Assembly: GCA_023667395.1 (NCBI GenBank)
Contig: JAMPAC010000001.1
Location: 386,858 to 424,625 of the forward strand
Source of the DNA: Blautia sp.
Lineage (GTDB): Bacteria; Bacillota; Clostridia; Lachnospirales; Lachnospiraceae
Length of the DNA stretch: 37,768 nucleotides
Direction: 5' to 3'
Positions 1 through 37,768 of this stretch are shown here, one piece after another (positions within the stretch are counted from its first letter, which is position 1; every line of letters starts with the position of its first letter). The notes under the pieces were generated by a model, which was not told the DNA's origin, did no database searches, and was given only the letters and a program-made list of their open reading frames with translations. The translations under genes and the position numbers were made by a program.

Positions 1-1
1 A

Positions 2-1066
2 CAAAAAACAATAGGGGCATTTAAAGGCTGTATAATTAGAATGAATTATACTAGAATTGGTGACAATAGAGCATATGTTCAAATTGGTAGTTCAGTAGCC
101 GCTGCCGCTGGAAAGATGGGCGCTAACAGTTTATTGCAATTTGCTCATATGGTTCGGAAATCTGAGATAGATTGGAGAGAATTAACATTTGATGGGATAA
201 TATCAGCACTTGAAACAAATAATTTTACAGAAGAAGAATTGTTGGAAATATGGAAAAAAGCTGTGGATTATTTTGCATTAAATAAATATGCAGAACCATA
301 TGACAATACAAATACTAGAAGAAAAATTTATTGTGCTGACATTCATGAAGCGATTAGATTGTGCGCTAAGAGATTAAATTATTATGAATTGGATAATAAA
401 ATGAGTAAAGTAGCGCAGCTAGAATATGAGCAGACACGATTAGAGCGTTCAGAACATAGTTGTATTATTCCAAACAGATGGTATGAATCGGAATATTATC
501 CATATATGAATGATTTTTTGCGCGACACAGAGCAGATGACCCTTGATGAAATGTTTTCCTTTATAGAAATGAAATTTGAACAGAATGATTTTTATTGGGA
601 CTATGTTAAGTTTTTTATTCAGAAAGCAAAAAATACGGAACCTCAGTATATTTTGAAGTATAAACCACATATTATGAAAATGCTTGATGAAAGAGAAATG
701 AATAATTTGTATTATGATGGGTGTAATAGACTATATGAAGTATTTTTTCAATATATGGATGAAGACGAAATCACTGGTGTTTTAAAACGCATAATAGATA
801 CTTACTATCATTATAAAAATAAAGGATGGGAATCTATAGATTTTGGATTGATGAATGATTTAGATGATTTTACTTTTTCTTTGTTTTCTCGTTTTACTTT
901 GGAAGACAATATACGAGCACTGCATATAATTTTGAAAATGCATTGTTTGTGGTTAAGTGGAACGGAAACTTTGAAAGTTAAAGAAGTATATCAATTAAAT
1001 AACATAGGTGAAATCAAAGGGTGGTGTGATTTCTGTAATGAGTTGGATAACATAGGTGAATGTTGA
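2..1066 (+). CDS. Unknown AT-rich gene, probably 5'-truncated by the window edge
   Basis: I do not recognise this protein. The first in-frame ATG is at 41, giving 341 aa, but the frame has no stop back to base 2 and no convincing ribosome site precedes the ATG, so the coding region probably begins outside the window. The visible part starts with a small-residue segment (VQIGSSVAAAAGKMGANS) and continues as an acidic, Tyr/Asn-rich, probably helical protein with no predicted membrane span. Base composition is much AT-richer than the genes after 2.8 kb, and it sits beside decayed mobile-element genes, which suggests horizontal acquisition. It could be the C-terminal part of a larger defence or cargo protein, but nothing in the sequence proves that. 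Confidence 0.6.
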   Translation, partial: QKTIGAFKGCIIRMNYTRIGDNRAYVQIGSSVAAAAGKMGANSLLQFAHMVRKSEIDWRELTFDGIISALETNNFTEEELLEIWKKAVDYFALNKYAEPYDNTNTRRKIYCADIHEAIRLCAKRLNYYELDNKMSKVAQLEYEQTRLERSEHSCIIPNRWYESEYYPYMNDFLRDTEQMTLDEMFSFIEMKFEQNDFYWDYVKFFIQKAKNTEPQYILKYKPHIMKMLDEREMNNLYYDGCNRLYEVFFQYMDEDEITGVLKRIIDTYYHYKNKGWESIDFGLMNDLDDFTFSLFSRFTLEDNIRALHIILKMHCLWLSGTETLKVKEVYQLNNIGEIKGWCDFCNELDNIGEC

Positions 1067-1077
1067 TATAACTTTTT

Positions 1078-1435
1078 TACACCGGGCTGCGGTATGTCTT
1101 TGACATATCAGATGTGCGGTTGTTTCCCGCAGCTATGGGAGATGAAAGAGGAACATCAGGAAGCGGTACTTGACCGTTTGGAGCAGATTTACGAGGATAC
1201 CAGCAAAGAAGCCGGATTCATGGACAGGATCAGGGAGATTGTGTCACACATAGCAGGTGACTGCTATAAAGCGTTTGCTTCGGACATGGAATATCTGAAA
1301 GAGGGAAGTTTCTTGGAGAAACTTGACGAGTTGAATATCGGGGTGCATATCCGGGAAACGCTGGAGGACAGTATCGCCTACACTGTTTTGCGTTTGAATG
1401 GGGAGTGCTTATGGTTGATGAATGGAGTAGATTAG
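1078..1435 (+). pseudogene. Frameshifted fragment resembling a conjugative-element protein
   Basis: Two frames carry pieces of what looks like one protein. The frame starting at 1078 reads YTGLRYVFDISDVR. The frame starting at 1094 continues with FPQLWEMKEEHQEAVLDRLEQIYED and later SFLEKLDELNIGVHIRETLEDSIAYTVLRL. From memory, this order (GLRYVFDISD, then LW-EMREEH, then a helical tail with a FLEELDDLN-like motif) occurs in large proteins of Clostridia conjugative elements of the Tn1549 type. A frameshift near 1115-1125, the missing N-terminus and the altered C-terminal end (CLWLMNGVD) point to a remnant. The 113-aa frame alone could still be translated from 1094, but no good ribosome site precedes it. 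Confidence 0.5.
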
Positions 1436-1542
1436 CAGATTTATTTGTGAATCTGATTAAAAAGTATGCATCAGATTTAGGCATTGAAAATATGCCTGAT
1501 ATAGAAATAAACAGTAGCATGGAAAATTTGTTTTTGAAATGA
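1411..1542 (+). CDS. Small hypothetical protein, 43 aa
   Basis: This short reading frame (MVDEWSRLADLFVNLIKKY, then DLGIENMPDIEIN) overlaps the end of the frameshifted fragment in another frame and has a GGGGAG sequence about 6 bases before the ATG. The amphipathic helix followed by a short acidic tail looks like a real small protein, and similar small proteins accompany conjugative-element genes as far as I recall. It could equally be the end of the same decayed gene. No function can be assigned. Confidence 0.35.
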   Translation: MVDEWSRLADLFVNLIKKYASDLGIENMPDIEINSSMENLFLK

Positions 1543-1610
1543 CACCGATGATGTGGACGGAATAAATACATTTTATCTAAACTGACTGTATAAGACGAAG
1601 AGGTAATGAA

Positions 1611-2615
1611 ATGGATTATGAAAATAGCATAAATGGAAAGTCGAATATTATCATATATACAACGGAAGATGGAGTGTCAAAAATTGAGACAACTTTTGAT
1701 GGCGATACTGTTTGGCTTTCAATTGATCAAATGGCGGAACTCTTTCAGAGAGACAGAAGCGTAATAGGAAAGCATGTAAGAAATATTTTCAAGGAAGGTG
1801 AATTGCGGAAAGAAGCAGTGTGGGCAAAATTTGCCTATACTGCTTCAGACGGAAAAATTTATGATGTTGATTATTATAATCTTGATGTTATTATTTCCGT
1901 TGGCTATCGCGTCAAATCCAAACGCGGCACACAGTTCAGAATTTGGGCAATGGGAATTTTAAAGGAATATATGCGTAAAGGATTTGCATTGGATGACGAA
2001 CGGCTCAAAAATTTGGGCGGCGGCGGTTATTTTAAGGAACTGCTCGAACGAATCAGGGACATTCGAGCATCTGAGAAAGTGTTTTACAGGCAGATTTTGG
2101 AAATCTATGCGACAAGCATTGATTATGATCCCAAAGCCGAAATATCCATACAGTTTTTTCAAAAAGTCCAGAATAAAATTCATTATGCTGTACATGGGCA
2201 GACAGCGGCGGAAGTTATTTATACAAGGGCGGATGCAGAAAAGGAATTTATGGGGCTTACCACATTTGTGGGAAATCAGCCGACTTTGCGGGAAGTGGTC
2301 ATTGCCAAGAATTATTTGAGTGAAAAAGAACTTCGTGCAATGGGGCAGCTTGTATCGGGATATTTGGATTTCGCGGAAAGACAAGCAGAGCGGGAACAGG
2401 CTATGACAATGAAGGATTGGGCAAAGCATTTAGACCGTATTCTCACTATGAGCGGAGAACAGTTGTTATCGGGAAATGGAAACGTGACTCATAAACAGGC
2501 AGTAGAAAAAGCAACCGAAGAATATAAAAAGTATAAGGAGCGCACATTAAGCGATGTGGAACAGGACTATTTAAACTCTATAAAAATATTAGGAAAAAAG
2601 ACAGACAAAGATTGA
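1611..2615 (+). CDS. RhuM family protein
   Basis: The 334-aa product has the hallmarks of the RhuM (virulence protein RhuM) family: an N-terminal domain with DTVWLSIDQMAELFQRDRSVIGKHVRNIFKEGEL, an aspartate/tyrosine-rich YDVDYYNLDVIISVGYRVKSKRGTQFRIWA core, and a long helical C-terminal half. The core resembles Bro-N/KilA-type DNA-binding modules, which supports a nucleic-acid-related role. The family was named from a Salmonella pathogenicity island but its biochemical function is unknown, and it is mostly found on mobile elements and islands. Length is near the family norm. A GAAGAGG ribosome site lies 7 bases before the ATG. It ends 37 bases before a truncated serine recombinase, consistent with island cargo. 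Confidence 0.85.
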   Translation: MDYENSINGKSNIIIYTTEDGVSKIETTFDGDTVWLSIDQMAELFQRDRSVIGKHVRNIFKEGELRKEAVWAKFAYTASDGKIYDVDYYNLDVIISVGYRVKSKRGTQFRIWAMGILKEYMRKGFALDDERLKNLGGGGYFKELLERIRDIRASEKVFYRQILEIYATSIDYDPKAEISIQFFQKVQNKIHYAVHGQTAAEVIYTRADAEKEFMGLTTFVGNQPTLREVVIAKNYLSEKELRAMGQLVSGYLDFAERQAEREQAMTMKDWAKHLDRILTMSGEQLLSGNGNVTHKQAVEKATEEYKKYKERTLSDVEQDYLNSIKILGKKTDKD

Positions 2616-2618
2616 AAA

Positions 2619-2636
2619 GTGCAACGTCCGTTGCAC
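2619..2636. repeat. Perfect 8-bp inverted repeat between rhuM and the recombinase remnant
   Basis: GTGCAACG and CGTTGCAC face each other with a 2-base centre, just downstream of the RhuM stop and 17 bases before the recombinase ATG. There is no U-tract, so an operator or recombinase-gene control site is more likely than a terminator. Confidence 0.5.
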
Positions 2637-2652
2637 AAATGGAGATAATAAG

Positions 2653-2814
2653 ATGCAGAGAGGAAAAATAAAGGTTTATACTTATACAAGGGTATCTACA
2701 GCCATACAGATAGACGGTTATTCCTTAGGGAAAGACCACCGAAATTCCATGGTTTTAAATAGGAGAAACGCATATTCCCCCATTCCCCCGCATAAAATAT
2801 ATCATGAATCTTAG
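2653..2814 (+). pseudogene. Truncated serine recombinase (N-terminal stub)
   Basis: The frame begins MQRGKIKVYTYTRVSTAIQI and runs into DGYSL, the N-terminal catalytic strand of large serine recombinases. YTRVST carries the nucleophilic serine of the resolvase domain. Homology stops after about residue 25, where DAQ-type residues are expected but GKDHRNSMVL is found, and a stop follows at residue 54. The remaining roughly 450-500 residues, including the DNA-binding domains, are absent. It has its own ribosome site (GGAG, 9 bases upstream). I read it as the broken terminal gene of an integrative element, with the junction to host DNA near 2729-2735. Confidence 0.75.
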
Positions 2815-2859
2815 ATTCATGATCGCCATTTGCCGCTGGCCGAACATGCAGGCATGTTC
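2801..2859. repeat. Two perfect inverted repeats after the recombinase remnant
   Basis: ATCATGAATC and GATTCATGAT (2801-2823) form a 10-bp stem with a 3-base centre. GAACATGC and GCATGTTC (2842-2859) form an 8-bp stem with a 2-base centre. They lie between the element remnant and the 3' end of the next gene on the minus strand. Neither has a clear U-tract, so I leave open terminator, attachment-site remnant or dispersed repeat. Confidence 0.5.
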
Positions 2860-2880
2860 TTCTCGCTAACGCTTATTCTA

Positions 2881-3495
2881 TCAGATCTCCGGGTACATCT
2901 CTTCCAGATGCCTCATGATGATATTACGGTTGGACGAGCGCAGCCCAGCAGCGGTGTTTTTCAGCCACTGGATCTTTTCACTTTCCCGCCGGGATACATA
3001 GTAGTCCGCCAGCTGGTAATAGGTGCGGCTGATATCGGTCTGGGTGCTGATGGCGAATTCCATGAGTATGGCGGCTTCTTCCGTATGGCCTGCACCGATC
3101 AGGGTGTCCGCCCATTTCTGCAGGGTGCGGACCAGGAGCGTATAGTTCTGGTCATATTCCGTCAGCACAGTGATATTGGCGGTGCCGTATTCCAGTTTCA
3201 GGTCAGTGTTTGAATATCCGGTCAGGTTGACGATCTTCTGGGATGTCAGCGACTCCATGAGACCAATGCATTCCAGCACCGTTTCGTCATCCTGCATGAT
3301 ATGGGTGGGAAAAGTCTCCAGCGGAATCCGGATATAGTTCAGATTGTCCAGAGGTTTTTTCCGGACGGAGTTGGCCCGCATCTCCCGTTCCCAGAAACTT
3401 TTTTCGTCTTTCTGCTGGCGTTTGTTCTGTCGCTTGACACGTATGGAAACAAAGAGCATAAAAAATAATAAACTTGCCAAAATTCCTATATTCAT
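2881..3495 (-). CDS. Membrane-anchored protein of unknown function, 204 aa
   Basis: I chose the ATG at 3495 because AAAGGA lies 8 bases before it; a TTG 24 bases further upstream is less likely. The product starts MNIGILASLLFFMLFVSIRV, one membrane-spanning segment, then a basic juxtamembrane stretch (KRQNKRQQKDEKSFWERE) and a soluble cytoplasmic-type domain of about 160 residues. In that domain, helical pairs such as TEEAAILMEFAISTQTDISRTYYQLADYYVSR look tetratricopeptide-like. No catalytic motif is visible. It is divergent from the small membrane protein and VanW pair at 3542, so a shared envelope role is possible but unproven. Confidence 0.75.
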   Translation of the reverse strand: MNIGILASLLFFMLFVSIRVKRQNKRQQKDEKSFWEREMRANSVRKKPLDNLNYIRIPLETFPTHIMQDDETVLECIGLMESLTSQKIVNLTGYSNTDLKLEYGTANITVLTEYDQNYTLLVRTLQKWADTLIGAGHTEEAAILMEFAISTQTDISRTYYQLADYYVSRRESEKIQWLKNTAAGLRSSNRNIIMRHLEEMYPEI

Positions 3496-3541
3496 ATATA
3501 ATATCCTTTCAGAGTTCAAATATATTCAGGAGATATGCATT

Positions 3542-3649
3542 ATGTTCAATTTAAACAATAAAAAGACCAGACAGAAAGTATCGGCGGTGATCATTGCCAT
3601 ACTTGTGCTTGCCATGATCATACCTACTTTAACATATTTTTTTAATTAA
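3542..3649 (+). CDS. Small single-pass membrane protein, 35 aa
   Basis: This short gene encodes MFNLNNKKTRQKVSAVIIAI followed by LVLAMIIPTLTYFFN: a basic N-terminus and one hydrophobic helix. AGGAG lies about 10 bases before the ATG. It ends 41 bases before the VanW start on the same strand and is probably co-transcribed with it. The layout is that of a small membrane protein with the N-terminus in the cytoplasm. Its function is unknown. Confidence 0.65.
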   Translation: MFNLNNKKTRQKVSAVIIAILVLAMIIPTLTYFFN

Positions 3650-3690
3650 TTCAATGTGTGCTGCAGATTATGGAAAGGAGTGTCCATGAC

Positions 3691-5169
3691 ATGAAGAAAA
3701 TATTTGCAAAGAAAGCGGCAGCAGTATTTATTATGGTATTGGCGCTTTCTTTTGGGATGACGGTACACGCTGCGGAAAAAGACGTCATCAAGACCGGGAT
3801 CTTTGCCGGGGATATCGAGTTGTCCGGCATGAGCGCCGAACAGGCGGAAACGGTCTTAAACACATACATAGAAGAATTGCGTGGGACGGAGATCACGCTG
3901 CTGGCCGGGGGGAACCATCCCGTGGTGGTGACTGCAGGCGCCCTGGGCATGGAATGGGCAAATCCCGAACTGGTCACCGAGGCGATGGAAGTGGGAATCC
4001 ATGGAAATGTCATTGAACGCTACAAGATATTAAAGGATCTGGAGCATGAGAATCTGGTATATCCCATAGAACTGGAATTTGATTTTCAGGCCATAAACGA
4101 TGTGTTGACAAATGAATGCGTAAAGTATGACGTAAAGGCCATAAACACCAGCCTGAAGCGGGAGAACGGCATGTTTCAGGTGGTGGAGGGACAGACAGGA
4201 TACTCGTTGGATGTGGAAACTTCCATCGATCTGATCTATGATCATCTGACCATGGAATGGGATCATAAGCCCTGTCAGATCGCGCTGGACGTTATGGTGA
4301 CGGAACCCAGGGGCAGCGCGGAGGAACTGGCGCAGGTAACGGATGTGCTGGGAAGTTTTACCACTTCTTACACCACTTCCAGTTCCGACAGAAGCGCCAA
4401 TGTGGAGAACGGCTGTCGCCTGATCGACGGGGTCACGCTGTACCCTGGGGAGGAATTTTCCACTTATGAGGCGGTTGCTCCCTTTTCCGAGGCAAACGGC
4501 TATTATATGGCAGGCTCCTATGTAAACGGCAAAGTGGTGGACAGCCTTGGCGGCGGGATCTGCCAGGTATCGACTACCTTATATAACGCTGTCCTGCTTT
4601 CCGAACTGGAGGTCACGGAGCGGCACAATCATTCCATGATCGTAACCTATGTAAGTCCTTCTGCGGACGCGGCGATCGCGGAGAGTTCAGGCAAGGATTT
4701 CAGGTTTGTCAATAATCTGGAGTATCCCATTTATGTGGAAGGCTATACCGAGAATAAGAGGATTACGTTTAATATATACGGAAAAGAGACCCGTGATTCC
4801 AGCCACAAGGTAAGTTATGAGAGCGAAGTGCTGGAAGTGATCAATCCGCCTGCGGACAATCTGACTGCGGACGCTTCCCAGCCCGTGGGATACGTGGTGG
4901 TTACCGAGAGCGCCCATATCGGTTATAAGGCAAGGCTTTGGAAGATCGTGACAGAGAACGGCGTGGAAGTCAGCCGTGAGCAGGTCAACAGCAGCAGTTA
5001 TAAGATGACGCCGAGAAGCGCTGTGGTAGGCGTGGCAACGGGCGATGCCCATGCCTATGAGGAGATCATGGCGGCTATCGGGACAGGAAGCGTGGATCAT
5101 GTGAGAAATGTGGCCGCTGCATTGACTGCGCCGCCGCCACAGTACGAGGACGATTCAGACGATGAATAG
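3691..5169 (+). CDS. VanW family protein with peptidoglycan-binding-like domain
   Basis: The ATG at 3691 follows AAGGAG by about 10 bases and gives 492 aa starting MKKIFAKKAAAVFIMVLALS, a classic signal peptide ending near HAAE. Residues of about 45-200 (IKTGIFAGDIELSGMSAEQAETVLNTY onward) match the YoaR-like putative peptidoglycan-binding module that precedes VanW domains. The VanW domain follows around residues 215-370, with YTTSSSDRSANVENGCRLIDG, LYPGEEFSTYEAV and the conserved GGGICQVSTTLYNAV and HNHSMIVTYV stretches. The tail is acidic (YEDDSDDE). VanW was named from vancomycin resistance clusters but most Clostridia homologues are unlinked to resistance, so an exported cell-wall role is the safe reading. 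Confidence 0.88.
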   Translation: MKKIFAKKAAAVFIMVLALSFGMTVHAAEKDVIKTGIFAGDIELSGMSAEQAETVLNTYIEELRGTEITLLAGGNHPVVVTAGALGMEWANPELVTEAMEVGIHGNVIERYKILKDLEHENLVYPIELEFDFQAINDVLTNECVKYDVKAINTSLKRENGMFQVVEGQTGYSLDVETSIDLIYDHLTMEWDHKPCQIALDVMVTEPRGSAEELAQVTDVLGSFTTSYTTSSSDRSANVENGCRLIDGVTLYPGEEFSTYEAVAPFSEANGYYMAGSYVNGKVVDSLGGGICQVSTTLYNAVLLSELEVTERHNHSMIVTYVSPSADAAIAESSGKDFRFVNNLEYPIYVEGYTENKRITFNIYGKETRDSSHKVSYESEVLEVINPPADNLTADASQPVGYVVVTESAHIGYKARLWKIVTENGVEVSREQVNSSSYKMTPRSAVVGVATGDAHAYEEIMAAIGTGSVDHVRNVAAALTAPPPQYEDDSDDE

Positions 5170-5203
5170 GGCAGCGGAGGCCTTTTCATGAACGGTGATT
5201 ATT

Positions 5204-6409
5204 ATGAAGATCGGGAAAATAGCGACAAATGTTTTAAAACGTTCTGTCTTAAGACAGATTAACGCAAGAAGAGAAGAAGTGGTAAAGGGCGCAGGCATGG
5301 GGGAAGACTGCGCTCTTTTCGCGTTTCCCGATGAGGCAATGACCGCATCTTGTGTGCAGGAGGCAGTGTTGACGGTTCCGAAAAACGCAGGGAAGAAATC
5401 TCTGGCGGAAGAAGAGAAAGCAGCAGGAGCAGTTGCCCTGACAGGGATGGAGAGAGCAGCAGGAGTAGGAGCCCTGACGGGGATGGAGAAAGCAGCAGGG
5501 GAAGTTGCCCTGACAGGGATGGAGAAAGCAGCAGGAGCCATGACAGATCTGGTGGAACAGGATACACCAGGGATAGAATTTATCGCCGAGCAGCGCACCA
5601 TGACGCAGCTGATCCAGAAATGCGCCAACAATCTGGCGGCGAAAGGGGCGGAACCCGTGGCTGTCCTGCTTACCCTGCTGTTGCCGGAAAGCCTGGAGGA
5701 ACCTGATCTGAAAGCGCTCATGCAGGAGGCGGACAAGGTCTGTGAGAAACTGCATATGCAGATTGCAGGAGGGCAGACCAGGGTTACGGCGAACGTGAAG
5801 GCTCCTTACGGGATAGTTACAGGCATCGGGAAAATACCGACAGGGACTTACCGGAGCCTGAAAGCCGCTGCGCCGGGTCAGGACGTGGTAATCAGTAAAT
5901 GGATCGGACTGGAGGGCACCGCCTGGCTGGCGAAACGGTACCGGGAGAAGCTGTTGGAGCGGTATCCGGCCTGGCTGGTGGAAGAAGCGGCAGGCTTTGA
6001 CAGGTTTCTGTCCGTGATACCGGAGGCTGCCACCGCCGTGAAGTCCGGCGTGTGCGCCATGCATGATGTTTCCGAAGGCGGGATTTTCGGGGCGCTTTGG
6101 GAACTGGCGGAAAGCGCAGGCGTTGGACTGACCATAGACTTGAGGAAGCTGCCTCTGCGGCAGGAGACGGTGGAGGTATGCGAGCATTGTAATGTAAATC
6201 CTTATGAGCTGCTGTCCGGCGGGTGTCTTCTGATGACAAGTGAAGACGGAATCAAGCTGGTGTCTGACCTGGAGGCGGAGGGAATCCCTGCGGCGGTGGT
6301 GGGAAAGGTGACGGACAGCAAGGATAGACTCCTGCTCAACGAGGAGGAAGTCCGTTACATGGATCGTCCACAAAGGGATGGAATTTATAAGGTGGAGGGA
6401 TTCAAATGA
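5204..6409 (+). CDS. AIR-synthase-related (HypE/PurM-like) protein with internal tandem repeat
   Basis: The product (401 aa from ATG 5204; a GTG at 5195 is an alternative) has the PurM/HypE-like fold signature: an N-terminal GEDCALFAF-type aspartate motif, TMTQLIQKCANNLAAKGAEPVAVLLTLLLP, then QIAGGQTRVT and MHDVSEGGIFGALWELAESAGVG in the C-terminal half. These proteins bind ATP and form dimers; what this subfamily makes is unknown, and no hyp genes are nearby. Residues of about 75-120 hold three 12-residue repeats (AAGxVALTGMEK type) where a short loop is expected. A well-placed GGAGG serves a 24-codon frame at 5188-5262 in another phase, which overlaps this start and could couple to it. Confidence 0.8.
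   Translation: MKIGKIATNVLKRSVLRQINARREEVVKGAGMGEDCALFAFPDEAMTASCVQEAVLTVPKNAGKKSLAEEEKAAGAVALTGMERAAGVGALTGMEKAAGEVALTGMEKAAGAMTDLVEQDTPGIEFIAEQRTMTQLIQKCANNLAAKGAEPVAVLLTLLLPESLEEPDLKALMQEADKVCEKLHMQIAGGQTRVTANVKAPYGIVTGIGKIPTGTYRSLKAAAPGQDVVISKWIGLEGTAWLAKRYREKLLERYPAWLVEEAAGFDRFLSVIPEAATAVKSGVCAMHDVSEGGIFGALWELAESAGVGLTIDLRKLPLRQETVEVCEHCNVNPYELLSGGCLLMTSEDGIKLVSDLEAEGIPAAVVGKVTDSKDRLLLNEEEVRYMDRPQRDGIYKVEGFK
5428..5553 (+). repeat. 36-bp in-frame tandem repeat (minisatellite), 3.4 copies
   Basis: Three consecutive 36-bp units starting GCAGCAGGAG and ending GGGATGGAGA(A/G)A occur at 5428-5535, followed by a partial fourth. Being a multiple of three, the array adds 12 residues per unit without breaking the frame of the AIR-synthase-like gene. 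Near-identity between units suggests recent expansion. Confidence 0.85.
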
Positions 6410-6500
6410 ACCAGCATCAATATATACGCGTGAAAACAGCGCGGAGGTAGGGATAAGATGAATTAAAATGCCGCTTACGCGGTGGAATGAGAGGTAGAAA

Positions 6501-6983
6501 ATGAGAGAAGAATTATTGACTGTTATTGAAAAGAACAGCCGTATCGATCTAAAGGAACTTGCGGTGATCCTGGGCGTGCAAGAAGTGGATGTGGTGAATG
6601 AACTGGCGGCGCTGGAGGCGGAGGGCGTGATCTGTGGTTATCATACCCTGATCGACTGGGAGAAGACCAGCAATGAAAAGGTGTCCGCACTGATCGAGGT
6701 GCGCGTCACCCCCCAGAGGGGACAGGGCTTTGACAGCGTGGCGGAACGCATTTACCGTTATCCGGAAGTGCGCAGCGTGTACCTGATGTCCGGCGGCTAT
6801 GACCTGATGGTGATCCTGGAGGGCAAGACGCTCCGTGAGGTTTCCAGCTTTGTGTCTAATAAGCTTTCCACGCTGGACACGGTGCTGAGTACGGCGACTC
6901 ATTTTATCTTAAAGAAATACAAGGATCACGGCACCGTGATTTCCCGGATCAAAGAAGATGAAAGGGAGATGATTACGCCATGA
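6501..6983 (+). CDS. Lrp/AsnC family transcriptional regulator
   Basis: The 160-aa protein has an N-terminal winged helix (LLTVIEKNSRIDLKELAVILGVQEVDVVNELAALEAEGVICGY) and a C-terminal RAM/AsnC ligand domain (VSALIEVRVTPQRGQGFDSVAERIYRYPEVRSVYLMSGGYDLMVILEG). The GGYDLMV turn is typical of the effector-binding domain, which usually senses amino acids. The stop overlaps the start of the aminotransferase gene by four bases, so the two are translationally coupled. The likely role is local control of the coupled aminotransferase, by analogy with similar pairs in Firmicutes. Confidence 0.92.
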   Translation: MREELLTVIEKNSRIDLKELAVILGVQEVDVVNELAALEAEGVICGYHTLIDWEKTSNEKVSALIEVRVTPQRGQGFDSVAERIYRYPEVRSVYLMSGGYDLMVILEGKTLREVSSFVSNKLSTLDTVLSTATHFILKKYKDHGTVISRIKEDEREMITP

Positions 6984-8158
6984 GAAATCCGTTAGCAGAT
7001 AAAGTAGTAGAGATCAAGCCCTCCGGCATCCGCAAGTTTTTCGATATTGTCACCGAGATGAAGGACGCCATATCCCTGGGCGTGGGCGAGCCTGACTTTG
7101 ATACGCCCTGGCATATCCGTGAAGAAGGCATATATTCCCTGGAAAGGGGCAGAACCATTTATACCTCCAATTCCGGCCTGAAAGAACTCCGTCAGGAGAT
7201 CTGCAATTATATTAAGAAGAAGCACGGCGTTACCTATGATCCCATGACAGAAGTCCTGGTCACAGTGGGCGGTTCGGAGGCTATCGACATAGGGCTCCGC
7301 GCCGTGATCAATCCCGGGGAAGAGGTGCTGATTCCACAGCCCAGCTATGTGTCTTATGAGCCCTGCGCCATCCTGGCGGGGGGCAAGCCCGTGATCATCA
7401 ATTTAAAGGCGGAAAACGAATTCCGTCTGACAGCGGAGGAGTTGGAAGCGGCGATCACGGACAAGACCAAGATATTGATCCTGCCTTTTCCCAACAATCC
7501 CACCGGCGCCATTATGGAGCGGAAGGATCTGGAGGCGATCGCGGAGGTGGTTGTGAAACATGACATATTTGTCATGTCCGATGAAATATATGGCGAACTG
7601 ACCTATAAGGATAAGCATGTGTCCATTGTGGAACTTCCCGGCATGAGGGAGCGCACCATCCTCATCAACGGATTTTCCAAGGCTTATGCCATGACCGGAT
7701 GGAGGCTGGGCTATGCCTGCGGCCCTAAAGAAATTTTGCAACAGATGACCAAAATTCATCAGTTTGCCATCATGTGCGCGCCCACCACCAGTCAGTATGC
7801 TGCAGTGGAGGCGCTGAAAAACGGTGACGATGATGTGGCGGAGATGCGCACCGCATACAACCAGCGGAGGCGGTTTCTGATGAACGCTTTTCAGGAGATG
7901 GGGCTGGAATGTTTCGAGCCTTACGGCGCTTTTTATGTATTCCCCTGTATCAAGGAGTTTGGCATGACCAGCGATGAATTTGCCACAAGGTTTCTGGAGG
8001 AAGAGAAAGTGGCGGTGGTGCCGGGCACGGCATTCGGTGATTGTGGGGAGGGTTATCTGAGGATCTCCTATGCCTATTCCCTGGAACATCTGAAAGTGGC
8101 CATCGGCAGGCTGGAACATTTCATCAACAGACTGCGGGAAGAGAAGAAAGGCAATTAG
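6980..8158 (+). CDS. Class I/II pyridoxal-phosphate aminotransferase
   Basis: The 392-aa product has the fold type I aminotransferase landmarks in order: GVGEPDFDTP, YTSNSGLKELRQEI, the FPNNPTGAIM loop, VMSDEIYGELTY, and the PLP lysine motif INGFSKAYAMTGWRLGY, with a late YLRISYA arginine for the substrate carboxylate. The length is normal. Substrates in this family range over aromatic amino acids, aspartate and alanine, and the sequence alone does not decide. It begins within the last codons of the Lrp gene (ATGA overlap) and is followed immediately by trmL, making a three-gene unit. Confidence 0.92.
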   Translation: MRNPLADKVVEIKPSGIRKFFDIVTEMKDAISLGVGEPDFDTPWHIREEGIYSLERGRTIYTSNSGLKELRQEICNYIKKKHGVTYDPMTEVLVTVGGSEAIDIGLRAVINPGEEVLIPQPSYVSYEPCAILAGGKPVIINLKAENEFRLTAEELEAAITDKTKILILPFPNNPTGAIMERKDLEAIAEVVVKHDIFVMSDEIYGELTYKDKHVSIVELPGMRERTILINGFSKAYAMTGWRLGYACGPKEILQQMTKIHQFAIMCAPTTSQYAAVEALKNGDDDVAEMRTAYNQRRRFLMNAFQEMGLECFEPYGAFYVFPCIKEFGMTSDEFATRFLEEEKVAVVPGTAFGDCGEGYLRISYAYSLEHLKVAIGRLEHFINRLREEKKGN

Positions 8159-8683
8159 ATGCACATTATTTTACATCAGCCTGAGATACCGGGAAATACC
8201 GGAAATATCGGACGTACCTGTGTGGCCACGGGTACGTCCCTTCATCTGATCGAACCGCTGGGCTTCCGTCTGGATGAAAAGTCCATCCGCCGGGCGGGAA
8301 TGGATTACTGGAAGCAGTTGGACGTGACCAGATATATGAATTTCGCGGAGTTTCAGGACAAGCATCCCGGCGCGAAGATCTGGATGGCGACCACAAAGGC
8401 GAAGCGGAGTTATACGGAAGCTGCCTATGCTCCGGATGATTATATCATGTTCGGAAAAGAGAGCGCGGGCATTCCGGAAGAAATCCTGGTGGAGCATGAG
8501 GAAAACTGCATACGGATCCCCATGCTGCCTGCCATCCGTTCCCTGAACCTGTCCAACTCCGTAGCCATCGTGCTATATGAGGCGCTGCGGCAGCAGGGAT
8601 TCGGACAGATGCAGCAAAAAGGAGAACTGCACAGGTTATATTGGAAAAGCGAGGAAAAACGGGACTGTGATCACAATAGATGA
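8159..8683 (+). CDS. trmL: tRNA (cytidine(34)-2'-O)-methyltransferase
   Basis: The 174-aa SPOUT-family protein begins MHIILHQPEIPGNTGNIGRT and contains the SAM-binding trefoil-knot segments FGKESAGIPEEILVEH and IPMLPAIRSLNLSNSVAIVLYEALRQQ. These are characteristic of TrmL/YibK, which methylates the ribose of the wobble base of tRNA-Leu isoacceptors. The ATG directly abuts the aminotransferase stop codon, so translation is probably coupled. The last codons overlap a small gene in another frame. Confidence 0.93.
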   Translation: MHIILHQPEIPGNTGNIGRTCVATGTSLHLIEPLGFRLDEKSIRRAGMDYWKQLDVTRYMNFAEFQDKHPGAKIWMATTKAKRSYTEAAYAPDDYIMFGKESAGIPEEILVEHEENCIRIPMLPAIRSLNLSNSVAIVLYEALRQQGFGQMQQKGELHRLYWKSEEKRDCDHNR

Positions 8684-8951
8684 AGTTCAGCAGATCAGCA
8701 GCAGATTATCCCAGGAAAATGGGGAAATATATAATGATGATTTGGAGAAAGATATATTCTGTATTGTATATCGTGTTGAGGTGTTTCAACGTAATGGTAC
8801 TGCCATGATTCATCGTCATGTGGACATAGAATATTCCTTTGGCGAGTATTATGAGATATGTGAAAGAAGTCCCCTGTTTTCGTTTATTTGTATGTTATGT
8901 AAGTTGCCTTTGCTACAGGAAGAACAGGAAATCATTCTTTATCAGAAGTGA
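8667..8951 (+). CDS. Small hypothetical protein, 94 aa, overlapping trmL
   Basis: The most plausible start is GTG 8667, preceded by GAGGAAA about 9 bases upstream, giving MITIDEVQQISSRLSQENGE and a compact, charged, mixed alpha/beta protein ending EEQEIILYQK. The first 17 bases overlap the trmL 3' end in another frame. Base composition is more AT-rich than its neighbours. No domain is recognised. It could be a late addition to the lrp-aminotransferase-trmL unit. Confidence 0.55.
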   Translation: MITIDEVQQISSRLSQENGEIYNDDLEKDIFCIVYRVEVFQRNGTAMIHRHVDIEYSFGEYYEICERSPLFSFICMLCKLPLLQEEQEIILYQK

Positions 8952-8969
8952 TCTGATCTTAAAAAGAAG

Positions 8970-9629
8970 CTATAAAAGATCCGCATATTGTGGATACTCG
9001 CGCAGGAATCTATCTATGATCTCCGGCTGTTCCCAATAGTGCATGGGGTAGACCTTTTTCACATTGACGGTCTGTAAAAAATACAGGATACCCTGAGCAT
9101 AGGCGGAACCCAGCCTGGGATCCAGGGGTAAAAAGGCTGCATCCAGGGTGCGGCCTTTCAATTGATTGATCTGGGCGCGGTAGCTGCCCCGCATCTGCTT
9201 CCGCTCCTGTTCCGTATCCTCCTCCATCCCCCAATCGTTCAGGTCTCCGGCATGATAGACAGTTCCCTCTTTACATTGCAACAGGAAAGCGACGCCCCTG
9301 TCCGTGGAAAGCAGGGTTTCCAGCCGGGTGTCGCAGGGCAGTTCATATGCCTGGCTGTGATACACCTTGATGATCTCCGCGTTCGTCTGCGGGTAGCGTT
9401 TTGCGGGGATATCGTTGGGCAGGACGGCATAGACTGTTTTCATTCCCATATCAGATAGCAGGGTGAAGATTTCAGGGTTATAATGGTCTTCGTGGCGGTG
9501 GCTGGCAAAGACCAGGATCGGTTTCTCCGCATCCAGTTCCGGCAGCGTTCCCTTATAGTAGTCAAATAAATAATAGCAGTCGGCAGTTTCCACCAGGAAA
9601 CAGCTGTGGTAAATGTAAGCGATCCTCAT
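8970..9629 (-). CDS. Metallo-beta-lactamase-fold hydrolase
   Basis: The 219-aa protein has the metallo-beta-lactamase fold: MRIAYIYHSCFLVET strand, then FASHRHEDHYNPEIF, a variant of the HxHxDH metal motif (SHRHEDHY), and later VYHAGDLNDWG, which supplies the metal-bridging aspartate, with a C-terminal VYPMHYWEQ histidine. The length and simple architecture resemble the UlaG-like/YycJ-like small MBL hydrolases. The substrate is unknown. GAGG lies about 9 bases before the ATG. It is a single-gene unit, convergent with the trmL unit. Confidence 0.85.
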   Translation of the reverse strand: MRIAYIYHSCFLVETADCYYLFDYYKGTLPELDAEKPILVFASHRHEDHYNPEIFTLLSDMGMKTVYAVLPNDIPAKRYPQTNAEIIKVYHSQAYELPCDTRLETLLSTDRGVAFLLQCKEGTVYHAGDLNDWGMEEDTEQERKQMRGSYRAQINQLKGRTLDAAFLPLDPRLGSAYAQGILYFLQTVNVKKVYPMHYWEQPEIIDRFLREYPQYADLL

Positions 9630-9683
9630 AAAACAGTCCTCATATCTTTCATGTTGTCAGGTTCAGGTATTACAGCTATTTAC

Positions 9684-9689
9684 ATTCTA
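9684..9689 (-). promoter_or_regulatory. Possible extended -10 for the MBL-fold gene
   Basis: Read on the minus strand, TGCTAGAAT gives an extended -10 (TGn TAGAAT) about 55 bases before the ATG at 9629. No good -35 is present at 17-bp spacing, so this is a modest prediction. Confidence 0.35.
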
Positions 9690-9714
9690 GCATAAAAATC
9701 CCGGTTTTGAACAA

Positions 9715-9918
9715 AATAATTTGTAACAGTTCGGCCATGCAGAAATGATGGTACAGATTGCCCGTGGGAGCTTGCTCACTAAGGGCGAACTGCACAATCA
9801 TTTCTATAGGGCAGACGCCCGACATGAAATAAGTTGCCGACAATAGTGTTGATTTATTGGTGAAAATGTATATTTCGGCAACTTATGAATGGCATGGCTG
9901 AACTGTTGCAATAATTTG
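9715..9918. mobile_element. MITE-like element with terminal inverted repeats and 9-bp duplication
   Basis: AATAATTTG occurs at 9715-9723 and again at 9910-9918, as expected for a target-site duplication. Between them lies a 186-bp non-coding segment whose ends are inverted repeats (TAACAGTTCGGCCATGC at 9724-9740 against GCATGGCTGAACTGTT at 9892-9907, one mismatch). Inside are three more stems: AGAAATGAT/ATCATTTCT (9741-9749 with 9797-9805), GGGCAGACGCCC (9809-9820) and ATAAGTTGCCGA/TCGGCAACTTAT (9829-9840 with 9875-9886). No gene fits inside. The same structure as RNA would be a multi-branched fold with a 20-bp closing stem including two G-U pairs, so a structured RNA is an alternative. Confidence 0.6.
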
Positions 9919-10021
9919 CAGACCAAAAAGCGCGGAGAGAAAGAGAGTCGTGCGGGAACGTTTCCCTGAACGGAGAACAGGGAAAGGTTATGCGTCCTGA
10001 AAGAAAGGGGTGGCGGACAGG

Positions 10022-10921
10022 ATGAAGTTTGATCGGAAAGCGCCGGGGGAGGGAGTGGAGGCAGTCTGCAGGCTGGAAAACGGAAAAGCGGTTATAGAGT
10101 GGAATTTTGCTTTCCTGAAAACGGAGCAGGAGAGGGCGGGCAGTACCCTGCTGCTTACCCTGCGGGACAAGGCAGGTCAGACGGCGCTTCTGTGTATGCA
10201 GAAAGCGGATGAGGAAGAACTTCTGGCGTCCGTGCTGCTGCATCCCCATCTGTGGGACTGTGAAAATCCCTATTTGTATGAGGCGGAGGCAGTCTTACAG
10301 GATTCCATGGGGAAAGAGACCGACCGCCTGAAAAAACAGGTTCCCATACGCGAACTGCGCAACCATCCCCGCAGGGGCTGGCTGCTGAACGGCGGGGAGT
10401 TTGTCCTCAAGGCGGTGGAGTATACGATCCCGCAGCATACTTCCCAGGCGGAGAAAAAACAACTTGTCCTGAATGATTTCAGGCTTTTGAAAGAGATGGG
10501 CGCGAACTGTATCCACACGGAACCATCCCTGAGGAAATTGTGTGAGAGGATGGGATTCCTGACCTGGCAAAAAGAGATGGCGGCCATGGGAGAGAATCTC
10601 CCGCGCCCGACCGGTTCACTTTTTTACCGATATAAGGCGAAGTGGAACGATGAACCCTTTGTCTATATTGTACCGGAGAGCATTTCCGTGCTTCCGTCGA
10701 GGAATCTGAGTGTGACGGTGTACAGCAACTGCAGCCGTGTGGTCCTCTATTCGGACGGGGAACTTTTTGAATTCCAGTCGGGAAGTGAAGCGTTCATTTT
10801 TCAGGAAGTTCCGGCGAAAGGCCCCTGCGTTATGTTGTCTGCGGAGGGGGACGACTGCGGCATATCCCTGTCTGTTCACAGGACGTTTATCCGCTCCATA
10901 AACGACAGCTTGCAACCGTGA
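10022..10921 (+). CDS. GH2-derived protein without catalytic barrel
   Basis: The 299-aa product (ATG 10022, preceded by GAAAGGGG; GTG 10010 is an alternative) resembles internal pieces of glycoside hydrolase family 2. HPHLWDCENPYLYEAEAVL matches the end of the immunoglobulin-like domain. GWLLNGGEFVLKAVEYTIPQH and LLKEMGANCIHTEPSLRKLCERMGFLTWQKE match the first strands of the TIM barrel. It then jumps to FYRYKAKWNDEPFVYIVPES and VTVYSNCSRVVLYSDGELFEF, which look like a C-terminal GH2 domain. The N-terminal sugar-binding domain and most of the barrel, including the acid/base and nucleophile glutamates, are absent, so hydrolase activity is unlikely. The frame is clean, so it may be a retained carbohydrate-binding or regulatory derivative. 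Confidence 0.65.
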   Translation: MKFDRKAPGEGVEAVCRLENGKAVIEWNFAFLKTEQERAGSTLLLTLRDKAGQTALLCMQKADEEELLASVLLHPHLWDCENPYLYEAEAVLQDSMGKETDRLKKQVPIRELRNHPRRGWLLNGGEFVLKAVEYTIPQHTSQAEKKQLVLNDFRLLKEMGANCIHTEPSLRKLCERMGFLTWQKEMAAMGENLPRPTGSLFYRYKAKWNDEPFVYIVPESISVLPSRNLSVTVYSNCSRVVLYSDGELFEFQSGSEAFIFQEVPAKGPCVMLSAEGDDCGISLSVHRTFIRSINDSLQP

Positions 10922-10948
10922 TGAAATACAGTCGCCACCTCATAATTC

Positions 10949-10977
10949 TTGACAAGTATGCTAGTTACGAGTACCAT
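10949..10977 (+). promoter_or_regulatory. Promoter for the 112-aa gene
   Basis: TTGACA (10949-10954), a 17-base spacer and TACCAT (10972-10977) make a plausible sigma-A promoter about 65 bases before the ATG at 11041. A short AAGGG/CCCTT stem (10984-11000) follows in the leader. Confidence 0.45.
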
Positions 10978-11040
10978 GATTATAAGGGGTGAAGTCCCTT
11001 AGCATATAGATAAAACATCTGAACAGGTGGAAGGAGCCCT

Positions 11041-11379
11041 ATGTTATTTCATAATGAAGCATTCACAATAGATAATCTCTGGGAAAGAATCGTGGAGCGG
11101 GAGGGTCAGAGTTTTCTGACAAAGAAAGGCCTGCCCTTTACCTATACGATCAAGGGCGGAGAACTCTTCACAGACAGGCGGGAACGTTCCATCACCAGGA
11201 GCACTTTTGAAAAGGCCTATGAAAAGCTTCTCCGGGATCAGGTAGGAGAAGGGGCGCCCAGGAAGATCGTGGGTCCAAAGACCCTCAATGTTTACGGCGC
11301 GCCCTATGTGTGGGCGGTATTTACCGGCATTGGCATGATCGAGGAAGAAGTATATATTCAGGAAGAAATGCATTTTTAG
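11041..11379 (+). CDS. Hypothetical protein, 112 aa
   Basis: I do not recognise this soluble protein (MLFHNEAFTIDNLWERIVER onward). It contains TYTIKGGELFTDRRERSITRSTFEKAYEKLLR, a beta-hairpin followed by a basic helix, and ends with a hydrophobic VYGAPYVWAVFTGIGMI segment. The basic helix and size would suit a small nucleic-acid-associated protein, but that is speculation. It has its own promoter and a GGAAGGAG ribosome site, and converges on the large membrane protein gene with only 11 bases between the two stops. Confidence 0.65.
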   Translation: MLFHNEAFTIDNLWERIVEREGQSFLTKKGLPFTYTIKGGELFTDRRERSITRSTFEKAYEKLLRDQVGEGAPRKIVGPKTLNVYGAPYVWAVFTGIGMIEEEVYIQEEMHF

Positions 11380-11390
11380 GGCAGGGCGTC

Positions 11391-13451
11391 CTACATCCAG
11401 AAAGCGATCAGGTACATAGCCTTGGAAAACAGATCGGGACGGGTTTCCATCAGGGAGTGCCCCGTATCCACAAAGAAGAACATTCCCTGGAACATTACCT
11501 CCGCAACAAAACAGAGTAATAATAAAGTGGTGAACCATTTTTTCATATATGGTTTCATCATTTTTTTTGTGGAAAAAAGGATCCAGACGGAAAGCAGCGC
11601 AGCCAGCATGATAAACAGTGAAAAGTCATTATAATACCGCCACAGGATGCCGGCCATTTCCGTGTCTGCCACCAGGATTGCCAGGGCGGAAATCAGGCTG
11701 CCAATGGATATCATGCAGGGAACCTTATGGGCGTTGTCAAAGTGCTTCCGCAGGAAGATCGCAGGAAGCGCCAGCCATGGAAACAAATGTGCCGCGAATA
11801 TGCCGCCGGGGGTATACTCCTGGATCGTGACGCCCATATATTGTGAGCGGGTATACAATGCTTCCACAAAGGGAAATTTAGTGATCAGCCTGACAGGCTG
11901 GAACAGGTAGACAAAAATGCCGAAAGGAATCCGCCCCCATGCCCAGCCGCGGTATCTCATGTCATTGGTGGTCAGATTGTAGGAAGCGCCAAAGTCAAAG
12001 ACCGATCCAAAGCGGGCCTGGTTGTAGTACATTAAAAAGGCGGCCACGGCCAGGATAGGGACAGCGGCGGCCAGAACGGCACGCCTGCCCTCTTTTGTCC
12101 GGTAGAATTCCCTGGAGAAAAGGTACCGGCCAAAGAGGATTACCGGAAAGACCATGAACAGCAGCAGTTGGGGGCGGCATCCCGCCGTAAGAGCGGTCAG
12201 GAATGCCCCTGCCGCCAGATACTTCAGGGAGATATGGTCTTTTTCATCCGCCCGGAGAAAGCACCATAATCCCAGCATACCCATGGCCAGTCCCGTGGCG
12301 ATGGGTACGCTGTACATATCAGGACGTTTTGCCATATAGATCAGGTTGCTTCCCATAAGGAAAGTTTCCATGGTCAGGAACCATGCGCCAAGGGAAAGCC
12401 TGGGGAACCATTTTTTGATCGACTCATGCAGGACGCCTATGATCCCCAGGAGCAATAGGGCCAGCGCAAGGAACATGGCGATGTGGTTGGGAAGGGCGCC
12501 GCCTGTCAGGATATGATATGGGAAATAAAACAACAGGACGGGGACTACGCCGAAATAGACATAGTACTTTCCGTCAAAGTAAGCCGTATCCCAGAGATAA
12601 GTCGCATTGTTCCTGATCAGGATATCCTCCCGCTGATCCAGGTCATAGGGGTTGACCATGCTGCTGAAAGCCTCCGCAGGTTCCTCCAGTAAGGCCATGA
12701 ACCCTTCCCGGAAAGATTCCGCCAGTTTCTGATACTGTCGGTGATGTTCCGGTATGTTCCATGTGCAGTCGGGATCCAGCCCCGCCAGTTTCCAGAAGAC
12801 GGCCAAATGCGCCAGAAACAGGAAAGCCAGCATTGCCGCCCGCAGCGGCGCGGAGATCTTCAGGTAGGCTATGTTGTAAATCGGTGAGGACGGGCGGAAA
12901 AGATACAGAAAGCACAGTATGAAAAACAGTCCCGTCATGCGCAGGAGCGAAAAGGACAGGGGAATGACGGGATTCAGGCGGATATCCATGGAAACGGTGG
13001 AACCGGCGGGCAGGAGCGGAAGAAAGCGCAGGCCGGTGCAGTTTCCGTACAGATGATAGATGAGGTAACGGCTTTTGGGCTGATTGGACCAGAGATCCTT
13101 GACAGGCAGGGAATATTCAAAGCTGTGTCCTGCGTCCGTGACATACTGATAGACGGAGAAGACAGTGGGCAATGTGGAATCCCCGCCATGGACGGTAACA
13201 TTAAAATATACGGATCTCAGATCCAGGTCAAGTTCCGGGAGGATGATGGAATAGTCGCCGTCACCGACGGAATATGTGCCGTCCTCATTGGGAATGTACG
13301 CATCCCCCAGGGTGATCAGTCCGGGAAAAACCTCATGGTTGGGCAGGGTCTGCCAGTGCTTATAATTGAACAGAAAAAGTTCCGCCAGAAAGCTGACTGC
13401 CAGGAATAAAATATAGGGGATCAAGTGTTTGTTGTCCGGTTTCCCGCTCAT
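11391..13451 (-). CDS. Large polytopic membrane protein, GT-C-like
   Basis: The 686-aa product starts with one membrane helix (LIPYILFLAVSFLAELFLF), then a soluble segment of about 130 residues outside the membrane, and then roughly ten or more further helices, for example AAMLAFLFLAHLAVFW, HIAMFLALALLLLGIIGVL, AVLAAAVPILAVAAFLMYY and FMLAALLSVWILFS. This topology resembles GT-C type glycosyltransferases and related uncharacterised Lachnospiraceae proteins that act at the outer face of the membrane. EDILIRNNATYLWDTAYFDGKYYVYFGVVP looks like a conserved loop. No donor-binding motif can be confirmed by eye. AAAGGA lies about 12 bases before the ATG. Confidence 0.7.
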   Translation of the reverse strand: MSGKPDNKHLIPYILFLAVSFLAELFLFNYKHWQTLPNHEVFPGLITLGDAYIPNEDGTYSVGDGDYSIILPELDLDLRSVYFNVTVHGGDSTLPTVFSVYQYVTDAGHSFEYSLPVKDLWSNQPKSRYLIYHLYGNCTGLRFLPLLPAGSTVSMDIRLNPVIPLSFSLLRMTGLFFILCFLYLFRPSSPIYNIAYLKISAPLRAAMLAFLFLAHLAVFWKLAGLDPDCTWNIPEHHRQYQKLAESFREGFMALLEEPAEAFSSMVNPYDLDQREDILIRNNATYLWDTAYFDGKYYVYFGVVPVLLFYFPYHILTGGALPNHIAMFLALALLLLGIIGVLHESIKKWFPRLSLGAWFLTMETFLMGSNLIYMAKRPDMYSVPIATGLAMGMLGLWCFLRADEKDHISLKYLAAGAFLTALTAGCRPQLLLFMVFPVILFGRYLFSREFYRTKEGRRAVLAAAVPILAVAAFLMYYNQARFGSVFDFGASYNLTTNDMRYRGWAWGRIPFGIFVYLFQPVRLITKFPFVEALYTRSQYMGVTIQEYTPGGIFAAHLFPWLALPAIFLRKHFDNAHKVPCMISIGSLISALAILVADTEMAGILWRYYNDFSLFIMLAALLSVWILFSTKKMMKPYMKKWFTTLLLLCFVAEVMFQGMFFFVDTGHSLMETRPDLFSKAMYLIAFWM

Positions 13452-13522
13452 ATGTAAAGTAATCCTTTCGGTATCTGTCGTTATTCAGTTTATCATATCT
13501 TATAAAAAATTAAAAGTTTGAA

Positions 13523-13552
13523 TTGACTTTTCCGGTGGAATTATGTTATATT
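13523..13552 (+). promoter_or_regulatory. Promoter of the polyamine operon and its leader RNA
   Basis: TTGACT (13523-13528) and TATATT (13547-13552) are separated by 18 bases. Initiation would fall at about 13557-13561, exactly where the first strand of the structured leader begins, about 285 bases before speD. Confidence 0.75.
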
Positions 13553-13558
13553 TTGAAC

Positions 13559-13805
13559 GTGTGGAAAACAGATAGTTTGGAGTCTTCCATGCAAATATTT
13601 TGGCAACGGTGTTGCCTTATTGATGGAGTTAGAAGCTCAAATTTTATAAGTTGGTCACTATAAACCGGTGCTGATGCACACCTAACTTGTGAAACGGTCA
13701 ATAAGAGTAGTAAAAGTAAAATATTTGCTATATAGACTCTAAAAACCACATATCTGTTTCTTTGATTTTCAGGACAAGTGACGGTAGGCGTACTTGTCTT
13801 TTTTT
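13559..13805 (+). ncRNA. Structured leader RNA candidate upstream of speD (riboswitch-like or sRNA)
   Basis: Between a promoter and an intrinsic terminator lies a 200-base segment that folds on inspection. Stems are AAACAGATA/TATCTGTTT (13566-13574 with 13751-13759), GGAGTC/GACTCT (13579-13584 with 13735-13740, one G-U), a perfect 11-bp GCAAATATTTT/AAAATATTTGC (13591-13601 with 13718-13728), hairpin GGCAAC-GGT-GTTGCC (13602-13616), TTATTGA/TCAATAA (13617-13623 with 13698-13704), ATAAGTTGG/CCTAACTTGT (13646-13654 with 13682-13690), and hairpin GTGC-TGAT-GCAC (13668-13679). No open frame of note lies inside. ACTTGT at 13685-13690 is identical to the 3' arm of the terminator and could pair with its 5' arm, which would allow switching. 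I do not recognise the class. The alternative is a stand-alone small RNA. Confidence 0.65.
13773..13805 (+). terminator. Intrinsic terminator in the speD leader
   Basis: GACAAGT (13773-13779) pairs with ACTTGTC (13792-13798), extended inside by ACG/CGT, and is followed by seven T. It lies 40 bases before the speD start, so full-length mRNA requires read-through. Confidence 0.8.
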
Positions 13806-13845
13806 GTTACCGTAAGAACCCTCTGGGATTCACCTGGAGATAGAA

Positions 13846-14616
13846 ATGAGGACAGCCATGAGCGAGAAGATTTCCCTGTACGGATTCAATAACCTGACCA
13901 AGTCGTTGAGTTTTAACATTTATGACGTCTGTTACGCAAAGACGCAGCGCGAGCAGAGAGACTACATTGCCTATATTGACCAGCAGTATAATTCCGAACG
14001 TCTGGTCAAGCTGCTGACCAACGTGACGGATATGATCGGCGCCCATGTGCTGAACATATCCAGCCAGGATTATGAGCCTCAGGGCAGTTCCGTGACGATC
14101 CTCATCGGCGAGAAGAGCAAGATCCCTGCCGGCGATACCACGGTGGCGCATCTGGACAAGAGCCATATCGCGGTGCATACTTATCCTGAGTATCATCCGG
14201 AAACCTGCCTGGCCACGTTTCGGGTGGATATCGATGTGACCACCTGCGGGGAAATCACGCCCCTGTCCACGCTGGACTATCTGATCGGATCCTTTGACTC
14301 GGATATCATCACCATGGACTACCGGGTGAGAGGGTTTACAAGGGATCTGGGCGGACACAAGCTGTTCATGGATCACCGGATCACGTCCATCCAGGATTAT
14401 ATTGCGGGAGAGACGCGGCAAAAGTATGACGCCGTGGACATCAATGTGTATGAGGCAAATATTTTTCACACGAAAATGCTGATCAAGGATATCGATCTGC
14501 AGAATTATCTTTTTAACAGCGACGTCTATGAACTGCCGCCCAGGACAAGGCTGGAGATTATGGATAACCTGCGGAGAGAGATGATCGAGATATTCAGCGG
14601 GAGAAACGTGTATTGA
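13846..14616 (+). CDS. speD: S-adenosylmethionine decarboxylase proenzyme (long bacterial form)
   Basis: The 256-aa product is closely related to the Escherichia coli type Spe[40 protein letters not shown], the pyruvoyl-forming processing site [18 protein letters not shown] (serine in KSH), [16 protein letters not shown] and [15 protein letters not shown]. The proenzyme cleaves itself to give the pyruvoyl cofactor and then makes decarboxylated SAM, the aminopropyl donor for SpeE, whose gene is two further along. A GGAG 6 bases before ATG 13846 supports this start; ATG 13858, with GAGGA, is equally possible. Expression should depend on read-through of the upstream terminator. Confidence 0.95.
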
Positions 14617-14649
14617 CCGCAGGGCGGTTTGGCGAAAGGCAGCAAAAGT

Positions 14650-16110
14650 ATGGGTCGATATGATCAGGAGAGAGCCCCCATCTATGAGGCGTTGGAAGAA
14701 TTCAGGAAAAACAGGATTGTTCCCTTTGACGTGCCGGGGCACAAGAGAGGCCGGGGCAATCCGGAACTGATACGGCTTCTGGGGCAGCAGTGCGTGGGGA
14801 TCGATGTGAATTCCATGAAACCCCTGGACAATCTGTGTCATCCCGTTTCCGTGATCCGCGAGGCGGAGGAGATGGCTGCGGAAGCGTTCGGCGCGGCATA
14901 CGCGTTTCTGATGGTGGGGGGAACGACTTCTTCCGTGCAGAGTATGGTGCTCAGCGTCTGCAAAAAGGGCGACAAGATCATTCTGCCCAGGAATGTCCAC
15001 AGAAGTGTGATCAATGCGCTGGTCTTAAACGGCGCCATTCCCATCTATGTCAACCCGGAGATGGACAGTAAGCTTGGCATTGCCCTGGGCATGAAAGTGT
15101 CCCAGGTGGAAAAGACCATCCGGGAAAATCCTGACGCGAAAGCAGTATTGGTGAATAATCCCACTTATTATGGAATCTGTTCCGACCTGCAAAGCATTGT
15201 GAAGCTGGCGCATGCCCATGGGATGAAAGTCCTTGTGGACGAAGCCCACGGAACCCATTTTTATTTCGGGGAGGATATGCCCGTCTCCGCCATGGAGGCA
15301 GGGGCGGATATGGCATCCGTCAGTATGCATAAGTCCGGCGGAAGCCTGACCCAGAGTTCCTTTCTGCTCACGGGGCCGAACATGCATCCCGGATATGTGC
15401 GGCAGATCATTAACCTGACCCAGACAACCAGCGCGTCCTACCTGCTTCTGGCAAGTCTGGACATTTCCAGAAGAAACCTGGCGCTGCGCGGGAAAGAGGA
15501 ATTCCGCAAGGTGACGGCGCTGGCGGAATATGCCAGGGGAGAGATCAACAGGATCGGCGGATATTACGCGTATACGTCGGAACTGATCAACGGGGACAGT
15601 ATTTATGATTTTGACAAGACCAAACTGACGGTGAATACGCTGGGGATCGGGCTTGCCGGGATTGAGGCGTATGATATCCTGCGGGACGAGTATGATATCC
15701 AGATGGAATTGGGGGATATCGCCAATGTTTTGGCCTATATTTCCATTGGCGACAGGGAGCGGGACATAGAACGCCTGATCAGCGCCCTGGTGGAGATCCG
15801 GCGGAAATACAGCAGGGACAACACGGGAATGTTCACACAGGAGTATATAGAGCCAAAGGTGGCTGTTTCCCCCCAGAACGCGTTTTACGCGGAAAAGGAA
15901 TCTCTTCCGCTGATGGAGACGGAGGGACGCATCTGCAGCGAATTTGTGATGTGTTATCCGCCTGGGATCCCGATCCTGGCGCCGGGAGAGGAGATCACGG
16001 CGGATATCTTGGAATATATCGCCTACGCAAAAGAAAAAGGCTGTTCCATGACGGGGCCTGAGGATGCGGAAATAAAGAGGCTGAACGTGCTAAAGGAGGT
16101 CTGGGCCTGA
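14650..16110 (+). CDS. speA: Arginine/ornithine/lysine decarboxylase (PLP, fold type I)
   Basis: The product (486 aa from ATG 14650, GAAAGG 10 bases upstream; TTG 14629 is a weaker start) is a short-form Orn/Lys/Arg decarboxylase of the Bacillus SpeA type. It has RIVPFDVPGHKRGRGNPEL, FLMVGGTTSSVQSM, NPTYYGICSDL, VDEAHGTHFYFGEDMP and the PLP-lysine motif SVSMHKSGGSLTQSS. The C-terminal part has EYIEPKVAVSPQNAFY and PPGIPILAPGEEIT, usual for this family. Arginine to agmatine is the likeliest reaction by family, but ornithine or lysine cannot be excluded. No agmatinase or agmatine deiminase gene is in the operon, which makes the substrate question important. Confidence 0.85.
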   Translation: MGRYDQERAPIYEALEEFRKNRIVPFDVPGHKRGRGNPELIRLLGQQCVGIDVNSMKPLDNLCHPVSVIREAEEMAAEAFGAAYAFLMVGGTTSSVQSMVLSVCKKGDKIILPRNVHRSVINALVLNGAIPIYVNPEMDSKLGIALGMKVSQVEKTIRENPDAKAVLVNNPTYYGICSDLQSIVKLAHAHGMKVLVDEAHGTHFYFGEDMPVSAMEAGADMASVSMHKSGGSLTQSSFLLTGPNMHPGYVRQIINLTQTTSASYLLLASLDISRRNLALRGKEEFRKVTALAEYARGEINRIGGYYAYTSELINGDSIYDFDKTKLTVNTLGIGLAGIEAYDILRDEYDIQMELGDIANVLAYISIGDRERDIERLISALVEIRRKYSRDNTGMFTQEYIEPKVAVSPQNAFYAEKESLPLMETEGRICSEFVMCYPPGIPILAPGEEITADILEYIAYAKEKGCSMTGPEDAEIKRLNVLKEVWA

Positions 16111-16142
16111 TGTGCACGGAACCGGAATAGGAGGTGTTTCTT

Positions 16143-17003
16143 ATGGAACTGTGGTTTTCAGAGCCGCATACGCCGAATGTCAAATTGTCGATCCGGGTGG
16201 ACAGGCAGTTATACAGCGGGCAGAGCGAACTTCAGCAGATTGAGGTGTTCGAATCGCCGGAATTCGGACGGTTTCTGGTGCTGGACGGATATATCATGCT
16301 GACGGAGAAAGACGAGTTCATCTACCATGAGATGATCGTCCATGTGCCCATGGCGGTACATCCCAACGTGAAAAAGGTGCTTGTCATCGGCGCCGGGGAC
16401 GGCGGTGCGGTGAGGGAACTGGTGCGCTATCCGGAGATCGAGCGGATCGACCTAGTGGAGATCGATGAGGAAGTGATCAAGGTCAGCATGGATTACCTTC
16501 CCAGAGTGTCCTGCGAACTGCGCAATGAGAGGGTGAAGATCCATATTGAGGACGGCCTGAAATTTGTGCGCTCGAAAGAGGACGAATATGACCTTATCAT
16601 CGTAGATTCCACCGACCCCTTTGGACCCGGCGAGGGATTGTTTACCAAGGAATTCTATGGAAACTGTTATAAGGCGCTGAGGGAAGACGGCATCATGGTA
16701 AACCAGCACGAGAGCCCTTTTTACGAGACTGACGCCACGGCCTGTATGCGGGCCCACAAACGGATCGTGGAGAGTTTCCCCATCAGCCGCGTCTACCAGG
16801 CACATATCCCCACTTATCCGTCGGGGCACTGGCTGTTTGGTTTTGCTTCCAGGAAGTACCATCCGGTTCATGATATGGATGCGGAGCGATGGCTGGAGAG
16901 AGGGCTGGAGACGAAATATTACACGCCGAGACTTCATGCGGGAGCGTTCTGTCTGCCCGCTTATGTGGAGAAACTGCTGCGAAAAGTGGAAGTACATGGA
17001 TAA
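16143..17003 (+). CDS. speE: Spermidine synthase (aminopropyltransferase)
   Basis: The start at ATG 16143 follows AGGAGG by 8 bases and gives 286 aa. The protein has the aminopropyltransferase signatures: VFESPEFGRFLVLDGYIMLTEKDEFIYHEM, VLVIGAGDGGAVRELVRYP for decarboxy-SAM binding, VEIDEEVI, and the catalytic IVDSTDPFGPGEGLFTKEFY. The late YPSGHWLFGFAS segment is also typical. It would transfer the aminopropyl group made available by SpeD to putrescine, or possibly to agmatine, as known for some bacterial homologues. It lies 32 bases after the decarboxylase and 22 bases before the next gene. Confidence 0.93.
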   Translation: MELWFSEPHTPNVKLSIRVDRQLYSGQSELQQIEVFESPEFGRFLVLDGYIMLTEKDEFIYHEMIVHVPMAVHPNVKKVLVIGAGDGGAVRELVRYPEIERIDLVEIDEEVIKVSMDYLPRVSCELRNERVKIHIEDGLKFVRSKEDEYDLIIVDSTDPFGPGEGLFTKEFYGNCYKALREDGIMVNQHESPFYETDATACMRAHKRIVESFPISRVYQAHIPTYPSGHWLFGFASRKYHPVHDMDAERWLERGLETKYYTPRLHAGAFCLPAYVEKLLRKVEVHG

Positions 17004-17025
17004 ACGAACGAAAAGGAGAGGGAAA

Positions 17026-18288
17026 ATGGCTAAAATATTGATCGTTGGCTGCGGCGGCGTTGCCTCCGTGGCGATTCAGAAATGCGCGGGGAAAGCGGAC
17101 GTATTTTCGGAAATCTGTATTGCCAGCCGCACGGTGAGCAAGTGCGACGCGATGAAAGCGAAACTGGAAGAGCAGGGAACCGGAGCCGTGATCACTACCG
17201 CAGCCGTGAATGCGGATGATGTGGATGACCTGATCCGGCTGATCAAAAAGGAACAGCCCAGGGCAGTCTTGAACCTGGCGCTGCCCTACCAGGACCTGAC
17301 CATCATGGACGCCTGCCTTGCCTGCGGCGTGGATTATATCGACACTGCCAATTATGAGGCGGAAGATACGGAGGATCCCGAGTGGAGGGCGGTTTATGAG
17401 AAACGCTGCAAGGAGAAAGGATTTACGGCATATTTTGATTATTCCTGGCAGTGGGCGTATAAGGAACGTTTCGAAAAAGCGGGGATCACGGCGCTTTTGG
17501 GCAGCGGATTTGACCCCGGCGTGACCAGCGTGTTTTCGGCCTATGCGCTGAAGCACTATTTTGACGAGATCCACTATATTGATATCATGGACTGCAACGG
17601 CGGCGACCATGGTTACCCCTTTGCCACGAATTTTAATCCTGAGATCAATCTGCGGGAGGTTTCCGCCAACGGTTCCTATTGGGAGGACGGCCGCTGGGTG
17701 GAGACAAAACCCATGGAGATCAAACGGGAATATGATTTTGCCCAGGTGGGAAAGAAAGATATGTATCTGCTGCACCATGAGGAGATCGAATCGCTGGCGC
17801 AGAACATTCCCGGCATCAGGAGGATCCGGTTCTTCATGACGTTCGGGCAAAGTTACCTGACCCATATGAAATGCCTGGAAAATGTGGGTATGCTGCGTAC
17901 CGATCCGGTATGGTTTGACGGAAAGGAGATCGTGCCGATCCAGTTTTTGAAGGCGTTGCTGCCCGATCCCGCTTCCCTGGGTCCCCGCACGGTGGGCAAG
18001 ACCAACATCGGCTGCATCTTTACCGGCGTAAAGGACGGCAAAGAGAAGTCCGTTTATATTTACAATGTCTGCGATCATCAGGAGTGTTATCGGGAACTGG
18101 GCTCCCAGGCGATCTCCTACACCACGGGCGTTCCCGCAATGATCGGCGCCATGCTGGTGATGAATGGCGTCTGGAAGAAGCCCGGCGTGTTCAACGTGGA
18201 GGAATTCGACCCCGATCCCTTTATGGAGGCTTTGAACGAATACGGCCTGCCCTGGGTGGTGGAGGAGAATCCGGTATTGGTTGAGTAA
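17026..18288 (+). CDS. Carboxynorspermidine/carboxyspermidine dehydrogenase (saccharopine dehydrogenase family)
   Basis: ATG 17026 is preceded by AAAGGAGAGGG and gives 420 aa starting MAKILIVGCGGVASVAIQKC, a Rossmann nucleotide-binding motif. SRTVSKCDAM, NLALPYQDLTIMDACLACGVDYIDTANYE, LLGSGFDPGVTSVFSAYAL and DIMDCNGGDHGYPFATNFNPEINLREV match the CANSDH branch of saccharopine dehydrogenases. Known members condense aspartate semialdehyde with putrescine or diaminopropane using NADPH. The adjacent decarboxylase gene completes the pathway. Longer frames reading in from 16837 only reflect the absence of stops inside speE. Confidence 0.9.
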   Translation: MAKILIVGCGGVASVAIQKCAGKADVFSEICIASRTVSKCDAMKAKLEEQGTGAVITTAAVNADDVDDLIRLIKKEQPRAVLNLALPYQDLTIMDACLACGVDYIDTANYEAEDTEDPEWRAVYEKRCKEKGFTAYFDYSWQWAYKERFEKAGITALLGSGFDPGVTSVFSAYALKHYFDEIHYIDIMDCNGGDHGYPFATNFNPEINLREVSANGSYWEDGRWVETKPMEIKREYDFAQVGKKDMYLLHHEEIESLAQNIPGIRRIRFFMTFGQSYLTHMKCLENVGMLRTDPVWFDGKEIVPIQFLKALLPDPASLGPRTVGKTNIGCIFTGVKDGKEKSVYIYNVCDHQECYRELGSQAISYTTGVPAMIGAMLVMNGVWKKPGVFNVEEFDPDPFMEALNEYGLPWVVEENPVLVE

Positions 18289-18315
18289 AGGGAAAACAGG
18301 ATAAAGGGGACTGAT

Positions 18316-19476
18316 ATGACTTTTTCAGAACTGCCCACACCCTGCTATGTGGTGGACGAAGCGCTGATCAAAAAGAATCTGAATATTTTAAGGGGCGTGA
18401 TGGAGCGCACGGGAGCGCATATTCTGCTGGCGCAGAAAGCTTTTTCCATGTATGCGCTTTATCCCCTGATCGGGCAATATCTCCGGGGGGCTGCGGCCAG
18501 CGGCCTGTATGAGGCAAGGCTCTGCGCGGAAGAGATGGCAGCGCCCCTGGCGCGCCGGGGGATCAGGTGTGAGAACCATATTTTTTCCCCCGCCTATCGG
18601 GAAGCGGATTTTGCGGAGATCTTGGGTTACTGCGACCATATCGTCTTCAATTCCTGGAAGCAGGCGGAAACGTTTGGGGCAAGGGCGAAGGCGGCGGGAA
18701 AAAGTATCGGACTGCGCATTAATCCGGAGCGCTCCACACAGGAGGGACATGCCATTTACGATCCCTGTGCCCCCGGTTCCCGGCTGGGAGTGACGAAAGA
18801 GAACTTTGTAAGGGCGCGGGAAGAGCAGATATCCCTTTTGGACGGCCTGCATTTCCATACCCTCTGCGAGCAGGATTCGGATGCCCTTGAGATAACGCTG
18901 GACGCGGTGGAGGAAAAGTTTGGCGGATATCTTCCTCAAATGAAGTGGATCAATTTCGGCGGCGGGCATCATATCACCCGTGAGGGCTATGACATCCCCC
19001 GGCTGGAAAGATGCATACGGAGGATGCAGGAAAAATATGGCCTGGAGGTCTATCTGGAGCCCGGGGAAGCGGTAGCGCTGAACGCAGGGTTCCTGGTCAC
19101 CACCGTGCTGGAAACGCAGGAGGCGGACATGGGGATCGCCATACTGGATACCTCCGCAGCCTGCCATATGCCGGATGTGCTGGAGATGCCATACAGGCCG
19201 CCCCTGCAGGGGAGCGGAAGACCTGGGGAGAAGCCGTACCTTTACCGTCTGGGGGGACCCACCTGCCTGGCGGGGGATGTGATCGGGGCGTATGCCTTTG
19301 ATCAGCCTCTGCGGGAGGGAGACAGGCTGGTGTTTGAGGATATGGCGATCTACTCCATGGTGAAAAATAATACCTTTAACGGAATGCCCCTGCCTTCCAT
19401 CGTGCTGAAGCGGGACAACGGGAACTACAGTATGGTCAGACAGTTTGGTTACGAAGATTTTAAGAGCCGCCTGTAA
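18316..19476 (+). CDS. nspC: Carboxynorspermidine/carboxyspermidine decarboxylase
   Basis: The 386-aa product is an alanine-racemase-fold (fold type III) PLP decarboxylase of the NspC family. It begins LPTPCYVVDEALIKKNL and has the PLP lysine in ILLAQKAFSMYAL, ASGLYEARLCAEEM, LRINPERST, GLHFHTLCEQ, NFGGGHHITREGYD, YLEPGEAVALNAG and late LGGPTCLAGDVIGAY. It decarboxylates carboxynorspermidine or carboxyspermidine made by the preceding enzyme. It is the last gene of the operon and is followed within 20 bases by a terminator. GAAAGGGGA-type purines precede the ATG. Confidence 0.93.
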   Translation: MTFSELPTPCYVVDEALIKKNLNILRGVMERTGAHILLAQKAFSMYALYPLIGQYLRGAAASGLYEARLCAEEMAAPLARRGIRCENHIFSPAYREADFAEILGYCDHIVFNSWKQAETFGARAKAAGKSIGLRINPERSTQEGHAIYDPCAPGSRLGVTKENFVRAREEQISLLDGLHFHTLCEQDSDALEITLDAVEEKFGGYLPQMKWINFGGGHHITREGYDIPRLERCIRRMQEKYGLEVYLEPGEAVALNAGFLVTTVLETQEADMGIAILDTSAACHMPDVLEMPYRPPLQGSGRPGEKPYLYRLGGPTCLAGDVIGAYAFDQPLREGDRLVFEDMAIYSMVKNNTFNGMPLPSIVLKRDNGNYSMVRQFGYEDFKSRL

Positions 19477-19496
19477 GGCTTTTATATCCGTGTGAA

Positions 19497-19534
19497 AAAG
19501 TAAAGACCCCGGCAGCAGCCGGGGCTTTTACTTT
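19497..19534 (+). terminator. Terminator of the polyamine operon
   Basis: A 17-bp stem with one G-U and one mismatch (AAAGTAAAGACCCCGGC against GCCGGGGCTTTTACTTT, loop AGCA) lies 20 bases after nspC. A-rich 5' and T-rich 3' sides suit termination. The rest of the 257-base gap to rpiR holds only palindromes (ATGTAT/ATACAT at 19652-19668 and AATTTCTTAAGAAATT at 19713-19728). Confidence 0.75.
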
Positions 19535-19733
19535 CGATAGGGGGAATTGTGTTTGAAAGTATCTATAGGAACCTGATCATTCAGGATTGCTTTTAGTCGA
19601 AGCTGACAGAACCCTAACCTGTGTGTTAAAACTCAACAGCTCCTTTTGTTTATGTATTTATCATACATGGAAAATATGTCCAAAGTTTGACCGCGAACTA
19701 AAGGATTTATAAAATTTCTTAAGAAATTATTGT

Positions 19734-20591
19734 CTACAGCATTTTCTGTGTGATCGCCTCCGCAGTAGCGGAACGCGCATTGGCGCATACCTCGGGATTC
19801 CGCTGGCAGAAAAGATAAAAAAGGCACTCGATCAGGAAAAGCTGTCCCAGCTTGGCTGCCACGGAACCGGACTGGAGCGGGCTTTCATTATAACCGCAGA
19901 GCAGCACCACGTCCGCAAATTCAGTGGCTCGCGATTTGGGGAAATGGGTGACCAATATGACGGATACATGCTGCTTTCTGGCAGTGCGCATGACATCTTC
20001 CATATCCCTGGTGGAGCCGGAATAGGAGAAATACAGGATGACGTCCCGCTTGGATGCCAGCGCGATGCTCATGACCTGCATGTGGGAATCCTCAATATGT
20101 ACAAACCGGGACGTGGCGGTGGAGAACCGCGCCCAGGCTTCCATGGCCATGACCATGCTGCCACCCTGCCCGAAACAGAATACTCTTTCCGCAGAAGAAA
20201 GAAGATCAACCGCCCGGGAGATCTCATCCTCATCCAACAGTTCCATGGTTTCATTCAGGGAAAGAATGTTTGCGGCATGTAATTTGTTGAAAATGGTGTT
20301 TGCAGTATCCTCGGAGGTAATGGTATCGGAGGATTCCAGTGGCTCGCCCATATCTGTGACATAAGATGCTTTCGCCAGCGCCAGTTTCAGGTCATTGTAT
20401 CCTGACAGGCCCAGGCAGCGGCAGAAGCGTGTGATGGATGCCTCCGACACGCCGCTGTTCTCCGCCAGGTTGGAGATGGAAAGATATTGTGTATCATGGG
20501 TATTGGAAAAGATGTAGTCCGCCAGCTTTTTACCGGCGCGGGTAAGGGTATGGTATTCCTCCGTGATCTGTTCTAAAATGTTTGCTGCCAA
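19734..20591 (-). CDS. MurR/RpiR family transcriptional regulator
   Basis: The 285-aa protein has an N-terminal HTH (LADYIFSNTHDTQYLSISNLAENSGVSEASITRFCRCLGLSGYNDLKLAL) and a C-terminal SIS sugar-isomerase fold (AERVFCFGQGGSMVMAMEAWARFS, ILYFSYSGSTRDMEDVMRTARKQHVSVILVTHFPKS). Such regulators bind phosphosugars. The neighbouring nan and nag genes suggest ManNAc-6-P, GlcNAc-6-P or GlcN-6-P as effector. The start is TTG 20591, with AGGAGGT at 6-7 bases. It is the last gene of the leftward operon, 16 bases after the ROK kinase gene, and is the natural candidate to act at the palindrome at 23602. Confidence 0.9.
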   Translation of the reverse strand: MAANILEQITEEYHTLTRAGKKLADYIFSNTHDTQYLSISNLAENSGVSEASITRFCRCLGLSGYNDLKLALAKASYVTDMGEPLESSDTITSEDTANTIFNKLHAANILSLNETMELLDEDEISRAVDLLSSAERVFCFGQGGSMVMAMEAWARFSTATSRFVHIEDSHMQVMSIALASKRDVILYFSYSGSTRDMEDVMRTARKQHVSVILVTHFPKSRATEFADVVLLCGYNESPLQSGSVAAKLGQLFLIECLFYLFCQRNPEVCANARSATAEAITQKML

Positions 20592-20607
20592 ATCAGTACC
20601 TCCTTTG

Positions 20608-21480
20608 TTATAATACGGCGGCGCCCAGCATACCGGCGCGATTGCCTAATTGAGCCTTTTCTATTTTCACGTCATGAAAGGCAGGTATCAGATTTTGATA
20701 AAGCTTTTCCCGGATCTTATCCAGCACATAGGTCTGCTCCATGACCCCGCCGCCCAGGATGACGCAGGCGGGATCCATCATGTGGACAATGGTGATCAGG
20801 CCGTAAACAATCTCCATGATCCACTGATCCACCACAAGCTTCACGTCGGGTTCATCCAGCCGCGCAAAGATCGCACGGCCGTTTGAAAGGGAGGGATCCA
20901 GTTCCATGGCCTTGCGAACCAGCGCGGTGGTGGAGGCATATTTTTCATAGCAGCCGGAAAACAGGCTCTGTTTCGGGTCGCGCTGTTCGGGATGGGTGAC
21001 GATGGCGCCGAACACGCCGGCGGAGAAACCGTTCCCGGAGTAGAGTTTCCCATCTGTAAAAATAGCGCCTCCCACGCCCGTTCCGTAAGTGAGGCAGACA
21101 AAATGATCGATCCCTCTTCCGGCGCCGAAAGCGGCCTCGCCCAAGGCCGCCGCATGAACGTCATTTTCCACGGCGGCGGGAACATGGAATTCCTGCTCCA
21201 TGATGTCTTTCAGCATGGTGCCGGTGTAGCCGGGCAGGTTTTCGTTGGCGTAGATGATCTTACCCTGGCGGGGATCCACCTGCCCGGCGGTGCTGATGCC
21301 GATGCGCTGGAAAGGGAAGTGCTTCCGGTAATCCGCAATCAACTCTTTGGCGCGGTTGACCACATGGACGCTCCCCATGCTTGCCTGGGTGGGTATTTCC
21401 CGGATTTCGGAAAGATTTCCCTCCGTGTACAGACCGGATTTGATCGCAGTGCCGCCGATGTCAAGAACCATGGTTGTCAT
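20608..21480 (-). CDS. nanK: ROK family kinase, probable N-acetylmannosamine kinase
   Basis: ATG 21480 has GGAGGG at 5 bases and gives 290 aa. MTTMVLDIGGTAIKSGLYTE is the phosphate-binding loop of ROK kinases. ENDVHAAALGEAAFGAGRG carries the catalytic aspartate, FVCLTYGTGVGGAIFTDGKLY the second phosphate loop, and ACVILGGGVMEQ the adenosine region. The usual zinc cluster of ROK proteins (CxCGxxGC) is reduced to FSGCYEKYAS. In this nan/nag cluster, phosphorylation of ManNAc released by NanA is the expected role, because NanE needs ManNAc-6-P. GlcNAc or glucose kinase activity cannot be excluded from sequence. Confidence 0.85.
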   Translation of the reverse strand: MTTMVLDIGGTAIKSGLYTEGNLSEIREIPTQASMGSVHVVNRAKELIADYRKHFPFQRIGISTAGQVDPRQGKIIYANENLPGYTGTMLKDIMEQEFHVPAAVENDVHAAALGEAAFGAGRGIDHFVCLTYGTGVGGAIFTDGKLYSGNGFSAGVFGAIVTHPEQRDPKQSLFSGCYEKYASTTALVRKAMELDPSLSNGRAIFARLDEPDVKLVVDQWIMEIVYGLITIVHMMDPACVILGGGVMEQTYVLDKIREKLYQNLIPAFHDVKIEKAQLGNRAGMLGAAVL

Positions 21481-21571
21481 ATATTCCCTCCGTTCTGGTG
21501 CAGATTTGAAGTTCTGCTTCCGTTGCCGTTCACAGACAGATGTTTTGGCACAATTGCTGTGAACAATGATT

Positions 21572-22735
21572 TTATGTCTCTGTTGTCGCAAAACGGACCA
21601 TTTCCGAACGATGAAAGACCTGCTTCAGTTCCAGACCCTGGTTCAGGATCGCCACATTGGCATATTTCCCGGGGGCAAGGCTTCCGTAATCGCGATAAAT
21701 GCCAATGGCTTTCGCGGGATTGACGGCGGCGCATTTCACTGCGCTGGCAAGAGGGATCCCCATATCGCGAACCACAATGCGGACACATCCCATGAGATCC
21801 GTCACGGAACCTGCGATGGTGCCGTCCGCCAAAACAGCCAGGTTTCCCCTGACGGTGACGGTCTGTCCTCCCAGTTCGTACTGGCCGTCGCTGAGCCCCG
21901 TCGCCCGCAGGCTGTCGCTGATCAGGATGATCCTGTCGTCGCCGAATATCTTAAAAGTGGTCCGCACCACAGCCGGATGAACATGGACGCCGTCGCAGAT
22001 CAGTTCCGCCATACAGTGACTGCTGTCGGCGGCGGCGCCGATGGGACCGGGGGCGCGGTGGCTGAAAGGCATCATGGCGTTGTAGGTGTGGGTAAGCTGG
22101 GAAGCGCCGCAGGCGAGGGCTTCCCTGGCGGTATCATAGTCGGCGGCGGTATGGGCAAGGGAGATATTGACGCTGCCACTGTTCTCCCGGATGAAGTCCA
22201 TGGCGCCCTCTGTCTCAGGAGCCACTGTGACCGTTCGGATCATATTGCCGGAGATCTGCTGGAGCCGTTTCAGCATTTCCGTATCCGCAGGGTGGATGTA
22301 CTTCTCGTTCTGCGCGCCCTTTTTAGCGGGGCTGATAAAGGGTCCCTCCATGTACAGGCCGCAGAGATCCGCGCCGTCCGCGCAGGAGAAATCCCTGGCG
22401 GCCCGGCAGATCCCGGACAGCACCTCCTCCGGCATGGTCAGGGTGGCGGGAGTGATGGAAGTCACGCCCCGGCGCAGCTGGTATCGGGCAATGACGCGGA
22501 AAGCCTCCTCTGTGCCGTCACAGCAGTCGTTTCCCATGCAGCCGTGAAAATGGATGTCCGTCAGTCCCGGGATCACATAACAGCCTTCTGCGTCCGTCAG
22601 GGATTCTTCCCCCTCTGTGGAAAGCCAGGTTTCCTCCGATACGATCCTGTCGTCGCAGAAATAGACCGCTGCGGGCTCGAAAGCGCCCTCCTCCCGAAAT
22701 ACGAGACCGTTTATGATTTTATGTTTTTTTGTCAT
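21572..22735 (-). CDS. nagA: N-acetylglucosamine-6-phosphate deacetylase
   Basis: ATG 22735 follows GGAGG and gives 387 aa of the amidohydrolase superfamily. Landmarks are VIPGLTDIHFHGCMGNDCCDG (metal site), LYMEGPFISPAKKGAQNEKYI, SLAHTAADYDTAREALACGASQLTHTYNAMMPFSHRAPG, CDGVHVHP and ILISDSLRATGLSDGQYELGG with the catalytic aspartate. It removes acetate from GlcNAc-6-P produced by NanE to give GlcN-6-P for NagB. The gene lies 25 bases after nagB, so the two are one operon. Confidence 0.94.
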   Translation of the reverse strand: MTKKHKIINGLVFREEGAFEPAAVYFCDDRIVSEETWLSTEGEESLTDAEGCYVIPGLTDIHFHGCMGNDCCDGTEEAFRVIARYQLRRGVTSITPATLTMPEEVLSGICRAARDFSCADGADLCGLYMEGPFISPAKKGAQNEKYIHPADTEMLKRLQQISGNMIRTVTVAPETEGAMDFIRENSGSVNISLAHTAADYDTAREALACGASQLTHTYNAMMPFSHRAPGPIGAAADSSHCMAELICDGVHVHPAVVRTTFKIFGDDRIILISDSLRATGLSDGQYELGGQTVTVRGNLAVLADGTIAGSVTDLMGCVRIVVRDMGIPLASAVKCAAVNPAKAIGIYRDYGSLAPGKYANVAILNQGLELKQVFHRSEMVRFATTET

Positions 22736-22760
22736 TTTAATCCTCCATACCTTTCTATGG

Positions 22761-23486
22761 CTACAGCAGGGAAAGCGCCGCCTCGTCAGCCACAAGGATC
22801 ACATTGTCATGGAACTGCAGGATGGAAGCGGGCACCTTGGGCGTAACGGGGCCAAAGAAAGCCTTTTTCACGGTCTCGGCTTTATCTGCGCCGGAGACTA
22901 CCATCAGGATCCTGCGGGCGGACATAATCGTCCCGACGCCCATGGTGTACGCCTGGCGGGGAACGGCTTCCTCAGACGCAAAGAACCGGCGGTTTGCCTG
23001 GATGGTCTGGTCGGTCAGGGTGACGCAGTGGGTATCTTTCTCAAAGAAATCGTTCGGTTCATTAAAGCCGATGTGGCCGTTGTGCCCGAGGCCGAGAAGC
23101 TGGATATCCACTTTTCCCACGGAAGCCAGGACTTCCTCATATTTCCGGCAGGCGGCGTCGCTGTCGGGCTCTGTCCCGTCCGGAAGATAAGTCCTGTTCA
23201 GATCGATGTTTACTTTCTGAAACAGATTTTCATGCATAAAATAGTAATAGCTCTGGGGGTCTTCCCTGGACAGTCCCTTGTATTCGTCCAGATTTACCGT
23301 GGTAACCTGCGAGAAATCCAAGTCTCCCCTGCGGCATTGCTCTGCAAGCTGACCGTAAAGACCCAGGGGAGTGGAGCCGGTGGCCAGCCCTAACACACAG
23401 TCGGGCTTTAAAGTAATCTGGGCGGAGATAATGTTCGCCGCCTTGCGGCTCATATCGTCATAATCTTTTGTTTTGTAAATTTTCAT
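22761..23486 (-). CDS. nagB: Glucosamine-6-phosphate deaminase
   Basis: The 241-aa enzyme has every family motif: CVLGLATGSTPLGLYGQLAE, VTTVNLDEYKGL (catalytic aspartate), LLGLGHNGHIGFNEPNDFF (catalytic histidine/glutamate) and a C-terminal VSGADKAETVKKAFFG. It converts GlcN-6-P to fructose-6-P and ammonia, feeding glycolysis. It is the first gene of the leftward operon, with its promoter at 23537-23565 and a leader of about 45 bases. Confidence 0.95.
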   Translation of the reverse strand: MKIYKTKDYDDMSRKAANIISAQITLKPDCVLGLATGSTPLGLYGQLAEQCRRGDLDFSQVTTVNLDEYKGLSREDPQSYYYFMHENLFQKVNIDLNRTYLPDGTEPDSDAACRKYEEVLASVGKVDIQLLGLGHNGHIGFNEPNDFFEKDTHCVTLTDQTIQANRRFFASEEAVPRQAYTMGVGTIMSARRILMVVSGADKAETVKKAFFGPVTPKVPASILQFHDNVILVADEAALSLL

Positions 23487-23536
23487 AATTTACCTGCCTT
23501 TCCGCCGCATAAGCAGCATATAATTCATGTAAGACC

Positions 23537-23565
23537 AGTATATCAGATGTTTCCATATCTTTCAA
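23537..23565 (-). promoter_or_regulatory. Promoter of nagB-nagA-nanK-rpiR
   Basis: On the minus strand, TTGAAA (23560-23565), a 17-base spacer and TATACT (23537-23542) form a near-consensus promoter. Transcription would start near 23530. Confidence 0.75.
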
Positions 23566-23601
23566 TTAAAAATGTCAAAAATTTTCACATAAAATAAGAA
23601 A

Positions 23602-23616
23602 TGAAAATATTTTTCA
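23602..23616. promoter_or_regulatory. Palindromic operator candidate in the nan/nag divergent region
   Basis: TGAAAATATTTTTCA is an inverted repeat (TGAAAA/TTTTCA with a 3-base centre) placed between the two divergent promoters, 8 bases before the -35 of the rightward one. ATTTTCA at 23581-23587 repeats half of it. Position and symmetry suit binding by the RpiR-family protein encoded in the same locus. Confidence 0.55.
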
Positions 23617-23624
23617 AAAATCTA

Positions 23625-23653
23625 TTGACAAACGCTGTCTGCGAACTTACAAT
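23625..23653 (+). promoter_or_regulatory. Promoter of the sialic acid uptake and catabolism operon
   Basis: Consensus TTGACA (23625-23630), a 17-base spacer and TACAAT (23648-23653) make a strong sigma-A promoter, about 65 bases before the binding-protein start. Confidence 0.85.
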
Positions 23654-23725
23654 GAAATTACAAAGCAACACAGAACCACATAATATCAACGATCATTGAG
23701 ATCATATCAAGAAGGAGGGCTTATT

Positions 23726-25075
23726 ATGAAGAAGCGTAAATTCATGGCAATGGCTTTGAGCTGTCTTATGGCGCTTTCCGCTGTGGGCTGCGGAGGCGAC
23801 GGAAACGCATCCGGCTCCAGTGCGGGCGCCAATGACAACAGTGCGGCTGCCAATAACAGCAGCGCGGCTGCCACGAACCAGGATTCTGCTTCCACAGCAG
23901 AGGGGGCGGAGATCACCCTGTGGACCTACCCCATCGGTAACTGGGGAGATTCCGCTACAGTGGACACCATGATCGCCAACTTTAACGCAGTGCATCCCGA
24001 GATTAAGGTGACAGTGGAATATCTGGATTATTCCAACGGTGACGATCAGGTCAACACCGCCATCGAAGGAAATCAGGCGCCGGATATCGTTCTGGAAGGA
24101 CCGGAGCGTCTGGTTGCCAACTGGGGAGCAAAGGGACTGATGGTAGACCTTGCGGACCTGTGGACGGACGAGGCAAAGGGCGCTATCTATGAATCCGTAG
24201 AGAGTGCATGCAAAGGCAGCGACGGCGTGTATTACGAGTATCCCCTGTGCATGACAGCACATACCATGGCAATCAACAGGGACGTCTTCGAGGCAGCGGA
24301 CGCATTACAGTACTTAGACGAAGAGAACGGCACATGGACAACGGATAACTTTATCAAGGCGGTTGAGGCAGTTTACGCAAGCGGCCAGACGAATGTAGGC
24401 GCTGTGTACTGCAACGGACAGGGCGGCGACCAGGGAACACGTGCGCTGGTAAACAACCTGTATGGCGGAACTTTCACCAATGCGGAGCATACAGAGTACA
24501 CCGCTAACAGTGAAGAGAACATCAAGGCTCTGCAGCTGCTTCTGGATATGGACGGCATCAATTATGACGCATCCATCGTAGGCGGCGACGAGATCAACAT
24601 GTTCTGCAACGGTACGCTGGCAATGGCATTCTGCTGGAACGTGTCCCAGGAGAAGAACAACCTGGATAAGATCCAGTTTGACGTACTTCCCATGGCATTC
24701 CCCTCCAACGGCGACCCGAAGCTTTGCGGCGGTATCTGGGGATTTGGTATCTTTGATAACGGCGATGCGGCTAAGATTGCGGCAGCCAAGACCTTTATCG
24801 ACTTTATGTCAAATGACGAGAAGCAGGCAGTGGAGAGCGTAAAGGCTTCCAACTACTGGCCCGTAAAAGACCTGGGCAACATTTATGAAGGCGATGACCT
24901 GATGACCGAGTATGCGAAGTTTGTTCCCTACATGGGCGATTACTACCAGGTAGTAGGCGGCTGGGCAGAAGCCCGCACCGCATGGTGGAACATGCTGCAA
25001 CAGATCGGCGCAGGCGCGGACATAAAGACTGCAGTAGAAGAATTCGTAACCACATCTAACGCGGCAGCAAAGTAA
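23726..25075 (+). CDS. Sugar ABC transporter substrate-binding lipoprotein
   Basis: ATG 23726, after AAGGAGG, gives 449 aa. The N-terminus MKKRKFMAMALSCLMALSAV ends in a lipobox with cysteine 22 (AVGC), so the protein is lipid-anchored outside the membrane. A Ser/Ala/Asn-rich linker runs to about residue 60, then a CUT1-type binding fold begins EITLWTYPIGNWGDSATVDTM, with APDIVLEGPERLVANWGAKGLMVDLADL and GTLAMAFCWNVSQEK later. As first gene of the nan operon, sialic acid or a related amino sugar is the likely ligand. Solute specificity cannot be read from sequence. Confidence 0.9.
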   Translation: MKKRKFMAMALSCLMALSAVGCGGDGNASGSSAGANDNSAAANNSSAAATNQDSASTAEGAEITLWTYPIGNWGDSATVDTMIANFNAVHPEIKVTVEYLDYSNGDDQVNTAIEGNQAPDIVLEGPERLVANWGAKGLMVDLADLWTDEAKGAIYESVESACKGSDGVYYEYPLCMTAHTMAINRDVFEAADALQYLDEENGTWTTDNFIKAVEAVYASGQTNVGAVYCNGQGGDQGTRALVNNLYGGTFTNAEHTEYTANSEENIKALQLLLDMDGINYDASIVGGDEINMFCNGTLAMAFCWNVSQEKNNLDKIQFDVLPMAFPSNGDPKLCGGIWGFGIFDNGDAAKIAAAKTFIDFMSNDEKQAVESVKASNYWPVKDLGNIYEGDDLMTEYAKFVPYMGDYYQVVGGWAEARTAWWNMLQQIGAGADIKTAVEEFVTTSNAAAK

Positions 25076-25115
25076 GGCATCATAGGATAATTGAAGCGTT
25101 TCATGTGGGACTCGC

Positions 25116-25152
25116 GACCCTCCCCAAGGATATCTGCGGGGAGGGTCTTTTT
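25116..25152 (+). terminator. Intra-operon terminator after the binding-protein gene
   Basis: GACCCTCCCC (25116-25125) pairs perfectly with GGGGAGGGTC (25138-25147), followed by five T. It sits between the binding protein and first permease genes and would set binding protein mRNA above permease mRNA. Confidence 0.85.
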
Positions 25153-25175
25153 ATTACAGGAAAGGGGGAATCCTG

Positions 25176-26078
25176 ATGGCAGCATCGAAGAAGAATCCCA
25201 TGAGCAAGGCTCTGGTGCGGAGGGAAACGATAGCCGGATACGCGTTCATGCTTCCGAGCCTGGTTTTCTTTCTGGGATTTGTGATCTATCCTATGGTACA
25301 ATGCGTTTTTACCAGCTTTTTTGACGCCACGATGAATCGTGAAGATATTTTCATCGGGCTGGCAAACTATATAGAATTATTCCAGGACACGGTTTTCCTG
25401 GGAGCGCTGCGGAACACGGTGGTGATCGTGATCGTTTCCGTCCCGGTGGTATGTATCTTTTCCCTGTGGGTAAGTTCCGTGATCTATGACCTGAAAGGCG
25501 CCGCGTGCTCCGCTTTCCGGTGCATTTTTTATCTTCCCGTGGTAACCGGTTCCGTTGCGGTCACGGTGGTATGGAAGTGGATGTTCAATAATTATTACGG
25601 CATCTTCAACTATGTGGGAACCAGCATGGGGCTCCTGGACAAAAATATCAACTGGCTGGGGGATGAAAAGTATGCCCTGGGATGTATCATACTGATCCTG
25701 CTGACCACCTCGGTGGGGCAGCCCATTGTGCTGTATGTGTCGGCGCTGAACAACGTGGATCAGTCCCTGGTGGAAGCGGCGGAAGTGGACGGCGCCACAA
25801 AGTTCCAGTGCTTCTGGAGGATCAAGTGGCCCCAGATTATGCCTACCACACTGTACATCCTTGTGATCACCACGATCAACAGCTTCCAGTGCTTTGCGCT
25901 GATCCAGCTGTTGACCAGCGGCGGTCCCAACCACAGTACGGATACCATCATGTACTATATTTACTACAACGCGTTTAAACTGTACCGCTATGGATACGGA
26001 AATGCCATGGGCGTGGTTCTGGCGATCATTATCGCGGTTCTTTCCGCCGTGCAGTTTAAATTAGCGAAGCAGGATTAG
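25176..26078 (+). CDS. Sugar ABC transporter permease (MalF-like)
   Basis: The 300-aa protein has six predicted membrane helices, beginning FMLPSLVFFLGFVIYPMVQC, and the inner-membrane coupling motif EAAEVDGATKFQCFWRIKWP, the EAA loop that contacts the ATPase. This architecture is that of CUT1-family first permeases. It pairs with the next gene. No ATP-binding subunit is encoded in this locus, so a shared MsmX/UgpC-type ATPase is probably used. AAAGGGGG precedes the ATG. Confidence 0.92.
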   Translation: MAASKKNPMSKALVRRETIAGYAFMLPSLVFFLGFVIYPMVQCVFTSFFDATMNREDIFIGLANYIELFQDTVFLGALRNTVVIVIVSVPVVCIFSLWVSSVIYDLKGAACSAFRCIFYLPVVTGSVAVTVVWKWMFNNYYGIFNYVGTSMGLLDKNINWLGDEKYALGCIILILLTTSVGQPIVLYVSALNNVDQSLVEAAEVDGATKFQCFWRIKWPQIMPTTLYILVITTINSFQCFALIQLLTSGGPNHSTDTIMYYIYYNAFKLYRYGYGNAMGVVLAIIIAVLSAVQFKLAKQD

Positions 26079-26094
26079 GAAAGGGGGAGCAGAT

Positions 26095-27000
26095 ATGAAG
26101 CCAAAAGGATTTAACCGTTCTAAATGTTATAAAATATTTTCCGTGACTGTGATCACGATTCTGGCTATTGCGTTTGCATTCCCTCTTTACTGGATCGTCA
26201 CGGGCTCGTTCAAGACTTCCGCAGCCATCAATGCCACAACACCCCAGTGGTGGCCTGAAGAGTGGGTGCTGGATAATTACCAGAAGCTGTTCAGCAGACA
26301 GACGGCGCCTCTCTGGGAGATACATATTCCCTTTACCAGCGCACAGTTTGTAGGTCCCAACGTGCCTGCAGCGATCAGGTGGCTGCTCAATACGGTGTTT
26401 ATGTCGGTTGTGTCCATGCTGCTCACCTGTGCCACGGCGGCCATGGCAGGGTATGCCCTGGCGAAGAAGCGCTTTTTGGGACGGGGGCTTTTGTTTACGC
26501 TGATCGTATGCGCCATGGCGCTGCCCAAGCAGGTAATCCTGATCCCGCTGCTGCGCGAAATGGCTGCTTTAAACCTGTATAATACCATATGGGCGGTAAT
26601 ATACCCTATCGTGGGATGGCCTTTCGGCGTATTCCTGATGAAGCAGTTCTCGGAAGGAATCCCGGGAGAAATGATGGAAGCGGCGAGGATTGACGGAGCC
26701 GGAGAGTGGAAGACCTTTTACACCATTGCCCTGCCCCTGATCAAGCCGGGTATCGGCGCGCTGGCGATCTTCACGTTCATTAATTCGTGGAACGATTACT
26801 TTATGCAGTTGATCATGCTGACCAGCACGAAGAACCTGACCATCCCCCTGGGTATTGCGAAGCTGCAGGCGGAGAATGCCATGGACTTTGGCCTGATCAT
26901 GGCAGGAGCGTCACTGGCGGCAATCCCCATTATCATCATCTTCCTGATCTTCCAGAAATACTTTACGAAAGGAATCACCATGGGCGCGGTGAAAGGCTAG
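26095..27000 (+). CDS. Sugar ABC transporter permease (MalG-like)
   Basis: The 301-aa partner permease has six predicted helices and the EAA loop MMEAARIDGAGEWKTFYTIALPLIKPG. An N-terminal helix (ILAIAFAFPLYWIVTGSFK) and a longer than usual periplasmic stretch (TTPQWWPEEWVLDNYQKLFSRQTAPLWE) match the second permease of carbohydrate importers. It starts 16 bases after the first permease and its stop codon overlaps the ribosome site of the yhcH gene, so the genes are tightly linked. Confidence 0.92.
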   Translation: MKPKGFNRSKCYKIFSVTVITILAIAFAFPLYWIVTGSFKTSAAINATTPQWWPEEWVLDNYQKLFSRQTAPLWEIHIPFTSAQFVGPNVPAAIRWLLNTVFMSVVSMLLTCATAAMAGYALAKKRFLGRGLLFTLIVCAMALPKQVILIPLLREMAALNLYNTIWAVIYPIVGWPFGVFLMKQFSEGIPGEMMEAARIDGAGEWKTFYTIALPLIKPGIGALAIFTFINSWNDYFMQLIMLTSTKNLTIPLGIAKLQAENAMDFGLIMAGASLAAIPIIIIFLIFQKYFTKGITMGAVKG

Positions 27001-27010
27001 GAGGTGCGTC

Positions 27011-27463
27011 ATGATCTATACGGAAATAAGTAATATCTGTCATTACTGCGGCATAGGGGAATATCTGGACAAAGCCTTTGAATATCTGGGAAGCCACCCG
27101 CTGGACAATATGGAGCCCGGCTATTATGAGATAGACGGTAAGCGGGTATATATGAACATACTGGATTATGATACGATCAACGAGGAGGAGGCATTTTTCG
27201 AGGCTCACGCGAAATACGCGGACATCCATATGGTCGTGGAGGGCGAAGAACTGGTGGGTGTCTCGGAATTATGCCGGGTTGCAGTGAAGACGTTTGACCA
27301 GGAAAAGGACCTGTATGAAGTGGAGGGACCGGTGGAACATTATATCCGCCTGATCCCCGGCAAAGCGCTGGTCACCATGCCGGGAGACGCCCATAAGCTG
27401 AAACTGGCAGCAGGCCAGCCGGCCGCCGTGCGGAAAGCGGTCATAAAGGTGTATGTAGGGTAA
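27011..27463 (+). CDS. YhcH/YjgK/YiaL family protein (sialic acid anomerase type)
   Basis: The 150-aa protein belongs to the YhcH (DUF386) beta-barrel family: LGSHPLDNMEPGYYEIDGKRVYMNILDYDT, FEAHAKYADIHMVVEGEELVGV and the C-terminal TMPGDAHKLKLA with a metal-ligand histidine. Members in nan operons, such as NanQ of Escherichia coli, speed anomer exchange of sialic acid, consistent with its place just before nanA. AGGAGG overlaps the preceding stop codon. Confidence 0.9.
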   Translation: MIYTEISNICHYCGIGEYLDKAFEYLGSHPLDNMEPGYYEIDGKRVYMNILDYDTINEEEAFFEAHAKYADIHMVVEGEELVGVSELCRVAVKTFDQEKDLYEVEGPVEHYIRLIPGKALVTMPGDAHKLKLAAGQPAAVRKAVIKVYVG

Positions 27464-27480
27464 CTGGAGAGACCGGAACA

Positions 27481-27500
27481 AATTGTCGCAAGCGACAATT
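27481..27500 (+). repeat. Perfect hairpin between yhcH and nanA
   Basis: AATTGTCGC and GCGACAATT form a 9-bp stem with a 2-base gap (or 8 bp with a CAAG tetraloop). There is no U-tract. It ends 5 bases before the AGGAGG of nanA, suggesting mRNA processing, stability or translation control rather than termination. Confidence 0.6.
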
Positions 27501-27517
27501 GAATAGGAGGTATATGG

Positions 27518-28435
27518 ATGAGGGATATCAGTAAGTATCAGGGAATCATCCCGGCGTTTTATGCGTGTTATGACAGCGGGGGGAAGGTAGACGGGGAGCG
27601 TGTGGAACTGCTGACCCGGTATATGGTGAAAAAAGGCGTAAAAGGCGTATATGTGGGCGGTTCCTCCGGGGAATGCATTTACCAGACTGTGGAAGACCGG
27701 AAGCTGACCCTGGAGCACGTGATGCGTGCGGCGGAAAACAAGCTGACCGTGATCGCCCATGTGGCCTGCAACAATACGGCGGAGAGCAGGGAGTTGGCGG
27801 CTCATGCCCAGAGCCTTGGCGTAGATGCCATTGCGGCGATTCCTCCGATCTATTTCCATCTTCCGGAGTATGCCATCGCGGAATACTGGAATGATATTTC
27901 CGACGCGGCTCCGGATACCGACTTTATCATTTATAATATTCCCCAGCTGGCAGGGGTTGCGCTGACGATGCCGCTGTTCAGGGAAATGAAGAAAAATGAG
28001 AGAGTGGCTGCGGTAAAGAACAGTTCCATGCCCACGCAGGATATCCAGATGTTCAAAGCGGAGGGCGGGGAAGGCTTTGTGGTGCTGAACGGTCCTGACG
28101 AACAGCTGGTGGCAGGCCTTGCCATTGGCGCGGACGGCGGGATCGGCGGAACCTATGGGGTCATGCCGGAACTTTATCTGAAAATAAAGGCTCTGATGGA
28201 TGAAGGAAAAGTGGCGGAGGCGCAGAAGATCCAATATGCCGCGAATGAAGTCATATACGGCATGTGCGCGTGCCATGGCAATATGTATGCCGTGATCAAG
28301 GAGATCCTGCGGATCCGCGAGGGACTGGATATCGGAAGCGTGCGCAAACCTCTCACCGCGCTGGTTCCGGAGGATATGGAGCAGGTGAAAAAGTGCGCGG
28401 AGATGGTGGATAAAGCCATTGAAATGTATGTGTGA
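27518..28435 (+). CDS. nanA: N-acetylneuraminate lyase (DHDPS family)
   Basis: The 305-aa TIM-barrel aldolase has GVYVGGSSGECIYQTVEDRK, with the GxSGE pyruvate-carboxylate motif, FIIYNIPQLAGVAL, with the catalytic tyrosine near residue 140, and RVAAVKNSSM, with the Schiff-base lysine near residue 166. The family also contains dihydrodipicolinate synthase and other aldolases; location between yhcH and nanE makes sialic acid cleavage to ManNAc and pyruvate the clear choice. The start at ATG 27518 follows AGGAGG by 9 bases. Confidence 0.9.
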   Translation: MRDISKYQGIIPAFYACYDSGGKVDGERVELLTRYMVKKGVKGVYVGGSSGECIYQTVEDRKLTLEHVMRAAENKLTVIAHVACNNTAESRELAAHAQSLGVDAIAAIPPIYFHLPEYAIAEYWNDISDAAPDTDFIIYNIPQLAGVALTMPLFREMKKNERVAAVKNSSMPTQDIQMFKAEGGEGFVVLNGPDEQLVAGLAIGADGGIGGTYGVMPELYLKIKALMDEGKVAEAQKIQYAANEVIYGMCACHGNMYAVIKEILRIREGLDIGSVRKPLTALVPEDMEQVKKCAEMVDKAIEMYV

Positions 28436-28442
28436 GGAGGAT

Positions 28443-29147
28443 ATGGGATTGAAAAAGGAAGAATTTTTTGAGCGGATAAAAGGGAAAGTGATCGTATCCT
28501 GCCAGGCAGTGAAAGGCGAGCCCCTGTATGTGGAGGAAAAGTCCATCATGTATCTCATGGCCCGGGCGGCCAAGCAGGCGGGCACACCGGCTATCCGTAC
28601 CAGCAGCATCCGCGACGTCATCGCCATCAAAGAAGAAACAGGTCTTCCCGTGATCGGGTTGATCAAGGTACAGTACGAGGGATTTGAAAGCTACATAACC
28701 CCCACCATGAAAGAAGTGGATGAACTTGTGGAAGCGGGGTCGGATGTGATAGCCTTTGACTGTACGGAGCAGAAGCGCGGGGACGGCAAGAGCATCAGCC
28801 AGTTTATCACGGAGGTTCGTGAGAAATATCCGGAGGCTATCCTGATGGCGGATATCTCTACCTATGAGGAGGGTGTCAACGCGTGGAAGCTGGGAATGGA
28901 CATTGTGGGAACTACCATGAGCGGCTATACTTCCTATACCCCCAAAACGGACGGTCCCGATTACGAACTGGTAAAAAGGCTGTCGGAGACCGTGGATATC
29001 CCTGTGATCGGCGAGGGCAGGGTTCACAGCCCCGAGCAGGCGGTGGAGATGCTGGACGCAGGAGCCTATGCAGTGGTAGTGGGCGGCGCCATCACAAGGC
29101 CGCTGGAGATCGCGCAGCGGTTTATCAAAGCGGTAGAAAGCAGGTAG
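28443..29147 (+). CDS. nanE: N-acylglucosamine-6-phosphate 2-epimerase
   Basis: The 234-aa TIM-barrel enzyme shows the NanE pattern KVIVSCQAVKGEPLY, IRTSSIRDVIAIKEETGLPVIGLIK, ILMADISTYEEGVNAWKLG and IPVIGEGRVHSPEQAVEML. It interconverts ManNAc-6-P and GlcNAc-6-P, linking the sialic acid branch to NagA. The start is ambiguous: ATG 28443 lies only 2 bases after AGGAGG, whereas TTG 28449 has 8-base spacing, closer to the optimum; the proteins differ by two residues. Confidence 0.93.
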   Translation: MGLKKEEFFERIKGKVIVSCQAVKGEPLYVEEKSIMYLMARAAKQAGTPAIRTSSIRDVIAIKEETGLPVIGLIKVQYEGFESYITPTMKEVDELVEAGSDVIAFDCTEQKRGDGKSISQFITEVREKYPEAILMADISTYEEGVNAWKLGMDIVGTTMSGYTSYTPKTDGPDYELVKRLSETVDIPVIGEGRVHSPEQAVEMLDAGAYAVVVGGAITRPLEIAQRFIKAVESR

Positions 29148-29150
29148 GCC

Positions 29151-29798
29151 ATGAAAAAGCATATTGTATGTTTCGGAGACTCCAATACCCATGGCTATTG
29201 CGCCATGACAGGAGGCAGGTTTGATGAAAACGAGAGATGGTGCTGCCTGCTTCAGAAAAAGCTGGGAGAGGACTTCCTGATCATTGAGGAGGGCTTGAGC
29301 GGGCGCACCACCTGTTTTAACGATCCGATTCATGAGGGGTTGTCCGGCCTGGATTACATCTATCCCTGCCTGATGAGCCATGAGCCGGTGGATCTGTTGG
29401 TTATCATGCTGGGAACCAATGACACGAAAGAAAGGTTCGGCTCTTCGGCGGCCTGCATCGCGCTGGGGCTGAAGCGGCTCATAGCCAAGGCTGTGGCGAC
29501 CACGGACTGCTGGCGGGATGGGAAGGCTTCCATATTGATCGTGACGCCCCAGAATATTGACGGGAAATATGAGGACACGGAAGTGGGCGCTACCATGGGA
29601 CGGGGCTGCGCGGAGAAATCGGAGGGACTGGCGGAAGAGTTTGCGAAGATTGCCGAACTGACGGGCTGTCACTATATGGATGCGAATCGGTTCGTGACGG
29701 CGCCTCCAAATGGTATCGACTATATGCATCTGACCGCAGAGGGACACCGGCAGCTGGCGGATGCGTTGGCGGGAAAAATAACGGAGATCTTTTCCTGA
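29151..29798 (+). CDS. SGNH/GDSL hydrolase, possible sialate or sugar O-acetylesterase
   Basis: The 215-aa protein has the SGNH blocks: HIVCFGDSNTHGY (nucleophile serine), GLSGRTT, VIMLGTNDTKERF, and the catalytic DYMHLTAEGHRQLADAL (Asp and His). No signal peptide is seen, so it acts in the cytoplasm. Being the last gene of the nan operon, 3 bases after nanE, removal of O-acetyl groups from imported sialic acid or its products is a reasonable guess; homologues include esterases of many sugars. Confidence 0.82.
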   Translation: MKKHIVCFGDSNTHGYCAMTGGRFDENERWCCLLQKKLGEDFLIIEEGLSGRTTCFNDPIHEGLSGLDYIYPCLMSHEPVDLLVIMLGTNDTKERFGSSAACIALGLKRLIAKAVATTDCWRDGKASILIVTPQNIDGKYEDTEVGATMGRGCAEKSEGLAEEFAKIAELTGCHYMDANRFVTAPPNGIDYMHLTAEGHRQLADALAGKITEIFS

Positions 29799-29811
29799 AA
29801 TAGTTTATGGT

Positions 29812-29845
29812 CAAAAAAAGAGTGGATCCGTCCATTCTTTTTTTG
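29812..29845. terminator. Strong bidirectional-type terminator after the nan operon
   Basis: A 15-bp stem (CAAAAAAAGAGTGGA against TCCATTCTTTTTTTG, one G-U pair, loop TCCG) follows the esterase gene by 13 bases. A and T runs on both sides would allow function in either direction. Confidence 0.85.
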
Positions 29846-29857
29846 ATGGGGGAGTCC

Positions 29858-29874
29858 CCTGTTTGCAAAACAGG
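29858..29874. promoter_or_regulatory. Inverted repeat overlapping the -35 of the two-component operon
   Basis: CCTGTTT and AAACAGG with a 3-base centre lie directly over the predicted -35 element. A repressor or activator bound here would control access of RNA polymerase. Confidence 0.5.
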
Positions 29875-29890
29875 CGAAATCATGTATACT
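29862..29890 (+). promoter_or_regulatory. Promoter of the LytTR/GHKL operon
   Basis: TTTGCA (29862-29867), 17 bases and TATACT (29885-29890) make a plausible sigma-A promoter about 70 bases before the GTG start. Confidence 0.6.
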
Positions 29891-29960
29891 GGATTTTGCG
29901 CAGGAAGGAAGTGGTTTCCATTGCGGCGCAAAAAATTGGATATCCGGGGTGGGGGTTGGC

Positions 29961-30665
29961 GTGAGGATAGTAATTTGTGACGATGAAGCGGAATACAGGC
30001 ATATTTTGAGGGAAAGGATCCTGCAGCATTCGTTAGCCTGGGATTATGAGGCGGAGATCGCGGAGTATGCGGACGGCAGCAGCCTGCTGGCGGCGGAGGG
30101 CGAAAAGGGCGCGGACGTGTATTTCCTGGACATAGAGACGGCGGAGGGCTCGGATGACGGCATCAGGACGGCCAGGGAACTCCGCAGGCGGGGTGACGGC
30201 GGACTGATCGTCTATGTGACGGGGTTCATCGATTATGTGCAGACAGGATATGAGGTCAGGGCTTTCCGTTATCTGCTCAAGAGCCAGATAGACAGGGATC
30301 TGGAGCAGGTTCTGGGGGATATCAGGAAAGAACTGACAGGGGAGGATTTTTTCTCTTTTCGGAAAAATAAGGAGATCCAGCGGGTGAAACTGCGGGAGAT
30401 CCTATATCTGGAGAGCGACAGACGTCTCATACGCATAAAATATGACCGGGGCGAGGAGACTTTCTACGGCAGTCTGGACGATGTGGCGGAGGAACTGGCC
30501 GGAAAAGGCTTCCTGCGCTGTCACAAGAGTTATCTGATCCACATGGACAGGGTGAAACATTTTTCCGGGGAAAAGGTGACACTGGAGGACGGAAGCGTCC
30601 TCCCCATAAGCCGGTCTTACGGAAAAGAAGTGAGAAAGGAACTTACATTGTATTTTGCCCGATGA
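29961..30665 (+). CDS. LytTR family response regulator
   Basis: I take GTG 29961 as the start because the family's RIVICDDE begins there; this gives 234 aa. Residues 1-120 form a receiver domain with the acidic pocket CDDEAEYR, the phosphoacceptor in VYFLDIET near residue 57, and a lysine in YLLKSQ. Residues of about 135-232 are a LytTR DNA-binding domain (FSFRKNKEIQRVKLREILYLESD, FLRCHKSYLIHMDRVKHF). Such regulators bind short direct repeats and often control peptide signalling or export. The partner kinase gene follows by 18 bases. Confidence 0.92.
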   Translation: MRIVICDDEAEYRHILRERILQHSLAWDYEAEIAEYADGSSLLAAEGEKGADVYFLDIETAEGSDDGIRTARELRRRGDGGLIVYVTGFIDYVQTGYEVRAFRYLLKSQIDRDLEQVLGDIRKELTGEDFFSFRKNKEIQRVKLREILYLESDRRLIRIKYDRGEETFYGSLDDVAEELAGKGFLRCHKSYLIHMDRVKHFSGEKVTLEDGSVLPISRSYGKEVRKELTLYFAR

Positions 30666-30683
30666 CAACGGCGGAGGCGCGTT

Positions 30684-31877
30684 ATGAAAATCTTTGTGAT
30701 CAATCTGGGATGCACGGCGCTTTTAACGGGGCTCTGTTTCTGGTGTATGAGAAAGCGGGACAGGATCGGGAAGATCATGGGAATGTCCTGCTTTCTTGTG
30801 GCGGGCTGCTTCCTGGACAGGCTGTGCGGCCTGGTGATGGAGGGGATTGCACGGGAGGATGCCTGGGAGCAGATGCGGCTGGTGGGAATGGGGTTGTCCA
30901 AAAGCATGGCAGGAGCTTTTCTGGTCATGCTCTGCGCCATGCCCGGGGAAAGCGCCGGGAGCGGGGTCGTGGAACCGGGCAGGAAGATAAGTTACGTGGA
31001 AAAACTGGCGGTGGCGGGAACCGCCTTTTTCTGGTGCCTGCTGACTGCCACGGGGGTGTTTTTGGGCAGGGGAACATGGTTGGAGCGGGGTACAGTTCCC
31101 AGACCGGGACGTATCCTGGCGGCGGATTTCCTCTGGACCCTTTTGCTGTTCCTGACGCTGTCAGGTTTCTGGATGTCGGTATACCGGCACATGCGGGCGG
31201 AGCATGGCAGGCAGGAGGAGCAGAAGCGGCAGGAGGAGCGCAGACAGGCACAAAGCTATCTTTATACCGTCGAGAGCAATTACCAGAGGACGCGGGAACT
31301 ATGGCACGACCTGCGGAACCATATCAGTCTGCTGCATCTCCTTTTGCAGGAGGAAAAATATGAGCAGATGCGGGACTACCTGAACGTATTCGGGGAGGAA
31401 GTGGATCGAATCGCGCTGCCCGTAAAGAGCGGGAACCTGATCGTGGACGCAGTGCTGGCGGATAAATCGGCCAGGGCAAAGCGGGAAAATATAGTCGTGG
31501 AACTGGAATTATGCGACCTGACCGGACTGCAACTGAAACCTGATGAAATCTGCAGCCTGTTTGGAAACCTGCTGGATAATGCCATGGAGGAATGCCTTCG
31601 GGTCAGCGGAGAGAGGAAGATCCTGATCACATGCCGGACGCGGGAGAGGGATTTTTATTTTTCCGTCAGGAATACGCTGGCGGAGAAGGGAACCCCGCAG
31701 GAGACCCCGCTGGCAAGCCGCAAGAGCGACAGGGAAAATGTGGTGGGGCACGGCCTTGGACTGCGCAGCGTGGAGCGGGTGGTCAACCGCTATGGGGGTG
31801 AATTAGTGACGGAGGTCAGGGAAGGGATGTTTACGGCTGCGGTGTGGCTGCCCGGGGGATCGCGGAACAACGGGTGA
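30684..31877 (+). CDS. GHKL-type sensor histidine kinase
   Basis: The 397-aa protein has about four or five N-terminal membrane helices (IFVINLGCTALLTGLCFW, the stretch around AGAFLVMLCAMPG, AVAGTAFFWCLLTATGVFLG and FLWTLLLFLTLSGFWMSVY), then a coiled basic linker rich in RQEEQKRQEERRQ. The phosphoacceptor box is ELWHDLRNHISLLHLLL, and the GHKL ATPase follows with LFGNLLDNAMEECLRV (N box) and GHGLGLRSVERVVNRYGG (G box). It pairs with the LytTR regulator upstream. The membrane part is shorter than in AgrC, so the signal is uncertain. Confidence 0.9.
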   Translation: MKIFVINLGCTALLTGLCFWCMRKRDRIGKIMGMSCFLVAGCFLDRLCGLVMEGIAREDAWEQMRLVGMGLSKSMAGAFLVMLCAMPGESAGSGVVEPGRKISYVEKLAVAGTAFFWCLLTATGVFLGRGTWLERGTVPRPGRILAADFLWTLLLFLTLSGFWMSVYRHMRAEHGRQEEQKRQEERRQAQSYLYTVESNYQRTRELWHDLRNHISLLHLLLQEEKYEQMRDYLNVFGEEVDRIALPVKSGNLIVDAVLADKSARAKRENIVVELELCDLTGLQLKPDEICSLFGNLLDNAMEECLRVSGERKILITCRTRERDFYFSVRNTLAEKGTPQETPLASRKSDRENVVGHGLGLRSVERVVNRYGGELVTEVREGMFTAAVWLPGGSRNNG

Positions 31878-31999
31878 CCGCATGGAATCCGGCAGGGATG
31901 CGGGCTGACCAGGCGGCCGGATGAGAATGCAGGGATGGTATGCGGAAAATAACAGGAAAGCCGTTAATTCTTACAGGCAGGCGCAGAGGAGGCTGGGTT

Positions 32000-32151
32000 A
32001 TGGTAAAATAAGTCCATATTCCAAGCAGTCAGCGGCCGAATGGCCATCCATACCAGGATCGGCTTGTGATCATGGTAAAATAAGTCCATATTCCAGGCAG
32101 TCAGCGGCCGAATGGCCACATACCATGATCGGTCTGTGATCATGGTACAAT
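32000..32151 (+). repeat. Tandem repeat of 72 and 70 bp with hairpins, plus partial third copy
   Basis: Copy 1 (32000-32071) and copy 2 (32072-32141) differ at only four bases and a 2-bp deletion; the third begins ATGGTACAATATTGAC. Each unit ends with an inverted repeat: TACCATGATC with GATCATGGTA (32121-32130 with 32138-32147) is perfect, and the copy 1 version has one mismatch. Each unit also starts with an extended -10-like sequence (TGGTAAAAT or TGGTACAAT). The 314-base gap from the kinase gene to the ABC gene otherwise holds nothing convincing; a 72-codon frame running through the repeat has no ribosome site. Confidence 0.85.
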
Positions 32152-32191
32152 ATTGACACAGCCGGAAAAACGTCTGAAAGGAGGACGGCGG

Positions 32192-33982
32192 ATGAAAGCC
32201 ATCAAAAACTGTATCTTTGCCATACGGACAGTCTTCCACTATGCGCCCTTGAACGCCGTGCTGTATACGGCGGGCTTTTTTGTGCCTGCTTTTTTTACGG
32301 GCGCACAGATGCTGCTGATACAGCATATCGTGGACAGCGGCGCCGCGCTTGTGCAGGGGCGTGGGGAACTGCGGCCCGTGATCTGGTGGAGCGGGCTGCT
32401 GGTGATCATGCTGACATTGTGGGTGACCCTGCAAAAGCTGGGATCCTACGAAATGACGGTGATACGAACACGGCTTACCAGGCACATGGCGCCTGATATC
32501 GCGGACAGGCTGACAGACCTGGAGTATGCCGGTTTTGAGGAAAAAGGGGTTCAGGAAGTATTCCAGAAAATGTCCAACGAGCCCCAGGAAATGGTGGCAC
32601 AGTGCTTTGACAAGACAATGAACAACATACAGGGAACCATATCCCTGATCTTCAGCATGGCAGTGTTTTTTTCCATCTCCGTCTGGGTGGGAGTGGGCGT
32701 GCTGCTGATTGGCATCCCCACTTCCATACTGGGATACCTGTCTGCGGGAAAGCGGCAGCTTATCACTAAGGAGTCTGCGGACGCCAAGAGGAGAATGGCG
32801 GATTTGAAAGGACTGCTATCCAACAAACACGCCATGTATGAGATGAAGTTATTCTCTTCCGGGGAATTGTTTACCCGCAAATGGGATCGGAGCAGCGGCG
32901 AACTGGCGGAGATCACCATGCGGGAGGGACGGAAAGCCCTGATCATAGAGATTGCCAGCAACCTGCTGCAGATGCTGTATATTGTGTTCATCATCTTTAC
33001 GGTGACTTACAGCTTTTTCCGGGGGAGCATCACCCTGGGACAGTTCACGGCGGCTTTCAGCGGGGCGAGTACCATCGGGAACAAGCTGTATTCCGCCGCA
33101 TGGCAGATGTCCCTGATGCTGAAACATGCCATGGAGATGGATTTTTATATGGAATTCTTAAGTCTGGAGCCGCGAAAAGACAGGGGGGAAGTGGAATTTC
33201 TGGATCATTATCATATCGCCTTTGAAAATGTCAGTTTTCGTTACCCGGGCACGGAACAGGAAATATTGCGGAATGTGACGTTCTATGTCAAGGATGGGGA
33301 ACGGATTGCGTTCGTGGGAGAGAACGGCGCGGGAAAGTCCACCATCATCAAGCTGCTCTGCGGTCTCTATGAACCCACCACGGGGCGGGTGACAGTGGGC
33401 GGCGTTCCGGTGCGGGCGCTGTCGGAAACATTCCGGCAGAAACTATTGTCCGTGGTATTTCAGGATTTCCAGGGTTATCAGATGACTCTGCGGGAAAATA
33501 TCGCTTTCGGCAATATCGACCGGGTGGAACAGGACGGCGAACTGATCCATGCCCTGAGACTGGCGGGCGGGGAGGAACTGCTTGCGGATAAACAGGGGCT
33601 GGACAGGAACCTGGGGAAGCTGGAGGAGGACGGACAGGATCTGTCCAGGGGCCAGTGGCAGCGGGTGGCTATGGCGAGGGCGTTCGTGTCCGACGCGCGG
33701 TATGTGATCCTGGACGAGCCTACGGCGGCGCTGGATCCCATAGCGGAGAGCCGGATGTATGAGAATTTTGCGAAGATATTCCATGAGCGGGGAACCATTA
33801 TGATCTCCCACCGCCTGGCATCCGCCAGGATGGCGGATCGGATCCTGGTGCTGGACGGCGGCAGGATTGTACAGACAGGGAATCATGAGGAACTGATGGA
33901 AAAGGGCGGATTGTACCGGGAGATGTATCTGGCGCAAAGTTCTTTGTTTGTGCCGCCGCTAAAGCGGCATGATGGGAAGTGA
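32192..33982 (+). CDS. ABC exporter half-transporter 1
   Basis: The 596-aa protein (ATG 32192, GAAAGGAGG upstream) has six membrane helices in residues of about 15-310 (ABC type IV exporter fold) and an ATPase domain from about 340. Walker A is GENGAGKSTI near residue 374, the signature is LSRGQWQRVAMAR near 482 (arginine instead of the usual second-position glycine), Walker B is YVILDEPTAALD near 503 and the switch histidine is in ISHRL. It lies 10 bases before a second half-transporter of equal length, so a heterodimer is likely. The substrate is unknown. Confidence 0.92.
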   Translation: MKAIKNCIFAIRTVFHYAPLNAVLYTAGFFVPAFFTGAQMLLIQHIVDSGAALVQGRGELRPVIWWSGLLVIMLTLWVTLQKLGSYEMTVIRTRLTRHMAPDIADRLTDLEYAGFEEKGVQEVFQKMSNEPQEMVAQCFDKTMNNIQGTISLIFSMAVFFSISVWVGVGVLLIGIPTSILGYLSAGKRQLITKESADAKRRMADLKGLLSNKHAMYEMKLFSSGELFTRKWDRSSGELAEITMREGRKALIIEIASNLLQMLYIVFIIFTVTYSFFRGSITLGQFTAAFSGASTIGNKLYSAAWQMSLMLKHAMEMDFYMEFLSLEPRKDRGEVEFLDHYHIAFENVSFRYPGTEQEILRNVTFYVKDGERIAFVGENGAGKSTIIKLLCGLYEPTTGRVTVGGVPVRALSETFRQKLLSVVFQDFQGYQMTLRENIAFGNIDRVEQDGELIHALRLAGGEELLADKQGLDRNLGKLEEDGQDLSRGQWQRVAMARAFVSDARYVILDEPTAALDPIAESRMYENFAKIFHERGTIMISHRLASARMADRILVLDGGRIVQTGNHEELMEKGGLYREMYLAQSSLFVPPLKRHDGK

Positions 33983-33992
33983 GGAATGAGAG

Positions 33993-35753
33993 TTGAACAG
34001 GAAGAAGAAAAGTCCGATTTATTTGAAATATGTGCTGCAGGATTGTTTCCGGGCGTTCCCGGGGATGATGGTTCTGATTGTGCTGATGGAGATTGTGCAG
34101 AATGCGGTTACGGTGCTGGCGCCTGTGATCCTGGCGGAAGTGGTGGAGGGCGCGGCAGCAGGGGCAGGACGGCGGGTCGTGCCGCGCATTGTCCTGTTTG
34201 CCTGTTTTTTGCTGGCAGTGCCTCTGTTCAACTCTGTCTACCGATGGATGGATCTGGTGTTGACGGTAAGATCGGAACAGTACTTTGGCAGGAAAATGTT
34301 TGCCTTTTCCAAACAGATCCAACTGGAGGCGCTGGAAGACACGGAGGTGCTGGACAGATTCAAGAAAGCGGAACGTGCCATGCAAAATCATCCCATGATG
34401 AGCCTGGTGATCAATATGGTGGCCTTATTGGGACAGGCAGCTGCCTGCGCGGGCATTATGGTGGTGGTAGGCTCTTATTCCCCCTGGCTTCCCCTGATCG
34501 CCCTGGCAGGCGTCATTCCAAGCCTCTTAGCGCAGGTCTATGGGATGGAACAACGGGTGAAGCTGCGGCGCGGGCAGAGCGCCGCAAGGCGGAAAGTGCA
34601 GTATCTGTGGGAATTGTTTACCCGTAAGGAAGCGATCAAAGAGATGCGTACCATGGGATTTGCGGCTTACCTGAAAGAAAAGTGGAGCGAAGAGAACATA
34701 AAACTGGTCAAAGAACTGCAGGAGGTGGTGCAGAAGCTGTACAGAAAGAGCATGGTTGCAGACAGCGTGGTCAATCTGTTCTATGCCCTGAATATTGCCG
34801 TTACCCTGTACCTGATGGTCAAAGGACAGATTTCCGTGGGAGAATTTGCGGCGTGCCTGATGGCTTTTGCCGGTTTTCAGGGCGGCCTGCGGAGTCTGGT
34901 GGGTATGATCGTGGAGATCACGGATGATTACCGATATGTGGAGGACTATTATGATTATTTTACCATTCCGGCGGAACGGGATGGAACCGACAGATACCGG
35001 CCTTTCCGGGATGAGATCCGGCTGGAGGATGTGACATTCCGGTACAGGGGAGCGGGAAACGATGCCCTGAAAGGGGTGAACTGCTCCATTGCCAAAGGAG
35101 AGCATGTGGTGATCGTGGGGGAGAACGGCTCCGGCAAGACCACCCTGTCGCGGCTTCTGACGGGAGCCTACCTGCCCCGCACGGGGGAGATCTCCTATGA
35201 CGGACAGAGGACTTCGGAACTGGACAGAAAGAGCCTGTATGAACATATCTCCGTGGTGCCCCAGGATTTCGTGCATTATCAGTTTACCCTGCGGGAAAAC
35301 GTGGGCATCAGCGACATTTCCCGGATGCAGGACGGAAAAGCCATGGAAGCGCTCCTGGGGGAAGTGGCGGGGGCGGAATTCCTGAAAGAGATCGGCGGCC
35401 TGGACATGCAGCTGGGCAGGGAATTCGGCGGCAGGGAACTGTCCGGGGGAGAATGGCAGAAAGTGGCCATTGCCAGGGGACTGTGGAAAGACAGCGACAT
35501 CATCATCCTGGACGAGCCTACCAGCGCCCTGGATCCGTTGGTGGAATATGACATCCTTTCCAAATTTAAGGAGATGATCCGGGATAAGACCTCCATCATC
35601 ATTTCCCACAGGGTAGGGATGTGCCGCAGCGCGGACAAGATCATTGTGATGAAAGAGGGCCGCGTGGCGGAGTGCGGGAAACATGAGCAGCTGCTGGCCC
35701 TGAACGGGGAGTACAGCCGGATCTGGGAGGAGCAGGCGAAGTGGTATGTGTAA
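33993..35753 (+). CDS. ABC exporter half-transporter 2
   Basis: The 586-aa protein starts at TTG 33993, with GTGAGG about 9 bases upstream; an ATG at 33986 is out of frame. It has six membrane helices in the first 310 residues, an ATPase domain with GENGSGKTTLS near residue 375, the signature LSGGEWQKVAIARG near 482, Walker B IIILDEPTSALD near 503, and ISHRVGM. The two halves resemble each other in spacing but differ in signature motif (LSRGQ versus LSGGE), as seen in heterodimers with two unlike ATP sites. The two-component genes upstream may control it. Confidence 0.92.
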   Translation: MNRKKKSPIYLKYVLQDCFRAFPGMMVLIVLMEIVQNAVTVLAPVILAEVVEGAAAGAGRRVVPRIVLFACFLLAVPLFNSVYRWMDLVLTVRSEQYFGRKMFAFSKQIQLEALEDTEVLDRFKKAERAMQNHPMMSLVINMVALLGQAAACAGIMVVVGSYSPWLPLIALAGVIPSLLAQVYGMEQRVKLRRGQSAARRKVQYLWELFTRKEAIKEMRTMGFAAYLKEKWSEENIKLVKELQEVVQKLYRKSMVADSVVNLFYALNIAVTLYLMVKGQISVGEFAACLMAFAGFQGGLRSLVGMIVEITDDYRYVEDYYDYFTIPAERDGTDRYRPFRDEIRLEDVTFRYRGAGNDALKGVNCSIAKGEHVVIVGENGSGKTTLSRLLTGAYLPRTGEISYDGQRTSELDRKSLYEHISVVPQDFVHYQFTLRENVGISDISRMQDGKAMEALLGEVAGAEFLKEIGGLDMQLGREFGGRELSGGEWQKVAIARGLWKDSDIIILDEPTSALDPLVEYDILSKFKEMIRDKTSIIISHRVGMCRSADKIIVMKEGRVAECGKHEQLLALNGEYSRIWEEQAKWYV

Positions 35754-35779
35754 ATGAACTGTTATGATTAATTTTACTC

Positions 35780-35799
35780 AAAAAGTCAGGACACTTTTT
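35780..35799. repeat. Inverted repeat at the promoter of the AraC-GGDEF gene
   Basis: AAAAAGT and ACTTTTT face each other with a 6-base centre, covering the predicted -35. It could be an operator, or a weak terminator for the ABC operon, whose stop is 26 bases upstream. Confidence 0.45.
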
Positions 35800-35815
35800 C
35801 TGTCTGTGCTACAAT
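35788..35815 (+). promoter_or_regulatory. Promoter of the AraC-GGDEF gene
   Basis: AGGACA (35788-35793), 16 bases and an extended -10 TGCTACAAT (TACAAT at 35810-35815) give a plausible promoter, with initiation near 35822. Confidence 0.6.
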
Positions 35816-35818
35816 ATA

Positions 35819-35834
35819 GTTACGATATCGTAAC
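35819..35834. promoter_or_regulatory. 16-bp perfect palindrome at the transcription start
   Basis: GTTACGATATCGTAAC is a complete palindrome three bases after the -10, straddling the predicted start. This is a typical repressor-operator position, possibly for autoregulation. The binding protein is unknown. Confidence 0.6.
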
Positions 35835-35867
35835 GGGCGGAGCATTGGGCAGGGAGGGAAGTCTTGT

Positions 35868-36671
35868 ATGAAGAATCTGGATCTTCTTCAGGCGGCGCTG
35901 ACATATATTGAAGATAATCTCACAGGCAATATTCATACGGAGGATATCGCCCGGCATTGTTACTGCTCCAAGTCCACTCTGGAAAAGCTTTTCAGATGCA
36001 TCAACAGGATATCCGTGCGAGATTACATAATCCGCCGGAGAATGGTCTGCGCAGCCAGGGCGCTTAAGGAGGAACCCGCCCGGAACCTGCTGGAACTGGC
36101 CGTTTCATACGGCTATCAGTCCAACGAAGCTTTTGGGAGGGCGTTTAAGTCGGTTTGGAACTGTAATCCGTCGGAGTTTAACCGGATCTATCAGTTTTCC
36201 CAACTGTATCCCCGGCTGCAGGCGCCAACGCAGGAAGGAGATTGTTATATGAGAAGTAAAAAGCAGGTTGATATCAGTGAATTGTATGATCTGTTCAAGG
36301 AGCGAAAGGACTGTTATTTCGTGTGCGCGGATATCAGATCCCTGGCTCCCATCAACGAGATTTCCCACAAAGCCGGGGATCTGGCGATCCTGGAGACCAT
36401 GAAACGGCTGAGTGACAGCGCGGGAGAGGAAGATGTGGTATTCCGGATCGGAGGCGACGAATTTGTCATTTTGACAAACACCGCCAACCTGGCGGAAGCG
36501 GAGGCGGTGGCGGAGAAAATCCGCGCAAAGAACGGAGAAACCTTTGACTATGAAGAACACAGGATTCCCTTATCCCTCCATATCGCAGTCACCACCGTAT
36601 CCGTAAAACCGTTGCGCTACAGCGATCTGTTCACCAGCCTGCACATGGCCATCAACGGAAGTAAGAAATAA
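35868..36671 (+). CDS. AraC-type DNA-binding protein fused to a GGDEF-like domain
   Basis: The 267-aa protein has an AraC double HTH at residues of about 5-110 (YIEDNLTGNIHTEDIARHCYCSKSTLEKLFRCIN, LLELAVSYGYQSNEAFGRAFKSVWNCNPSEF). Residues of about 140-265 look like a shortened diguanylate cyclase domain: FVCADIRSLAPINEISHKAGDLAILETMKRL, then FRIGGDEFVILTNT with an intact GGDEF motif, and a final LSLHIAVTTVSVKPLRYSDL. The leading DxLTGLxNR block and part of the FKxxND metal-site motif are missing or changed, so cyclase activity is doubtful; c-di-GMP or GTP sensing is possible. No separate sensor domain exists. Confidence 0.8.
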   Translation: MKNLDLLQAALTYIEDNLTGNIHTEDIARHCYCSKSTLEKLFRCINRISVRDYIIRRRMVCAARALKEEPARNLLELAVSYGYQSNEAFGRAFKSVWNCNPSEFNRIYQFSQLYPRLQAPTQEGDCYMRSKKQVDISELYDLFKERKDCYFVCADIRSLAPINEISHKAGDLAILETMKRLSDSAGEEDVVFRIGGDEFVILTNTANLAEAEAVAEKIRAKNGETFDYEEHRIPLSLHIAVTTVSVKPLRYSDLFTSLHMAINGSKK

Positions 36672-36681
36672 GAAGATACGG

Positions 36682-36717
36682 CATAGGGATAGTTTTTTCG
36701 GGTAAACTATCCCTATG
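36682..36717 (+). promoter_or_regulatory. 14-bp perfect stem that includes the CmpB-family start codon
   Basis: CATAGGGATAGTTT (36682-36695) pairs with AAACTATCCCTATG (36704-36717), loop TTTCGGGT. The ATG of the next gene is the last three bases of the stem. No U-tract follows and no normal ribosome site is seen, so translation may be gated by this fold. Confidence 0.65.
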
Positions 36718-37236
36718 AAGACAAGAAACTTTGATTTTTATGTGATTTTATTTTTTCTCCTCTCCCTGATCGGCTGGCTGTGGGAAGTGGCGATCTATCT
36801 GGTGACGGAGCACGCCTGGATCAACAGAGGAATCTATCTTGGCCCCTATCTGCCCATTTATGGCGCAGGGGGGCTTTTGTTGTGGTTCCTGCTCCATCGG
36901 CTGCATGAGAGGAAAATACTGACTTTTCTGCTGTCAGCGGCGGTCTGCTCCGTGGTGGAGTATGTGACCAGTGTATTTCTGGAATGGAAATGGGGTATGC
37001 GGTGGTGGGACTACAGCGAGTTTGCCCTGAACCTGAACGGACGCATCTGTCTGCTGGGGGCGGCCTGCTTCGGCCTGGGTGGGATGCTGTTGAACTGTTA
37101 CTTGATGCCTGTCTATATGAAAGTTTATCATAAGATGCCGCCGAAATGGAGGCGGGTGTTGTGCGGTATCCTGCTGATGATATTTGTGCTGGACGCTACC
37201 TATTGTGCGGTGAGCCCCAACATCCCCATTTCCTAA
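36715..37236 (+). CDS. CmpB-family (putative ABC transporter permease type) membrane protein
   Basis: The 173-aa protein has four to five membrane helices and the conserved blocks of the CmpB family (PF06541 by recall): LSLIGWLWEVAIYL, INRGIYLGPYLPIYGAGGLLLW, VCSVVEYVTSVFLEWKWGMRWWDYSEFALNLNGRICLLGAACFGLGGM. Function is unproven despite the database name. The ATG at 36715 is the only start that keeps the first helix in position. It has no visible ribosome site and lies inside a hairpin. It follows the AraC-GGDEF gene by 43 bases. Confidence 0.82.
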   Translation: MKTRNFDFYVILFFLLSLIGWLWEVAIYLVTEHAWINRGIYLGPYLPIYGAGGLLLWFLLHRLHERKILTFLLSAAVCSVVEYVTSVFLEWKWGMRWWDYSEFALNLNGRICLLGAACFGLGGMLLNCYLMPVYMKVYHKMPPKWRRVLCGILLMIFVLDATYCAVSPNIPIS

Positions 37237-37406
37237 GCTGCCACAGCCGAATTACTTTTTACGGTGATTGTCGAGATGTGTTAAAGCTGCAAATACAACC
37301 ACCAGACTATCCCTACATTGTTCTAATCTGACTGAAAATATTTTAGCATATTCGACAGAAGGAGGCAATGAGCAAATAAATAACTCAAACGGCAAGTGTA
37401 CAGACC

Positions 37407-37437
37407 GCGGGAGAAGCGAAAGCTTTCCCGCAGTTTT
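37407..37437 (+). terminator. Terminator-like hairpin
   Basis: GCGGGA with TCCCGC, continued by AAGC/GCTT around a GAAA loop, is followed by CAGTTTT. It lies 30 bases after the three-codon frame, so it may end transcripts from the CmpB-family gene or act as an attenuator. Confidence 0.6.
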
Positions 37438-37456
37438 GTTGTGTCACAAACAAAAA

Positions 37457-37493
37457 ACGAATGCAACATTTTGTAGTAAAATGTTGCATTCGT
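37457..37493. repeat. Perfect 16-bp inverted repeat, copy A of a palindromic motif
   Basis: ACGAATGCAACATTTT and AAAATGTTGCATTCGT flank a GTAGT loop. A diverged copy in opposite orientation is at 37691-37722. Confidence 0.75.
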
Positions 37494-37682
37494 GCCTGTT
37501 ATTTTATTTATCGGACGGCGCCGGAAATACTTTAGGGCTGATTTGAAATTTTTTTAAAACTTTTTCTGCCTTTTTAAGGTCTTTTTTCCTCGTTAATGAT
37601 AAGTTTGTTCTCTTTTTCTTTCTATTTTTGCCTTTCAGAAGCCTTTTTTATGACTCTCATAGCCTGATTTCTGGTTTTTACC

Positions 37683-37730
37683 CCTGTTTCGATGCAACAC
37701 TTTACTACAAAAAGTTGTATTCAAAACAGG
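37683..37730. repeat. Imperfect inverted repeat, copy B in opposite orientation
   Basis: GATGCAACACTTT-ACTAC-AAAAAGTTGTATTC (37691-37722) matches the reverse complement of copy A with about five differences and a 1-base gap. It is extended on both sides by CCTGTTT/AAACAGG. It lies about 30-80 bases before the next gene, so it could be an operator. Confidence 0.65.
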
Positions 37731-37762
37731 CAGGGATCGCTGGAAGCGACAAGGAGGTTGGC

Positions 37763-37768
37763 ATGTTA
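37763..37768 (+). CDS. Start of a gene cut by the window end
   Basis: An ATG at 37763 follows a strong AAGGAGG (37751-37757) by 5 bases. Only two codons (Met-Leu) are inside the window, so the product is unknown. A short hairpin (TCGCT/AGCGA, 37737-37749) lies just before the ribosome site. Confidence 0.55.

Follow-up and report, generated by a model that had tools for sequence, protein, structure and literature searches.

Convincing natural polyamine riboswitches are few and further classes are expected, according to the available excerpt of the paper that describes a spermidine riboswitch that is a close SAM-I variant (PMC10853860). As set out in that excerpt, this variant resides in the leaders of speE, speB and ldcC, is known from 13 examples and acts as an OFF switch by termination (PMC10853860). 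Rfam holds a further family, RF02440, which is named SpF59_sRNA or 'ldcC RNA'. The ldcC motif reportedly goes back to a 2017 paper by Weinberg et al. in NAR; we take the SpF59 of Rfam to be the pneumococcal F59, and SP0916 to be the lysine decarboxylase gene cadA. In the available portions of the pneumococcal literature, F59 of Streptococcus pneumoniae TIGR4 occupies 869510-869591 between SP0915 and SP0916 (PMC3395615) and its coordinates fall inside those of SN20 (869478-869791), a transcriptionally active region upstream of SP0916 for which a promoter and a terminator are predicted and which has no family assigned in Rfam (PMC2887815). The putative lysine decarboxylase gene cadA lies immediately upstream of aguA, aguB, speE and nspC, as given in the accessible part of PMC6727871. 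Sixteen pneumococcal sRNAs have been reclassified as RNA switches, and the main text of that study, as far as available, mentions neither F59 nor a decarboxylase nor polyamines (PMC6212727). Full-text searches, partial in their coverage, returned nothing on 'ldcC RNA' or 'ldcC motif', and the larger RNA described below may already be published; with the same partial coverage, ldcC combined with riboswitch and motif led only to the SAM-I variant paper and a Corynebacterium one, and 'SpF59' only to papers that are unrelated by title and opening of the abstract. Neither ldcC nor polyamine occurs in the available parts of PMC11109978, PMC7266159 and PMC9971707.

The locus studied here lies in a 37,768-nt stretch of Blautia DNA, the whole of which we call the window, and precedes a polyamine operon on the forward strand (13846-19476). 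The operon begins with speD, encoding S-adenosylmethionine decarboxylase (13846..14616; TIGR03331), which has a GGAG at 13836-13839 and a further possible start at the next in-frame ATG, 13858. There follow an Orn/Lys/Arg decarboxylase gene (14629..16110; PF01276 and PF03711, and no NCBIfam over its cut-off among the 25 matches listed), the spermidine synthase gene speE (16134..17003, assigned by protein family search), a carboxynorspermidine synthase-like gene (16837..18288) and nspC, encoding carboxynorspermidine decarboxylase (18316..19476; TIGR01047). The synthase-like protein has saccharopine dehydrogenase Pfam domains and scores 411 bits with NF043000, below the cut-off of 800; its true start is probably near 17035, because the family match begins at residue 67 and the listed TTG start at 16837 overlaps speE. 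Both triamine routes are held in this operon, aminopropyl transfer through speD-speE and the route through carboxynorspermidine synthase and nspC, with the Orn/Lys/Arg decarboxylase between them. For the divergent gene upstream (11391-13451, reverse strand, 686 aa), NCBIfam and Pfam searches at E 0.001 gave nothing.

Between the two transcription units the order is that proposed by the first-pass annotation and can be read directly from the DNA: promoter, structured segment, terminator with seven T, speD. The promoter (13523..13552, forward strand) consists of a -35 element TTGACT at 13523-13528, an 18-nt spacer and a TG-extended -10 element TATATT at 13547-13552. Three promoter-type sites occur in the region, against 1.8 expected from shuffles, which makes the promoter call weak when taken alone; of the 19 leaders of the window's lineage (the window among them) that come with sufficient upstream DNA, 18 have a promoter of the type TTGAC..TG-TATAnT ahead of the RNA (L040, with too little upstream DNA, stands outside this count). 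The leader RNA extends on the same strand from 13559, an approximate transcription start inferred from the promoter, to the end of the T tract at 13805. It is strongly structured, as had been claimed: the minimum free energy of 13558-13806 is -73.7 kcal/mol, the mean of 200 dinucleotide shuffles is -53.5 (sd 4.8), and none of the 200 is as low (z -4.2). Conservation is high as well, with a DNA identity of 87-94% over roughly 185-227 nt in the 14 closest members of the genus. The intrinsic terminator (13773..13805) pairs GACAAGT 13773-13779 with ACTTGTC 13792-13798, ahead of seven T at 13799-13805; its 12-nt loop escaped a first scan confined to loops of 3-8 and was recovered, in agreement with folding, by a wider one. 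No tRNA-like element was found.

The RNA is predicted to form the following helices, all on the forward strand. The closing helix P0 (13567..13758) joins AACAGATA 13567-13574 to TATCTGTT 13751-13758 and, further in, GAGTCT 13580-13585 to AGACTC 13734-13739. P1 (13591..13728) is the stem of 11 perfect pairs already noticed at the outset, GCAAATATTTT 13591-13601 with AAAATATTTGC 13718-13728. Four hairpins, P2 (GGCAAC/GTTGCC, 13602..13616), P4 (GAG/CTC, 13626..13638), P6 (GGT/ACC, 13653..13666; its fourth consensus pair is C-A in the window) and P7 (GTGC/GCAC, 13668..13679), accompany the longer-range helices P3 (13617..13704), formed by TTATTGAT 13617-13624 and GTCAATAA 13697-13704 and with G-G in the window at its ninth consensus pair, and P5 (13642..13694), the switching helix, formed with U-G wobbles by TTTTATAAGT 13642-13651 and ACTTGTGAAA 13685-13694. 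P8 (13705..13739), drawn by RNAalifold, pairs GAGT 13705-13708 with ACTC 13736-13739 around the conserved AGTAAAAGTA segment and the 3' strand of P1.

The core was aligned from 69 of 89 distinct segments (91 aligned; near duplicates, truncated and poorly aligned ones were removed by eye). Its consensus reads GGCAAC..GUUGCC, then UUAUUGAUUGAG..CUC, UUUUAUAAGUUGG, ACUUGUGAAAC, GGUCAAUAAGAGUAGUAAAAGUA and UUUGCUAUAUAGACUCU, with 23 invariant columns. Pairing is found in 94.6% of 2677 cells, as against 39-45% when the partners are slid by 1-3 columns. Changes on both sides occur in 13 of 40 core pairs, a number reached in none of 500 shuffles (mean 7.5), and are located in P2 (5 of 6 pairs), P4 (2 of 3), P6 (2 of 4) and P7 (4 of 4; at 79.8% of cells paired the lowest of the helices). 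The most conserved helices, P3, P5 and P8, with 97.3%, 98.4% and 98.2% of cells paired respectively, show no such change among the 69 sequences.

P0 and P1 were assessed by exchanging flanks between loci. The leaders were collected by means of a sequence pattern, which picked out 124 of 170 loci; removal of near duplicates left 95. In 92 of them a locus's own P1 flanks pair at -9.26 and swapped ones at -7.35 (0 of 200 permutations as good); the corresponding values for the outer P0 helix are -22.1 and -18.1 (0 of 120). With swaps limited to up to eight nearest relatives (80 leaders) the effect persists (P1 p=4e-4, P0 p=2e-5), and it is modest per locus: in a cruder first test the own pairing fell within the best 5% of 40 swaps for 34% of 94 leaders. 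The 5' boundary of each leader was set by the pattern, which gave the wrong type to the window itself (L001) in the cruder test and to L051, L068 and L071 in the flank-swap test; such errors should weaken the signal rather than produce one. Variation of the P1 strands is visible in an alignment from which no counts were taken (60 of 65 leaders, after removal of L061, L109 and three window-lineage loci mis-parsed as RF02440 type, and with L123 trimmed). The first-pass annotation had named a lack of covariation in homologues as grounds for abandoning its reading; the core helices and P0/P1 do covary. RNAalifold applied to the window lineage (18 leaders) replaces P0/P1 by a 5' hairpin GUAUGGAA/UUCCAUGC and by P8 with an inner hairpin, a fold in which 1 of 54 pairs changes on both sides; these elements might be alternative, ligand-free partners of P0/P1. 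Three divergent leaders of the same genus (L025, L026, L027) keep P5 and CAAUAAGAGUA and differ in the 5' half and the inner P8 segment.

The link between leader and terminator was a guess from one sequence: ACTTGT at 13685-13690, in P5, equals the terminator 3' arm at 13792-13797 and can pair with ACAAGT at 13774-13779, and all three motifs are present at these positions. The candidate antiterminator (13680..13785, forward strand) comprises this pairing and that of ACC 13680-13682 with GGT 13783-13785. Terminators were detected in 83 of 95 leaders (none in the scan for the other 12), all 83 being retained even though weak hairpins were picked in several loci (e.g. L091, L105, L152, L161). Across these 83, the strand from the 3' half of P7 to ACUUGU pairs with the 5' arm of its own terminator at a mean of -13.4 kcal/mol, compared with -10.6 for swapped arms (0 of 400 as good) and -6.5 for shuffled arms (0 of 200), and 72 leaders have five or more consecutive pairs with the ACUUGU segment, against a shuffled mean of 37. 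Paired with the terminator 3' arm as a control, the same strand gives -7.44 versus -7.02 (11 of 400); this slightly low value in a between-locus permutation is a sign of shared ancestry. When arms were exchanged only among the eight nearest relatives, a locus's own antiterminator was better in 54 loci and worse in 29 (p=0.002), and the 3'-arm control gave p=0.99. At the level of single bases the covariation is uneven: among 71 ACUUGU leaders, 36 have T and 15 have C behind CA(A/G)G, the C mismatching the first A of ACUUGU, and the motif is absent in 16. Judged by this comparative evidence, the pairing of ACUUGU with the terminator 5' arm is a conserved antiterminator, and the early guess has gained the backing of many loci.

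The energetics place the window towards the terminated state. Median energies of the P5-P6-P7 domain, the antiterminator and the terminator are -15.6, -13.4 and -17.9; the window has -15.1, -9.7 and -12.8, its antiterminator being weaker than the median (fold energies of the antiterminator segments were left out, the segments being unequal in length). When the six-pair antiterminator is imposed on the window's fold in a nested model, the penalty is about 14 kcal/mol as long as the terminator 3' arm has yet to be transcribed (-47.6 vs -61.8) and about 22 kcal/mol afterwards (-51.2 vs -73.7), because the antiterminator excludes P3, P1 and P0. As it crosses these helices, the nested model overstates the energy gap. 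On this model termination may be the default in the window, and switching would have to involve kinetic control or an open P0/P1. That the window might thermodynamically prefer the antiterminator was considered and dropped, the model favouring the reverse.

What is this RNA? A search of the window against Rfam release 15 yields no family at gathering score, and 13480-13880 searched at E up to 10 gives three matches, all at chance level and none of them RF02440; no unrelated known family, which would have spoken against the first reading, was encountered. RF02440 is nevertheless close at hand: when 16 homologous loci were scanned with Rfam, 13 matched it over its full 54 positions, and in relatives its domain (UGACCACC..GGUUAAGGCCAUACGGACAGCCGGGUCAACUGCCGA) sits between P1 and P2, an insert that the window is without. 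R1, a covariance model built on the core (146 positions, 36 pairs), matches once per genome: in the window's class (Clostridia; 35 of 222 genera) 48 of 391 genomes have it and in its phylum 24 of 398, where four genomes are common to both sets and some probably coincide with R1 training species; RF02440 matches 40 and 17 of the same class and phylum genomes. In 54 of the 55 genomes with RF02440 it stands directly 5' of R1 on the same contig and strand, -19 to 29 nt apart, and in the exception (G343) the RF02440 match is below the family cut-off. The Rfam model therefore covers a fragment of a larger RNA. RF02440 is absent from 13 of the 67 genomes that carry R1 besides the window, and from the window's own genome, an absence that is uncertain for single genomes, as the stricter filters of the R1 and RF02440 scans lose weak matches. 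The window core reaches 145.9 bits with R1, in whose training set it was included; independently of R1, blastn matches the window leader to RF02440-bearing leaders, for instance that of locus L060 (90% over 134 nt). The core of roughly 150 nt has no match in Rfam release 15 in the window, 16 relatives or L060. From these comparisons RF02440 amounts in practice to one subdomain within a larger RNA, of which the window leader is a lineage variant that has no 5' domain; since the window is without it, the domain is probably dispensable for switching. The initial remark that no known class was recognised holds for Rfam matches of the window, and fails in that the leader is a variant of an RNA held in part as RF02440. 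SN20 is of a length that would fit the larger RNA, the comparison covering length alone.

The RNA travels with polyamine genes. A DNA search of 99 genomes (61 of the window's genus, its own included) gave a match at E 5e-7 or better in 27, all of the same genus, and blastn of the leader matched 96 of 110 loci at E up to 1e-3. Absence of the segment upstream of orthologous operons had been named as an argument against the reading; when the best 80 of 595 SpeD places were taken, R1 preceded the gene in 71, many of them used in training R1, and one of the nine without a match (L046) has only about 150 nt of upstream DNA. In 50 of 50 R1 loci examined (L111-L140 and L151-L170, drawn from 68 R1 genomes; the window is one of the 50), the longest frame starting at most 700 nt downstream is a polyamine gene, which bears out the polyamine context claimed at the start: speD in 21, an Orn/Lys/Arg decarboxylase in 15, carboxynorspermidine synthase in nine and a PotA-like ABC ATPase in five. 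The first three calls are best blastp matches to the window proteins; two of the PotA-like ATPases were scanned and both exceed the cut-off of NF043075 (spermidine/putrescine transporter ATPase), the other three being assigned by likeness. The potA-like genes follow the RNA in L118, L122, L129, L130 and L136, and L118, L122 and L129 have an extra hairpin (ACCGCA..TGCGGTT) between the RF02440 domain and P2. Among 15 window-type leaders (L002-L016) speD is next in 13, and the other two reach the contig end. Ten further leaders of the genus (L017-L019, L021-L027) are followed by a decarboxylase, with no speD in the stretch; several have the RF02440 domain, and the 5' half of L025-L027 is divergent. 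Seven distant loci (L091, L092, L096, L104, L110, L128, L161) have a AATAAATAA motif between RNA and terminator. An exact 20-nt core pattern had no match in viral contigs and one record in a plasmid collection, a 2.7-Mb Paenibacillus cellulosilyticus replicon in which, by eye only, an RF02440-like domain and then a frame resembling carboxynorspermidine synthase can be made out; spread by phage or plasmid was set aside on these counts.

With promoter, RNA, terminator and gene in this order, a conserved sequence, covarying helices and antiterminator, and polyamine synthesis or uptake genes downstream, the leader is likely to be a cis-acting transcription-attenuation RNA, most plausibly a riboswitch that reports polyamine sufficiency and belongs to the family of RF02440. 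A conserved, covarying aptamer-like domain lies upstream of related genes, as in riboswitches, and the expression platform is by covariation mutually exclusive with it, the energy model indicating a strong default to termination. We infer direct binding of a small molecule, with a polyamine as the ligand (spermidine or a related triamine being the first candidate) and binding turning the operon off. In the ligand-bound, folded state P0 and P1 would close the domain, P3 and P5/P7 would form and the ACUUGU strand would be kept in P5; with ACUUGU sequestered, the terminator would form and the polyamine operon would be off. In the ligand-free, unfolded state the P7/P5 3' strand (ACC..ACUUGU) would pair with the terminator 5' arm (ACAAGU..GGU), and the arm being occupied, the terminator would be blocked and the operon transcribed.

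Attenuators of like shape can be under protein or peptide control, and the switch might be read by a protein or by ribosome movement instead of a small molecule. An ATG at 13589 in the window, after a GGAG at 13579, indeed opens a frame of 24 codons; among 13 window-lineage leaders, however, this frame varies from 8 to 24 codons with several different endings, so that a leader peptide was rejected, and the long, nearly invariant multi-helix core is more than attenuators of that kind generally require. We regard this explanation as unlikely. Much the same holds for a riboswitch that senses SAM, decarboxylated SAM, lysine, arginine or another molecule of the pathway, an explanation that draws on the speD genes downstream in 21 of 50 loci and on the kinship of the known spermidine riboswitch with SAM-I, as given in the excerpt of PMC10853860, and that appears improbable: the RNA also precedes carboxynorspermidine synthase, potA-like and decarboxylase genes, whose common product or cargo is a polyamine, and no SAM-riboswitch family matches the window or L060 at E up to 10. 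Polyamine, SAM and decarboxylated SAM had been offered as guesses from context; polyamine is favoured over the other two, because the same RNA precedes potA-like and decarboxylase genes.

The label 'SpF59 sRNA' raises the prospect of a trans-acting RNA made from its own promoter and terminator, and the available text of two surveys does catalogue pneumococcal F59/SN20 as an sRNA (PMC3395615, PMC2887815). The RNA is likewise flanked by a promoter and a terminator here, yet in all 50 loci examined it is collinear with and upstream of a polyamine gene, and its antiterminator and the neighbouring terminator covary, a feature for which an RNA acting in trans would have no use; we give this possibility very little credence. 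Of the original alternatives, riboswitch or new small RNA, the cis-acting structured leader with a terminator has stood and the trans-acting sRNA has found no support. Equally remote appears an ordinary structured 5' UTR whose folding plays no part in switching and whose terminator is constitutive: the nested model strongly favours the terminated fold in the window, but the unpaired segments are conserved in 69 diverse sequences and the covarying pairing is exclusive with both P5 and the terminator. The polyamine-sensing riboswitch thus remains the preferred reading. Its widest form, which we advance tentatively and at slightly less than even odds, is a widespread polyamine riboswitch class unrelated to SAM-I, with an aptamer core of about 150 nt that has no match in Rfam release 15, controlling synthesis and uptake across the phylum, and represented in the window clade by a natural form that lacks the 5' domain.

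Gut bacteria of this group make polyamines, and the RNA is a candidate control point for their polyamine output. One RNA, found in about one eighth of the sampled Clostridia genomes, precedes genes for polyamine synthesis as well as one for polyamine import, and has a covarying antiterminator, so that ligand tests are direct. The findings also suggest that what is catalogued as an 'sRNA' of 54 nt is one part of a longer leader: the RNA of the window shares the adjacent core and the gene neighbourhood with RF02440, and where the Rfam model covers 54 nt, the window copy has the roughly 150-nt core, P0/P1 and the terminator without the 54-nt domain. Other structured RNAs near polyamine genes compare as follows, as far as the available parts of the sources go. 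The odc1 and potE motifs are likewise candidate structured RNAs before polyamine-related genes; the former is treated as belonging to a gene control element that includes a uORF and the latter lies about 200 nt from its gene, and both were compared with the window RNA only through the content of Rfam (PMC8632094). The speF motif likewise stands in the leader of a gene for ornithine decarboxylase, with no metabolite identified; unlike the window RNA it is alphaproteobacterial, and as far as it is in Rfam it matches neither the window nor 16 relatives (PMC11477304). The SAM-I variant spermidine riboswitch was rejected as an identity for this leader, with no SAM-I match in the window or L060 (E up to 10) or in 16 homologous loci (gathering score). 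As a system it is nonetheless alike in being the leader of polyamine genes and in exchanging a terminator for an antiterminator, and it differs in its reach: 13 examples are described in the excerpt (PMC10853860), and the RNA of the window occurs in 48 of the 391 class genomes and 24 of the 398 phylum genomes sampled.
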